The translations under genes were made by a program, and so were the position numbers. DNA of 48,692 bases from Planktothrix tepida PCC 9214 (lineage in GTDB: Bacteria > Cyanobacteriota > Cyanobacteriia > Cyanobacteriales > Microcoleaceae), in assembly GCF_900009145.1 (NCBI RefSeq), contig NZ_LN889802.1, positions 610,908 through 659,599 of the forward strand. The letters are read 5' to 3'. This document shows, piece after piece, positions 1 through 48,692 of this stretch. The notes beneath the pieces were generated by a model. It had not been told where the DNA came from and ran no database searches. It saw nothing but the letters and a program-made list of their open reading frames with translations. Position 1 is the first letter of the stretch, and the number at the start of each line of letters is the position of its first letter.

Positions 1-60
1 GTAATACTTCTAGCTGTTTCATATCAGTTTTAAATGATTACAAGCTATTTGGGATTGCTA
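1..60. repeat. Dispersed repeat, arm of a MITE-like foldback element
   Basis: The first 60 bases match positions 43049-43108 with a single mismatch. At 43049 the same sequence forms the left arm of a foldback element with 20-bp terminal inverted repeats. Here only the left arm and the internal part are present; from position 61 the sequence diverges into AT-rich DNA downstream of clpB. It is either a truncated copy or one cut by the window edge. No coding capacity is seen. Confidence 0.75.
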
Positions 61-158
61 TATTGAAAAAAAATTTTGATATACCTAGTTTATTGTTATA
101 GTTCCCCATATAAAATACCCCTTACCGATTAGGTAAGAGGTAAGAAAAAAAGATCAAT

Positions 159-2786
159 TTATCGTTCTTGAGCCGTTAACAATTCAACAGGTAAACGCTT
201 AAACGCTAATCGTTCGTTTTCAATATCAACAAAAATGGTATCTCCATTCACAAATTCACTGCGAAGAATCGCTTTAGCAATGGGGGTTTCTAATTCTCGT
301 TGAATGGCTCGTTTTAACGGACGCGCCCCATAAACCGGATCATAACCCACTTCTGCTAAGAAATCTAAGGCAGAATCTGATAATTTTAAAGCCATTTTCC
401 GGTCTGCTAACCGTTTTGATAAACGTTCAATTTGGAGACGAACAATTTGCCGTAATTCCTCTTTTTGTAACGCATGGAAAATGATCATTTCATCAATTCG
501 GTTGAGGAATTCTGGTCGGAAACTTGCCCGCATTGCGTCTAATACCCGACTCCGCATTTCTTCATATTGAGACTCGGAACCTGACACATCTAAAATATAC
601 TGTGATCCCACATTACTGGTCATAATAATAATGGTATTTTTGAAATCAACAGTATGACCTTGTGCATCCGTAACCCGCCCATCATCGAGGATTTGCAACA
701 TAATATTAAACACATCGGGATGGGCTTTTTCAATTTCATCAAACAGAATCACAGCGTAGGGACGGCGACGAATGGCTTCGGTTAATTGCCCCCCTTCATC
801 ATATCCCACATACCCCGGAGGAGCACCAATTAAACGGGAAACAGCGTGTTTTTCCATGTATTCCGACATATCAATTCGCACCATCGCTTCTTCGGTATCA
901 AATAAATAGGAAGCTAAAGCTTTTGCTAATTCCGTTTTACCGACTCCTGTGGGGCCTAAAAAGATAAAACTAGCGACGGGACGATTGGGATCAGCTAACC
1001 CGGCTCTTGAGCGTTGAATGGCATCAGCAACGGCGGTTACGGCTTCATTTTGACCAATAACTCGGTGGTGTAATTCATCTTCTAAATTCAGGAGTTTTTG
1101 CATTTCCGACTCGACTAATTTACTAATCGGAATTCCTGTCCATTTAGAGATAATTTCCGCAATATCGGCTTCAGTAACTTCTTCCCGCAATAAAGTTTTT
1201 CCACTGGTTTGAGTCGCTTCTAATTGCGCTTCTGTGGCTTTGAGTTTCTTCTTGAGTTCTTCAAGTTTACCGTATTTTAATTCCGCCGCTCGGTTTAAAT
1301 CATAGTTCCGTTCGGCTTGTTGAATTTCAATATTAACCCGATCAATTTCTTCTTTGATGGATTGAATATCAGTAATTACATTCTTTTCAGATTGCCATTG
1401 AGAACTGAGGTTTCGTTGTTCTTCTTTTAAGGTTCCTAATTCGCTTTCTAACCGTTCTAACCGTTCTAAAGATGCTGGATCGCTTTCTTTTTGCAATGAT
1501 AATCGTTCCATTTCTAATTGCAAAATTCGCCGATCAATTTCATCGAGTTCTTCGGGTTTAGAAGTAATTTCCATTTTTAATTTAGCCGCAGATTCATCAA
1601 CTAAATCAATGGCTTTATCGGGTAAAAAGCGATCGCTAATATATCGAGTGGATAATACGGCGGCGGCGACTAACGCACTATCGGAAATTTTTACCCCATG
1701 ATGAACCTCATAGCGTTCTTTTAATCCGCGTAAAATTGAGATGGTATCTTCAACGGTGGGTTGATCCACATAAACCTGTTGAAAACGTCGTTCTAAGGCG
1801 GGATCTTTTTCAATATATTTGCGATATTCATCGAGGGTTGTTGCTCCAATACAGCGCAATTCTCCCCGTGCTAACATGGGTTTTAAAAGGTTCCCCGCAT
1901 CCATCGCGCCTTGGGTTGCACCTGCTCCCACAACGGTATGAATTTCATCAATAAAAAGAATAATTGCACCCTGAGAGTCAGTAACTTCTTTTAATACCGC
2001 TTTTAGGCGTTCTTCAAATTCTCCTCGGAATTTTGCTCCAGCAATTAAGGCTCCCATATCTAAGGCAATTAAGCGTCTTTCTTGGAGAGATTGCGGTACA
2101 TCTCCTGCAATAATTCGTTGGGCGAGTCCTTCTGCGATCGCCGTTTTACCAACACCGGGTTCCCCAATTAATACGGGATTATTTTTCGTTCTCCGGCTTA
2201 AAATTTGTACGGTACGCCGAATTTCATCATCTCGTCCAATGACAGGATCGAGTTTCCCTTGACGGGCGGCTTCGGTTAAATCTCGACCATATTTTTCGAG
2301 GGCTTCGTATTTATTTTCAGGGGTTTGATCAGTCACTTTATTGTTTCCTCTAATTTGAGTAATAATTGATTTGAGTTTAGGTTCATCTAAGTGAAATTCT
2401 TGAAATAAAGCCTTGCCAAAACGATCATCTTTAAGATAAGCTAAAAATAGATGTTCTATCGAAATAAACTCATCTTTGTATTCTTGGCGATAAGTTTCGG
2501 CTCGATCCAACAGCGTATCTAAACTTCGACCTAAATAAACATTAGAAATTGTACCTGTTATTTTAGGCTGACGATTAATAAAGCTATCGGTTCTTTCTCG
2601 AAATTGAGCAACGGATATTCCGGCTTTAGTTAAGATATTTTTAGTTAATCCTTCTTGTTCCAGCAACGCTTTCATTAAGTGTTCACTTTCAATTTGTTGC
2701 TGTTGGGATTGTTTGACAATATCGGGAGTTCTGGCTAGAGCTTCCCAGGTTTTTTCTGTAAATTTATTGGGGTCAGTTGGTTGCAT
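159..2786 (-). CDS. clpB: ATP-dependent disaggregase chaperone ClpB (Hsp100)
   Basis: An 875-residue AAA+ disaggregase, the usual ClpB length. It rescues aggregated proteins together with DnaK/DnaJ in the cytosol. The order is canonical: Clp N-terminal repeat domain (about 1-145), first AAA+ domain with Walker A GEPGVGKT (about 208-215) and Walker B ILFIDEIH, a long coiled-coil M domain (about 410-525) that separates ClpB from ClpC/ClpA, second AAA+ domain with [13 protein letters not shown] and [12 protein letters not shown], and the C-terminal D2-small domain. A GGAGG ribosome site on the minus strand (2797-2801) supports the ATG at 2786. Cyanobacteria usually carry two clpB genes (heat-induced and constitutive); the sequence alone does not say which this is. 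I saw no clear CIRCE element upstream. Confidence 0.97.
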
Positions 2787-2968
2787 ATTGATTAAGCCTC
2801 CACATAGATTAAAATGAATTGGGTGATAATTATCAATATTAGCAATGCTAGAAGTTAAGGATTTCCTATAACACTTCCTTACTATACTGAACTCTCTGAC
2901 GGAAGTTTATCTGATTTTCACGACTTTTTGAGTACGGTTCACCGAAAATCCGGGGTTAATCTCAAAAT

Positions 2969-2998
2969 CTGAAGGTCAAAGAAGAATCGATCTATAAT
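2969..2998 (+). promoter_or_regulatory. Candidate sigma-70-type promoter of the antitoxin/PIN pair
   Basis: A perfect -10 box TATAAT lies at 2993-2998, with a weak -35-like ctgaag at 2969-2974 (18-nt spacer). It stands about 35 bp before the start codon of the first gene of the pair. The -10 is convincing, the -35 is not. Confidence 0.4.
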
Positions 2999-3032
2999 TA
3001 AAACAGTCTAACTTGTTGAGGAAATTTTAACA

Positions 3033-3386
3033 ATGACACAAACTGTTAACCCTAATTCTACTATTTCAGCCGAAACTAACCCGACTACATCGGAAGCAAA
3101 ACCGACGTTATTAATTAACGAAATTTTAACAGAAATTCAATTAACCCCGCAAGAACAATGGCACAATCTGTTACAAATTATGAGAACGTTTCGACAAGCC
3201 ACGAATCCAGACCCTCAACCTGTCCCTTTAACACCAGAAGAACAGCAACGGAAAGAACAAATTAAAAAAAATCAAGCCGTAATTGAATTGTTAAGAAAGT
3301 GGAGAGATGATGATGATGAGCAAGAACAAAAAGAAACTTGGGAAATTTTAAATCAAGCGTTAGAGATTGAAAAAACCGAAATTTAA
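3033..3386 (+). CDS. Putative antitoxin of a PIN-domain toxin-antitoxin pair
   Basis: A small, acidic, charged 117-residue protein without membrane segments. Residues about 1-35 are Thr/Asn/Pro-rich, about 36-65 look helical (LTPQEQWHNLLQIMR), and the C-terminal half is Glu/Lys/Asp-rich with a DDDDEQEQ stretch. I do not recognise a family. The call as antitoxin rests on position: it lies 10 bp upstream of a PIN-domain gene on the same strand and has its own promoter-like box. A GAGGA ribosome site (3018-3022) stands 10 nt before the ATG. Antitoxins of VapBC-like pairs are typically of this size and order. It could also be an unrelated small protein. Confidence 0.5.
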   Translation: MTQTVNPNSTISAETNPTTSEAKPTLLINEILTEIQLTPQEQWHNLLQIMRTFRQATNPDPQPVPLTPEEQQRKEQIKKNQAVIELLRKWRDDDDEQEQKETWEILNQALEIEKTEI

Positions 3387-3396
3387 GGACGTGTAA

Positions 3397-3864
3397 ATGC
3401 GATTAATTTTTTTAGATGCTGGCCCTTTAGGAATGATTGCTAACCCGAAAGCGACTCCCTCAAATTTAGGCTGTCAATTGTGGTTAGACAATTTATTAGC
3501 CCAAGGGGAAAAAGTGATTTTACCCGAAATTGCTGACTATGAAATCCGTCGGGAATTATTAAGGGCTAATAAACAACAGAGTATTAGGAAACTTGATCGA
3601 TTAAAATCTATTTTAGATTATACACCCATTAATACGGAGGTAATGTTATTAGCAGCAGAACTGTGGGCTGATGCGAGAAAAAGTGGCAACCCAACGGCGG
3701 ATAATCGCGCTTTAGATGCAGATGTTATTCTAGCAGCCCAAGCTAAATTAGAAGAATTAAATGGAAATTCTGTGATTGTGGTGACAACGAATAAAAAGCA
3801 TTTATCGATATTTGTAGACGCGAGAGAATGGCAAGAAATTCCTCAACAAAGTGATTCACCATAG
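3397..3864 (+). CDS. PIN-domain protein (VapC-like RNase toxin candidate)
   Basis: A 155-residue protein that fits a single PIN domain, a metal-dependent RNase fold found in VapC toxins. The N-terminal strand carries the first acidic residue (LDAGPLG, D7). The centre has E residues in the expected helix (PEIADYEIRRELLR). The C-terminal acidic cluster ALDADVILAAQA is followed by the closing strand VIVVTTNKKHLSIF. It begins 10 bp after the small upstream gene, so the two are probably co-transcribed. PIN assignment is from motif pattern; activity as a toxin is inferred. Confidence 0.72.
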   Translation: MRLIFLDAGPLGMIANPKATPSNLGCQLWLDNLLAQGEKVILPEIADYEIRRELLRANKQQSIRKLDRLKSILDYTPINTEVMLLAAELWADARKSGNPTADNRALDADVILAAQAKLEELNGNSVIVVTTNKKHLSIFVDAREWQEIPQQSDSP

Positions 3865-3955
3865 GAGTGAATGGCTAAGGATGACATTATTTTTAACCTC
3901 AATACTTTGGTGAGTGAGGCCATAGAATCCTGATGGAGAGCGAGAGAAGTCAAGT

Positions 3956-5176
3956 TTATGTAGAGGAATGAAAAATATGCCAACATTCCGTTGCGATCGC
4001 CCAATCTTCCTCCGTATGAATGACTAATATTTTAACCTTTGAATCTTCGGTAGAAATTTCTTCGTCAACGGGGTGAGAGGCATTTTTTTCTAAGTCTAAT
4101 TTTAAACTCAAAAACTCCCATCCTTGACAAGTCGCTTCTCGAACTTGTTCGGCGTGTTCTCCGACTCCGGCGGTAAAGACTAAGGCATCTAAACCGCCTA
4201 AACTTGCTAACATTTGCCCTATTCCCATTCTTAAGCGATGAATATACATTTCAAAGGCAAGTTTTGCTTTAGGATTTCCAGCTTTCATTTCGGTTAAAAT
4301 ATATCGTAGATCTCCCGACTCCCCAACAATCCCTTTTAACCCCGATTCTTTATTTAAAATTTGATTAATTTGATTAACATCATATTGATATTTTCCTTGT
4401 AAATATAAAACAATAGACGGATCAATTGAGCCGCTTCGAGTTCCCATCATTAATCCTTCTAAGGGGGTAAATCCCATCGTAGTATTAATACTAATTCCAT
4501 CTTGAATAGCAGCTAAAGAACATCCATTTCCTAAATGACAGGTAATTATTTTTAAGAATTCTAAGGGTTTACCTAAAATTTTAGCGGTTTGTTTGGCACA
4601 ATATTTATGGCTAGTTCCATGAAATCCATAGCGTTTAATTCCTTCTTGTAAATATTGATAAGGAATCGGATAAACTGTTACATAATCGGGCATTTTCCGA
4701 TGAAAAGCGGTATCAAATACTGCAACTTGGGGGACAGTTCCTAATAACCTTTCAACGGCTTCAATTCCTTCTAAATGGGCGGGGTTGTGGGTAGGAGCGA
4801 GGGGAATTAAAGATTGAATGGTTTCTTTTACTTTTTCATTAATCAATATGGCTTCAGAATAATCTGAGCCACCATGGACGACACGATGACCAACAATATT
4901 AATTTCTGAAAGGTGATTTAATACTTTTGTTTCCCCTGCAATTAGGGTGTTAAACATTTGAGCGATCGCGTCTTGTTTAGATTTTAAATCGATTTGATAT
5001 TCTTGCTTAACCTTTAAAGTTTTCACTTTCATTAACCCAAATTCTTGAGAAGCTGTCCAATCAATCGTTGCTTCCCAAATGGGGTGTAAGGGATAGTCGG
5101 GTAATGTAGATTTTGTAATTTCATACAAACAGCTTTTTTGAGAACTTGAACCCGCATTTAATACTAAAATTTTCAT
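3956..5176 (-). CDS. ackA: Acetate kinase
   Basis: A 406-residue acetate kinase, which interconverts acetyl-phosphate plus ADP with acetate plus ATP. The start at 5176 gives the family N-terminus MKILVLNAGSSSQK; the open frame runs 22 codons further but that extension is AT-rich and unlike the family. Visible motifs are GHRVVHGG, the FDTAFHRKMP segment with the catalytic Asp and His, GFHGTSHKY, HLGNGCSLAAI (nucleotide binding) and FTAGVGEHA near the end. It lies 112 bp downstream of a histidine phosphatase gene on the same strand, and phosphoketolase is divergent just beyond. Together these can form the phosphoketolase to acetyl-P to acetate route. Confidence 0.97.
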   Translation of the reverse strand: MKILVLNAGSSSQKSCLYEITKSTLPDYPLHPIWEATIDWTASQEFGLMKVKTLKVKQEYQIDLKSKQDAIAQMFNTLIAGETKVLNHLSEINIVGHRVVHGGSDYSEAILINEKVKETIQSLIPLAPTHNPAHLEGIEAVERLLGTVPQVAVFDTAFHRKMPDYVTVYPIPYQYLQEGIKRYGFHGTSHKYCAKQTAKILGKPLEFLKIITCHLGNGCSLAAIQDGISINTTMGFTPLEGLMMGTRSGSIDPSIVLYLQGKYQYDVNQINQILNKESGLKGIVGESGDLRYILTEMKAGNPKAKLAFEMYIHRLRMGIGQMLASLGGLDALVFTAGVGEHAEQVREATCQGWEFLSLKLDLEKNASHPVDEEISTEDSKVKILVIHTEEDWAIATECWHIFHSST

Positions 5177-5288
5177 AGGGTAAATTCGGTAAAAATTAAG
5201 ATAAATAATAATATCATCAATTGAACTCAAACCCGAAAACATAAACTAAATTTTATGGGCAATCCCATTAATCCCTTAAATCCGGGTT

Positions 5289-5927
5289 CTAGGTTCCAAT
5301 AGAAGACCGTAAGGTTTCATCTAAATGACACCGATCGGCTAAAGTGTGTAATAACGGCCCATGATTCGATAATTCTACTATACTAACAGCCCCTGTGGGC
5401 ATGGCAATGCGATCGCGAAATCTGCCAATATCAATTCCTAATAATCCACAGATCATAATTCTAATCGTGGCTTTATGGGATACAATTAAAACATTACCCG
5501 ATTGATAACGTTCTCCTATTTCTTGAAGTACCGGAGCACAACGACGAGCAATATCAACCCCTTTTTCGCCGCCTGTAGGTGCATTCCAACCGGGATCAGT
5601 TAACCAGCGAACATACTCATCATGGTAACTTTCATTAACGGTTTGGGGTGATTTTCCTTCCCATTCTCCATAGGCAATTTCTTTTAAACCGTCTCGAAAT
5701 TGCATTTCTAAACCCACCGCTTCGCACAAGGGTTTTGCAGTTGCAATGGTTCGTTTCATTGGACTTACAAATGCAGCAACCCAAGGTAAATTTTGGTAAG
5801 ATTTAGCAAATTGATCCGCCATCTTTAAGCCATTTTCGGTTAAATCGGGATCTAAATTTCCACAATAACCGCCTTGTTGACTATAGGTGGTTTCTCCGTG
5901 TCTCAAAAAATACAGTTTAACGCTCAT
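5289..5927 (-). CDS. Histidine phosphatase family protein (phosphoglycerate mutase-like)
   Basis: A 212-residue member of the histidine phosphatase superfamily, branch 1. The RHGET motif with the catalytic phospho-accepting His is at residues 9-13 when the start is taken at 5927 (MSVKLYFLRHGET). The acid residue lies in EIAYGEWEG, and the second His in VSHKATIR. The substrate cannot be read from sequence: relatives include cofactor-dependent phosphoglycerate mutases, phosphoserine phosphatases and broad sugar-phosphate phosphatases. A longer start at 5954 adds nine residues. The gene sits between ackA (same strand) and the divergent phosphoketolase, so a role in sugar-phosphate metabolism is plausible. 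Confidence 0.88.
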   Translation of the reverse strand: MSVKLYFLRHGETTYSQQGGYCGNLDPDLTENGLKMADQFAKSYQNLPWVAAFVSPMKRTIATAKPLCEAVGLEMQFRDGLKEIAYGEWEGKSPQTVNESYHDEYVRWLTDPGWNAPTGGEKGVDIARRCAPVLQEIGERYQSGNVLIVSHKATIRIMICGLLGIDIGRFRDRIAMPTGAVSIVELSNHGPLLHTLADRCHLDETLRSSIGT

Positions 5928-6140
5928 AATTTTTAGCAAGTTAGGGGATGCCATTAGGAATGAGAGGAAACTCCTCCTAAAAGCCTATTCCTTAATGTAG
6001 ATATTGAGTTTAACATTTGTTTAAATTTTCCCAATACCTTTAGGTTGCCGTTAGCTTAACATATCAGCTTGAGTTTCTCAAACCGAGAGAAAATTTTTAA
6101 CTTTTTTAACTAAAATTTTAATTTTTTGTTAAGGTTTCTT

Positions 6141-6149
6141 TGTTATAAT
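6141..6149 (+). promoter_or_regulatory. Extended -10 promoter candidate upstream of phosphoketolase
   Basis: TG-N-TATAAT stands at 6141-6149 in the 412-bp AT-rich spacer between the divergent phosphatase and phosphoketolase genes. No good -35 lies at 17 bp, which is typical of extended -10 promoters. It would give a leader of about 185 nt before the ATG at 6340. The rest of the spacer shows no other feature I can name. Confidence 0.4.
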
Positions 6150-6339
6150 GGCTAACCCAGTCAAATCTTAAAAAAATAATAAGAATAAAAATATTATGTC
6201 TCTGCAATCAAGATTCAGTGCTATGATTTAACCAAATTTTCAACAATAGGGTGTATACAAAACTGCAAACCGCCGTTTTCAAGATATCCTATACTCTCAA
6301 AAGTTGAAAAACGAAAACCCTTTATAACGGTCAGGATTT

Positions 6340-8748
6340 ATGGTAGCTGCACCAGATAAACCCATTGAGTTGAATAACCCTTTGAATGAGGAGGAACTGC
6401 TTAAGATTAACGCTTACTGGCGAGCTTGCAATTACCTAGCCGTTGGTATGATTTATCTACGCGAAAATCCTTTATTAAAACAACCCCTAAAACCTTCAGA
6501 CGTTAAACATCGGTTATTAGGACATTGGGGCTCCAGTCCAGGGTTGAGCTTTATCTACATTCACCTCAACCGCTTAATTAAAAAATACGACCTGGATATG
6601 ATTTATCTCGCTGGCCCAGGTCACGGCGCACCCGGAGTTTTAGCGCCCGTTTACTTAGAAGGAACCTACTCAGAAATTTATCCCAATATTAGCGAAGATG
6701 CTGACGGGATGCAGAAATTCTTCAAACAGTTCTCATTCCCTGGCGGTATTGGCAGTCATTGTACCCCGGAGACTCCCGGTTCTATCCATGAAGGAGGGGA
6801 GTTAGGCTATAGTTTATCTCACGCCTATGGATCTGTGTTTGATAACCCGGACTTAATCTCCGTTTGTGTGGTGGGAGATGGAGAAGCGGAAACCGGAGCT
6901 TTAGCCACTGCTTGGCATTCTAACAAATTTATCAACCCGATTCGAGATGGGGCGGTGTTGCCTGTTCTGCATTTGAATGGGTATAAAATTGCCAACCCGA
7001 CTATTTTATCGCGGATTAGCCATGAGGAATTAGAAGCGCTGTTTAAAGGTTATGGCTATAAACCTTATTTTGTCGAAGGGTCAGACCCAACCTTAATGCA
7101 CCAGAAAATGGCGGCGACCTTAGAAGAAGCCATTACGGAAATTAAAGCTATTCAGGCGGAAGCACGGTCAACGGGTACGGCAAAACGTCCGATGTGGCCT
7201 ATGATTGTGTTGCGGAGTCCCAAAGGTTGGACGGGCCCAGCCGATGTGGATGGTCATAAAGTTGAAGGGTTTTGGCGAGCACACCAAGTTCCGATGGCGG
7301 ATGTGACGACAAACCCGCCCCATCTGCGGTTATTAGAAGATTGGATGCGGAGTTATAAACCGGAAGAATTATTTGATGAAAACGGCCGTTTAATTCCTGA
7401 ACTGAAGGCCTTAGCCCCCCAAGGCACGAAACGCATGAGTGCGAGTCCCCATGCCAACGGTGGCACACTCCGAAAAGACTTAAAGTTACCCGATTTCCGC
7501 CAATATGGGGTTTCTGTGGAACATCCGGGTAAGGCAGAAGTGGAGAATACAAAGCTTTTGGGCAATTTCCTGCGGGATGTGATGCGGAATAATCTGCACA
7601 ATTTCCGAATGTTTGGCCCCGACGAAACCGCTTCTAATCGTTTAAATCCGGTTTATGAAGTTAGTAAAAAAACTTGGTTAGCTGAATTTTACCCGGAAGA
7701 TTTAGACGGAAGTGAGTTAGCCACCGATGGTCGGGTGATGGAAATGTTGAGTGAGCATACCTTAGAAGGATGGTTAGAAGGGTATGTGCTCACCGGACGA
7801 CATGGATTTTTCCACACTTATGAAGCCTTTGCTCATGTGATTGATTCCATGTTCAACCAACACGCGAAATGGTTGGATATTTGCAAAAATGAAGTGTCTT
7901 GGCGAGCACCGATTTCTTCCTTAAATATTCTATTGTCTTCAACGGTTTGGCGACAAGATCATAACGGGTTTAGCCATCAAGACCCCGGATTTTTAGATGT
8001 GGTTACGAATAAAAGCGCCAGTGTGACTCGGATTTATTTACCACCGGATGCTAACTGTTTATTATCCGTTGCTGACCATTGTTTAAAGAGTACCGATTAC
8101 ATCAATGTGATTGTTGCAGATAAACAGAAACATTTGCAATTTTTGAGCATGGATGATGCCATTAAACATTGTACTAAAGGCATTGGCATTTGGGAATGGG
8201 CGAGTAATGATGATTGTGGAAAAGAACCGGATATCCCTGATGTGATTATGGCGAGTTGTGGGGATGTGGCGACGATGGAATCTCTCGCAGCTACGGCTAT
8301 TTTACGAGAAGAAATACCGGATTTAAAAGTTCGGTTTGTGAACGTGGTGGATTTATTTAAGTTACAACCGGATACGGAGCATCCTCACGGGTTATCAGAC
8401 CGCGATTTTGATAGTTTGTTTACCACGGATAAACCAATTATCTTTAATTTCCATGGCTATCCTTGGTTAATTCACAAGTTAGCGTATCGTCGGAAAAATC
8501 ACCCGAATCTGCACGTCCGAGGCTATAAAGAAAAGGGGAATATTAATACACCCTTGGAATTGGCTATTAATAACCAAGTTGACCGTTTTAATTTGGTGAT
8601 GGATGTCATTGACCGAGTACCTAAATTAGGTTCGGCGGCGGCTTACGTTCGGGAACGTATGAGAAATGCTATCATCGAAAATGTCAATTATGCTTATGAA
8701 CATGGCATTGACAAAGATGAAATTGTGAATTGGAAATGGCCGTTTTAA
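6340..8748 (+). CDS. xfp: Phosphoketolase (xylulose-5-P / fructose-6-P)
   Basis: An 802-residue thiamine-diphosphate enzyme, full length for the family. It cleaves xylulose-5-phosphate (and often fructose-6-phosphate) with phosphate to acetyl-phosphate plus glyceraldehyde-3-P or erythrose-4-P. Family motifs seen are [12 protein letters not shown] (about 60-71), [34 protein letters not shown], and the ThDP signature beginning GDGEAETG at about 179. The C-terminal part has the [10 protein letters not shown]-like segment (here [11 protein letters not shown]) and ends NWKWPF. It is divergent from a phosphatase-ackA pair, as expected for a route from acetyl-P to acetate and ATP. Several phosphoketolases occur per cyanobacterial genome, so paralogy is possible. 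Confidence 0.97.
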
Positions 8749-8760
8749 ATTCCTAGAAAC

Positions 8761-8950
8761 TTAGAAACCGGGTTTCTCTGGTAGATTTGTTGTCAGAAAT
8801 CAGGATTACTTCAGAAACCTGGTTTCTGTGAGTCAGCGCTAAGTTGTTAGAAACCCGGTTTCTCTGGTAGATTTGTTGTGAGAAATCAAGATAATTTCAG
8901 AAACCCGGTTTCTGTGAGTCAGCACTAAGTTGTTAGAAACCCGGTTTCTC
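8761..8950. repeat. 86-bp tandem repeat with palindromic agaaacc-ggtttct cores
   Basis: The motif ttagaaacc(c/g)ggtttct starts at 8761, 8847 and 8933, exactly 86 bp apart. Two full units and a third core are present. Each unit contains a second core, cagaaacc(t/c)ggtttctg, about half way. The five cores are near-perfect 14-16 bp palindromes, so the array can form a run of short hairpins directly after the phosphoketolase stop codon. Units differ at a few positions only. Possible roles are a 3' stabiliser or terminator of xfp, or simply a dispersed cyanobacterial repeat. Confidence 0.85.
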
Positions 8951-9081
8951 TTTGAGATTAGCAACTCAATTTCTCATTCAAGTCTAAATCAAGCTGTTTT
9001 TTGTAACGTTTAGTTAGTAACAAACTCAACCAAAAGCCAAGAGCAGACTACATAATTATACTTATAAGCTCAAAAGAAAAG

Positions 9082-9111
9082 TTCAGCAAGCCCTACTTAG
9101 GGCTTGCTGAA
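9082..9111. repeat. 13-bp inverted repeat formed by two IS ends head to head
   Basis: ttcagcaagccct (9082-9094) and agggcttgctgaa (9099-9111) are perfect inverted copies separated by 4 nt. The right half is the left end of the IS remnant. The left half is therefore an inverted copy of the same IS end outside the element, as if a second copy had once abutted it or the end had been duplicated. Confidence 0.8.
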
Positions 9112-10161
9112 AAAGTAACAGAAAAGGAAACGAATGATGAACTAGCGAATGAAGTTAGAAGGGTAAATCAGTTTTTTTTTGAGGAAAGAAGTTAACCGAT
9201 AAGTTATGATAATCAATGACTCGAAAAAAGTAATTGACTAAAAAAATTGACACCAAAATCTGCCTAAGAATGGCAGAGAGATTCATGACTAAAAAAGTAA
9301 TAGCAATTGCCGTTTCGGAAGTATGAGCTAGTTTATTCATAATCCGATTGAGGCTAAATCTTCTTTTCCCTTGCCCAAATTTGCCCTCAATTGAATTCCG
9401 AATCTTTTCATCGTCTAACGCCTGCTTCTTAGTAGCTTCACTCAGATTTACTGGGGGTCTCCCTAACGGAGGGCCACTGATTCTAATTCCTCTTTCTTTA
9501 CACCAAGCTCGGTTGTCTCTAGTTCGGTAAATTTTATCTACATGGACTGACTCAGGATAATACCCCGTATATTCTTTAAAAGCCTCTATTTGTGCTTTTA
9601 ATATATTGCAGTTGTTTTTTAACTGCCTTTCGTCTTTTTTGTCGGGAAGGTCGGCGTTGTTTGGCTATTTCTAGGTAGTCTTTTCTGGCTTTCTTTCTAT
9701 AAGTTCTAGGTTTCTTCTCTGATTTATCCTGACGGCTTTTATACAAACTATCAATGATTTTTTCCGTTTGTTCTCTGGCTTGATTTAAAATTTTTAAGTC
9801 CGTTGGATCTGTCACTTATCCCTAATTTTTCTTTAATGATTAAGGCTCCCAATGCCATTCTAAATCTTTTGGCTGGTGCTCCCATCACAGATGAGAATAA
9901 TTCTTCATATTCTGCTTCAAATTCTTCCCAGGGTATCACTTTTGCCATGATGACCCAGCGATTCTCTTCCGACAGCTTTCCCTCAAACGGCAGTTTGAAA
10001 TCTTCTGCTGGTGTCCTTGGTTGTTCGTCTTTACGGTACATTTTCCCCGACTCCTGCAAGGTTTTTGGGCTATTTTACACCCATTCCTTGCACCTGATTC
10101 ATTTTTTCTTGTCTTCTCCTCCCCCTGTTCTGGCTTTTCCCCTTTTTTCAGCAAGCCCTAA
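9097..10161. mobile_element. Decayed insertion sequence with matching terminal inverted repeats
   Basis: The ends match: ttagggcttgctgaaaaag at 9097-9115 and its inverted copy at 10142-10161 (one extra a). Between them lies a transposase reading frame on the minus strand broken by internal deletions and frameshifts. The element is about 1.06 kb. No convincing target-site duplication is visible. The N-terminal transposase part resembles the DUF772-type domain of IS5/IS1182-group elements common in cyanobacteria. Only the ends look functional, so it could move only with a transposase supplied in trans. Confidence 0.8.
9155..10041 (-). pseudogene. Transposase pseudogene, two internal deletions
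   Basis: Three pieces of one transposase are readable in order on the minus strand. Piece 1 (10041 to about 9830) is the N-terminal domain, MYRKDEQ to ALGALIIKEKLGISDR. Piece 2 (about 9812-9615) is a basic segment, TDPTDLKILNQAREQTEKII to KKQLQYIK. Piece 3 (about 9606-9155, another frame) is the C-terminal part, AQIEAFKEYTGYYPESVHVD, then RRFSLNRIMNKLAHTSETA to the stop. The catalytic core sections expected between pieces 1 and 2 and between 2 and 3 are missing. The pieces are otherwise well preserved, so decay by deletion is recent. Short open frames on the other strand here are shadows. Confidence 0.82.
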
Positions 10162-10222
10162 ATGGATTGTACCCTCATCATCAGGGCTGATTATTAATCC
10201 TAAAAAATGGATACAAATCCCA

Positions 10223-10250
10223 GTAGGGGCGAGGCGCGCCTCGCCCCTAC
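10223..10250. repeat. Perfect 28-bp GC-rich palindrome
   Basis: Half-site gtaggggcgaggcg is followed directly by its exact reverse complement, ending at 10250. Its GC content is far above the flanking AT-rich DNA. From memory, similar 'gtaggggcga' palindromes recur between genes in filamentous cyanobacteria. It sits just outside the IS remnant. Confidence 0.85.
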
Positions 10251-10353
10251 GATAAATTGAATTTCAAGACATTTATACAACTGATTTAGACTAGCTATAG
10301 TTGTCAAGCAAAATAACAATATTACTGGAGACTTTAAGGTTAATAATCTACTG

Positions 10354-10380
10354 ATTTAAGAAGATGTATTCTTCTTAAAT
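10354..10380. other. 10-bp stem hairpin upstream of the RTX gene
   Basis: atttaagaag (10354-10363) and cttcttaaat (10371-10380) pair perfectly around a 7-nt loop, about 185 bp before the RTX start codon. It is a symmetric site that could be an operator or an RNA hairpin; no T-tract follows, so it is a poor terminator. Confidence 0.5.
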
Positions 10381-10564
10381 TAATTCAAGGGGAGTAAAAT
10401 AAAAAACCTGACGGGGTGACAATTCTGGAGAGCAATATCTACTACTATTCTGTTCTTGAGCTATAATGCGATCGCAACAGTTGAGTTCATATAGCAGAGA
10501 AACCTAGCTTCACTGCTTCTCAACTAGATCTGATCGCATTGACAACTTCTATCATATCAATCTC

Positions 10565-13500
10565 ATGTATTCAGTTACGCATCTCCCCCAAAGCAAATTT
10601 CATCACTTTCAAGCCACATTGAACCCCGCTTTATCAACCTTAAATAAAACTCAAGAGATCATCTTTATTGACTCTCATGTTTCTGACATCGATCAACTCA
10701 TTGCCGGAACTAAACCCAATGCAGCCGTTTATATCTTACATCCTCAAGAAGACGGAATTGCACAAATTACCTCGATTTTAAAATCTCATGCTCATCTCCA
10801 AGCCATTCATATTGTTTCTCACGGACTGCCCGGTTGTGTATTCTTAGGAAACAGCGTATTGAATTTAGAAACCCTAAAATCCTATACTTCACAACTACAA
10901 AGTTGGTCAGTTCCTTACCTATTATTATATGGTTGTCACGTTGGAAAAGATCAAGCTTTTATTCAACAATTAAGTCACCTAACTCAATCTATCATTGCCG
11001 CTTCAGATGATGTCACTGGAAACCCAAAATTAGGGGGAGATTGGGATTTAGAAATTACCACAGGGAATATGAATATTTCCTTAGCATTTGAACCGGAAGT
11101 CAGGGCTAATTATCCTTCTGTGTTAGGTGCGGAACTCCTAAAAGATATTGTTCCCGGAAGTTCATATCCCAGTTATAGCGATTTTACCAATGTAAACAAC
11201 ACGCTTTACTTTGAAGCTAGAACTTATGATTCTACCCTGGGGATCTATACCAATCAATTATGGACAAGCAATGGTGCACCGAGTGGGACTCAACTGGTTA
11301 AAAACTTTTTAGGTGATAACCCAACCAATTATATTCCTGTTGGCAATTCGGTTTATTTCACAGTCTCTACCTATAATTCCTCAACGGGATATCAGTATCA
11401 ATTGTGGAACAGTAACGGAACCGCAACCGGAACAAAACTGGTTAAAAATTTTGGCAATAATAATAATTATTACGATTTTACTGCTGCCAATAACACCCTT
11501 TATTTTACTTTAACTGACTCAACTTACGGCAAAGAATTATGGAAGAGTGATGGCACAACCGCAGGAACAACTTTAGTCAAAGATATTAAAACAGGGTCAG
11601 GAACTTCCTATCCCACCGACCTGACCAATGTGAATGGTACTCTTTATTTCATTGCAAATAATGGTACTATAGGTAATGAGTTATGGAAAACGAATGGAAC
11701 AGAGGCGGGAACAACTTTAGTTAAAGATATTCGAGCGGGATCATGGAGTTCCTCAGCCGGTAATTTGATCAATGTGAATGGTACTCTATTTTTTACCGCC
11801 AATGACGGAATTTATGGGGATGAATTGTGGAAAACGGATGGTACAACAGCAGGAACAACGTTACTTAAAGATATTGTTCCTGGAAGTTCAGCCCCAAGTT
11901 ATTCTGACTTTACACCAGTGGGAAATCTACTCTACTTTGAGACTCGCTCCTATGATTCTAGTCTAGGAATCTATAGCAATAAACTGTGGAAAAGTAACGG
12001 AACAGAAACCGGAACAACACTGGTTAAAAACTTCTTGGGGAATAATCCCGATAATTATATTGTGGCTGGGAATAACATTTATTTCACAATATCTACCTAT
12101 AACTCCTCAACGGGATATCAATATCAATTGTGGAAAAGTAACGGAACAGAAACCGGAACAACACTGGTTAAAGACTTTGGCAATAATTCCAGCTTTGATA
12201 ACTTTATTGTTGCCAACAATATTCTTTATTTTACGATGAGTGACTCAACGTATGGTAAAGAGTTATGGAAGAGTGATGGCACAACGGCAGGAACAACATT
12301 ACTTAAAGATATTCGACTGGGATCATCGAGTTCCTATCCAGGTGATTTTACTAATGTCAATGGGGCTCTTTATTTTACAGCCAATGATAATATTACAGGT
12401 TATGAGTTGTGGAAAACCAATGGCACAACGGCAGGAACAACTTTAGTTAAAGATATTAATCTTGGTTCAGGGAGTTCCTCACCCAACAATCTGATTAATG
12501 TCAATGGTGTTCTTTATTTTACCGCTACCGATGGAATTAATGGTTATGAGTTGTGGCGTTCAACAAATTTTGATGGCACATCTGGAAACGATATTCTCAC
12601 CGGAACTCCTGGCAACGATAACCTCTATGGATATGCAGGTAACGATGTTATTAATGCCTTGGCGGGTAATGATTTGTTAAATGGAGGAACAGGAGCCGAC
12701 CAACTTAAAGGAAATGCAGGAAACGATACTTATGTTGTTGATAATGCTGGGGATATCGTCACAGAATTAGCGTCTGAAGGTACAGACTTAGTACAGTCTT
12801 CTGTCACCTATACCTTACCTGCTAACGTTGAAAACCTGACCTTAATTGGAACTACTGCTATTAACGGTACAGGGAATACTGTAGCTAATATTATTACCGG
12901 CAATGCTGCTAATAATACCCTCGATGGTAGTAGCGGAGCCGACCAACTTAAAGGCAGTACAGGAGACGATACTTATGTTGTTGATAATGCGGGAGATATT
13001 GTTACAGAATTAGCCAGTGCTGGAACAGATTTAATCCAGTCTTCTGTTACCTATACCTTACCTGCTAATGTTGAAAACCTGACCTTAACCGGAACTACCG
13101 CTATTAATGGTACTGGTAATACTTTAGTTAATACCATCATCGGGAATACTGCTAATAATATTCTCAATGGCGGTACCGGAGCCGACCAACTTAAAGGTAG
13201 TACAGGAAATGATACTTACGTTGTTGATAATGCCTTAGATGTTGTTACAGAATTAGCTTCTGGAGGAACAGATTTAGTCCAATCTTCTGTAACTTATACC
13301 TTACCTGTAGAAGTGGAAAACCTGACCTTAACTGGAACTACTGCTATTAATGGCACAGGTAACGCTTTAGCCAATACTGTTACTGGAAATACAGCTAATA
13401 ATATTCTCAATGGTAGTAGCGGTGCTGACCAACTTAAAGGTAGTACAGGAAATGATACTTACGTTGTTGATAATGCTGGGGATATCGTTACAGAATTAGC

Positions 13501-14101
13501 TTCCGAAGGTACAGATTTAATCCAATCTTCTGTCACCTATACCCTACCTGGGGAAGTGGAAAACCTGACCTTAACCGGAACTACCGCTATTAATGGTACG
13601 GGTAATACTTTAGCTAATATTATTACCGGAAATACTGCTAATAATATTCTCAATGGTAGTAGCGGTGCTGACCAATTATTAGGTGGGGATGGCAATGATT
13701 CTCTGAGTGGAGATGCTGCTAATGATACCCTTACAGGTGGACTTGGTGCGGATAAATTTATCTACAATACCAATGCTGCTTTTGCTACTTCTGCCGTTGG
13801 TGTAGATACGATTACCGATTTTACCATAGCCCAAGGTGATCAAATTGTATTAGATAAAACCACCTTTACCAGTATTAGCAGTATTGCGGGAACTGGGTTT
13901 TCTGTTGTTGGTGAGTTTGCCAAAGTGACCACCGATGCTCTCGCTGCGACCAGCGCGGCGGATATTGTGTATAACACTGCAACCGGAGGATTATTTTATA
14001 ATCAAAATGGTACAGCCGCAGGTTTTGGTACAGGGGCTCAATTCCTTACCTTAACGAATAAACCAGCCTTAACAGCAACTCAATTTGTAATTCAAGCTTA
14101 A
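10565..14101 (+). CDS. DUF4347 / ELW-repeat / RTX-type calcium-binding protein
   Basis: A 1178-residue, repeat-built protein, probably exported by a type I system, since no N-terminal signal peptide is seen. Residues about 30-195 match the DUF4347 domain of cyanobacterial surface proteins (IHIVSHGLPG, LLLYGCHVG, GGDWDLEI). Residues about 195-670 are ELW repeats of the type ELWKSDGTTAGTTLVKDI. They are organised as two copies of a 242-residue block (period 726 nt, start points about 11141 and 11867). A first RTX nonapeptide patch (GNDNLYGYAGNDVI) follows. Then come four 81-residue repeats (243-nt period, starts near 12725, 12968, 13211, 13454) with GADQLKGSTGNDTYVVDN. The end has GGDGNDSLSG and a serralysin-like C-terminal domain. 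Likely an adhesin or matrix protein; no enzymatic motif seen. Confidence 0.85.
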   Translation: MYSVTHLPQSKFHHFQATLNPALSTLNKTQEIIFIDSHVSDIDQLIAGTKPNAAVYILHPQEDGIAQITSILKSHAHLQAIHIVSHGLPGCVFLGNSVLNLETLKSYTSQLQSWSVPYLLLYGCHVGKDQAFIQQLSHLTQSIIAASDDVTGNPKLGGDWDLEITTGNMNISLAFEPEVRANYPSVLGAELLKDIVPGSSYPSYSDFTNVNNTLYFEARTYDSTLGIYTNQLWTSNGAPSGTQLVKNFLGDNPTNYIPVGNSVYFTVSTYNSSTGYQYQLWNSNGTATGTKLVKNFGNNNNYYDFTAANNTLYFTLTDSTYGKELWKSDGTTAGTTLVKDIKTGSGTSYPTDLTNVNGTLYFIANNGTIGNELWKTNGTEAGTTLVKDIRAGSWSSSAGNLINVNGTLFFTANDGIYGDELWKTDGTTAGTTLLKDIVPGSSAPSYSDFTPVGNLLYFETRSYDSSLGIYSNKLWKSNGTETGTTLVKNFLGNNPDNYIVAGNNIYFTISTYNSSTGYQYQLWKSNGTETGTTLVKDFGNNSSFDNFIVANNILYFTMSDSTYGKELWKSDGTTAGTTLLKDIRLGSSSSYPGDFTNVNGALYFTANDNITGYELWKTNGTTAGTTLVKDINLGSGSSSPNNLINVNGVLYFTATDGINGYELWRSTNFDGTSGNDILTGTPGNDNLYGYAGNDVINALAGNDLLNGGTGADQLKGNAGNDTYVVDNAGDIVTELASEGTDLVQSSVTYTLPANVENLTLIGTTAINGTGNTVANIITGNAANNTLDGSSGADQLKGSTGDDTYVVDNAGDIVTELASAGTDLIQSSVTYTLPANVENLTLTGTTAINGTGNTLVNTIIGNTANNILNGGTGADQLKGSTGNDTYVVDNALDVVTELASGGTDLVQSSVTYTLPVEVENLTLTGTTAINGTGNALANTVTGNTANNILNGSSGADQLKGSTGNDTYVVDNAGDIVTELASEGTDLIQSSVTYTLPGEVENLTLTGTTAINGTGNTLANIITGNTANNILNGSSGADQLLGGDGNDSLSGDAANDTLTGGLGADKFIYNTNAAFATSAVGVDTITDFTIAQGDQIVLDKTTFTSISSIAGTGFSVVGEFAKVTTDALAATSAADIVYNTATGGLFYNQNGTAAGFGTGAQFLTLTNKPALTATQFVIQA

Positions 14102-14218
14102 TTTGAAATTGATAAACAGAGGAGCCGGGTTTTTTCCACAATACCTTCGTCAGTTTTTTTAACTGTAGAAGTAATATGAAATCCTCAAATTTATATTACA
14201 GATGATCCCTAAATCCCC

Positions 14219-14248
14219 TGTAGAGACGCGCCATGGCACGTCTCTACA
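14219..14248. repeat. 30-bp near-perfect palindrome (tgtagagacg type)
   Basis: The left half tgtagagacgcgcca and the right half are inverted copies with one mismatch, centred on ccatgg. A related unit is at 27490-27519. It lies in the 257-bp spacer between the RTX gene and cobA, which converge here, and could act as a hairpin in either transcript. Confidence 0.85.
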
Positions 14249-14358
14249 CGATACGGATGCGTAGCAAACATTTAAAGATTTCATGCGGGATACATAATGA
14301 TTAGCTCTCATTGATTTAATAATTTTCTGAATCATGTTTTTCTATTCCCTATTTCCTT

Positions 14359-15129
14359 CTACAAATTTAAACGGGATTTAAAATTCACAACCGAACCAAT
14401 TACAGCGATCGCAGGGGCTTCAAAACCTGTTTCTTCTACTTTTTGAACAATAGTTTCTAAAGTTCCAATTAACTCTTCTTGATCCGGTCGAGTTCCCCAG
14501 CGAATTAACGCCACAGGGGTTTCAGGGGATTGTCCAGCTTGGGTTAACTGTTGAATAATATAAGGTAAATTGTGCACCCCCATATAAATGACGATGGTTT
14601 CTGAACCTTTGGAGAGCGCTTCCCAATTCACAGAAGGTCGATATTTTCCTGCGGTTTCATGACCTGTGACAAAGGTAACAGATGAACTATGATCTCGATG
14701 GGTTAAGGGAATTCCCGCGTAAGCAGGTGCCGCAATTCCTGATGTAATTCCAGGTACAACTTCAACCGGAACACCCGCTTGAATTAAATCTTCCATTTCT
14801 TCGCCACCGCGACCAAAAATAAACGGATCTCCTCCTTTTAAGCGCACCACAACCCCATGGGTTTGAACCTTTTCAATTAACAGTTGAGTGGTTTCTTCTT
14901 GTAATAATGAGTGTCGTCCTCGTCGTTTTCCCGCATGAATTTTTTCCGATCGAGGGTTAATTAAATCTAAGATTTGAGGACTAACTAAGGCATCATAAAT
15001 GACGACATCTGCAAATTCTAATAAGGTTTTTCCTTTAATCGTTAACAAACCGGGATCTCCTGGCCCTGCACCCACGAGATAGACTTTACCTAAACAGTGT
15101 TGAGGTTGATTCATAGTCACTTTACTCAA
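14359..15129 (-). CDS. cobA: Uroporphyrinogen-III C-methyltransferase
   Basis: A 256-residue SAM-dependent methyltransferase that converts uroporphyrinogen III to precorrin-2, the branch point to siroheme and cobalamin. The family fingerprint is complete: VYLVGAGPGDPGLLT near the N-terminus, VIYDALVS, RRGRHS, VVRLKGGDPFIFGRGGEE, VVPGITSGIAAPAYAGIPLTHR, VTFVTGH and ETIVIYMG. It is the single-domain form, without a fused uroporphyrinogen synthase or CysG dehydrogenase part. The start at 15129 gives MSKVTMNQP; a second ATG at 15114 is equally possible. Confidence 0.96.
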   Translation of the reverse strand: MSKVTMNQPQHCLGKVYLVGAGPGDPGLLTIKGKTLLEFADVVIYDALVSPQILDLINPRSEKIHAGKRRGRHSLLQEETTQLLIEKVQTHGVVVRLKGGDPFIFGRGGEEMEDLIQAGVPVEVVPGITSGIAAPAYAGIPLTHRDHSSSVTFVTGHETAGKYRPSVNWEALSKGSETIVIYMGVHNLPYIIQQLTQAGQSPETPVALIRWGTRPDQEELIGTLETIVQKVEETGFEAPAIAVIGSVVNFKSRLNL

Positions 15130-15474
15130 ATCTTAGTTCGTTGAAAAGGGAGTTAAACAAATTAACTGTATCTTTCGAGGCGATGGGTTTGCTATGTTGT
15201 TCAATTACCGATAACTGAATGGATGATTTTACTCACTGATTTAACACGACTTGGTAATACAAATCTGTAATTAAAGATAACTTTTTTCACAGTAGCAATT
15301 TTTCCTAGAGGGAAGAACAGTATAGAGGGGAAGAAAACCAGAACCTTTAAGGTGAATTTTCTCAGATCATCGATTTTTTATGGGTTCCGGTTAAGCGATC
15401 ACACCTCAACTATTCTCGTTCCTGAAAGATGATAAGTATAGAATAATACGAAACGGTAGTGATTTTGTCATGTT
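15130..15474. other. 345-bp intergenic region, no feature identified
   Basis: Lies upstream of cobA and downstream of the pilin-like fragment. It is AT-rich with no long inverted repeat, RNA gene or clear promoter that I can support. Confidence 0.5.
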
Positions 15475-15741
15475 TTAATCATTTTCATCTACAAACTGCA
15501 TGGCTTCGATCAATTGAGAACCCGCAGGACAACGAATTTCTTTAGAACCTGGGGAGGGAGGTAGAATGGGAGTGGGAGGAATAGCGGTTAGGTCATCCCT
15601 TTGGCAAATTCCGCCGACCTGCACCATATAACCTTCTATTTTAACGGTAAATAACGCACCGGAATAAATTTTAATCCGAGGAAGGTTTGCAGAAACTTCA
15701 AATAATACTTGCTCCGATTCCACTTTCATTTTATATTGATA
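15475..15741 (-). pseudogene. Truncated paralogue of the neighbouring pilin-like gene
   Basis: The 84-residue frame (ATG at 15729) aligns along its whole length with residues about 88-168 of the adjacent upstream gene. Shared features are VES(E/D)QV, YSGA(L/I)F, V(Q/L)VGGIC, TPI-PP and RCP--S-L. The likeness extends upstream of the ATG (YQYKM against YQFKM) until an in-frame stop at 15754-15756. The signal/transmembrane half is therefore missing. It looks like a tandem duplicate that lost its N-terminus. A short protein could still be made from the internal ATG but would be untethered. Confidence 0.75.
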
Positions 15742-15793
15742 TAGATGCAGCCATTAATATTAAGTTGATTTTCCAGCTATTTTTTAATTTTAT

Positions 15794-16300
15794 TTATTTG
15801 ATAAATTTCATCGAATCCATCAATTCAGAATCAAGAGGACAGCGAACTTGATAAAAGTTGGGAAAAGGAGGTTGAATGGGAGTTGGAGCCGTAAAGGAGG
15901 AGCGAGGACTTTTACAAATGCCTCCCACCAGGATAACGGATTGATTGTTTTTAATCTTAAAGATCGCGCCAGAGTAACTCACCCGACGCCAAATAATAGG
16001 AATCGCTTCAAAAAATACTTGATCTGACTCTACAGTCATTTTAAATTGATAGGTTCCGATGCCTTTTGAAGTCCCTCGATATAGATTTTCTAAGTTAGGA
16101 GTAAATTTACCATATTTTCTGAATTGTTGATTTTGATTTTTAATTAAACTCTTTAAAATTGATCTACCTTGTGCTTGTTGACTTCTACGAATTTTATTAT
16201 CAAAGTGAAAAAAGCCTAGAGTAACCAGGATTAATAATATACTTGAACAAGACAAATATATCCATTTTTTTTGAGAATTTAAAAGAGAAAATTTTGACAT
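15794..16300 (-). CDS. Type IV pilin-like G/H-type membrane-anchored protein
   Basis: A 168-residue protein with one hydrophobic segment at about 13-31 (WIYLSCSSILLILVTLGFF). A basic linker with QNQQFRKYGKFTPNLENL follows, a pattern found in cyanobacterial 'type IV pilin-like G/H' proteins, where a residue track like NQQ-YY--N-KF follows the helix. The C-terminal domain is beta-rich with two Cys (VGGICK and RCPLDSEL) likely to pair outside the membrane. No classical GFTLIE prepilin cleavage motif is present, so true pilin processing is doubtful. The gene directly downstream is a truncated copy. Function unknown; family call is moderate. Confidence 0.6.
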   Translation of the reverse strand: MSKFSLLNSQKKWIYLSCSSILLILVTLGFFHFDNKIRRSQQAQGRSILKSLIKNQNQQFRKYGKFTPNLENLYRGTSKGIGTYQFKMTVESDQVFFEAIPIIWRRVSYSGAIFKIKNNQSVILVGGICKSPRSSFTAPTPIQPPFPNFYQVRCPLDSELMDSMKFIK

Positions 16301-16583
16301 ATTTGTGATCCTAGATTGGATAATAAAACCGAAATTTTTAATGAATGATGCTAAATTTAATATAACGGTTATCAGTTAAAAACGGATAAAAATTTACTAT
16401 AATATAACTTAGTTTATTAAAGTTAACTCAACGTTTGCACGCGCAACTGAAGTCGGGGAGGTGAATATAGTGCTCCGCATGATGGGTTAGGACTTCGGAG
16501 TCAAACCTGAAACCCTTTGACTTCTTACTGTTCCCTATTCCTGTTCCCTGTTCCCTTGCGCTATAGCTAACAGCTTAAGGAAA

Positions 16584-17459
16584 ATGAATATTGACCAATT
16601 GGAAATTTTATTAGTCGTGTCAGAACAAGGAAGCTTTTCAGAAGCAGCATTAAGTCTGAGTATCTCTCAATCTGCCGTGAGTCGAGCGATCGCAGCCTTA
16701 GAAGATGAACTTGGTGTTCCCTTGCTGCTGCGAGGACGGTTTGGAGCTCGTCCCACCCTGATAGGAGAACGGGTAATGCTACACGCGCGAAAAATCTTAG
16801 AACTGCGTGAAACCATTGATTATGAAGTCAATTTAGAAAAAGGCTTACAGCGAGGAAAAATTCGGGTTGCATCCTTTCGCAGCGCCGCAACTCACATCCT
16901 TCCGTCAAAAGTTGCTCTGTTTCGCAACCGTTTTCCCGATGTAGAAATCACAATTACCGAAACCGATCCGTTAGGAATTGAACAAGCTTTGCGAACAGGT
17001 CAAGTCGATATTGGCTTAGTTCCTCTACCCCGTTCTGAAGAATTTCAAACCTGGGAAATAGCCAGAGATGAATATGTAGTCTTGCTCCCAAACTCCATGC
17101 CTCACATTCCCGAAACCTTGACCTGGGAAGAACTCTCAACTTACTCTTTTATATTATTTAATTATGCCGAATGTACCTCTGCGGTGCGTGAACATTGGGC
17201 AAAATGGGGACAATCGTTAAAAGTCGCCTATCAAATTAAAGAAGATTCAACAATTGTTAGTATGGTCGCTCAAGGCTTAGGAGCCGCAATTTTACCCCGT
17301 TTAGCCGCCTTACCCATTCCTCCCCAAGTCCAAGTTAGAGCTTTACCTGCTCCCCTAGAACGAGTGATTGGTGCTGCAATTTGGTCAAATGGCTTCCATG
17401 TTCCTGCCGTCTTCGCCTTTCTCGATGTCTTAAGAGGAACAGGAGTATTTTTCAAGTAG
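16584..17459 (+). CDS. LysR-family transcriptional regulator
   Basis: A 291-residue LysR regulator of normal length. The N-terminal winged helix-turn-helix is clear (residues about 1-60: GSFSEAALSLSISQSAVSRAIAALEDELGVPLL). From about 88 the type 2 periplasmic-binding-like effector domain follows (GKIRVASFRSAATHILP to the end). It converges with the EamA-type transporter gene, with a shared hairpin between them; a LysR/transporter neighbour pair often means regulation, but here the genes are tail to tail, so this is weak. Upstream lies a gggaacag-type repeat (about 16525-16557). The inducer is unknown. Confidence 0.93.
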   Translation: MNIDQLEILLVVSEQGSFSEAALSLSISQSAVSRAIAALEDELGVPLLLRGRFGARPTLIGERVMLHARKILELRETIDYEVNLEKGLQRGKIRVASFRSAATHILPSKVALFRNRFPDVEITITETDPLGIEQALRTGQVDIGLVPLPRSEEFQTWEIARDEYVVLLPNSMPHIPETLTWEELSTYSFILFNYAECTSAVREHWAKWGQSLKVAYQIKEDSTIVSMVAQGLGAAILPRLAALPIPPQVQVRALPAPLERVIGAAIWSNGFHVPAVFAFLDVLRGTGVFFK

Positions 17460-17469
17460 ACAGAGGAGT

Positions 17470-17503
17470 GTTGAGTGTTAACCCTTAACCATCAACACTC
17501 AAC
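17470..17503. terminator. Bidirectional hairpin between convergent genes
   Basis: gttgagtgtt (17470-17479) pairs perfectly with aacactcaac (17494-17503), with a 14-nt loop. It lies in the 53-bp gap between the LysR gene and the convergent transporter gene. T-tracts are weak on both strands, so the terminator call rests on position. Confidence 0.5.
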
Positions 17504-17512
17504 CGTCAACAT

Positions 17513-19228
17513 CTAGCTGGCTTTACGCTTGGCGGCGATCATGCGTTCAACACTCATGGCTCCCACGCCCAAAATCACTAATGCCATCCCATAAATTTGC
17601 TGCTGTTTAATGGATTCACCAATAATCCAGAAAGCAAACAACGCCGTTAATGCTGGCCCCGTAGTCCCGATAATCGAGGCTAAGGAAGCTCCCGCCGAAC
17701 GAATGGCAAAATTGTTTAATAAATAACTCGATAGGGTGAGAACCCCTAAAACAACGCCACCGATGATTAACCCGTTCCAAACACCCGGTTCGATACTAAT
17801 CCCTAAGTTATCGGGTAATACCATTAAGCTCAGGGCTGAAAACACAAAGATAGCCGCAAAGTTCACCAAGCTAAAGGGAATCGGATGCAGTTTTCCCGCC
17901 GCCACTTGTGTCAACAATACATAACCCGCAAATGCTATACCTGCACAGATGGCGGCAATTACCCCTACCTGTACATTGCCCATCGCAATATTAGGATTTC
18001 GGGCTGGTAAACACAGAATACCTCCAGCCAAAATCGTAATCATGGCAATCACTCGGATTAACGTGGGTCGATCTCCAAATAAACCCCAAGAAGCAATTAC
18101 CGTAACAATGGGGTAGATAAAGAAAATCGTAATCGCAATTCCGGTTGGAATTTCACCAATTGCGACATAAATAGCGACTTGAGATAAAAATAAGAAAAAT
18201 CCACTCCCAATCACCGTCAGCATTAAGCGACGATCACCAGACTGAAGAAAACGTCGCAGATCCTGCCATACCGGGGGATACAAAAACGTTGCCACAATCG
18301 GCATCAATCCCATGACCACAATCATGCGGAGTAACAAAATTAATAAGGAATTTCCGATTCCCGGAGTAATAATTCCTTCCAGCGAAAATAGACCAAAGAT
18401 TTCACGGGGTTGTGGCCCTTTGAGAATAATCTTGAGACAGACGTTAAATAACGACAGGGATACGGCCGATAATAACGCTAAGAATAAGCCCAATTGCACC
18501 GGAGAAGAGGATTTAGCCCCAGAAGGAGCGGTTTCCGGTGTCTTCGTTAAAATCGTCTTCGCTGGGGGAAGGGCTTCAGGACGTCCGCTTGAGAATTCTC
18601 GTCTGGAACTATCCCCTCCCAGGGTTGAAGTTTCAGCTTGTTGCTGCAAACGAGCAACAATGGTTTCTAGCAAAGCTTCGGCTTGCTGTTCCAGAGTTTG
18701 CATATTGTTCAAGCGTCGAGACAGGTCACTTTGGTAGTGACTTAATTCCTGCTGTAACGTCTGGAATGTATGGTTGAGGCTTGTTTCCAAGACCGCTTCC
18801 AATTGCCGATTATTAAAATTTTCATCCCCCAGATCAGACAGGGGAACCAGTCCACTAGGATCGGCTGCTAATAGAGGCGGATCGCTGGCTGCTTTGATTT
18901 GATTAATCCGAGCGATCAAGGCTTGTTCTACATTACGAGCAACAATTTGGGTCAGTTGTTTCAGCCAAGCTGGATTGGGAGGAATGCGATCGGATAGCGT
19001 TTGGAACTGCTGAGATTGCAGCCGCCGATATTCCGTTTGCAGGCTGTCAATATCCTCAATTAGGCGATCTTTATCTGCTTGGAGTCGTTGAATGTCCTGA
19101 GACATTTGTTCCTTCATTTGCCGATGAAGCGCTTCCAACTCCTGCATCACCGAATTGAGGATTTCGTCTGTTGGTGTTCTGGTTTCTCCCGATCCCAAGG
19201 GTGGCGGTTGATTGTCCTGTGTCCCCAT
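17513..19228 (-). CDS. EamA/DMT-family permease with long N-terminal coiled coil
   Basis: A 571-residue protein of two parts. Residues about 20-215 are soluble and rich in heptads (EALHRQMKEQMSQDIQRLQ, DSLQTEYRRLQSQQ, LEQQAEALLETIVARL), predicted coiled coil, followed by a Pro/Ser/Thr-rich linker to about 243. From about 244 to 565 there are about ten hydrophobic helices arranged as two EamA halves, as in drug/metabolite transporters (GIAITIFFIYPIVTVIASW; SIIGTTGPALTALFAFWIIGE). EamA permeases alone are about 300 residues, so the extension nearly doubles the protein. The substrate is unknown. The frame is continuous and the start at 19228 gives MGTQDNQPPP. Confidence 0.88.
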   Translation of the reverse strand: MGTQDNQPPPLGSGETRTPTDEILNSVMQELEALHRQMKEQMSQDIQRLQADKDRLIEDIDSLQTEYRRLQSQQFQTLSDRIPPNPAWLKQLTQIVARNVEQALIARINQIKAASDPPLLAADPSGLVPLSDLGDENFNNRQLEAVLETSLNHTFQTLQQELSHYQSDLSRRLNNMQTLEQQAEALLETIVARLQQQAETSTLGGDSSRREFSSGRPEALPPAKTILTKTPETAPSGAKSSSPVQLGLFLALLSAVSLSLFNVCLKIILKGPQPREIFGLFSLEGIITPGIGNSLLILLLRMIVVMGLMPIVATFLYPPVWQDLRRFLQSGDRRLMLTVIGSGFFLFLSQVAIYVAIGEIPTGIAITIFFIYPIVTVIASWGLFGDRPTLIRVIAMITILAGGILCLPARNPNIAMGNVQVGVIAAICAGIAFAGYVLLTQVAAGKLHPIPFSLVNFAAIFVFSALSLMVLPDNLGISIEPGVWNGLIIGGVVLGVLTLSSYLLNNFAIRSAGASLASIIGTTGPALTALFAFWIIGESIKQQQIYGMALVILGVGAMSVERMIAAKRKAS

Positions 19229-19677
19229 TCGTGATTAACCTCTTAATCTATCTGCTCATTCAGCTATTCCGCCACTCATACCCACGCTGCCTGTGTCCCG
19301 GTTTCACAATCTGACTCCGATAAAGGCACAACGGGAAAAATGGCGACTGGGGTAAAATTGTCCCCAAAACCTGGTACAGACCAAGCATGGTCGGTCTCTA
19401 CACAATAGCTCATTCTCTATTGATTCACCAAAAATATCAGCAAAATCTCGTCCTTGTATAGTCCTAGATTTGCTAAATCCGATCTCAATCACAAGTTTTA
19501 TAGCATGAGGGAACAGGGAACAGCGAACCGCGAACAGTAAGCTGTGAAAGGCTTTGCTGGATTTAGAAATCTCAAACCCCTTTTTGCGTAGTGCTATAGC
19601 AGTGTGCCACTCATCAAGACCTCCTAGAGGTTGGAAACCTTGTCTCTTCAGAGTGGGGAGTGTCAATCAGGATCAGC
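19229..19677. other. 449-bp intergenic region with dispersed repeat pieces
   Basis: Contains a gggaacagggaacag-type tract (about 19509-19537), then tttgctggatttagaaat at 19553-19570, which recurs at 44018-44035, followed in both places by a gtag-gctata-like sequence. A short stem (gacctcc/ggaggtc-like, about 19618-19632) lies near the end of the pit gene. Open frames here overlap these repeats and look like noise. No RNA gene is recognised. Confidence 0.55.
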
Positions 19678-20952
19678 TTATAAAATCGATTCCATCATTT
19701 TAAATAGAATCGCACTCAACAAAGCTGCGGTGGGAACCGTAATCACCCAAGCTAAAACAATGGAACGGACGGTATCTAACCGCACCGACTTTCCCCCCTG
19801 CACCAGTCCAATTCCCACCACACCTCCGACTAAAGCATGGGAAGTGGAAACCGGAAGTCCTAAACGAGACGCTAATAATACAGTAGTTGCAGTTGCTAAT
19901 TCGGCACAAAACCCTTCACTCGGAACAAGAGAAATAATATTTTCTCCCACGGTCTTAATCACATTTTTACCCCAGATCGCTAATCCGGTCACAATCCCAC
20001 TCCCTCCTAAGAGTAACAGCCAAGTGGGAATTTCAATATCGGCTAGAGGGACAGAACCCGTTTTGATCACGGCTAAAATCGCGGCTAAGGGTGCAATTGT
20101 ATTCCCTACATCATTTGATCCATGAGCAAAGGCAACAAAACAAGCACTAATGACCTGAAATTGAGCAAGTTGCTTTTCGATCCCTGGAAATTTTTCGGGG
20201 GTCGTATTAGAAATAGAAAGGTTCTGTTGTTGTTCCAATTGTCGCCAACTGATCCAGGTTAAACTGACCGCCGCTATCCCCCCAATGGCTAAAGGAATAT
20301 CATGAGCAGGCAGTGTCCACCCCCACTGATTTAACGTGTTTTGTAAGGGAGGACTCAAAATCGGGAAGACGATCACCCCAAAAATTCCAATTAAGGCACA
20401 ACTCAACCAAGGAATCCATTCTCGAATTTGCTTATGAGGATCGGGTTGATCTAAAATCCAATGCTTGATCAAGGTGTAAAATAAGGCTGCAATGATGCCA
20501 CTCATCAACGGTGTAAGTAACCACGTCAGGGAAATCAAACCAATGGTGAGCCAATCTACCGCGTTGAGTCCGGCAGCGATGCAACTAAATCCAGCGATCG
20601 CCCCGACAACGGCATGGGAGGATGATACGGGTAATCCATAACGGGTGGCAATTTGTAACCACAATCCGGCGGAAATTAAGACCGATACCATGCCAATCAC
20701 AAACTCTTGAGGCATTGAGATAAAGACTTCTGGATTAACAACCCCCGTTGCTAAGGTTTTAGAGACTCGTTCTCCAAACAACACCGCCCCGGTAAATTCT
20801 AAAATCCCGGCGACGATAATTGCTTGTTTCAGGGTCAAAGCCTTGGAACCCACCGATGTCCCCATGGAGTTAGCCACATCATTTGCCCCCAAATTACAGG
20901 CAACATAGAAGGCTAACCCACATAACAGGATGATTGGTACGATTAAATCCAT
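19678..20952 (-). CDS. Inorganic phosphate transporter, PiT/Pho-4 family
   Basis: A 424-residue integral membrane permease, symporting phosphate with a cation. The two PiT signature repeats are visible: GANDVANSMGTSVGSKALT near the N-terminus and FAHGSNDVGNTIAPLAAI after the central loop. The matching GLPVSSSHAVVGAI and GLPVSTSHALVGGVVG segments are also present. About ten transmembrane helices surround a hydrophilic loop (about 210-255). The start at 20952 (MDLIVPIILLCG) puts the first helix at the N-terminus; the upstream in-frame ATG at 20997 adds 15 polar residues from repeat-like DNA and is less likely. Sulfate permeases of the same fold cannot be fully excluded. Confidence 0.9.
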   Translation of the reverse strand: MDLIVPIILLCGLAFYVACNLGANDVANSMGTSVGSKALTLKQAIIVAGILEFTGAVLFGERVSKTLATGVVNPEVFISMPQEFVIGMVSVLISAGLWLQIATRYGLPVSSSHAVVGAIAGFSCIAAGLNAVDWLTIGLISLTWLLTPLMSGIIAALFYTLIKHWILDQPDPHKQIREWIPWLSCALIGIFGVIVFPILSPPLQNTLNQWGWTLPAHDIPLAIGGIAAVSLTWISWRQLEQQQNLSISNTTPEKFPGIEKQLAQFQVISACFVAFAHGSNDVGNTIAPLAAILAVIKTGSVPLADIEIPTWLLLLGGSGIVTGLAIWGKNVIKTVGENIISLVPSEGFCAELATATTVLLASRLGLPVSTSHALVGGVVGIGLVQGGKSVRLDTVRSIVLAWVITVPTAALLSAILFKMMESIL

Positions 20953-21020
20953 TTTGGTGACTGTTAGCGGTTGACAGTTGATGATTGACGATGGCAAGAG
21001 TGCCTATTGTCCGTTGCCCC

Positions 21021-21045
21021 TGATAACTGATAACTGATAACTGAT
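21021..21045. repeat. Heptamer tandem repeat (tgataac)3
   Basis: Three exact copies of tgataac from 21021, followed by tgat. Short tandemly repeated heptanucleotides are well known in cyanobacteria. It lies upstream of rplS. The reverse complement (gttatca) also appears in the direct repeats flanking the palindrome at 27480-27529. Confidence 0.8.
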
Positions 21046-21075
21046 TTGATCTAGATTTTACAATCCGTTTTGATC

Positions 21076-21081
21076 TATAAT
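21076..21081 (+). promoter_or_regulatory. -10 box candidate for rplS
   Basis: A perfect TATAAT lies 28 bp before the rplS start codon. No convincing -35 stands at the usual distance. A start point near 21088 would leave a leader of about 20 nt. Confidence 0.4.
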
Positions 21082-21109
21082 AGGGGCTTGTGAGTTTTGG
21101 AAAATCATT

Positions 21110-21496
21110 ATGAAGGCGGAAGAAATTATCCGTTCTATTGAAACGGCAGAAATTGAAAACCTGCGGCAACAACTCAATAAACCCGATCTCCCGGACATTT
21201 ATGTGGGCGATACGGTGAAAGTTAGCGTGAAGATTCAAGAAGGCGGTAAAGAACGCATCCAACCTTATGAAGGCATTGTGATTGCCAAACGTCATGGCAG
21301 CATTAACGCCACCATCACCGTGCGTAAGATTTTTCAAGGAGTCGGGGTTGAGAGAGTCTTCTTAATTCATTCTCCTAGAATTGTCAGTATTAAAGTTCTG
21401 CGTCGTGGGAAAGTGCGTCGGGCAAAACTCTACTATCTGCGCGACCGTGTGGGTAAAGCCACTCGCGTTAAACAACGCTTTGATCGCAGTCTATAA
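21110..21496 (+). CDS. rplS: 50S ribosomal protein L19
   Basis: A 128-residue L19 of the bacterial large subunit, located at the 30S-50S interface. The family core is present: [30 protein letters not shown], then [15 protein letters not shown] and [23 protein letters not shown]. The N-terminal extension of about ten residues ([18 protein letters not shown]) is normal for cyanobacteria. It is followed by tRNA-Trp and the secE-nusG-ribosomal protein cluster on the same strand, a common cyanobacterial order. A weak stem (21516-21521/21527-21532) follows the stop codon. Confidence 0.97.
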
Positions 21497-21610
21497 CGGA
21501 CTCAACACCCGACCATCTAGGATTCCCCTAGAGATTTTCGGAAAAATTTTTAACTAAAGTCTGCAAGTTGTGTTAAGCTAGATAAGGTAAAAGATCAGCC
21601 ACTCCGCTAT

Positions 21611-21683
21611 GCGCTCTTAGTTCAGTTGGTAGAACGCAGGTCTCCAAAACCTGATGTCGGGGGTTCAAGTCCTCCAGGGCGCG
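21611..21683 (+). tRNA. trnW: tRNA-Trp (anticodon CCA)
   Basis: A 73-nt cloverleaf. The acceptor gcgctct pairs with agggcgc; the D arm is gttcagttggtagaac. The anticodon stem caggt/acctg holds loop ctccaaa with anticodon CCA. The T arm is ggggg-ttcaagt-cctcc and the discriminator base is G. No CCA tail is encoded. tRNA-Trp directly before secE is the usual cyanobacterial arrangement. Confidence 0.96.
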
Positions 21684-21695
21684 CTGGATACCTCC

Positions 21696-21758
21696 AATGC
21701 CCAGACGAAAGGAAATCTTACGTCTGGGCATTGTTCCGAAAAGCAACGGATCGGAACA
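21696..21758 (+). promoter_or_regulatory. Two strong hairpins between tRNA-Trp and secE
   Basis: Hairpin 1: aatgcccagacg (21696-21707) pairs perfectly over 12 bp with cgtctgggcatt (21721-21732). Hairpin 2: tgttccga (21732-21739) pairs with tcggaaca (21751-21758). They abut exactly, starting 13 nt after the tRNA. No U-tract follows, so they are more likely RNA processing or leader structures of the trnW-secE transcript than terminators. Confidence 0.55.
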
Positions 21759-21863
21759 TTGTGTCGGAGGATTCAGTGTGATAAATTAACAAGTTTGGGC
21801 GGATGTGTGACCCTCTTTCAGATAAGATCAGGATCAGATACCGTAAGATCGCAAGGGGAGTTC

Positions 21864-22094
21864 ATGGTGGTCAACAAGAAAGAAGAAGTTGGAGGTCAAG
21901 AAACAACTTCTGGCTTTAACGCTTCTACGTTCCTCAAAGAAACGAAAGAGGAATTGGACAAAGTAGTCTGGCCAAGCCGACAGCAACTCTTAAGTGAGTC
22001 GGCCGGCGTATTGTTGATGGTCACTCTCTCGGCTAGCTTGATCTATTTAGCAGACAACTTCTTTCGTTGGGCGTCGGGGCAAATCTTCGGATGA
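21864..22094 (+). CDS. secE: Preprotein translocase subunit SecE
   Basis: A 76-residue single-span SecE, the small essential partner of SecY in the plasma and thylakoid membranes. After a polar N-terminus comes the conserved amphipathic helix with KETKEELDKVVWPSRQQLL, then one transmembrane helix (about 47-70: GVLLMVTLSASLIYLADNFF). The frame is open further upstream, but the start at 21864 has an aaggggag ribosome site and gives the normal length. It overlaps nusG by 4 nt (ATGA), so the two are translationally coupled. Confidence 0.93.
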   Translation: MVVNKKEEVGGQETTSGFNASTFLKETKEELDKVVWPSRQQLLSESAGVLLMVTLSASLIYLADNFFRWASGQIFG

Positions 22095-22765
22095 CTTTTA
22101 CATCGGACGAATCACAACATTCAGACCTCATGGCAGATACAGACGAACGTTCCCAGGAGTTTTCACCGGGAGAGCGTCGTTGGTATGCTGTTCAGGTGGC
22201 TTCTGGCTGTGAAAAACGAGTCAAAGCGAACCTGGAACAACGGGTACAAACCTTGGATGTTGCGGATCGGATTTTGAAGGTGGAAATCCCACACACCCCA
22301 ATGATTAAACTGCGGAAAGATGGCAGTCGTCAACACGGTGAAGAGAAAGTGTTTCCAGGTTATGTCCTCATTCAAATGAGACTAAAGTGGAATAACGAAC
22401 TTAATCGCTGGGAAATTGACGATGAAGCTTGGCAGGTGGTCAAGAACACGCCACACGTCATTAATTTCGTTGGGGCGGAACAAAAGCGGCATTCGGGTCG
22501 GGGTCGAGGTCACGTTAAACCTCTACCATTGAGCCATGCTGAAGTGGAGCGTATCTTCAGACAAGCGCAACAACAGGAACCGATTGTCAAGGCAGCAATG
22601 GCGATAGGGGATCATATCATTGTCCTTTCAGGGCCGTTTAAAGACTTTGAAGGAGATGTGATTGAAGTCAGTCCAGAACGCAGTAAGCTCAAAGCGTTAC
22701 TGTCGATTTTTGGGCGAGATACCCCTGTGGAATTAGAGTTTACTCAGGTTGAAAAACAAGGCTAA
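22091..22765 (+). CDS. nusG: Transcription termination/antitermination factor NusG
   Basis: A 224-residue NusG. The NGN domain is clear (RRWYAVQVASGCEKRVKANLE; EKVFPGYVLI; WQVVKNTPHVINFVG), followed by a GRGRGHVKPLPLS linker and the KOW domain (AIGDHIIVLSGPFKDFEGDVIEV). It binds RNA polymerase and couples transcription with translation or Rho. The ATG at 22091 overlaps the secE stop and gives MTFTSDES, the N-terminus typical of cyanobacterial NusG; a second ATG at 22130 is possible. rplK follows after 9 bp. Confidence 0.95.
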   Translation: MTFTSDESQHSDLMADTDERSQEFSPGERRWYAVQVASGCEKRVKANLEQRVQTLDVADRILKVEIPHTPMIKLRKDGSRQHGEEKVFPGYVLIQMRLKWNNELNRWEIDDEAWQVVKNTPHVINFVGAEQKRHSGRGRGHVKPLPLSHAEVERIFRQAQQQEPIVKAAMAIGDHIIVLSGPFKDFEGDVIEVSPERSKLKALLSIFGRDTPVELEFTQVEKQG

Positions 22766-22774
22766 GGCTAAGGA

Positions 22775-23200
22775 ATGGCAAAAAAAGTTGTAGCAGTTAT
22801 TAAGTTGGCAATTACTGCGGGCAAAGCCAACCCTGCACCCCCCATTGGCCCCGCTTTGGGTCAACACGGGGTGAATATTATGGCGTTCTGCAAAGAATAT
22901 AACGCCAAAACCGCAGATAAAGCAGGTCTTGTAGTTCCGGTGGAAATTTCGGTTTTTGAAGACCGGAGTTTTACCTTTGTTCTGAAAACCCCTCCGGCTT
23001 CGGTGTTAATTCGCAAAGCCGCAGGTATTGAACGGGGTTCAGGGGAACCGAACCGCAAGAAAGTGGGCAAAATTACGCAAGCTCAGTTACGAGAAATTGC
23101 CGAAACCAAAATGCCCGACCTGAACGCAAATGATGTGGACGCTGCCATGAAAATTGTGGCAGGAACCGCCCGCAACATGGGAGTTACCATTGTCGATTAA
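22775..23200 (+). CDS. rplK: 50S ribosomal protein L11
   Basis: A 141-residue L11, full length. The N-terminal domain, which binds release and elongation factors and thiostrepton-type antibiotics, reads [27 protein letters not shown]. The C-terminal 23S rRNA-binding domain ends [16 protein letters not shown]. It lies 9 bp after nusG and 94 bp before rplA, in the conserved secE-nusG-rplK-rplA order. Confidence 0.98.
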
Positions 23201-23294
23201 GGCGACTTCAGGCGTTGGTTGAATACTTTGATTTAAGTTAACCCTTTAATGGGGGAGAAGTGTCCCTTCGTTAATTACCCCAGGAGATTAGAGA

Positions 23295-24011
23295 ATGACA
23301 AAAAAAGTATCTCGTCGATTACAAGAACTGAGAAAAAAGGTTGAAGAACGGCCCTATGAACCTTTAGAAGCTATTAAACTGTTAAAGGAAACCGCTACAG
23401 CTAAGTTTCCTGAAGCAGCCGAAGCTCATATTCGTTTAGGGATTGACCCCAAATATACAGATCAACAACTGCGGACAACCGTGACCTTGCCCAAAGGAAC
23501 GGGCCAAGTGATCCGGGTGGCGGTATTAGCCAAAGGTGAAAAAGTCACGGAAGCTCAAAGTGCAGGGGCTGATATTGTTGGCTCAGAAGATTTAATTAAT
23601 GATATCCAGAAAGGAATGCTGGATTTTGACTGCTTAATTGCTACACCAGATATGATGCCTCAAGTGGCAAAACTGGGACGGCTGTTAGGGCCTAAAGGCT
23701 TAATGCCCTCTCCAAAAGGGGGAACCGTGACGATGGATGTCGCCCAAGCGATCGCAGAATTTAAAGGCGGGAAACTAGAATTCCGGGCTGATCGGACTGG
23801 GATCGTTCATATTATGTTTGGGAAAACAGCGTTTTCTGCGGAAGATTTGCTGGTGAACCTGTCCGCACTACAAGAATGTATTGACCGTAACCGTCCTTCG
23901 GGGGCAAAAGGTCGTTACTGGCGCAGTGTGTTTATTGCTGCCACAATGGGGCCATCCATTGAAGTGGATATTACCGCACTGCGAGAACTGAAAATTGGAG
24001 ATGTAGCTTAA
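23295..24011 (+). CDS. rplA: 50S ribosomal protein L1
   Basis: A 238-residue L1, the mobile L1-stalk protein and, in many bacteria, translational repressor of its own operon. Family features are [18 protein letters not shown], the two-domain hinge, [20 protein letters not shown] and [20 protein letters not shown]. The 94-bp spacer before it (23201-23294), with a ggagatt ribosome site, could hold an L1-binding leader, but I cannot draw a confident one. It is followed by a 426-bp spacer with a separate promoter and leader for rplJ. Confidence 0.97.
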
Positions 24012-24049
24012 TGCGGTGATGGGGAAAAGGGTTCTCGGCAAGAGCTTTT

Positions 24050-24068
24050 AACAGGCAAGATGCCTGTT
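24050..24068. repeat. Hairpin / dispersed repeat after rplA
   Basis: aacaggca (24050-24057) and tgcctgtt (24061-24068) form a perfect 8-bp stem with a 3-nt loop, 38 bp after the rplA stop. From memory, 'aggcaagatgcct' palindromes are common between cyanobacterial genes. The stem could also help end or stabilise the rplK-rplA transcript. Confidence 0.6.
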
Positions 24069-24098
24069 CCACTTTCTTCAAGATTTTTACTGATTTCC

Positions 24099-24127
24099 TT
24101 GACAAATTCAATAAAATATGCAATGAT
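24099..24127 (+). promoter_or_regulatory. Promoter of rplJ-rplL
   Basis: A perfect -35 TTGACA (24099-24104), a 17-nt spacer, and -10 AATGAT (24122-24127, four of six matches). Transcription would begin near 24134 and include the whole L10 leader before rplJ. Confidence 0.6.
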
Positions 24128-24149
24128 AAAAAATTGCGTATTTAAACCA

Positions 24150-24326
24150 ATAAACGGCTAACTCACCGCAGACAGCAGGGGCAAAACGCTTAATGTCCTG
24201 CCGAGGTTAAACGAGTTTAAAGCTAAACAATTATAGGGGAAGTGACAGACTAACAGGAATCTGTATTTCTTTATCCTGAATGTTTAAGTTTTAAGTTTTG
24301 ACCTCGGTAAAAAACCGAGGTTTTTT
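24150..24326 (+). promoter_or_regulatory. Ribosomal protein L10 leader with attenuator
   Basis: The 5' leader of rplJ. cagcagg (24173-24179) faces cctgccg (24197-24203) across gcaaaacgcttaatgt, which resembles the L10(L12)4-binding kink-turn region of known L10 leaders. It ends in an intrinsic terminator at 24301-24326. The segment ccgaggt (24201-24207) is complementary to acctcgg (24301-24307), the 5' arm of the terminator, so an antiterminator pairing is possible. The boundaries are approximate; the assignment rests on position, the L10-like stem and the terminator. Confidence 0.7.
24301..24326 (+). terminator. Intrinsic terminator/attenuator before rplJ
   Basis: acctcggt (24301-24308) pairs perfectly with accgaggt (24314-24321) around an A5 loop, and six T follow. 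It stands about 110 bp before the rplJ start codon, so it must be read through or controlled for rplJ-rplL expression. Confidence 0.88.
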
Positions 24327-24437
24327 ATGGCGAATTCGCGCTCTGTCGCGTCGGGGAAGAAGTCAACCATTGTAGGTCATCACATCACCTTAAAGGGATG
24401 AACATGAACCGCAATGTCACAAGGAGGTTCCACAAGA

Positions 24438-24986
24438 ATGGGAAGAACCCTAGAAAATAAACAAGCAATTGTTGCCGAACTCAAAGAAACGCTCAAAGAT
24501 TCACAACTGGCAATTGTGATTGACTACAGCGGCTTGTCCGTTGCAGAAATCACCAATTTACGGCAACAACTTCGTCCCTCCGGTAGTGTTTGCAAGGTGA
24601 CAAAAAACACCTTAATGCGAATTGCCATCGAGGGTCAAAGCAACTGGCAGCCATTGACAGAGTTGCTGAAGGGTTCTAATGCTTTTTTATTAGTCAAAGA
24701 GGACTTTGGTAGCGCGATTAAAGCTTACCAAGCTTTCCAAAAGGCTTCTAAGAAAACGGAAGTTCGCGGCGGCGTTATGGAAGGCCGGCTGCTGAGTGAA
24801 AGTGATGTTAAAGCATTAGGAGATTTACCCTCCAAAGAGCAACTTATGGCTCAAATTGCTGGGGCTATTAATGGTGTGGCGACCAAACTGGCCGTTGGTA
24901 TCAACGAGGTTCCAGGGTCTTTGGCACGCGCTCTTAATGCCTATGCCGAAAAAGATCAAAATGGCTCAAACGATGAAGCTGTATAG
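24438..24986 (+). CDS. rplJ: 50S ribosomal protein L10
   Basis: A 182-residue L10, base of the L7/L12 stalk. The start at 24438 ([17 protein letters not shown]) has a near-ideal AAGGAGG ribosome site at 24421-24427; the upstream in-frame start at 24414 would overlap that site and is rejected. The rRNA-binding domain shows [20 protein letters not shown] and [14 protein letters not shown]. The C-terminal helix that binds L12 dimers follows ([21 protein letters not shown]). rplL lies 65 bp downstream. Confidence 0.96.
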
Positions 24987-25051
24987 TTTCTCGTGTGGGC
25001 TTTGGCAACAAGTATCAAACAAAAACGTTACATTGTCTAGGAGTTTAAAGA

Positions 25052-25447
25052 ATGTCTGCAACTACTGATCAAATTCTGGAACAACTGAAGTCTTTAACGC
25101 TGTTAGAAGCGTCTGAATTAGTTAAACAAATTGAAGAAGCTTTCGGTGTGAGTGCAGCCGCTCCCGTCGGTGGTTTCATGATGGCGGCTCCTGGTGCTGG
25201 CGGTGCCGCAGCAGCAGAAGAAGTTGAAGAGAAAACAGAATTTGATGTTGTTCTGGAAGAATACCCTGCTGATAAGAAAATTACAATTCTGAAAGTGGTG
25301 CGTGAACTGACTGGTTTAGGTCTGAAAGAAGCTAAAGATTTAGTGGAAGCCGTACCTAAAGCGGTTAAAGAAGGTACGAACAAAGATGATGCTGAAGCAA
25401 CGAAGAAAAAACTGGAAGAAGCTGGTGCTAAAGTTTCCGTTAAATAA
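25052..25447 (+). CDS. rplL: 50S ribosomal protein L7/L12
   Basis: A 131-residue L12, the multicopy stalk protein that recruits translation GTPases. The N-terminal dimerisation domain ([27 protein letters not shown]) is joined by an Ala/Gly-rich hinge ([15 protein letters not shown]). The C-terminal domain reads [22 protein letters not shown], then [16 protein letters not shown]. It is last in the ribosomal block and followed by a strong terminator. Confidence 0.98.
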
Positions 25448-25487
25448 TTTTAACGTAGCTTAATTTTAGTTTTTTAGTTCGTTCCTC

Positions 25488-25519
25488 ACCTGGTTTCTGA
25501 TTCAGAAATCAGGTTTTTT
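25488..25519 (+). terminator. Intrinsic terminator after rplL
   Basis: acctggtttctga (25488-25500) faces ttcagaaatcaggt (25501-25514), giving a 12-bp stem with one G-T pair, followed by a run of T to 25519. It ends the rplJ-rplL transcript. Confidence 0.9.
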
Positions 25520-25602
25520 GTTCTAGCTAGGGAACAGGGAACAGTAAACAGTGAATAAGTTTGTTGCTATCTTTTCTCTAATACTTCTGTTTCAAATTAA
25601 CG

Positions 25603-25639
25603 GCTATCATTCCCTAAGAAAAGTTCAAAGAATGATAGC
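25603..25639. other. 10-bp inverted repeat between rplL and the kinase gene
   Basis: gctatcattc (25603-25612) and gaatgatagc (25630-25639) are perfect inverted copies around a 17-nt loop in the space between two convergent genes. On the plus strand a run of T follows some 15 nt later. It may be a second terminator. Confidence 0.5.
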
Positions 25640-25680
25640 TGATCATATTAATTATTTTTGTTTTTTTGCGAATGAAACAG

Positions 25681-25701
25681 CCCTGGGGGGGGGGCCCAGG
25701 G
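25681..25701. other. G10 tract inside a 7-bp inverted repeat
   Basis: ccctggg (25681-25687), seven G, then cccaggg (25695-25701). The run of ten G is the longest homopolymer of that kind I noticed in the window. It is 13 bp beyond the 3' end of the kinase gene. Homopolymer length may be a sequencing artefact. Confidence 0.7.
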
Positions 25702-25713
25702 GAAAAGGGAGAA

Positions 25714-27465
25714 CTAGCGACTTAACCAGCGAAATATGGGTAGAATTAAATAGTGCGTGATTCCCAGAGAAAAGGCTGTTGTACCACTGAGTAAAGCCAT
25801 AAAACCCAAACTTTGCCAAAATTGAGGTAAATTAGGCTGTTGCATTTCAGTGGGAAACGTTAATACTTCTTGAGGAAAAAGATCAAATTGATTGAACCCT
25901 AAAAATAAAGTTGTGACGGTTAATAAAACACAAATTCCCTGAAAAAGTTGATCACTTCGTAACCCTAAACCTAACGTTACTAATATCGCCGCTATTCCGA
26001 AAGGAAGTTGATTTAAAAGTTCTAATTCCCTTCCTTGAAGTCCTAAATTTCCTAAGCGATTAATCAATTCTCCACTGGCTCCCCCTACAATATAACCGAA
26101 TAGTCCCATGATTCCAGCTAAAGGATAACGGCGACGTTGATCAAATCCTCCTGCATCCGTTAAGCCAATTCCAGTTCCTAATCCTGCTAATCCCCAAACT
26201 AATATTTCTGCGCCTAAAGTTAGGGGAACATTCGGCAAAAGTTGAGGTAATTCTTGGGCTAAAAAAACAGTTATGGTTTCTCCTAACCCAGAGAAATAAA
26301 CAAACATTGCTCCTATGACGGTTCCAATTATAGACCCAATGACGGCTAATGCCATTTCCCAACTCGTTTCTCCTACTCCCCGAACACAATGGAGGGTTAA
26401 TTTTCCCAGTCCTAAAACCAGTTGAATTAATCCGCGATCCCATTGAATTAATGTGGTTTTGATGCGGTCTAGTAATTGTTGATGAGACGACATCATCCGT
26501 CGAGGATGCTTTTTCTGTCGAACAATTCTAAAGATATCCGTTTGAATTTCCGTAGCACTTTGGGGACGTTGACGGGGATCGAGTTGAACCATGCGATCTA
26601 ATAAATTAGCAAACCCAGGACTCACCTGTGCTTTTTGTCGCCACTGTAATTCCGTTGTTAACCCATCTTCTAATTCCCCTGGAAATTGACCTGTTAATAA
26701 ATGAATACAAGTGCGTCCCAAGGCATAAAAATCCGTTGCTGGCCCCACCATTGCCCCCATCACCTGTTCTGGGGGACTGTATCCAGCAGACACGAGGCGG
26801 GTGGTACTGCGGGGGGTACTTTCGCGATCGCCATGCACTAGATTACCAATTTGTTTCGCTCCGCCAAAGTCAATCATCACCAGTTGGGTTTGCCAAACTT
26901 GAGTGGTACTCAAGGGTTGATGGGGAGTCATGCGTAACATCAAGTTCGAGGGTTTAATGTCTCGATGAATAATTTGATAGCTATGTAACTCGCGTAAAAT
27001 TTCCAAAGCTTGGGATAACCAACTGAGCACCCAGTCTTCGGGACAGCCTTGGGGGTATTGGTTCAAAATTTCCTGTAACGTCGGGCCATGAATTTTTTCC
27101 ATGACTAAACAGGGGAGATGGCCATCGTTCCCATTGCGTTTTTTTAAATAAAAATAGCCATCTCCTTCAACTCTGGGAACTCCAGAATGGCGTAACTGAG
27201 CTAAAACTGCCGCCTCCTGTTCAAACAGTTCTAAGGCTTTGGGAGAAGGTTCAACCAGAACTTTGAGGACTTTTTCGGTTTGGGTTTTGAGATCCCAAAC
27301 GGTATAAAGTCGGGAAAACCCCCCACTCCCTAAATTGTGTAAGGGAATATAACGTTGGTTGAGTTGTAGCGGAGCTCCACAACTCTGACAAAATTTGTTC
27401 CCCCAAGGTTGATGGGAGGGATGGGAACAGTGGGGATTAATACAGTGGATATTGGGTGGATTCAC
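25714..27465 (-). CDS. Membrane Ser/Thr protein kinase with 4-Cys prefix
   Basis: A 583-residue eukaryotic-type kinase. Residues about 5-36 carry a four-cysteine zinc-ribbon prefix (CINPHCSHP, then FCQSCGAPL) seen on many cyanobacterial kinases. The kinase domain (about 40-310) has GSGGFSRLY, the active-site loop HRDIKPSNLML, DFGGAK, and SAGYSPPEQ as the APE-like motif, so it should be active. After a basic stretch there are about five to six transmembrane helices (about 360-575) with Gly-rich segments. The kinase faces the cytosol and the helices may sense membrane state. It is monocistronic; its targets are unknown. Confidence 0.93.
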   Translation of the reverse strand: MNPPNIHCINPHCSHPSHQPWGNKFCQSCGAPLQLNQRYIPLHNLGSGGFSRLYTVWDLKTQTEKVLKVLVEPSPKALELFEQEAAVLAQLRHSGVPRVEGDGYFYLKKRNGNDGHLPCLVMEKIHGPTLQEILNQYPQGCPEDWVLSWLSQALEILRELHSYQIIHRDIKPSNLMLRMTPHQPLSTTQVWQTQLVMIDFGGAKQIGNLVHGDRESTPRSTTRLVSAGYSPPEQVMGAMVGPATDFYALGRTCIHLLTGQFPGELEDGLTTELQWRQKAQVSPGFANLLDRMVQLDPRQRPQSATEIQTDIFRIVRQKKHPRRMMSSHQQLLDRIKTTLIQWDRGLIQLVLGLGKLTLHCVRGVGETSWEMALAVIGSIIGTVIGAMFVYFSGLGETITVFLAQELPQLLPNVPLTLGAEILVWGLAGLGTGIGLTDAGGFDQRRRYPLAGIMGLFGYIVGGASGELINRLGNLGLQGRELELLNQLPFGIAAILVTLGLGLRSDQLFQGICVLLTVTTLFLGFNQFDLFPQEVLTFPTEMQQPNLPQFWQSLGFMALLSGTTAFSLGITHYLILPIFRWLSR

Positions 27466-27479
27466 AATGGGCAGTGATT

Positions 27480-27529
27480 CAGTTATCAGTGTAGAGACGT
27501 GCCATGGCGCGTCTGTACCAGTTATCAGT
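27480..27529. repeat. Palindromic unit flanked by 11-bp direct repeats
   Basis: cagttatcagt occurs at 27480-27490 and again at 27519-27529. Between them lies a 28-bp imperfect palindrome of the tgtagagacg type centred on ccatgg (27491-27518), related to the one at 14219-14248. The direct repeats look like a target duplication from insertion of the palindrome, although cagttatcagt is also part of a heptamer repeat family (gttatca) in this genome. Confidence 0.75.
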
Positions 27530-28201
27530 CAGGAATAGGGAAGGGGTAGTCTTGCAACCGTTAATCGTCAACGGTCAACTGTTATAACAACAATATTAAC
27601 GAAGAGTTCTACGCAAAACCCAGTTTTAGTTGAATAGATTAAAGTCAATTGTTAATTAATTTATCATAGAGTATATACTATTTAAGTGGCAACTTGATCC
27701 TCGGTTCAGACTCAACAAAGCCGAAACGAAGGGTTAGAGGAGGTGGGAAATTTGAACAGAGGAAAAAGAGTTGGGTACAGACTGGCAACCTGATGGAGAC
27801 TATGGTTAGAATTCTGGGGTAAACCTAGAAATACATCTGTACAGTTCCTCCCTCGGAAATCTGAAGACTGAAAATCGGGGATCATAGCGTTTTGCTTGAC
27901 AGCAGGCTACAACTGTGCAATCAAAATCTCTAAAAAATTTAAGTAAAATCACTTATTCTATTCAAGAAAATTACCTTAATAAGATTTAATATAAAAAATG
28001 CCAATTTAATGGTAAAGAAGGTTAAAAACAAAGAAGGATTCTGAGGAAATTGTGGCTAATTCCGAAGAAATATAAACAAATGTTATGAAAATATTAAAAA
28101 GATTCAACGTTGCAATGACTCATTTCTTGATACTATTTTAATCAATTGCCAATTAGCGCATAAAATAAGCGATTCCTCACGAAGGGAGATTTAAGGGAGA
28201 T
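27530..28201 (+). promoter_or_regulatory. Upstream and leader region of the Rubisco operon
   Basis: A 672-bp stretch without genes before rbcL, in line with the long regulatory leaders known for cyanobacterial rbc operons. It contains heptamer-like ttgacgg/ccgtcaa pieces (about 27558-27580) and several AT-rich -10-like boxes (for example tatact near 27674 and tataaa near 27991). A gggaga ribosome site at 28194-28199 lies close to the ATG. I cannot fix the start point or name a regulator site with confidence; sites for LysR-type regulators (RbcR/CmpR) or NtcA would be expected. Confidence 0.5.
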
Positions 28202-29632
28202 ATGTCTTACTCTCAAACACAAACCAAGTCCAAATCCGGCTATCAAGCTGGGGTACGGGACTATAAACTGACCTATTACACGCCCGACTATACACCTAAA
28301 GATACAGATGTTCTGGCTGCCTTCCGCGTCACGCCTCAACCTGGAGTTCCCCCGGAAGAAGCGGGTGCTGCCGTTGCTGCTGAATCCTCTACCGGAACCT
28401 GGACAACGGTATGGACAGACTTACTGACTGACCTGGATCGTTACAAAGGTCGTTGCTATGAAGTCGAGCCCGTTCCCGGTGAAGATAACCAATATATTTG
28501 CTACATCGCCTATCCTCTGGATCTGTTTGAAGAAGGGTCTGTCACCAACTTACTGACCTCTTTAGTCGGTAACGTTTTCGGGTTCAAAGCCTTGCGCGCC
28601 CTGCGTTTAGAAGACTTACGGATTCCCATTGCTTACCTGAAAACTTTCCAAGGGCCTCCTCACGGGATTACCGTTGAGCGCGATAAATTAAACAAATATG
28701 GTCGTCCTCTGCTCGGCTGTACCATCAAGCCCAAACTCGGTCTGTCTGCCAAAAACTATGGCCGCGCCGTTTATGAGTGCTTACGCGGTGGTTTAGACTT
28801 CACCAAAGACGACGAAAACATCAACTCTCAGCCCTTCATGCGCTGGCGCGATCGCTTCTTGTTCGTTCAAGAAGCCATCGAAAAAGCTCAAGCTGAAACC
28901 GGGGAAATCAAAGGCCACTACTTAAACGTGACCGCCCCCACCTCTGAAGAAATGATGGAGCGGGCTGAATTCGCCAAAGAAATCAAAACCCCCATCATCA
29001 TGCACGACTTCCTGACGGGTGGTTTCACCGCTAACACCAGTTTAGCCAAATGGTGCCGTAGCAATGGTCTGCTGCTCCACATCCACCGTGCCATGCACGC
29101 GGTTATTGACCGTCAGAAAAATCACGGGATTCACTTCCGCGTGTTAGCCAAATGCTTACGGATGTCCGGTGGAGACCACCTGCACTCCGGTACCGTTGTG
29201 GGTAAACTCGAAGGTGAAAAAGGCATCACCATGGGCTTCGTTGACTTAATGCGTGAAGATCACGTTGAAGTCGATCGCGCTCGTGGGATTTACTTTACCC
29301 AAGATTGGGCTTCTATGCCTGGGGTTATGCCCGTTGCCTCCGGTGGGATTCACGTTTGGCATATGCCCGCCCTGGTGGAAATCTTCGGCGATGACTCTTG
29401 CTTACAGTTCGGTGGTGGAACCCTCGGACACCCCTGGGGTAATGCTCCGGGTGCAACCGCTAACCGTGTGGCTCTGGAAGCTTGTATCCAAGCTCGTAAC
29501 GAAGGCCGTAACCTCTTCCGTGAAGGCGGCGACGTTATCCGCGAAGCTTGCAAATGGTCTCCTGAACTGGCTGTTGCTTGCGAACTGTGGAAAGAAATCA
29601 AGTTTGAATTCGAGTCGATGGATACCGTCTAA
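28202..29632 (+). CDS. rbcL: Ribulose-bisphosphate carboxylase large subunit (form IB)
   Basis: A 476-residue Rubisco large chain, the CO2-fixing subunit packed in carboxysomes. The active-site Lys that is carbamylated lies in [10 protein letters not shown] (about residue 202). Other catalytic segments are [38 protein letters not shown] (loop 6 Lys), [12 protein letters not shown] and [17 protein letters not shown]. The N-terminus [18 protein letters not shown] and the length are typical of cyanobacterial form IB. It is followed by the dedicated chaperone rbcX and by rbcS. Codon choice is more GC-rich and C-ending than its neighbours, as expected of a very highly expressed gene. Confidence 0.99.
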
Positions 29633-29647
29633 TTGATTGGAGATTCA

Positions 29648-29721
29648 GGATTTTGGATTTTGGGTCAAGCTTGACAAATCAAGTCAGTTGTGGTTACAAC
29701 TCAATCCAAAATCTAAAATCT
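29648..29721 (+). promoter_or_regulatory. Inverted repeat in the rbcL-rbcX spacer
   Basis: ggattttggattttggg (29648-29664) is nearly complementary to tccaaaatctaaaatct (29705-29721). The stem would be about 17 bp with a few mismatches and a 40-nt loop in the 120-bp rbcL-rbcX spacer. It could slow or stop part of the transcripts after rbcL, or protect the rbcL 3' end, giving more rbcL than rbcX. It may also simply be a dispersed 'aaaatctaaaatc' repeat. Confidence 0.5.
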
Positions 29722-29752
29722 AAATCCACAATCAAGAGGGTTAGGTCAGCCT

Positions 29753-30157
29753 ATGGATATCAAACAAGTTGCGAAAGAAACATCAAAGGTGCTGGCAAGC
29801 TACCTGACCTATCAGGCTGTTAGGATTATTACGAATCAATTACGGGAAACGAACCCTGGACAAGCAATTTGGCTGAGTGGATTTTCCTCAACGGGTAAAA
29901 TTCAGGACGGAGAAGCTTATCTACAGGAAATGCTTCAAGAAAATCAGGAAATGGCTTTTCGCATTATGACGGTACGAGACCATCTGGTGGATGAAGTCGC
30001 TGATTATTTACCGGAAATGGTTCGTGACAATATTCAAAAAGCCAATATAGATTATCGCCGTCAGTATTTAGAACGAATGACGCAACTGAGTAGTATTGAA
30101 CCTAACCCAGAGACAGAATTACAAACCGACTCGGAACCAAATGCCGAGCCTCGGTGA
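29753..30157 (+). CDS. rbcX: Rubisco assembly chaperone RbcX
   Basis: A 134-residue RbcX, the homodimeric chaperone that binds the C-terminal tail of RbcL and helps form the L8 core. The four-helix core reads DIKQVAKETSKVLASYLTYQAVRII, then FSSTGKIQDGEAYLQEML, then FRIMTVRDHLVDEVADYLPEM. The acidic tail from about 116 is variable in the family. It lies between rbcL (120 bp upstream) and rbcS (60 bp downstream), the classical cyanobacterial order. Confidence 0.97.
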   Translation: MDIKQVAKETSKVLASYLTYQAVRIITNQLRETNPGQAIWLSGFSSTGKIQDGEAYLQEMLQENQEMAFRIMTVRDHLVDEVADYLPEMVRDNIQKANIDYRRQYLERMTQLSSIEPNPETELQTDSEPNAEPR

Positions 30158-30217
30158 GTGTAAAGATTAATTGCCATTGCGTGTAAACCTTTAGTGGATT
30201 GAACTTCAGAAACAACA

Positions 30218-30553
30218 ATGCGGACATTACCAAAAGAACGTCGTTTTGAAACCTTATCCTATCTCCCCCCCTTGACCGATGCTCAAATCGTCAAGCAAAT
30301 CCAATACATTTTGGCTCAAGGATATATCCCTGGTGTAGAATTCAGCGAATCTTCTGAACCCACCCAACACTATTGGACACTGTGGAAGTTGCCTCTGTTC
30401 GGTGCTTCTACCCCCCAAGAAGTGTTAAATGAAATCCAAGCTTGCCGCCAAGAATATTCCAAATCTTTTATTCGCGTCATGGGTTTTGACAACGTGAAAC
30501 AGTGCCAAGTGTTGAGCTTCATTGTTCACAAACCTTCTACTTCTCTGTACTAA
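30218..30553 (+). CDS. rbcS: Ribulose-bisphosphate carboxylase small subunit
   Basis: A 111-residue small subunit, which caps the Rubisco L8 core. It begins [19 protein letters not shown] and has [12 protein letters not shown] and [19 protein letters not shown], as in form IB enzymes, with the short betaA-betaB loop of cyanobacteria. It is the last gene of the rbc operon, followed by two hairpins. Confidence 0.98.
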
Positions 30554-30570
30554 GATTAAGTCTTAAGACT

Positions 30571-30610
30571 GGATGAGTTAGAACTAGATTCCAAAGTCCC
30601 TAACTCATCC
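30571..30610 (+). terminator. Hairpin after rbcS
   Basis: ggatgagttag (30571-30581) pairs perfectly over 11 bp with ctaactcatcc (30600-30610), with an 18-nt loop and ttt after it. It is probably a 3' stabilising hairpin or a first terminator of the rbc operon. Confidence 0.65.
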
Positions 30611-30647
30611 TTTGCTTAAAATTGTTTAGAATTTGAGCCCAATTTAG

Positions 30648-30671
30648 GCAGGGAAATTCCCTGCTTTTTTT
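30648..30671 (+). terminator. Intrinsic terminator of the rbc operon
   Basis: gcaggg (30648-30653) and ccctgc (30659-30664) form a stem with a 5-nt loop, followed directly by seven T. This is a compact classical terminator. Confidence 0.85.
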
Positions 30672-30793
30672 AATCAAGAACACAAAAATTAAACGTTATA
30701 TTCTATCCTTCAATTTCCTATTCTCTCTTTCCTTTTCTTCCCTGTTCCCTGTTCCCTCCTATAAAAATATTAAACTTAATGTAACCGGATGTT

Positions 30794-32407
30794 ATGTTCC
30801 ATCCCCAAAAAATTTTTAACAAAATTCGCCTTCAGATTCTGCCGTTATTTTTAATTGTTGCCATTGTTGTTGGTGTCAGCTTTCGCTTTGTAGCATTAGA
30901 TGGAAAAATCTATTGGCATGATGAAGTTTATACGAACCTGCGGGCGGCGGGATATACCAGTCAAGAATTCGCCCAAGAATTCTATCAAAATCGTATTGTT
31001 TCCCCCATTGATCTCCTAAAATATCAACAACTTAAACCCGGAAGTACCCCCCTAGATACCCTCAATTCTTTAGCCACAGAAGATCCTCAACATTCTCCCT
31101 TTTACTTTTTATTGGCACGAGGATGGATGTTTGTAGGCGGTAATTCTATTCTGGCTTCTCGTCTTTTACCCGCTTTAATTAGTTTAATATCCTTACCGTT
31201 TATGTATTTATTGGCTTGGGAACTGTTTCAATCTTCCCAAACCGCTTTACTCGCGACAGCCTTTCTTGCTTTATCCCCCTTTGATATTTTATTTGCTCAA
31301 ACTGCCCGACAATATAGTTTACTCACCTTGATGGTAATTGTAAGTAGTTATTACTTACTCAAAGCCGTCCGTTGGCGACATCCTTTATTTTGGGGCGGCT
31401 ATAGTTTAGCTTGTATTTTAGGACTCTATACCCATATTTTATTCGGGTTAACAATTATTGGTCATGGAGCTTATATTCTATTATTGAGTCTTGAACCTTC
31501 CCCGTCCTTTTACCGAAGGAAAAAACTTCCTTTCTCTACTTTTTTGTTAGAGTTTTTGGCAGCAATTGCGATCGCTATTCTGGCTTATAGTCCTTGGTTA
31601 ATCATTTTAATCAATAATTTACAACAAGCTATAGATGTTACACATTGGTCAGCCTATCCCACGAGTTTACTCAACTTAATTAAGTTATGGATCTTGAGTT
31701 TTACCTGTCTATTTATTGATATCAATTTTGATTTTAATAGCATTCAAATGTACTTACTCAGGCTGCCTTTTATTTTAATTATTGTAGCAGCACTCTATCA
31801 AATTAGCTTACAAACAAATCGACCCACTCGTCTATTTATTTGGACATCAATTTTAGTTCCCCTTTTAATCTTAGCCTTACCTGATGTGCTTTTAGGGGGA
31901 GGACGTTCTGGGGTAACTCGCTTTTTAACTCCCTGTTTTCCTGCGGTTCAATTAGCCGTTGCTTATTTATTTTCTACCCATATTCAGAGTAATAAAATTT
32001 CGTTAATGGATGGAGAAATATTCTGGCGAGGACTCTTAGCAATCCTATTCACTTCCAGTATTATTTCGATTAGTATCAGTGCCAATTCTCAAAGCTGGTG
32101 GCATCAAGTTCCCAGTCATGAAATTCCCCAAATGGCTCGTTATTTGAATCAAAATCCATCAGCTACTCTCATCGTGGATCAAGGAATTGATTATACAAAT
32201 TTAGGCAATATTATTTCGCTGAGTTACGAATTGAATCCCAACATCAAACTATTTATGGTCAATTCTCAACCGAATCTATTATTACTCCCAATAGGGCCAA
32301 AAATTTTCGTTCTCAACCCCTCTCAAGAATTACGCCAAAGGATTGAAACTTCTAACTATCAGCTAGAAAAGGTTGCTCAACAAACCCAACTCTGGGAACT
32401 CAAGTAA
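30794..32407 (+). CDS. Membrane glycosyltransferase, GT39/ArnT-like (GT-C fold)
   Basis: A 537-residue polytopic membrane protein, with about 10-12 hydrophobic helices up to residue 430 and a soluble C-terminal domain. The first extracytoplasmic loop after helix 1 carries an acidic DE pair (IYWHDEVYTNLRAAG), the signature of GT-C enzymes of the PMT/ArnT family that use polyprenyl-phosphate sugars. Further GT39-like features are AQTARQYSLL after helix 4 and GRSGVTRFLTPCFPA in the late part. The acceptor is unknown (lipid, protein or glycan). The ATG at 30794 has no strong ribosome site. It lies upstream of the PGM1-like ligase on the same strand, 85 bp apart; a joint role is not evident. Confidence 0.82.
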   Translation: MFHPQKIFNKIRLQILPLFLIVAIVVGVSFRFVALDGKIYWHDEVYTNLRAAGYTSQEFAQEFYQNRIVSPIDLLKYQQLKPGSTPLDTLNSLATEDPQHSPFYFLLARGWMFVGGNSILASRLLPALISLISLPFMYLLAWELFQSSQTALLATAFLALSPFDILFAQTARQYSLLTLMVIVSSYYLLKAVRWRHPLFWGGYSLACILGLYTHILFGLTIIGHGAYILLLSLEPSPSFYRRKKLPFSTFLLEFLAAIAIAILAYSPWLIILINNLQQAIDVTHWSAYPTSLLNLIKLWILSFTCLFIDINFDFNSIQMYLLRLPFILIIVAALYQISLQTNRPTRLFIWTSILVPLLILALPDVLLGGGRSGVTRFLTPCFPAVQLAVAYLFSTHIQSNKISLMDGEIFWRGLLAILFTSSIISISISANSQSWWHQVPSHEIPQMARYLNQNPSATLIVDQGIDYTNLGNIISLSYELNPNIKLFMVNSQPNLLLLPIGPKIFVLNPSQELRQRIETSNYQLEKVAQQTQLWELK

Positions 32408-32492
32408 CAAAATTTTGCAATTTTTATCAAAACCTCTATCTGGTTGATCCCCTAAACTAAGATGGTAATATCGGGTTCAACAGGTTAGGGTT

Positions 32493-34076
32493 ATGAATGG
32501 ATTACCTCACTCCAATACAAACACTGTTCAACGGTTTCGGGAATTACAAACTCAACTTCGCCAACGGTTTCACACTTTAAGCTATCAGGAATTAAAAGAT
32601 CAAGATGTCGTCGTGATTCCCTCTCTGAGTTTAGATAGCCATCAATTAGAAAAAGTTCAAGGCGCCCATCAATATGAGGAACGATTACTCTTTTCTTTAA
32701 TTCGATTACGCAACCCTCAAATGCGGTTGATTTATGTGTCTTCTCAACCGGTTCATCCGACGGTGATTGATTATTATTTACATTTAATGCCCGGAATTCC
32801 CCTTAGCCATGTTCGGGATCGTTTACTGTTGTTTTCAACCTATGATACTTCCCCTAAACCCTTAACCCAAAAAATTTTAGAACGTCCCCGTTTAATTTCC
32901 CGAATTCATCAAGTTTTAAGACCGAATAAATCTTATATGGTTTGTTTTAATTCCACACCTTTAGAACGGGAATTATCGGTACAATTAGATATCCCGTTAT
33001 TTGGAGTTGATCCTGACTTAAATTATTGGGGGACTAAAAGTGGAAGTCGGCAAATCTTTAGTGAAGTCGGAATTCCTCATCCTGATGGCAGCCCTTTAGT
33101 TTGGAATTCCGAAGATTTAACACAAGTTGCCCTGGAATTATGGGATCGTCAACCCACTTTAAAACGGATGGTGATTAAACTGAATCAGGGATTTTCAGGG
33201 GAAGGAAATGCTTTATTAGATTTAAGACCTTTCCAAGATTTAACTTTTCATGAAAGAGCAAAAATCCTCCAAAAGTCCTGGCATCATTTAAGGTTTCAAG
33301 CCCCTGATGAAACTTGGGAAACTTTTAGCGATCGCATTTCAGAATTAGGAGCTATTGTAGAAGCCTTTATTGAAGGAGAAATTAAACAATCGCCGAGTGT
33401 TCAGTGTGAAATTTTTCCCACCGGAAAGGTTGAAGTTCTCTCCACCCATGATCAAATTTTAAGTGGCCCCGATGGTCAAGTGTTTCAAGGATGTCGATTT
33501 CCAGCCCAACAAGCTTATCGATTACAATTACAAGAAATGGGGGAAAAAATTGGTCAAAATTTAGCGGATAAAGGGGCGTTAGAGCGGTTTAGTGTGGATT
33601 TTATTGCGGTGCATCAACCCGACAGTTCTGAGTGGGATTTACAGGCCATAGAAATCAATTTACGTCGTGGTGGGACGACCCATCCCTTTATGACGTTAAA
33701 ATTATTAACGAATGGATCTTATGATTTAAAAACGGGGCTATTTTATAGTCAACAATCTCGTCCTAAATTTTATATTGCCTCTGATAATTTACAAAGTGAA
33801 CGATATCAGGGGTTATTACCGAATGATTTAATGGATATTATTGTCAATCATGAATTACATTTTAATAATAGTACAGAAACGGGAACCGTTTTTCACTTAA
33901 TGGGATGTTTATCTCGTTATGGCAAATTAGGATTAACGTGTATTGGCAATTCTCCTGAACACGCCCAGGAAATTTATGATCGAGTTGTGGCGGTTCTTGA
34001 TGAAGAAACCGAAATTCACCCCTTTAGAAGTTGGGAGAATGATTCCTTATCGAAGGGGATACCTATTATTCAGTAA
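32493..34076 (+). CDS. ATP-grasp peptide ligase, PGM1-related
   Basis: A 527-residue protein resembling the peptide ligase PGM1 of pheganomycin biosynthesis and its many cyanobacterial relatives. An N-terminal pre-ATP-grasp domain (about 30-175: VVVIPSLSLD, RLIYVSSQPVHPTVIDYYL) is followed by an ATP-grasp domain. ATP-grasp features are KRMVIKLNQGFSGEGNALL (nucleotide-binding Lys and Gly-rich loop), VEAFIEGEIKQSPSV and, for metal binding, LQAIEINLRRGGTTHPF. A C-terminal domain of about 130 residues follows. The family joins carboxylates to amines; in cyanobacteria the substrates are mostly unknown. No precursor peptide gene is visible next to it. Confidence 0.8.
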   Translation: MNGLPHSNTNTVQRFRELQTQLRQRFHTLSYQELKDQDVVVIPSLSLDSHQLEKVQGAHQYEERLLFSLIRLRNPQMRLIYVSSQPVHPTVIDYYLHLMPGIPLSHVRDRLLLFSTYDTSPKPLTQKILERPRLISRIHQVLRPNKSYMVCFNSTPLERELSVQLDIPLFGVDPDLNYWGTKSGSRQIFSEVGIPHPDGSPLVWNSEDLTQVALELWDRQPTLKRMVIKLNQGFSGEGNALLDLRPFQDLTFHERAKILQKSWHHLRFQAPDETWETFSDRISELGAIVEAFIEGEIKQSPSVQCEIFPTGKVEVLSTHDQILSGPDGQVFQGCRFPAQQAYRLQLQEMGEKIGQNLADKGALERFSVDFIAVHQPDSSEWDLQAIEINLRRGGTTHPFMTLKLLTNGSYDLKTGLFYSQQSRPKFYIASDNLQSERYQGLLPNDLMDIIVNHELHFNNSTETGTVFHLMGCLSRYGKLGLTCIGNSPEHAQEIYDRVVAVLDEETEIHPFRSWENDSLSKGIPIIQ

Positions 34077-34088
34077 AGGTGAATTTTG

Positions 34089-34271
34089 TTACAGGGCATC
34101 GGGTGTGGGAAATTCCTGCTCTTGTGTCCTATTGAGATCTAATTTTTGTAAGCGATCGCCTATTATTAAGTTAGGGTATAAAACGGTAACATCCTGACCT
34201 AAAGAATGCAATCTCAACCCTAATTTCTGATCTAAAAGCCCAGTGGCTCCGGTAACTAAAACCTTCTTAAA
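34089..34271 (-). pseudogene. Remnant of an SDR/NAD-dependent epimerase gene
   Basis: A minus-strand frame reads FKKVLVTGATGLLDQKLGL, then RLHSLGQDVTVLYPN, and stops after about 61 codons. VLVTGATG is the nucleotide-binding N-terminus of the extended short-chain dehydrogenase family (sugar epimerases), where the next residues are normally GFIG or GLLG; here the last Gly is Asp. No ATG precedes it: its first codons overlap the 3' end of the DUF5615 gene in another frame. It therefore looks like the 5' part of an epimerase gene cut off by insertion of the toxin-antitoxin-like pair. The rest of the gene is absent. Confidence 0.65.
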
Positions 34272-34627
34272 GCGATAGGTAAATGAATAATTTGATTTTG
34301 ATATTCTTCTTCAAAGGAACCAGCAGCTATTAGGATTAACTCCTCTATTGTTTCTCCAATTCCCATTTCAGAATTAAGAATAAAAATCCCTGGTATATGA
34401 CGACCTAGCTGTAAATGATCCGCTAAATGCACAGGCATTGATGTGCGGTTATTTGTGACAAGGACAAACTTATAAACTTCACACCAAATCAAAATTTCTG
34501 GATCTAATGTTCCTGTTGGTGGAGTATTAGGTTCTCCCACAGAACGAATTACTAAATCGGGTTCTCTCCGTCTTAGTTGATTAATATAAATTGGGTTAAC
34601 ATTTTCATCCATGAGATATTTAAGCAT
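34256..34627 (-). CDS. DUF5615 PIN-like protein (toxin candidate)
   Basis: A 123-residue protein matching the DUF5615/PIN-like family: MLKYLMDENVNP at the N-terminus with acidic residues D7 and E8, DPEILIWCEVYKFVLVTNN in the middle (acidic residue, then the TNN/TND-type strand), and IPGIFIL. These proteins are PIN-fold nucleases found beside DUF433 proteins. It overlaps the upstream DUF433 gene by 8 bp, so the two are translationally coupled. The 3' end overlaps the epimerase remnant. Activity is inferred. Confidence 0.8.
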   Translation of the reverse strand: MLKYLMDENVNPIYINQLRRREPDLVIRSVGEPNTPPTGTLDPEILIWCEVYKFVLVTNNRTSMPVHLADHLQLGRHIPGIFILNSEMGIGETIEELILIAAGSFEEEYQNQIIHLPIALRRF

Positions 34628-34955
34628 TTTTCAATTTTGTAGCTTCCTTTTCTGCTTTCAATTTCATTAATTTTTGAACAATAGGGGATGGATTTTGTCG
34701 TTGTTCTTCTCGCATTTGGTGTCCCCATTCCAACCATTCAGTAATATACTGACTTACCGATTCTTGATGCTGTAAATAATATAAAATTGTGGCATAAACT
34801 TGATCTAAACTTAAGGAAGTGTAGATTTTAGCGATTTCTTCTGGAGTCCGATTTCGATAAATGTACTCATAAAGAATGGTTTCAATGCCAATGCGTGAAC
34901 CTTTCAAACGAATATCATTAGGGGCTAAAAAGTTGAAATAGTCTTCCAGTTGCAT
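34620..34955 (-). CDS. DUF433 domain protein (antitoxin candidate)
   Basis: A 111-residue protein with a DUF433 domain: DIRLKGSRIGIETILYEYIYRNRTPEEIAKIY, then SLDQVYATILYYLQH, a helix-turn-helix-like arrangement typical of antitoxins in DUF433-DUF5615 pairs. The C-terminal charged tail (EEQRQNPSPIVQKLMKLKAEKE) would wrap the toxin. It is first in the pair and overlaps the second gene by 8 bp. Autoregulation is likely for the family but no operator was identified. Confidence 0.82.
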   Translation of the reverse strand: MQLEDYFNFLAPNDIRLKGSRIGIETILYEYIYRNRTPEEIAKIYTSLSLDQVYATILYYLQHQESVSQYITEWLEWGHQMREEQRQNPSPIVQKLMKLKAEKEATKLKNA

Positions 34956-35148
34956 TGTTATACCTTAGAGAATTTACTGAATATAACTACATTTATTATA
35001 CCACAACACGGGCTTAAAGTTTAAACAGGAAAGTGATGTTCATTGATTAAATCTTGCTTAATTCTAAGGTGATTATAACATTTTCTACTGATTTGGGTAA
35101 GTTAGGGTGAGAGCGATCACATTTGTAAAACAGTAATTTTTAATTAAA

Positions 35149-35832
35149 TTATTCTTCTAAATTCCATAGCGTTATACCAGGAGTTACTGCAAAGACTTTC
35201 ATCTGAACTTTTCTCTCGCCTATTTCATTACAAGGCATTTGATTAGCATTGATAAAATCAAATCCTCTTAAGCTATTAACACAAAAAGATAAATTAGGCA
35301 AATTTGAATTCCAAAATTTAGTTCCGCTTTGTCCGTACATATAAACATCACCTGTATAGCGTCTTCCTAGATCAACCTCTTCACATCTACTCGGATAAAT
35401 AGTCAACCATCCTTTTGTTCGCAGTTCTGTTCCATTATTTCCATCCCAGTAACCGACTGCAAGATTAATTGTTTCGCCACGAGTTTGATTACAAAAACGA
35501 ACAATTGTTGTTTGACGTAATTGGTTGAGTTGTGTTTGTAACCCATCTCTTTCTCGCTGAAGATTTTGAATCTTCAGGTTAAGTGAAATAATATGTAAAC
35601 CCAACTTCAAACCAACGAAGAAGACTAAACTAGAAGCCATTCCTAAAAAAACAGCTAAAAATTGACTAAAATTACTTCGCTTCTTTTTAGCATCGGAGAT
35701 TATTGGTTTTTTTACAGATTTTGAACTTTTTTCTAAAGCAACTAAATTTTTACCTCCACAAATATCACATTCTAAAGGTAATACATCGGATTTAAATTCA
35801 TGAGTGCAAGTCTTACATTTATACAGTCCCAT
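35149..35832 (-). CDS. Zinc-ribbon membrane protein with DUF1036-like domain
   Basis: A 227-residue protein. The N-terminus has a four-Cys zinc ribbon (YKCKTCTHEF, then LECDICGGKN), then a basic linker and one transmembrane helix at about 56-80 (FLAVFLGMASSLVFFVGLKLG). A short coiled coil follows (LKIQNLQRERDGLQTQLNQLR). The C-terminal domain begins RFCNQTRGETINLAVGYWDG, which resembles DUF1036 domains (FCN-T---I--A--Y), and has four Cys likely to form disulfides outside the membrane. It is last in an operon after the kinase (13-bp gap) and may be a membrane target or sensor. Confidence 0.7.
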   Translation of the reverse strand: MGLYKCKTCTHEFKSDVLPLECDICGGKNLVALEKSSKSVKKPIISDAKKKRSNFSQFLAVFLGMASSLVFFVGLKLGLHIISLNLKIQNLQRERDGLQTQLNQLRQTTIVRFCNQTRGETINLAVGYWDGNNGTELRTKGWLTIYPSRCEEVDLGRRYTGDVYMYGQSGTKFWNSNLPNLSFCVNSLRGFDFINANQMPCNEIGERKVQMKVFAVTPGITLWNLEE

Positions 35833-35845
35833 AATAATTTAGATA

Positions 35846-36922
35846 TTAAGATTTTCTCATGTTTTTATTAACTCGTGAACCACTCCTTGCTGTTTTATCA
35901 CTAGATAAAGTTGACTTATCTATATTTTCTGTTGGCAACGTATCATAATGATAAAGATGTCGTAAAATCTTATGAACTTCTACAATAGATAGGCGATTTT
36001 CTGGCTTTAAAACTAACATTTTTTCAATTAATAGTTTAATTTTATGATGTGTGGGATTAGAATAGCTTTTACTTGGGGTACTCCGGGTCAAACCTTTGCT
36101 AATATTGATACGGCTTTGTGGAGGCATTTCAAGGTTTAAACACTCAGGAAGTGTTAATTCTTGACCACTAGAAACTGTTTGATAAGCGTATTGATAACGC
36201 TTGGGAAAAGTCGGGAGTGAACCTGTCCAGTATTGACAAAAGATTAAACCCAGGGAAAAAATATCGGATTTTTGATTGGGTGCTGGGGTTTTACCTTCTG
36301 TATTAATATATTCAGCAAACTCTGGTGAATAGTAGACTTGATCTCCGACCAAAAATTCGGGTGTTGTGGGTTCTCCTTCTAATATACTATTATCAAAATC
36401 AATAATCTTAGCGATTAAACGATTTTCCCATTCTTGAATCAGAATATTATCAGGTTTGAGATCTAGGTGAATAATTCTACTCCCATGAAGAATCTTTAAA
36501 GCTCCTGCTGCTGTTAACATCACAAACAGCCGTTTTTTCATTTCTAACTCATGGACTTTATTAGATAAGGAGCTAGTATCAACTTTTTGAGAAACTTTAA
36601 AATAATGACTTCCATGGTCATCACCATGTTGAAAGAAGTCTATTGTCCTGACAACTAACCCCCCATCACCACAAGCAGAAAGAGCTTTCATAATAGCTAA
36701 CTGTTTTTTTTCAAAAACTTCACATTGATCTCGTCTTTTTTGTTTCCCTTTCTCACTTCCTGGTGCAGAGTTACCTGGATAAACAGGACTTAAGAATTTT
36801 TTAATAAAAACCTCCTCTGCTCCCGCTTTTGCAAATCCCCATTGACACTGACCGCCATTAGTGCTGTCAAAATCACGACTGACGGTATATTTACCAATAA
36901 CATCGCCTGTTTTGTAAGACAT
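35846..36922 (-). CDS. Atypical Ser/Thr protein kinase (phosphorylation-triad type)
   Basis: A 358-residue soluble kinase. The N-lobe has an unusual GGQCQWGFAKAG glycine loop and VFIKKFLSPVYP with the ATP-binding Lys, like kinases of TerY-P 'phosphorylation triads' (vWA protein, PP2C phosphatase, kinase). The catalytic loop reads HLDLKPDNIL instead of HRD, and the metal-binding motif is DFDNS instead of DFG. The key Asp, Lys and Asn remain, so activity is plausible. The activation segment has YYSPEFAEY. The C-terminal tail (about 325-358) is polar. It starts 3 bp after the PP2C stop codon, showing a tight operon. Confidence 0.82.
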   Translation of the reverse strand: MSYKTGDVIGKYTVSRDFDSTNGGQCQWGFAKAGAEEVFIKKFLSPVYPGNSAPGSEKGKQKRRDQCEVFEKKQLAIMKALSACGDGGLVVRTIDFFQHGDDHGSHYFKVSQKVDTSSLSNKVHELEMKKRLFVMLTAAGALKILHGSRIIHLDLKPDNILIQEWENRLIAKIIDFDNSILEGEPTTPEFLVGDQVYYSPEFAEYINTEGKTPAPNQKSDIFSLGLIFCQYWTGSLPTFPKRYQYAYQTVSSGQELTLPECLNLEMPPQSRINISKGLTRSTPSKSYSNPTHHKIKLLIEKMLVLKPENRLSIVEVHKILRHLYHYDTLPTENIDKSTLSSDKTARSGSRVNKNMRKS

Positions 36923-36925
36923 AAT

Positions 36926-38040
36926 TTAGTTTTCTTCTTCTGAAATTTGTGTTAAATTGTCAATTTTACGGATTAATTCTTGCATTTTCCTCTTTTTTTC
37001 ATAGTTGTTTGTAACCGTTTCGTCACTTAACTTACTTTGATAATATTGACTTGCTTCATTGCAATAATACCTCGCTTTAACTAAGTTATTAGATAGGTAG
37101 TTAATCCATCCTATAAAATAGTGTAAATTTGCTATAAGATCACGATCACTTATATTCAAATGTTCTTCTAGCAGTTGTCCTAAATCTTCAAACCGAGAAT
37201 CTTCTTTAACCTGAGAATCAATATTTTCATCTGCAAACACTGTTTCTAAATCGTGAATAGCATCCTTAATATTATTATTTTTTAAGTTTACTTCAGCTAA
37301 TTCTAAGTTATTGGGGATTTTGTTTTCTTCATCACTATGTGGGATTATTTCTACTACAGGATCTACGGTAGGTTCATTATTTTCACATGAGACAGAAATA
37401 ATTTCTGGACTTGGAACAGAATCTGTATTTATTTCTACAATAGTTTGAACAATTTGCTGTTTTTCTTCCTGTTCTAAATAGAATTCATAATTTTCTCTAT
37501 ATTCCTGCCATAACGTTTGTAATTCCCCCAAATTTTTATTTTTGAAATAAAATTTTTCTGTTAAATAATCAAATCTTTCTTGATAGGATTGTTTTAAATC
37601 ATCAAAACTATTATATCCTATTGAGCAAAGAATAAGAGATACATCATCTTGCTTAATATCTTGATACCGTTTATTTAACGAATCTTCCCATTGTTTCATA
37701 TCCTCAGATTGACTCAATGTATTTAACAATAACTTTTCAAACTCCCAAGGCGCAGGTAAATATTGAAAGCATCCGTCAGTACAAGCAAGAATACATCCAC
37801 GTTGATCCAATTCTTGTAATTTAAAATGAATCTGCCAATTTTCCTTCATGTCTGCACTTAAATATTGCGACATAGGTGGATCTTCTCGAATCATTTCAAA
37901 CGCATCTTTTTTTACTTCTAAATCATCTTGAGTAAGTTGCTGTAAGCCTTTTTCTGGGCTGAGTAAGTATAACCGTGAATCTCCAATCCAAGCCAAACTA
38001 ACTTCATACTTAGCTTCTAGTTTGGGATAGAAGTTGAGGA
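36926..38040 (-). pseudogene. PP2C-type phosphatase lacking its N-terminal third
   Basis: The readable frame continues upstream of the only usable start (TTG at 37996): FLNFYPKLEAKYEVSLAWIGDSRLYLL. The protein starts within the PP2C fold. GDSR, ILACTDGCFQYL and the closing DDVSLILC are present, but the first metal-binding region (normally about 80-100 residues before GDSR, with R--NED and DG-GG) is absent. After the PP2C part comes a 200-residue acidic linker with helical TPR-like repeats (LHYFIGWINYLSNNLVKARYY). Near 38020-38040 the homology runs into an unrelated plus-strand frame, so the gene was cut there by a rearrangement. The remaining protein should be inactive as phosphatase. Confidence 0.75.
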
Positions 38041-38044
38041 AGGT

Positions 38045-38227
38045 GTGAAAACTGACCTCTGTGTGACGTTATATCGATATGTGAAAAGTTTGGTAGATAA
38101 GTTAGATGCTCGGATAGAAAGTTGGCGAGAAGTGACTGAATGGTTAGAAGAAGCCGGATATAAACGACAGACACCCCCTGAGATTCCCGTTGATAGTTTG
38201 CTGACTGAAAAAAGTGTTGTTAATGTT
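38045..38227 (+). pseudogene. 5' part of a plus-strand ORF split by the intron
   Basis: An open frame with GTG at 38045 (VKTDLCVTLYRYVKSLVDKL, then RIESWREVTEWLEEAGY, then PPEIPVDSLLTEKSVVNV). The amino-acid mix and codon use look like a real protein, but I do not recognise the family. Upstream it meets a stop at 38018-38020 within the PP2C remnant, so its own N-terminus may be lost. At 38227 the codon ends exactly at the predicted 3' end of the antisense group II intron. The frame resumes at 40661. Confidence 0.6.
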
Positions 38228-38229
38228 GT

Positions 38230-38303
38230 TAGAGTCGATAGAAGCGTTACCACTTCTACCTCTCCTTCAGAACCGTGCGTGAGACTTTCACCTCACACGG
38301 CTC
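38230..38303 (-). ncRNA. Group II intron domains V and VI
   Basis: Domain V (38303-38270 on the minus strand) is 34 nt: gagccgtgtgaggt, gaaa tetraloop, agtctcacgcacggttc region, with the catalytic AGC-type triad and bulge. Domain VI follows: ggtagaag and cttctatc form an 8-bp stem, then a bulged ga before ctctaac supplies the branch-point A. These are the catalytic heart of the ribozyme. Confidence 0.88.
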
Positions 38304-38335
38304 CTTGATAATTCCACCTTTGTTATAGGTACGAT

Positions 38336-40054
38336 TCAAAACGGGTTATTGTCATGATTCTTGATTAAAGAACCGTCGTGGGCCGTTTTTATGTCGTGAC
38401 AATGTTTGTGTAGAAGTTGCAGATTATCATAAGTGTCTTTTCCACCTAATGATGTTGGTTTAATATGATCAACCTCTACAATGTCTGTACTTGTGAAATA
38501 CAGACCACAGTCAGGACAAATACCCTTTTGTTTCTTGATTAATTTAGAAACCCTGTTAGGAGTTTCAGGATATTTGCCTCTTCGTTTACTCCAATAAGTC
38601 CAGTTGCCATCATACGGACTAGCTTCGCTTTTAACCTTTGTATGCCTTACGATTGGCGTACTAGCGTGAGTGATTAATTCTAATCCGTCTTCTGTACTGA
38701 AACACCAATTTTTGTTGCCTACTGTTCTCCAGTATTTATCTTTATTGATGTCCCCTTTTCCCCTTGTTCTTGCCCATGTTCTCAACTTATCATAAGTTAG
38801 ATGATCAACTTGTGAGAAAGTTTTTTTACTAGCAACTGTTGAGTAATAGTTTGACCACCCTTTAATTATTGGGTTTAGCTTACTAATTAAAGTAGCTTGT
38901 GGGGCGGTCGTATAAGTATCTATTACTTCAGCTATCTTGATAAGATGAGTTTTGATTTTGGTTTTTGAGGGTGTGATTATTGTTTTAAAACCTAGTGGAA
39001 TTCCTTTGGAATTATTGGCACTTCTGTAGTTACCTACTTCGTGTTGTTGTATATGGAATCCTAAAAAATTAAACCCAACTTTTCCGTCAATTTCATTGAG
39101 GGTGTGGGTTATTTTTGTTTTACTGGGTTTTAATTCCAATCCCATATCACTCAACCATTCAGCGATTATCTCTTGACACTTTCTGACAACGTTTACATCC
39201 TCATGGATTATCACAAAGTCATCAGCGTAACGGATTAAACTAAGGGCATTACGGTTATTTTGTTTATGTCCTTTTAGAGTTTCTGCATATTGCTTGACTC
39301 TTTCTTCCATACCATGTAAGGCAATATTTGCAAGTAGAGGTGAAATCACCCCCCCTTGTGGTGTTCCCTCATGGGCAGGAAAAAGTTGTTTTCCGACGCA
39401 GTACCCTGCTTTGAGCCACACTTGAATTTGACGGCTTAAAGTGGGGTATGTATGTATTTTGGAGATTAACACTTGATGGTCTATACGATCAAAGCATTTT
39501 GAGATATCAGCATCAAGCACATATTTGGCTTTTTGATGGATGCTATTGAATATTGCTTCGATTGCATCGTGGCAGGAACGTCCTGGTCTGAAACCGTAAC
39601 TGTTAGGTTCAAATTTAGCCTCCCATTCGGGTTCTAATGCTAGTTTGACTAACGCTTGTAATGCACGGTCGTCTATTGTGGGTATTCCCAATGGACGAGT
39701 TTCAGTTGTTCCCGGTTTGGGTATCATTACTCTACGAGTAGGTTTAACCTTACCTGTTAACTTTAATCGTCCTACAAGGCTCATCCGTTGTTTTGGGGTC
39801 AGAGATTTAACTCCGTCCACTCCTGCGGTATTTTTGCCTTGATTGTCCTGTGTTACCCGACGTACAGCGATACATTTTGCTGACCAAGACCTAATCAGGG
39901 TCTTCTGAAGTTTGCGAACTGCTTTAACATCGCCTCGTTCACTCGCTCGAAATATGCGCTTTTGCAACTTGAAAGTCACCCGTTCTAGCTTGCGCCAGTT
40001 GATGTCTTTCCACTCCACCGTCTGATTTTTGTTCAGCGTTTTAGATTTATTCAT
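38336..40054 (-). CDS. ltrA: Group II intron reverse transcriptase/maturase with HNH endonuclease
   Basis: A 572-residue multifunctional protein encoded in intron domain IV. It helps splice the intron, nicks target DNA and copies the RNA. RT blocks are in order: TAGVDG, RRVMIPKPGTTETRPLGIPTIDDRALQ, FEPNSYGFRPGRSCHDAI, DADISKCFDRIDH, TPQGGVISPLLANI, and the catalytic RYADDFVI (about 265). The maturase X domain includes NYYSTVASKKTFSQVDH. The C-terminal HNH nuclease has CPDCG, EVDHIKPTSLGG and LQLLHKHCHDIKT. The full length and intact catalytic residues suggest activity. Subtype as a chloroplast-like class with HNH is inferred. Confidence 0.95.
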   Translation of the reverse strand: MNKSKTLNKNQTVEWKDINWRKLERVTFKLQKRIFRASERGDVKAVRKLQKTLIRSWSAKCIAVRRVTQDNQGKNTAGVDGVKSLTPKQRMSLVGRLKLTGKVKPTRRVMIPKPGTTETRPLGIPTIDDRALQALVKLALEPEWEAKFEPNSYGFRPGRSCHDAIEAIFNSIHQKAKYVLDADISKCFDRIDHQVLISKIHTYPTLSRQIQVWLKAGYCVGKQLFPAHEGTPQGGVISPLLANIALHGMEERVKQYAETLKGHKQNNRNALSLIRYADDFVIIHEDVNVVRKCQEIIAEWLSDMGLELKPSKTKITHTLNEIDGKVGFNFLGFHIQQHEVGNYRSANNSKGIPLGFKTIITPSKTKIKTHLIKIAEVIDTYTTAPQATLISKLNPIIKGWSNYYSTVASKKTFSQVDHLTYDKLRTWARTRGKGDINKDKYWRTVGNKNWCFSTEDGLELITHASTPIVRHTKVKSEASPYDGNWTYWSKRRGKYPETPNRVSKLIKKQKGICPDCGLYFTSTDIVEVDHIKPTSLGGKDTYDNLQLLHKHCHDIKTAHDGSLIKNHDNNPF

Positions 40055-40660
40055 TGCTACTTGTTCTATTTCTTTGGAATTACCGAGTATCTGTCAGCAT
40101 ATCCCTTGCATTACCAAGGGCATTCGCTTTTGATACCATCCCTCCCCTAATTACCATTCGTTAGCTACTTACTGGTTATCGACCTTTTACCAGAGATAAT
40201 TAGGGGTTACTTCGTTCCGATTACACATTTGTTTGAAGTCTTTAGCGTGATGCTATCCACCGGGTTTATTGGGCGGTGCTTATAAGTCGGATTATCAACC
40301 GCTTATGCCCTAATCCTTGCCTTTTGGCTTGGTGTTTATCAAGTTTTATCTTGAATTTAGCCCATTACACCATTTCTGTTAACGATGGTTCAAACGCATC
40401 TTTGCTTTCGCTACACATGGACTTCTTGCTCGATAGTTACCAGATTTGGCTACCAGTAGTTCTACCTTTTAACCCCGCTTTAGTCTGTTAGTTGCTACTT
40501 AAGCAGACTAGGGGTTATGCTTTCACCTCAGCACTTGAGGGATGGGACTTAATTCACAGAATTTCACCCATAAATGTAATTAGTTATCTCTAACTACCTA
40601 GGTAGCTAGGCTAACCGTCCCATAAGCTTTTTGGCTTATTTTAGGTTAAACGAATCGCAC

Positions 40661-40798
40661 AATAATATTCATATTGAAAATCATCAGTTAGTTGTTGTTT
40701 TTAGTTTAAAAATCCCTACAACATCCGCTACTTCAGAATCAAAAAAATATTCAGAGATGACAGAAAATTCAATAATTGCTGAGAATTTAGTTAATTAA
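40661..40798 (+). pseudogene. 3' part of the plus-strand ORF split by the intron
   Basis: 45 codons and a stop (taa at 40796-40798) continue the frame that ends at 38227: NNIHIENHQLVVVFSL, then KIPTTSATSESKKYSEMTEN, ending AENLVN. No base is lost or added when the intron is removed. The joined protein would have about 106 residues. No family is recognised. The 159 bp from here to dnaG hold nothing I can name. Confidence 0.6.
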
Positions 40799-40957
40799 CC
40801 GTTGAATATAAAACGACAATAGCAAGTTCAAGTTCTTGAATTTATGCCCATTGTAAATAAGGATACCTTTAAAAAAATCAGACAATAAGAAGATTAAAGG
40901 GATCATCAGGGGTATTTTATGGCAAAATAAAGATTTACAATTTTAATCTCATCTCCA

Positions 40958-42898
40958 ATGCTGACTCCCCGAATTCATCCCGATACCATAGAGGACGTTA
41001 AAGAACGCGCTGATATTTATGATGTTGTTTCCGAGAAAGTGGTCTTGAAACGACGGGGAAAAGATTTTGTGGGGTTGTGTCCCTTTCATGAAGAAAAAAC
41101 CCCTAGTTTTACCGTTAGTCCGACGAAACAAATGTTTTATTGTTTTGGATGTGGGGCGGCGGGAAATAGCCTGAAATTTATCATGGATTTGGAGAAACGT
41201 TCCTTTAGTGAGGTCGTTTTAGAGTTAGCAAAACGCTATCAAATTCCGGTAAAAACCTTAGAGCCCGAAAAACGGCAGGAATTACAAAGACAGATTTCTT
41301 TACGAGAACAATTATATGAAATTTTAGCGATCGCCACAAGTTTTTATCAACACGCTTTAAGACAGCCGGAAGGATTACAAGCCTTAGATTATTTAAAATT
41401 GAAACGTCAGATTAAAGAAGATACAATTCAATATTTTCAGTTAGGATACGCCCCCCAAGGATGGGAAACCCTCTATGATTATCTTGTGGAACAGAAGCAT
41501 TTTCCGGCGGAATTAGTAGAACAGGCGGGGTTAATTGTGCCTCGAAAAACGGGTAATGGCTATTATGATCGGTTTAGAGATCGGTTAATGATTCCCATTC
41601 AGGATAGTCAAGGGCGAGTGATTGGATTTGGAGGTCGGAGTTTAGGGGATGAACTTCCGAAATATCTCAATTCTCCCGAAACAGAATTATTTGATAAAGG
41701 TAAAACGTTATTTGCCTTAGATAAAGCCAAAAATGCGATTAGTAAACAGGATTTAGCGATTGTTGTAGAGGGGTATTTTGATGCGATCGCTTTACATAGG
41801 GCGGGAATTGAAAATGTTGTAGCATCTTTAGGAACTGCTTTAAGTTTAAATCAAGTTCGGCAGTTAGTTCGCTATACAGAATCTAAACAAATTATTCTGA
41901 ATTTTGATGCGGATGCTGCGGGAAATAAAGCCGCCGAACGCGCCATCGGAGAAATTGAAGATTTGGCTTATCAAGGATATATTAATTTACGGATTTTAAA
42001 TATTCCCTCCGGGAAAGATCCTGATGAATTTTTAATCTATAATTCTGCCGAAGATTATCAAAAATTAGTCTTGAATTCTCCCTCATGGATTGAGTGGCAA
42101 ATTCAACGGCTTTTAATCGGAAAAAGCTTGGAAACCGTTGCCCAGTCGCAACAAGTTTCAAAAGTGATGGTAGAATTATTAAGAAAAATTGACAACGGCA
42201 TACAAAGAACTCATTATATTCAATACTGTGCTGAACTTCTCAGCCAAGGACAATCTCGATTAGTTCCTTTGTTCGCTAAAAATTTACAAACTCAAGTTAA
42301 TAAACCTTATTCAGATCATGAAAAACAAAAGGTATCTTCTGATTTACTAACTCTTAATTCTGAACGGAGTTTATTAGAAGAAGCGGAAGTGAAACTGCTG
42401 AGAATTTATTTACATTGTCCTGAATACCGTCTGACCATTCAGGATGCCTTAGAAGCGAGAGATTTACAGTTTAGTTTAGCCCATCATCGGTTTCTCTGGC
42501 GAGAAATTACTAAAATTGAAGAAATAGCTGAAAAGGATTTAGATTCCGTTGATTTGATTCTGGAATTACAACAAGTTTGTTTACAGGAAAATCAACCTAC
42601 AAAGCAATTTTATCATTTATTTTATTTGGATGAACATACAGAAATTGATATCCGTCGCGCTCGTTTAGTAATTCGCAGTTCCGTGGCTTCTATTGAAACG
42701 GTTATTTGTCAAAAAAGACGAGATATGGCATTAAAATTATGGCAAGAAACAGATGTTGGAAAAGAGCAAAATTTAGCTCAAAAATATTATCAACAAATTG
42801 ATGCTGAAACGAAATGGATGTGGGAATTAAAACGAATTCGTGATACCCAATTTGATGATTTAATTTCTGTTCCTTTAGGGGGAATAAATTTTAATTAA
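40958..42898 (+). CDS. dnaG: DNA primase
   Basis: A 646-residue primase that makes RNA primers at replication forks. The N-terminal CHC2 zinc finger is complete (C41, H44, C62, C65 in LCPFHEEKTPSF and FYCFGCGAAGN). The catalytic core has the RNAP basic motif (FRDRLMIPIQDSQGRVIGFGGR) and the Toprim domain (VVEGYFDAIALHRAG; LNFDADAAGNKAA). The C-terminal 200 residues form the helicase-binding domain and are variable in the family. The gene stands alone on this strand, downstream of the intron-bearing island, with no sigma-factor gene beside it. Confidence 0.96.
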   Translation: MLTPRIHPDTIEDVKERADIYDVVSEKVVLKRRGKDFVGLCPFHEEKTPSFTVSPTKQMFYCFGCGAAGNSLKFIMDLEKRSFSEVVLELAKRYQIPVKTLEPEKRQELQRQISLREQLYEILAIATSFYQHALRQPEGLQALDYLKLKRQIKEDTIQYFQLGYAPQGWETLYDYLVEQKHFPAELVEQAGLIVPRKTGNGYYDRFRDRLMIPIQDSQGRVIGFGGRSLGDELPKYLNSPETELFDKGKTLFALDKAKNAISKQDLAIVVEGYFDAIALHRAGIENVVASLGTALSLNQVRQLVRYTESKQIILNFDADAAGNKAAERAIGEIEDLAYQGYINLRILNIPSGKDPDEFLIYNSAEDYQKLVLNSPSWIEWQIQRLLIGKSLETVAQSQQVSKVMVELLRKIDNGIQRTHYIQYCAELLSQGQSRLVPLFAKNLQTQVNKPYSDHEKQKVSSDLLTLNSERSLLEEAEVKLLRIYLHCPEYRLTIQDALEARDLQFSLAHHRFLWREITKIEEIAEKDLDSVDLILELQQVCLQENQPTKQFYHLFYLDEHTEIDIRRARLVIRSSVASIETVICQKRRDMALKLWQETDVGKEQNLAQKYYQQIDAETKWMWELKRIRDTQFDDLISVPLGGINFN

Positions 42899-42994
42899 AA
42901 ATTAGAGATTATCCCTTGAAATGTGCCATTTTTTTGATTGAAACATCATATATAGCAATCCTATTTGATTTGTATCCAAAATTTCTGCTCAAAA

Positions 42995-43048
42995 GGGAAC
43001 AGCTTAACTGGGAACAGGGAACAGCTTAACTGGGAACAGGGAACAGGG
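42995..43048. repeat. gggaacag-type tandem repeat
   Basis: gggaacagcttaact occurs twice in tandem with interspersed gggaacagggaacag. The same octamer family appears, on either strand, near 16535-16557, 19509-19537, 25530-25550, 30738-30760 and 46420-46432. It is a dispersed intergenic repeat family of this genome. Confidence 0.75.
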
Positions 43049-43156
43049 GTAATACTTCTAGCTGTTTCATATCAGTTTTAAATGATTACAACCTATTTGG
43101 GATTGCTATAGCAGTTGTAAATTATTACAACTAGCCTGAAACAGCCAGAAGTATTA
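43049..43156. repeat. MITE-like foldback element
   Basis: The ends taatacttctagctgtttca (43050-43069) and tgaaacagccagaagtatta (43137-43156) are inverted repeats with 19 of 20 bases matching. The inside also folds (ttgtaatcat-like segments against attacaa). It encodes nothing. The left 60 bp recur at positions 1-60 with one mismatch. No target duplication is obvious. Size and symmetry fit a miniature inverted-repeat transposable element. Confidence 0.75.
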
Positions 43157-43624
43157 TCTGGTGTTCCCTGCTTCCTAAGATAGTGTTTTTACAGAACTTT
43201 ATTAAGTAGTATAAATGTAATATAGCAACTTTAAGTGACGCTAGAGAAAGTGGAATAACTAGACTCGAATTCTCCCAAATAGCGAACTATCCTAGGGAAT
43301 AGAGAGGGAAAAGTTGACCCTCTCTCCTGAAATATAAATAAAATGAATCTATGATAAGAACCTACTCATGAATGGCAACTATTCCTGATCAACGCCAAGG
43401 AAATTGTAAAGTAGAGTGTTCACTTTGGAAAGTTTTATTATTCATTAATTTGAAAATTTCCCATTCATTACACCCATCCGCTATCCACCCATCTAATAGC
43501 AATTAAATCCGCCAATACCCCCCTCTAAATTAAACCTTTTAAGTTGACTGAAACCCTTATTTGAGTTCAATAATTCACGGGTTTACAAGGCGGATTAACA
43601 CTTTAATCATCCCAGAAGGAGTCA
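43157..43624. other. 468-bp intergenic region, mostly featureless
   Basis: AT-rich, without RNA gene or long inverted repeat. A ribosome site aaggag lies at its 3' end (43616-43621), serving the next small gene. The 5' half looks like decayed repeat DNA. Confidence 0.5.
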
Positions 43625-43852
43625 ATGATGTTACACAAAAGTCTGCTAATTTTAACCGTAACCCTGTCATCAATGATAACCTCTACGCCAGCGAAAGCTT
43701 CGGAGTTTATTCGGTCGAGTTTTTCTGTAGAGTCTCCCTGTCCTATTCTGAATACTACATCCCAACAACAGCTTTTACCTTCTCTGTGCCGCCAAGCTAG
43801 AGAGGAAGGTCAGGAAATCATTCAAGATACGGGTAGACCTCCACGAGATTAA
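43625..43852 (+). CDS. Small secreted protein of unknown function
   Basis: 75 residues. The first about 25 form a typical signal peptide (MMLHKSLLILTVTLSSMITSTPAKA) with an AKA cleavage site before SEF. The mature part of about 50 residues is polar, has two Cys (PCPI and LCRQA) that may pair, and ends in DTGRPPRD. A good aaggag ribosome site precedes the double ATG (43625/43628). No family recognised. An overlapping open frame on the same strand lacks these traits. Confidence 0.6.
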   Translation: MMLHKSLLILTVTLSSMITSTPAKASEFIRSSFSVESPCPILNTTSQQQLLPSLCRQAREEGQEIIQDTGRPPRD

Positions 43853-44017
43853 TATTAAAGATCAGCCCAGGCATTACTGGAACAAATTCTAATAACCCTC
43901 ATCCCCCCAGTAGAGATATGAAGTTTAAATTCAATATCTCTACTGTTTTTTGTTCTTGATAAAATCCCTGAACCCAGTGAGGCAACACCGAACACCGAAC
44001 AGTCAGCAATGAATCCT

Positions 44018-44062
44018 TTTGCTGGATTTAGAAATGTCCTAACTGTAATGGGTAGCACTATA
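44018..44062. repeat. Second copy of a tttgctggatttagaaat repeat
   Basis: tttgctggatttagaaat (44018-44035) is identical to 19553-19570. In both copies it follows a gaacag-type tract and is followed within 20 bp by a gtag-gctata-like (here gtagcactata) segment. This marks a degenerate dispersed element in the spacer before the Psb32-like gene (43853-44253), which otherwise shows nothing. Confidence 0.6.
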
Positions 44063-44253
44063 TCTTTTCCCTTAATTTCCCTCAATCTCCTAGGAGTAGG
44101 GCTTTGAACGGTATGACAACCCCAGAAACTGTAATCCTGATTGCCGATTTTGTGATAAAGTTAAAAATTGTAAAGAAATATGAGAGTCGGATGATCTCCG
44201 GGTTAACAAAAAACCCATATTGCTTACATTTATAGACATTGATAGGAACTTCC

Positions 44254-45057
44254 ATGCAACAGAATTGGCTGCACAGATTGCTTCTCTCTCTTGCTGTATT
44301 TGCTCTAGTGTTTTCGACTTGGGCATTTGCACCCGTTGCTCATGCGTTTAATAATCCTGATTTACTGCCTAAAATTCAAACCCCCGTCATTGACCTCGCC
44401 GGAATTCTGACCGACGTTCAGGAAAACCTATTAGCAAAAGATATAGAAGAGTTTGAAACCCAAACAGGATGGAAACTGAGAGTCTTAACTCAATTTGACC
44501 AAACCCCAGGGCGCGCCGTTAAAGACTATTGGGGACTGGATGATAAAAGCGTTTTATTAGTCGCCGATGAACGGGGTGGGAATATTCTCAACTTTAGCGT
44601 CGGTCGTCAGGTTTACCCGTTTCTGTCTCGGACATTTTGGGTAGAATTACAAACCCGCTTCGGAAATCAATATTTTATTCGAGAAAATGGAGAAGACCAA
44701 TCGGTACTCCAATCCATTGATACGATTCAAGGCTGTTTAGTTCAAGGTGGCTGTCGAGTTGTTCCCGGACTTCCTCAAGAACAGTGGATTTTAACCTTAA
44801 TTACCTCGGCTCTCGGTGGAGTGATTTGTGGTATCGCCAGTATTCCCCGCAAACCCGGACAAGTGATTGCATGGCAATGGGCGTTAATTTTCTCTCCTTT
44901 GTGGGGGATTTTATTCATTGCCTTTGGAATTGGCCCTGTTGTTTCTCGTACCCAGGAATGGCTTCCCCTTGTTCGCAATATTTCTGGCTTCCTGATTGGT
45001 TTCTTAGTGGCTTTTCTGACTCCGGTGTTCAATCACTCCTCCTCCCCAGAAGCTTAA
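44254..45057 (+). CDS. psb32: TPM-domain protein, Psb32/TLP18.3-like
   Basis: A 267-residue membrane-anchored protein of the TPM_phosphatase (Psb32/TLP18.3) family, which protects and repairs photosystem II in cyanobacteria and chloroplasts. The start at 44254 gives a signal peptide (MQQNWLHRLLLSLAVFALVF) with cleavage after AHA (about 32). The TPM domain begins PVIDLAGILTDVQENLLAKDIEEF and has GWKLRVLTQFDQTPG and SVLLVADERGGNILNFSVG. The C-terminus has two to three transmembrane helices (about 178-255). The gene symbol is by similarity; other TPM proteins exist. Confidence 0.82.
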   Translation: MQQNWLHRLLLSLAVFALVFSTWAFAPVAHAFNNPDLLPKIQTPVIDLAGILTDVQENLLAKDIEEFETQTGWKLRVLTQFDQTPGRAVKDYWGLDDKSVLLVADERGGNILNFSVGRQVYPFLSRTFWVELQTRFGNQYFIRENGEDQSVLQSIDTIQGCLVQGGCRVVPGLPQEQWILTLITSALGGVICGIASIPRKPGQVIAWQWALIFSPLWGILFIAFGIGPVVSRTQEWLPLVRNISGFLIGFLVAFLTPVFNHSSSPEA

Positions 45058-45245
45058 GGGCTTTGACCGTTGGCGGTTGACGGTTGATTGTCAAGGTGCG
45101 CGGACGCTGGCACGACCTTACTCCTACACCCTATTTCTCGTCACAACGCCAACAACCTGATACACTGAATAAGTTGTAATCTGGTTGTGCTAAGTCAATT
45201 TTCCTTAGCCACAGAACTGAAGAAGCTAACAATCGGCGAGTCACA

Positions 45246-45872
45246 ATGGAATGGCATATTACCGATGCCCAGAGTTTAGGAATTATTGATGACGAAATTG
45301 GCGATCATGTATTTTCGCCAGCCGAATACGAAATTGTTCGTCGAGTGATTTATTCGACGGCGGATTTTGAATATAAAAGTTTAGTTCGTTTTTCTGACCA
45401 AGCGTTACAAGGGGGGGCGGCGGCTTTAGCGGCTCGGACAACGATTGTTGTTGATGTGCCCATGGTACAGGTGGGGATTACTCCCCGCATTCTTTCAACC
45501 TTTGCTAATCCTGTTTATTGTTCGATGGAGGCGGTAACACGACCCCAACGGGAAAAAACCCGCTCGGCTTGGGGGATTGAAACCTTAGCAAAGCGCTATC
45601 CTGAAGCGATTTTTGTTATTGGTCAAGAACAAACAGCCCTTTCTGCCATTGTCGATTTAATTGAAGCGGATGAGATTAAACCCGCTTTAGTAATTGCGAC
45701 TCCTTCAGGTTTTGTCGGGGCTGATGTCGCCAAGTCCCGTTTAAATGATTCGATGGTTCCCCATGTCCGCATTGACGGACGCAAGGGTAGTGCAGTTGTG
45801 GCGGTGGCGTTAGTTGATGCCTTAGTTGATCTGGCTTGGCAAGCCTATGGTCGAGAAGGTAATGGTAGTTAG
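45246..45872 (+). CDS. cobH: Precorrin-8X methylmutase
   Basis: A 208-residue precorrin-8X/cobalt-precorrin-8 methylmutase (CobH/CbiC), which moves a methyl group from C-11 to C-12 to give hydrogenobyrinic or cobyrinic acid. The family pattern is visible: EYEIVRRVIYSTADFE, GAAALAARTTIVVDVPMVQVGI, TRSAWGIE, AIFVIGQEQTALSAIVDLI and ALVIATPSGFVGADVAKSRL, then RKGSAVVAVALVDAL. The catalytic His of the well-studied CobH (the VHA motif) is replaced by Tyr (VIYS). From memory this also occurs in other cyanobacterial homologues. It stands alone; cobA is 30 kb away. Confidence 0.92.
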   Translation: MEWHITDAQSLGIIDDEIGDHVFSPAEYEIVRRVIYSTADFEYKSLVRFSDQALQGGAAALAARTTIVVDVPMVQVGITPRILSTFANPVYCSMEAVTRPQREKTRSAWGIETLAKRYPEAIFVIGQEQTALSAIVDLIEADEIKPALVIATPSGFVGADVAKSRLNDSMVPHVRIDGRKGSAVVAVALVDALVDLAWQAYGREGNGS

Positions 45873-46571
45873 ATGGGTTTGGACTTGTTGGGATAAGATA
45901 GGGGAAAATTCAAGTTCTGACTCCTGACCGTTTCCCCCATCACTTCTATAAATTTCGAGTTGGTTATCACATTTTTGCTTTTTTGTCAAGTAGGGGTAGC
46001 AAAGGGCGATATTTAAGATGTGCGCGAGGTCAGTTGATTTTAGATAATTTTTGAAGGCTTGAATCGATTTTTAACGATAGAATGGCTATTATGGCTGATG
46101 TTTTGGGATCAAGATATAGATGTTGCAATTTAGCCTATCTACTAAAATGCTAACATTCGCTCCAAACCTTGTCAAGTCGTTCCCTTAAGAAAAATAATTC
46201 TCATTAATTTAGCTTTTATTAAGAATTGTAAACCCACCTTTGTTTTGAAATTTAAAATTTATTAGGTAGATAGATTAGATTATATAATTATTTTCTGTCC
46301 TAAAGAGAGTCCTTTTGAGGGGTTTCATCACTGAAGCAGACATAGGAGTCGCACCTGGTGATTAGAACATAGACTGATACTAAAACCTAAGCCGTACACC
46401 CCTATAAACTTACCTGTTCTCTGTTCCCTACTCTAAAAAGAGATCTAAAAACTCAATTAAAACATTCACCAGATTATCTTCTAAAAAAATATCATTTTGT
46501 GTTGGATCTCTTGAGATTTGCTATATTTTGAAGGTAGACTCTCCCATTTTGTGCAGTGGAGGACTTTATTT
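45873..46571. other. 699-bp intergenic region
   Basis: Between cobH and rsmD. AT-rich; no RNA gene, long inverted repeat or cobalamin riboswitch recognised. A ctgttctctgttccc tract lies at about 46420, part of the gggaacag repeat family. The last 15 bp hold the rsmD ribosome site. Confidence 0.5.
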
Positions 46572-47114
46572 TTGAGTTTAAGAATCTCAGGAAATCGCTT
46601 AATTAAAACTTTACCAGGGGAAGAAACACGCCCCACATTAGCCAGGGTCAGAGAAGCAGTTTTTAATATTTGGCAGGGTCAAATAGAAGGCTGTCGCTGG
46701 TTAGATTTATGTACCGGAAGCGGTTCAATGGGAGCCGAAGCATTATGTCGAGGAGCATCGGTTGTAATTGGGATAGAACAACATAGAAAAGCTTGTCAAG
46801 TGATTCAAGAAAATTGGCAAAAAATTGCCGATTCTTCCCAACAGTTTCAAGTCATACGAGGGGATATTTTAGAAAAGTTAAAAACCTTATCGGGGCAACA
46901 ATTTGATTGTATTTATTTCGATCCGCCTTATGATAGTAATCTTTATCAACCCACCTTAGACGCGATCGCCCAATATCAACTTCTGTCTGCGGATGGAGAA
47001 ATTGCGGTTGAGCATCATCCCCATCGTTGGCAAATTCAACCCATTATGGGGTTAGAAATTTGTCGGGAAAAAATCTATGGAAATTGTGCTTTAACGTTTT
47101 ATTGTTTAAAATAA
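46572..47114 (+). CDS. rsmD: 16S rRNA (guanine966-N2)-methyltransferase RsmD
   Basis: A 180-residue SAM-dependent methyltransferase that modifies G966 of 16S rRNA. A TTG start at 46572 is chosen: GGAGG stands at 46558-46562 with a 9-nt spacer, and translation begins MSLRISGNRLIKTLPG, the usual RsmD N-terminus. The longer frame from 46518 has no ribosome site. Family motifs are RPTLARVREAVFNIW, DLCTGSGSMGAEALCRGA (SAM loop) and DCIYFDPPYDSNLY (the catalytic DPPY). Confidence 0.93.
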   Translation: MSLRISGNRLIKTLPGEETRPTLARVREAVFNIWQGQIEGCRWLDLCTGSGSMGAEALCRGASVVIGIEQHRKACQVIQENWQKIADSSQQFQVIRGDILEKLKTLSGQQFDCIYFDPPYDSNLYQPTLDAIAQYQLLSADGEIAVEHHPHRWQIQPIMGLEICREKIYGNCALTFYCLK

Positions 47115-47151
47115 TAGAATCCGTAGTAAGTCGCCTCTAATGGGAGTTTTT

Positions 47152-48111
47152 ATGTCTTACGAACAAGAAAAGCAAATTGCAATTGCAGCTACATTAGCGG
47201 CTGGGAAACTATGTGAAAAAGTGCGTCGGAATATCCCACCAGCAATGGAGAAAAGTGATAAAAGTCCGGTGACGGTTGCCGATTATGGTTCTCAAGCAAT
47301 TATTTGTAAAGCCATCGCAGAAGTATTTCCTCATGATCCCGTTGTCGGGGAAGAAGATGCAACGGAATTGCAAACTCCAGAAATGGCAGAAAATTTAGCA
47401 AAAATTACCCAATATGTACAGGAAATTATTCCTGATGCCACCTCAGAACAGGTTACAGATTGGATTAATAAAGGGAATGGAAAAGTTGGAAACCGCTTTT
47501 GGACATTAGATCCCATTGATGGAACAAAAGGATTTTTAAGACAAGATCAATATGCCATTGCTTTAGCTTTAATTGAAGACGGGGAAGTCAAAGTTGGGGT
47601 GATGGGATGTCCGGCTTATCCGGTGGAAAATCATGAACCGGGAGCTTTATTTGTTGCGGTGCGAGGACAAGGCGCAACGATGATAATTTTGGCAACGGGT
47701 GAAGAAATTCCGATTCAAGTTGTGCAGGCAAATGATGTAGAAAATCTTCGGTTTGTGGGCAGTGTTGAAGCCAGTCATGGAGATATTGATCGTCAGGATG
47801 CTGTAGCAAAAGCAGTAGGAATTATTGCCCCAGCAATTAAAATGGATTCTCAAGCAAAATATGGGGCGGTTGCTTCTGGAAAAGCGGCGTTATATTTGCG
47901 ACTTCCTTCTCCTAAAACTCCTAATTATCGAGAAAATATTTGGGATCACGCGGCGGGGGCAATTGTTGTTGAAGAAGCGGGAGGAAGAGTCAGTGATATG
48001 TTTGGTAAACCTTTAGATTTTGCCTCTAATCCTAAAATGTTAGATAATCGGGGGATTTTAGTTAGTAATGGCATTATTCATGATACGGTTTTATCGGTAT
48101 TGAATCAATAA
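47152..48111 (+). CDS. 3'(2'),5'-bisphosphate nucleotidase (HAL2/SAL1 type)
   Basis: A 319-residue member of the inositol-monophosphatase superfamily, closest in length and motifs to HAL2/SAL1 enzymes that hydrolyse PAP/PAPS by-products of sulfur assimilation. Metal-binding motifs are complete: VGEEDA (about 66-71), DPIDGTKGF (D-P-I-D-G-T), and the C-terminal WDHAAGAIVVEEAGG. The start at 47152 (MSYEQEKQIAIAATLAAG) follows a gggag site; an upstream start at 47140 adds four residues. It lies 37 bp after rsmD and may be co-transcribed. Confidence 0.9.
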   Translation: MSYEQEKQIAIAATLAAGKLCEKVRRNIPPAMEKSDKSPVTVADYGSQAIICKAIAEVFPHDPVVGEEDATELQTPEMAENLAKITQYVQEIIPDATSEQVTDWINKGNGKVGNRFWTLDPIDGTKGFLRQDQYAIALALIEDGEVKVGVMGCPAYPVENHEPGALFVAVRGQGATMIILATGEEIPIQVVQANDVENLRFVGSVEASHGDIDRQDAVAKAVGIIAPAIKMDSQAKYGAVASGKAALYLRLPSPKTPNYRENIWDHAAGAIVVEEAGGRVSDMFGKPLDFASNPKMLDNRGILVSNGIIHDTVLSVLNQ

Positions 48112-48237
48112 ATTTCTCCGAGTTAATCAGGATTAAACCTAGGATAGAATTAAGATCGTTTTAGGGCGAGGAGCTCCATCCGTTTTAACTTAACGCCAAA
48201 AAGCCCTGATTACAGCTTTGATCAGATGTCCCTAAAT

Positions 48238-48260
48238 CCCCCTTAAAAAGCAGGGGGTTT
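48238..48260. terminator. Terminator-like hairpin after the nucleotidase gene
   Basis: ccccc (48238-48242) faces ggggg (48253-48257) followed by tttt. It is a short GC-stem with a T-run on the plus strand, 126 bp after the stop codon. Confidence 0.55.
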
Positions 48261-48261
48261 T

Positions 48262-48310
48262 CATTTTACAAAATTGGCGACTCAATTTGACTCTCCAATT
48301 TTGTAAAATG
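48262..48310. terminator. Perfect 16-bp inverted repeat between convergent genes
   Basis: cattttacaaaattgg (48262-48277) and ccaattttgtaaaatg (48295-48310) pair without mismatch around a 17-nt loop. It lies just after the plus-strand nucleotidase gene and just before the 3' end of the minus-strand membrane-protein gene, so it can act as a bidirectional terminator. Such a perfect pair could alternatively be a small palindromic repeat. Confidence 0.7.
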
Positions 48311-48335
48311 GGGCGAAAAAACTGTCAGTATTGTC

Positions 48336-48692
48336 TTAATTTTTAAGTTCTGGGCTATGTGTTTTCCAGTCAAAAAAGATGATCCATAAACTACTACTAA
48401 GAGCGGCGGCAAAGAAGCACCACACTGAAATAAAAGTAGTTTGATAAAAGCTATCCGCCAAAATAAAAGAAAGAATGACCACAATGCCAAATATTACTAA
48501 TAACCTTTGGCTTGATATCAAAAAAGGAACACTAATTACTAGCAAATATAAATATTTACAAACATCATAGAAAGAAATAAATTTAAGATCATATAGCAAA
48601 TTAAGGTTATATAGCACTTCCAAATGAGTTATAATAAATGTAAGGTTAGCAATAATCCCCCAAAGCTGGCAACGGAAAATGAATATAATCGA
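48336..48692 (-). CDS. Membrane protein, C-terminal part (DUF6629-like), gene runs off the window
   Basis: The frame is open to the last base of the window (119 codons), so the N-terminal part lies outside. The visible part has three to four hydrophobic helices: IIANLTFIITHLEV, YLYLLVISVPFLI, LLVIFGIVVILSFILA, and ISVWCFFAAALSSSLWIIFF. The combination of SS-RLLVIFGI and SVWCFFAA-LS resembles the C-terminal end of cyanobacterial DUF6629 membrane proteins; this is from memory and moderate. Internal starts such as the one at 48623 are not needed. Function unknown. Confidence 0.6.
   Translation of the reverse strand, partial: SIIFIFRCQLWGIIANLTFIITHLEVLYNLNLLYDLKFISFYDVCKYLYLLVISVPFLISSQRLLVIFGIVVILSFILADSFYQTTFISVWCFFAAALSSSLWIIFFDWKTHSPELKN

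Follow-up and report, generated by a model that had tools for sequence, protein, structure and literature searches.

Planktothrix tepida PCC 9214 carries a complete group II intron inserted antisense in the remnant of a protein-coding gene, within the stretch of 48,692 nt analysed here (the window). Very probably it is a mobile, CL/IIB-like element, from a family with many Planktothrix copies, that was reverse-spliced in at a site chosen by EBS1 and EBS3 pairing, leaving a clean insertion. Intron RNA in complex with its RT/maturase/HNH protein would have invaded the strand opposite to the coding strand of the host by reverse splicing, with EBS1-IBS1 and EBS3-IBS3 pairing selecting the target, and would then have been copied into DNA. 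The host message would carry the complement of the intron and could not splice it, because the RNA would have entered the non-coding strand; the earlier note had likewise judged the orientation wrong for splicing. We infer from the sequence that reverse splicing and reverse transcription were the route and that the element retains activity. The features of the region are listed below, with L041 lying in the related genome G002 and L043 in the related genome G009.

36926 to 38008, minus strand: 3' part of a PP2C gene, 5' part missing (blast; 491-aa uninterrupted homologue, L043:7307-8782)
38009 to 38039, minus strand: 31-nt leftover of a vWA-domain gene, with a rearrangement junction on either side (three-way comparison with L043)
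38040 to 38227, plus strand: left part of the host gene remnant, from within codon 61, with an open frame from GTG 38045, codon 63 (alignment to L041 and L043)
38228 to 40660, minus strand: complete group II intron, 2433 nt, GUGCG...CUCUAAC (same-genome copy 100% identical over the whole length; uninterrupted relative G002)
38231 to 38265, minus strand: domain VI, in which A 38235, eighth base from the 3' end, is the unpaired branch point (Rfam alignment and RNA fold)
38270 to 38303, minus strand: domain V, with AGC near the 5' end and a GAAA loop (Rfam alignment)
38336 to 40054, minus strand: intron-encoded protein of 572 aa with RVT_N, RVT_1 (YADD), maturase and HNH endonuclease domains (Pfam)
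40255, minus strand: EBS3, T, pairing with IBS3, minus-strand A at 38227 (paired in all 29 copies)
40291 to 40296, minus strand: EBS1, GATAAT, pairing 6/6 (one G-U) with IBS1, ATTATT, at 40666-40661 (covariation over 26 copies)
40661 to 40672, minus strand: 5' exon with IBS1 (40661-40666) and IBS2 (about 40667-40672), the IBS2 match weak with a longest run of 3
40661 to 40798, plus strand: right part of the host gene remnant, to its stop (97.1% identity to L041 10207-10344)

Intron ends, RNA domains and encoded protein

Several copies in the same genome share their first and last bases, which identifies GTGCG at 40660 and ...CTCTAAC at 38228 as the true intron ends. The earlier note had proposed a minus-strand group II intron with exactly these ends, and both the copies and the Rfam match to domains V-VI agree with it. 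One copy (L002/L058; G000:C26:1579349-1581781, G000 being the own genome), unlinked and at a site unrelated to that in the window, is identical over 2433 of 2433 nt. Further own-genome copies with 90%, 87%, 87% and about 85% identity begin and end at the same bases; L003, L004 and L005 align without a break over intron bases 1-2433, whereas the alignment of L006 falls into two pieces, 1-134 and 138-2433. The identity of the two full copies could be helped by the assembly, because the genome is a draft of 191 contigs with an N directly beside a third related copy. Another copy, L008 (G000:C57:270071-271801), is internally deleted to 1731 nt, having lost a portion of the RT coding region (query positions 787-1486); its EBS1 still pairs 6/6.

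The ends conform to the 5' GUGYG and 3' AY of bacterial mobile group II introns. The Rfam Intron_gpII model (domains V-VI) matches 38228-38305 on the minus strand with 66.2 bits (gathering threshold 40), and the predicted RNA fold of 38228-38310 has a z-score of -5.39, with an unpaired A eight bases before the intron end. Besides domain V there is thus a domain VI whose unpaired A lies at the usual distance of 7-8 nt before the 3' end. The Rfam models of group II domains I-IV gave no match to the intron at E up to 1.

The 572-aa protein is an intact RT/maturase: it scores 334.7 bits against NCBIfam group_II_RT_mat (TIGR04416; cut-off 300), and its residues 10-561 align with the solved maturase RT 6me0 (E 6.8e-108), presumably the protein of the group IIB intron T.el4h from T. 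elongatus. Relatives abound among cyanobacteria: with one genome per species (best 80 kept, own genome possibly omitted), 466 of the 475 pattern matches encode one. The intron DNA matches four of 72,556 plasmid records, two of them from Planktothrix agardhii. A search of eight window proteins against anti-phage families at E 0.01 gave matches only for two kinases and the intron protein, in kinase and RT families, and none for the vWA protein, both PP2C pieces, the host gene and the DUF1036 protein.

The empty site and the host gene remnant

The left flank, 38045-38227, contributes 61 codons and the right flank, 40661-40798, another 45 and the stop; they share one frame, giving 106 codons when joined. 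Window positions 38023-38227 correspond to L041 10004-10206 and positions 40661-40798 to L041 10207-10344, and 10206 and 10207 are adjacent in G002. Compared with this empty site, the insertion shows no target duplication. It neither gained nor lost a base, just as the earlier note had stated for an in-frame join of 38227 to 40661 over about 106 codons; the relative places the junction exactly there. The host protein is uninterrupted in G002, with 98% identity over 94 aa, and the gene is also uninterrupted in G003 and G009 (protein identity 88%). The single frame across the flanks is not due to chance, since G002 carries the same protein uninterrupted on contiguous DNA.

The earlier note had concluded that the intron inactivates the host gene. 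This is not supported as stated, because the 5' third of the gene is also gone. In G002 and G009 the gene encodes 168 aa and the window frame corresponds to codons 63-168; what is GTG 38045 here codes in the relatives for a valine inside the protein. A separate rearrangement at 38008-38040 cost the host gene roughly its initial 60 codons; the vWA gene was lost almost entirely in the same rearrangement, as was the beginning of the PP2C gene. The order in G009 is a DUF1036-like gene, a kinase, PP2C (491 aa), vWA (228 aa), the host gene and dnaG, each with an uninterrupted frame (names from Pfam on window and G002 proteins); relative to it the window lacks two segments, L043 8390-9467, of about 1.08 kb, and L043 9499-10084, of about 0.59 kb. 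By these alignments the intron is one of two lesions in the host gene, and perhaps the later one.

The reverse order, in which the intron struck and inactivated an intact gene whose 5' end was then lost by decay, is a serious possibility, though not the favoured one. Of the 106 codons that could be set against G002 (60 on the left and, counting the stop, 46 on the right), five have changed synonymously and one non-synonymously in the remnant; so few and mostly synonymous changes suggest that it was probably under constraint until recently. Both lesions look recent and either order fits. Nothing orders the two events, and the 5' loss, having also removed almost all of the vWA gene and the PP2C start, need not relate to the intron.

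The host protein had no Pfam match at 1e-3; a loose threshold gave weak matches below cut-off, the best to sigma-70 region 4 and others including LuxR-type HTH, and NCBIfam gave a single match far below its cut-off. The neighbouring kinase, PP2C and vWA genes (window 35149-38039; L043:5524-9608), presumably a group resembling TerY-P triads, are uninterrupted in G009, and the window has lost the vWA gene except for 31 nt together with the PP2C start. PADLOC gave only kinase-family matches for the kinase. The PP2C gene of G002 (L041:7215-8738) is apparently broken too, with two ORFs of 213 and 228 aa versus one of 491 aa in G009. In G002 the interval from the host gene to dnaG (L041:10345-11356) contains a small gene, one with a PIN domain, and 173 nt that resemble a section of dnaG at 91% (window 41213-41385); in the window, G003 and G009 the spacing is too short for these extra pieces.

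Exon-binding sequences and the choice of target

EBS1 was defined as the six bases following the conserved GCATAAGC(G/A)(G/A)TT, and its partner as the final six bases of the exon. Own-genome copies served to choose the columns for EBS1 and EBS3, by eye. The input, drawn from the matches listed for the ten genomes of the genus, was 34 loci chosen as full-length or 5'-complete copies among those fetched, with fragments and diverged copies excluded. Thirty-one of them gave 32 rows (the L050 copy is repeated in L060) and L071, L084 and L085 gave none; pairing was tested on 30 rows after dropping the L050 repeat and L078, whose site and EBS letters are the same as those of L006. EBS1 was readable in 26 of these rows, EBS2 in 26, and EBS3 with IBS3 in 29.

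EBS1 forms 136 of 156 possible pairs in the 26 copies, whereas shuffled copies averaged 67.5 and peaked at 103 (none of 20000 shuffles reached 136). Thirteen copies pair 6/6 and the lowest 3/6. Sliding the exon window by 1-6 nt reduced the count to 56-73 of 156, and when each of the 17 distinct EBS1 sequences was represented by a single copy, the score was 88 (mean 45.3). The first base of the 3' exon is paired with EBS3 in all 29 copies (shuffle mean 12.5), including all 22 copies from other genomes that were unused for column picking. The EBS2 runs total 130 in 26 copies (shuffle mean 91.6, maximum 110); the run of 3 at the window site is the minimum among these copies, shared with L080. The EBS-IBS check proposed in the earlier note for the 5' boundary thus found strong pairing at EBS1 (6/6) and EBS3 and a weak match at EBS2, backed by covariation in the family. 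Because the exon-binding sites co-vary with their neighbouring exons, the intron ends are fixed, which points to RNA-guided reverse splicing.

Subclass IIB1 is characterised by a single-base EBS3-IBS3 pairing, with EBS3 apart from EBS1. The window intron has such a separate EBS3, 36 nt from EBS1 and paired in every readable copy. From this arrangement and the similarity of its protein to 6me0 the intron appears CL/IIB-like and may belong to the CL type, subclass IIB1.

L049, in genome G008, has the same EBS set as the window copy, and its site pairs 6/6 with an EBS2 run of 6. The own genome has this site too, with the last 77 nt of the intron and an N. The window copy is probably an ectopic insertion, a recent retrotransposition to a second-choice site, rather than a homing insertion, because its EBS2 match is weak. 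EBS/IBS contacts are known for group II introns, and poorly matched sites serve as the mark of ectopic retrotransposition for the T. elongatus introns, in the available part of PMC2882425.

A shared target for the window and sister copies, considered because the match ran 15 nt into the 5' exon, was rejected: the letters differ and only the EBS-compatible bases are alike. Likewise rejected was L017, a solitary domain V-VI fragment, as a 5'-truncated insertion; it abuts an N and is most likely an assembly gap at the site that L049 occupies in G008. No clear empty site for L058 was found among the four of ten genomes (own included) that match its 5' flank. Some 50-70 bases just upstream of the sister copy (L168, L058) recur elsewhere in the own genome with 82-90% identity, so that the site may lie within a small repeat. 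L053 (G003:C22) and L054 (G009:C1), from two species, share the same 25-nt 5' exon and have different EBS1 letters that both pair 6/6, as if EBS1 had drifted or the site had been invaded twice.

Age, family and meaning of the insertion

Orientation was assigned in 29 copies (L056 and L086 omitted) from open frames, 80 codons or longer, that span the junction: 17 are sense, seven antisense (window included) and five lie in no frame. Among the seven, L006 and L078 represent one site shared by two genomes, and chance may account for four of the frames, which have 83-92 codons. A clear antisense case is L080, from P. rubescens PCC 7821; it splits a Cache-HAMP-PAS gene, the pieces of which match dCache_1 positions 3-82 (26.9 bits, under the cut-off of 45) and 92-240 (59.7 bits). 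The sense label of L058 is weak, its 96-codon sense frame not being a recognised gene. L061 (G001:C1:866446-868895) is a sense copy within an open frame of at least 998 codons, whose expression would need splicing. According to the accessible part of PMC8919778, CL-type introns occur in most intron-bearing cyanobacterial genomes, and the cyanobacterial examples have no strand bias.

Known systems offer several parallels. The TeI4/TeI3 group IIB1 introns of T. elongatus (Mohr et al. 2010, PMC2882425, as far as the text was available) belong to a different genus; like the window intron they encode an RT/maturase protein with an endonuclease domain. Both have many related copies per genome, families with differing EBS sequences, some insertions into poorly matched sites (read there as retrotransposition), and ORF-less and deleted copies. 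The closest relative of the T. elongatus introns named in that part of the paper is EcI5, an E. coli intron of the same CL/IIB1 kind, likened to the window intron by description only. Group IIC-attC introns provide a precedent for insertion opposite to the transcription of surrounding genes, but are of class IIC and attC-targeted, unlike the window intron (PMC7923331, in part). Sinorhizobium RmInt1 transposes ectopically to sites with an IBS resembling that of its home site, as is probable here (PMC5894124, in part); it has no endonuclease domain (PMC8914252, in part), whereas the window protein has an HNH domain. Among the open-licence papers listed, titles and abstract openings pointed to none about this insertion.

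An active burst of the intron family in this lineage is rather unlikely. One EBS set, present at a well-matched site (L049 in G008; the N site in the own genome), would have thrown off copies into sites with poorer EBS2 matches (window, L058), with antisense copies persisting mainly in decaying genes; gene remnants would then act as sinks for antisense intron copies. The fewer than 10 introns given for P. agardhii_A in the available part of PMC8919778 speak against a general burst in the genus.

The earlier note had called the insertion recent, and the empty site in G002, G003 and G009 together with the identical sister copy bears this out. An ancient intron inherited with the locus and precisely lost in the relatives would agree with an old family in the genus, all ten genomes of which (own included) hold some match. 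It is nevertheless very improbable: those three sites are empty, and the window copy is identical to an unlinked own copy, whereas the best full-length copy listed from another genome reaches only 90% (G008), with some short fragments at 93-95% among the matches listed. An antisense intron, moreover, could not be lost via spliced host mRNA.

Promoter-like matches in 37900-41100 number six, against 8.1 expected by shuffling. Three lie on the minus strand, all within the intron, and one of them (40382-40354) is upstream of the protein gene. The suggestion of the earlier note that the intron has its own promoter is not supported by these counts, which are at or below chance and are neither evidence for a promoter nor an exclusion of one. 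A transcribed antisense element regulating the host remnant or dnaG, which the position between the two remnant parts and upstream of dnaG (40958-42898, plus strand) might suggest, is hardly credible, as no minus-strand promoter-like site was found between 40661 and 41100, the regional counts are at chance, and the insertion is missing in G002, G003 and G009.

The preferred reading, a recent reverse-spliced insertion, makes the antisense intron an instance of ordinary behaviour for such mobile elements, with unusually clear evidence of the insertion point. An empty site, an identical sister copy and co-varying exon contacts combine in a clean natural case of a mobile intron in the strand where it is unspliceable. 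The example also illustrates that, where a junction restores the frame, a damaged gene can appear to owe its breakage to the intron alone.
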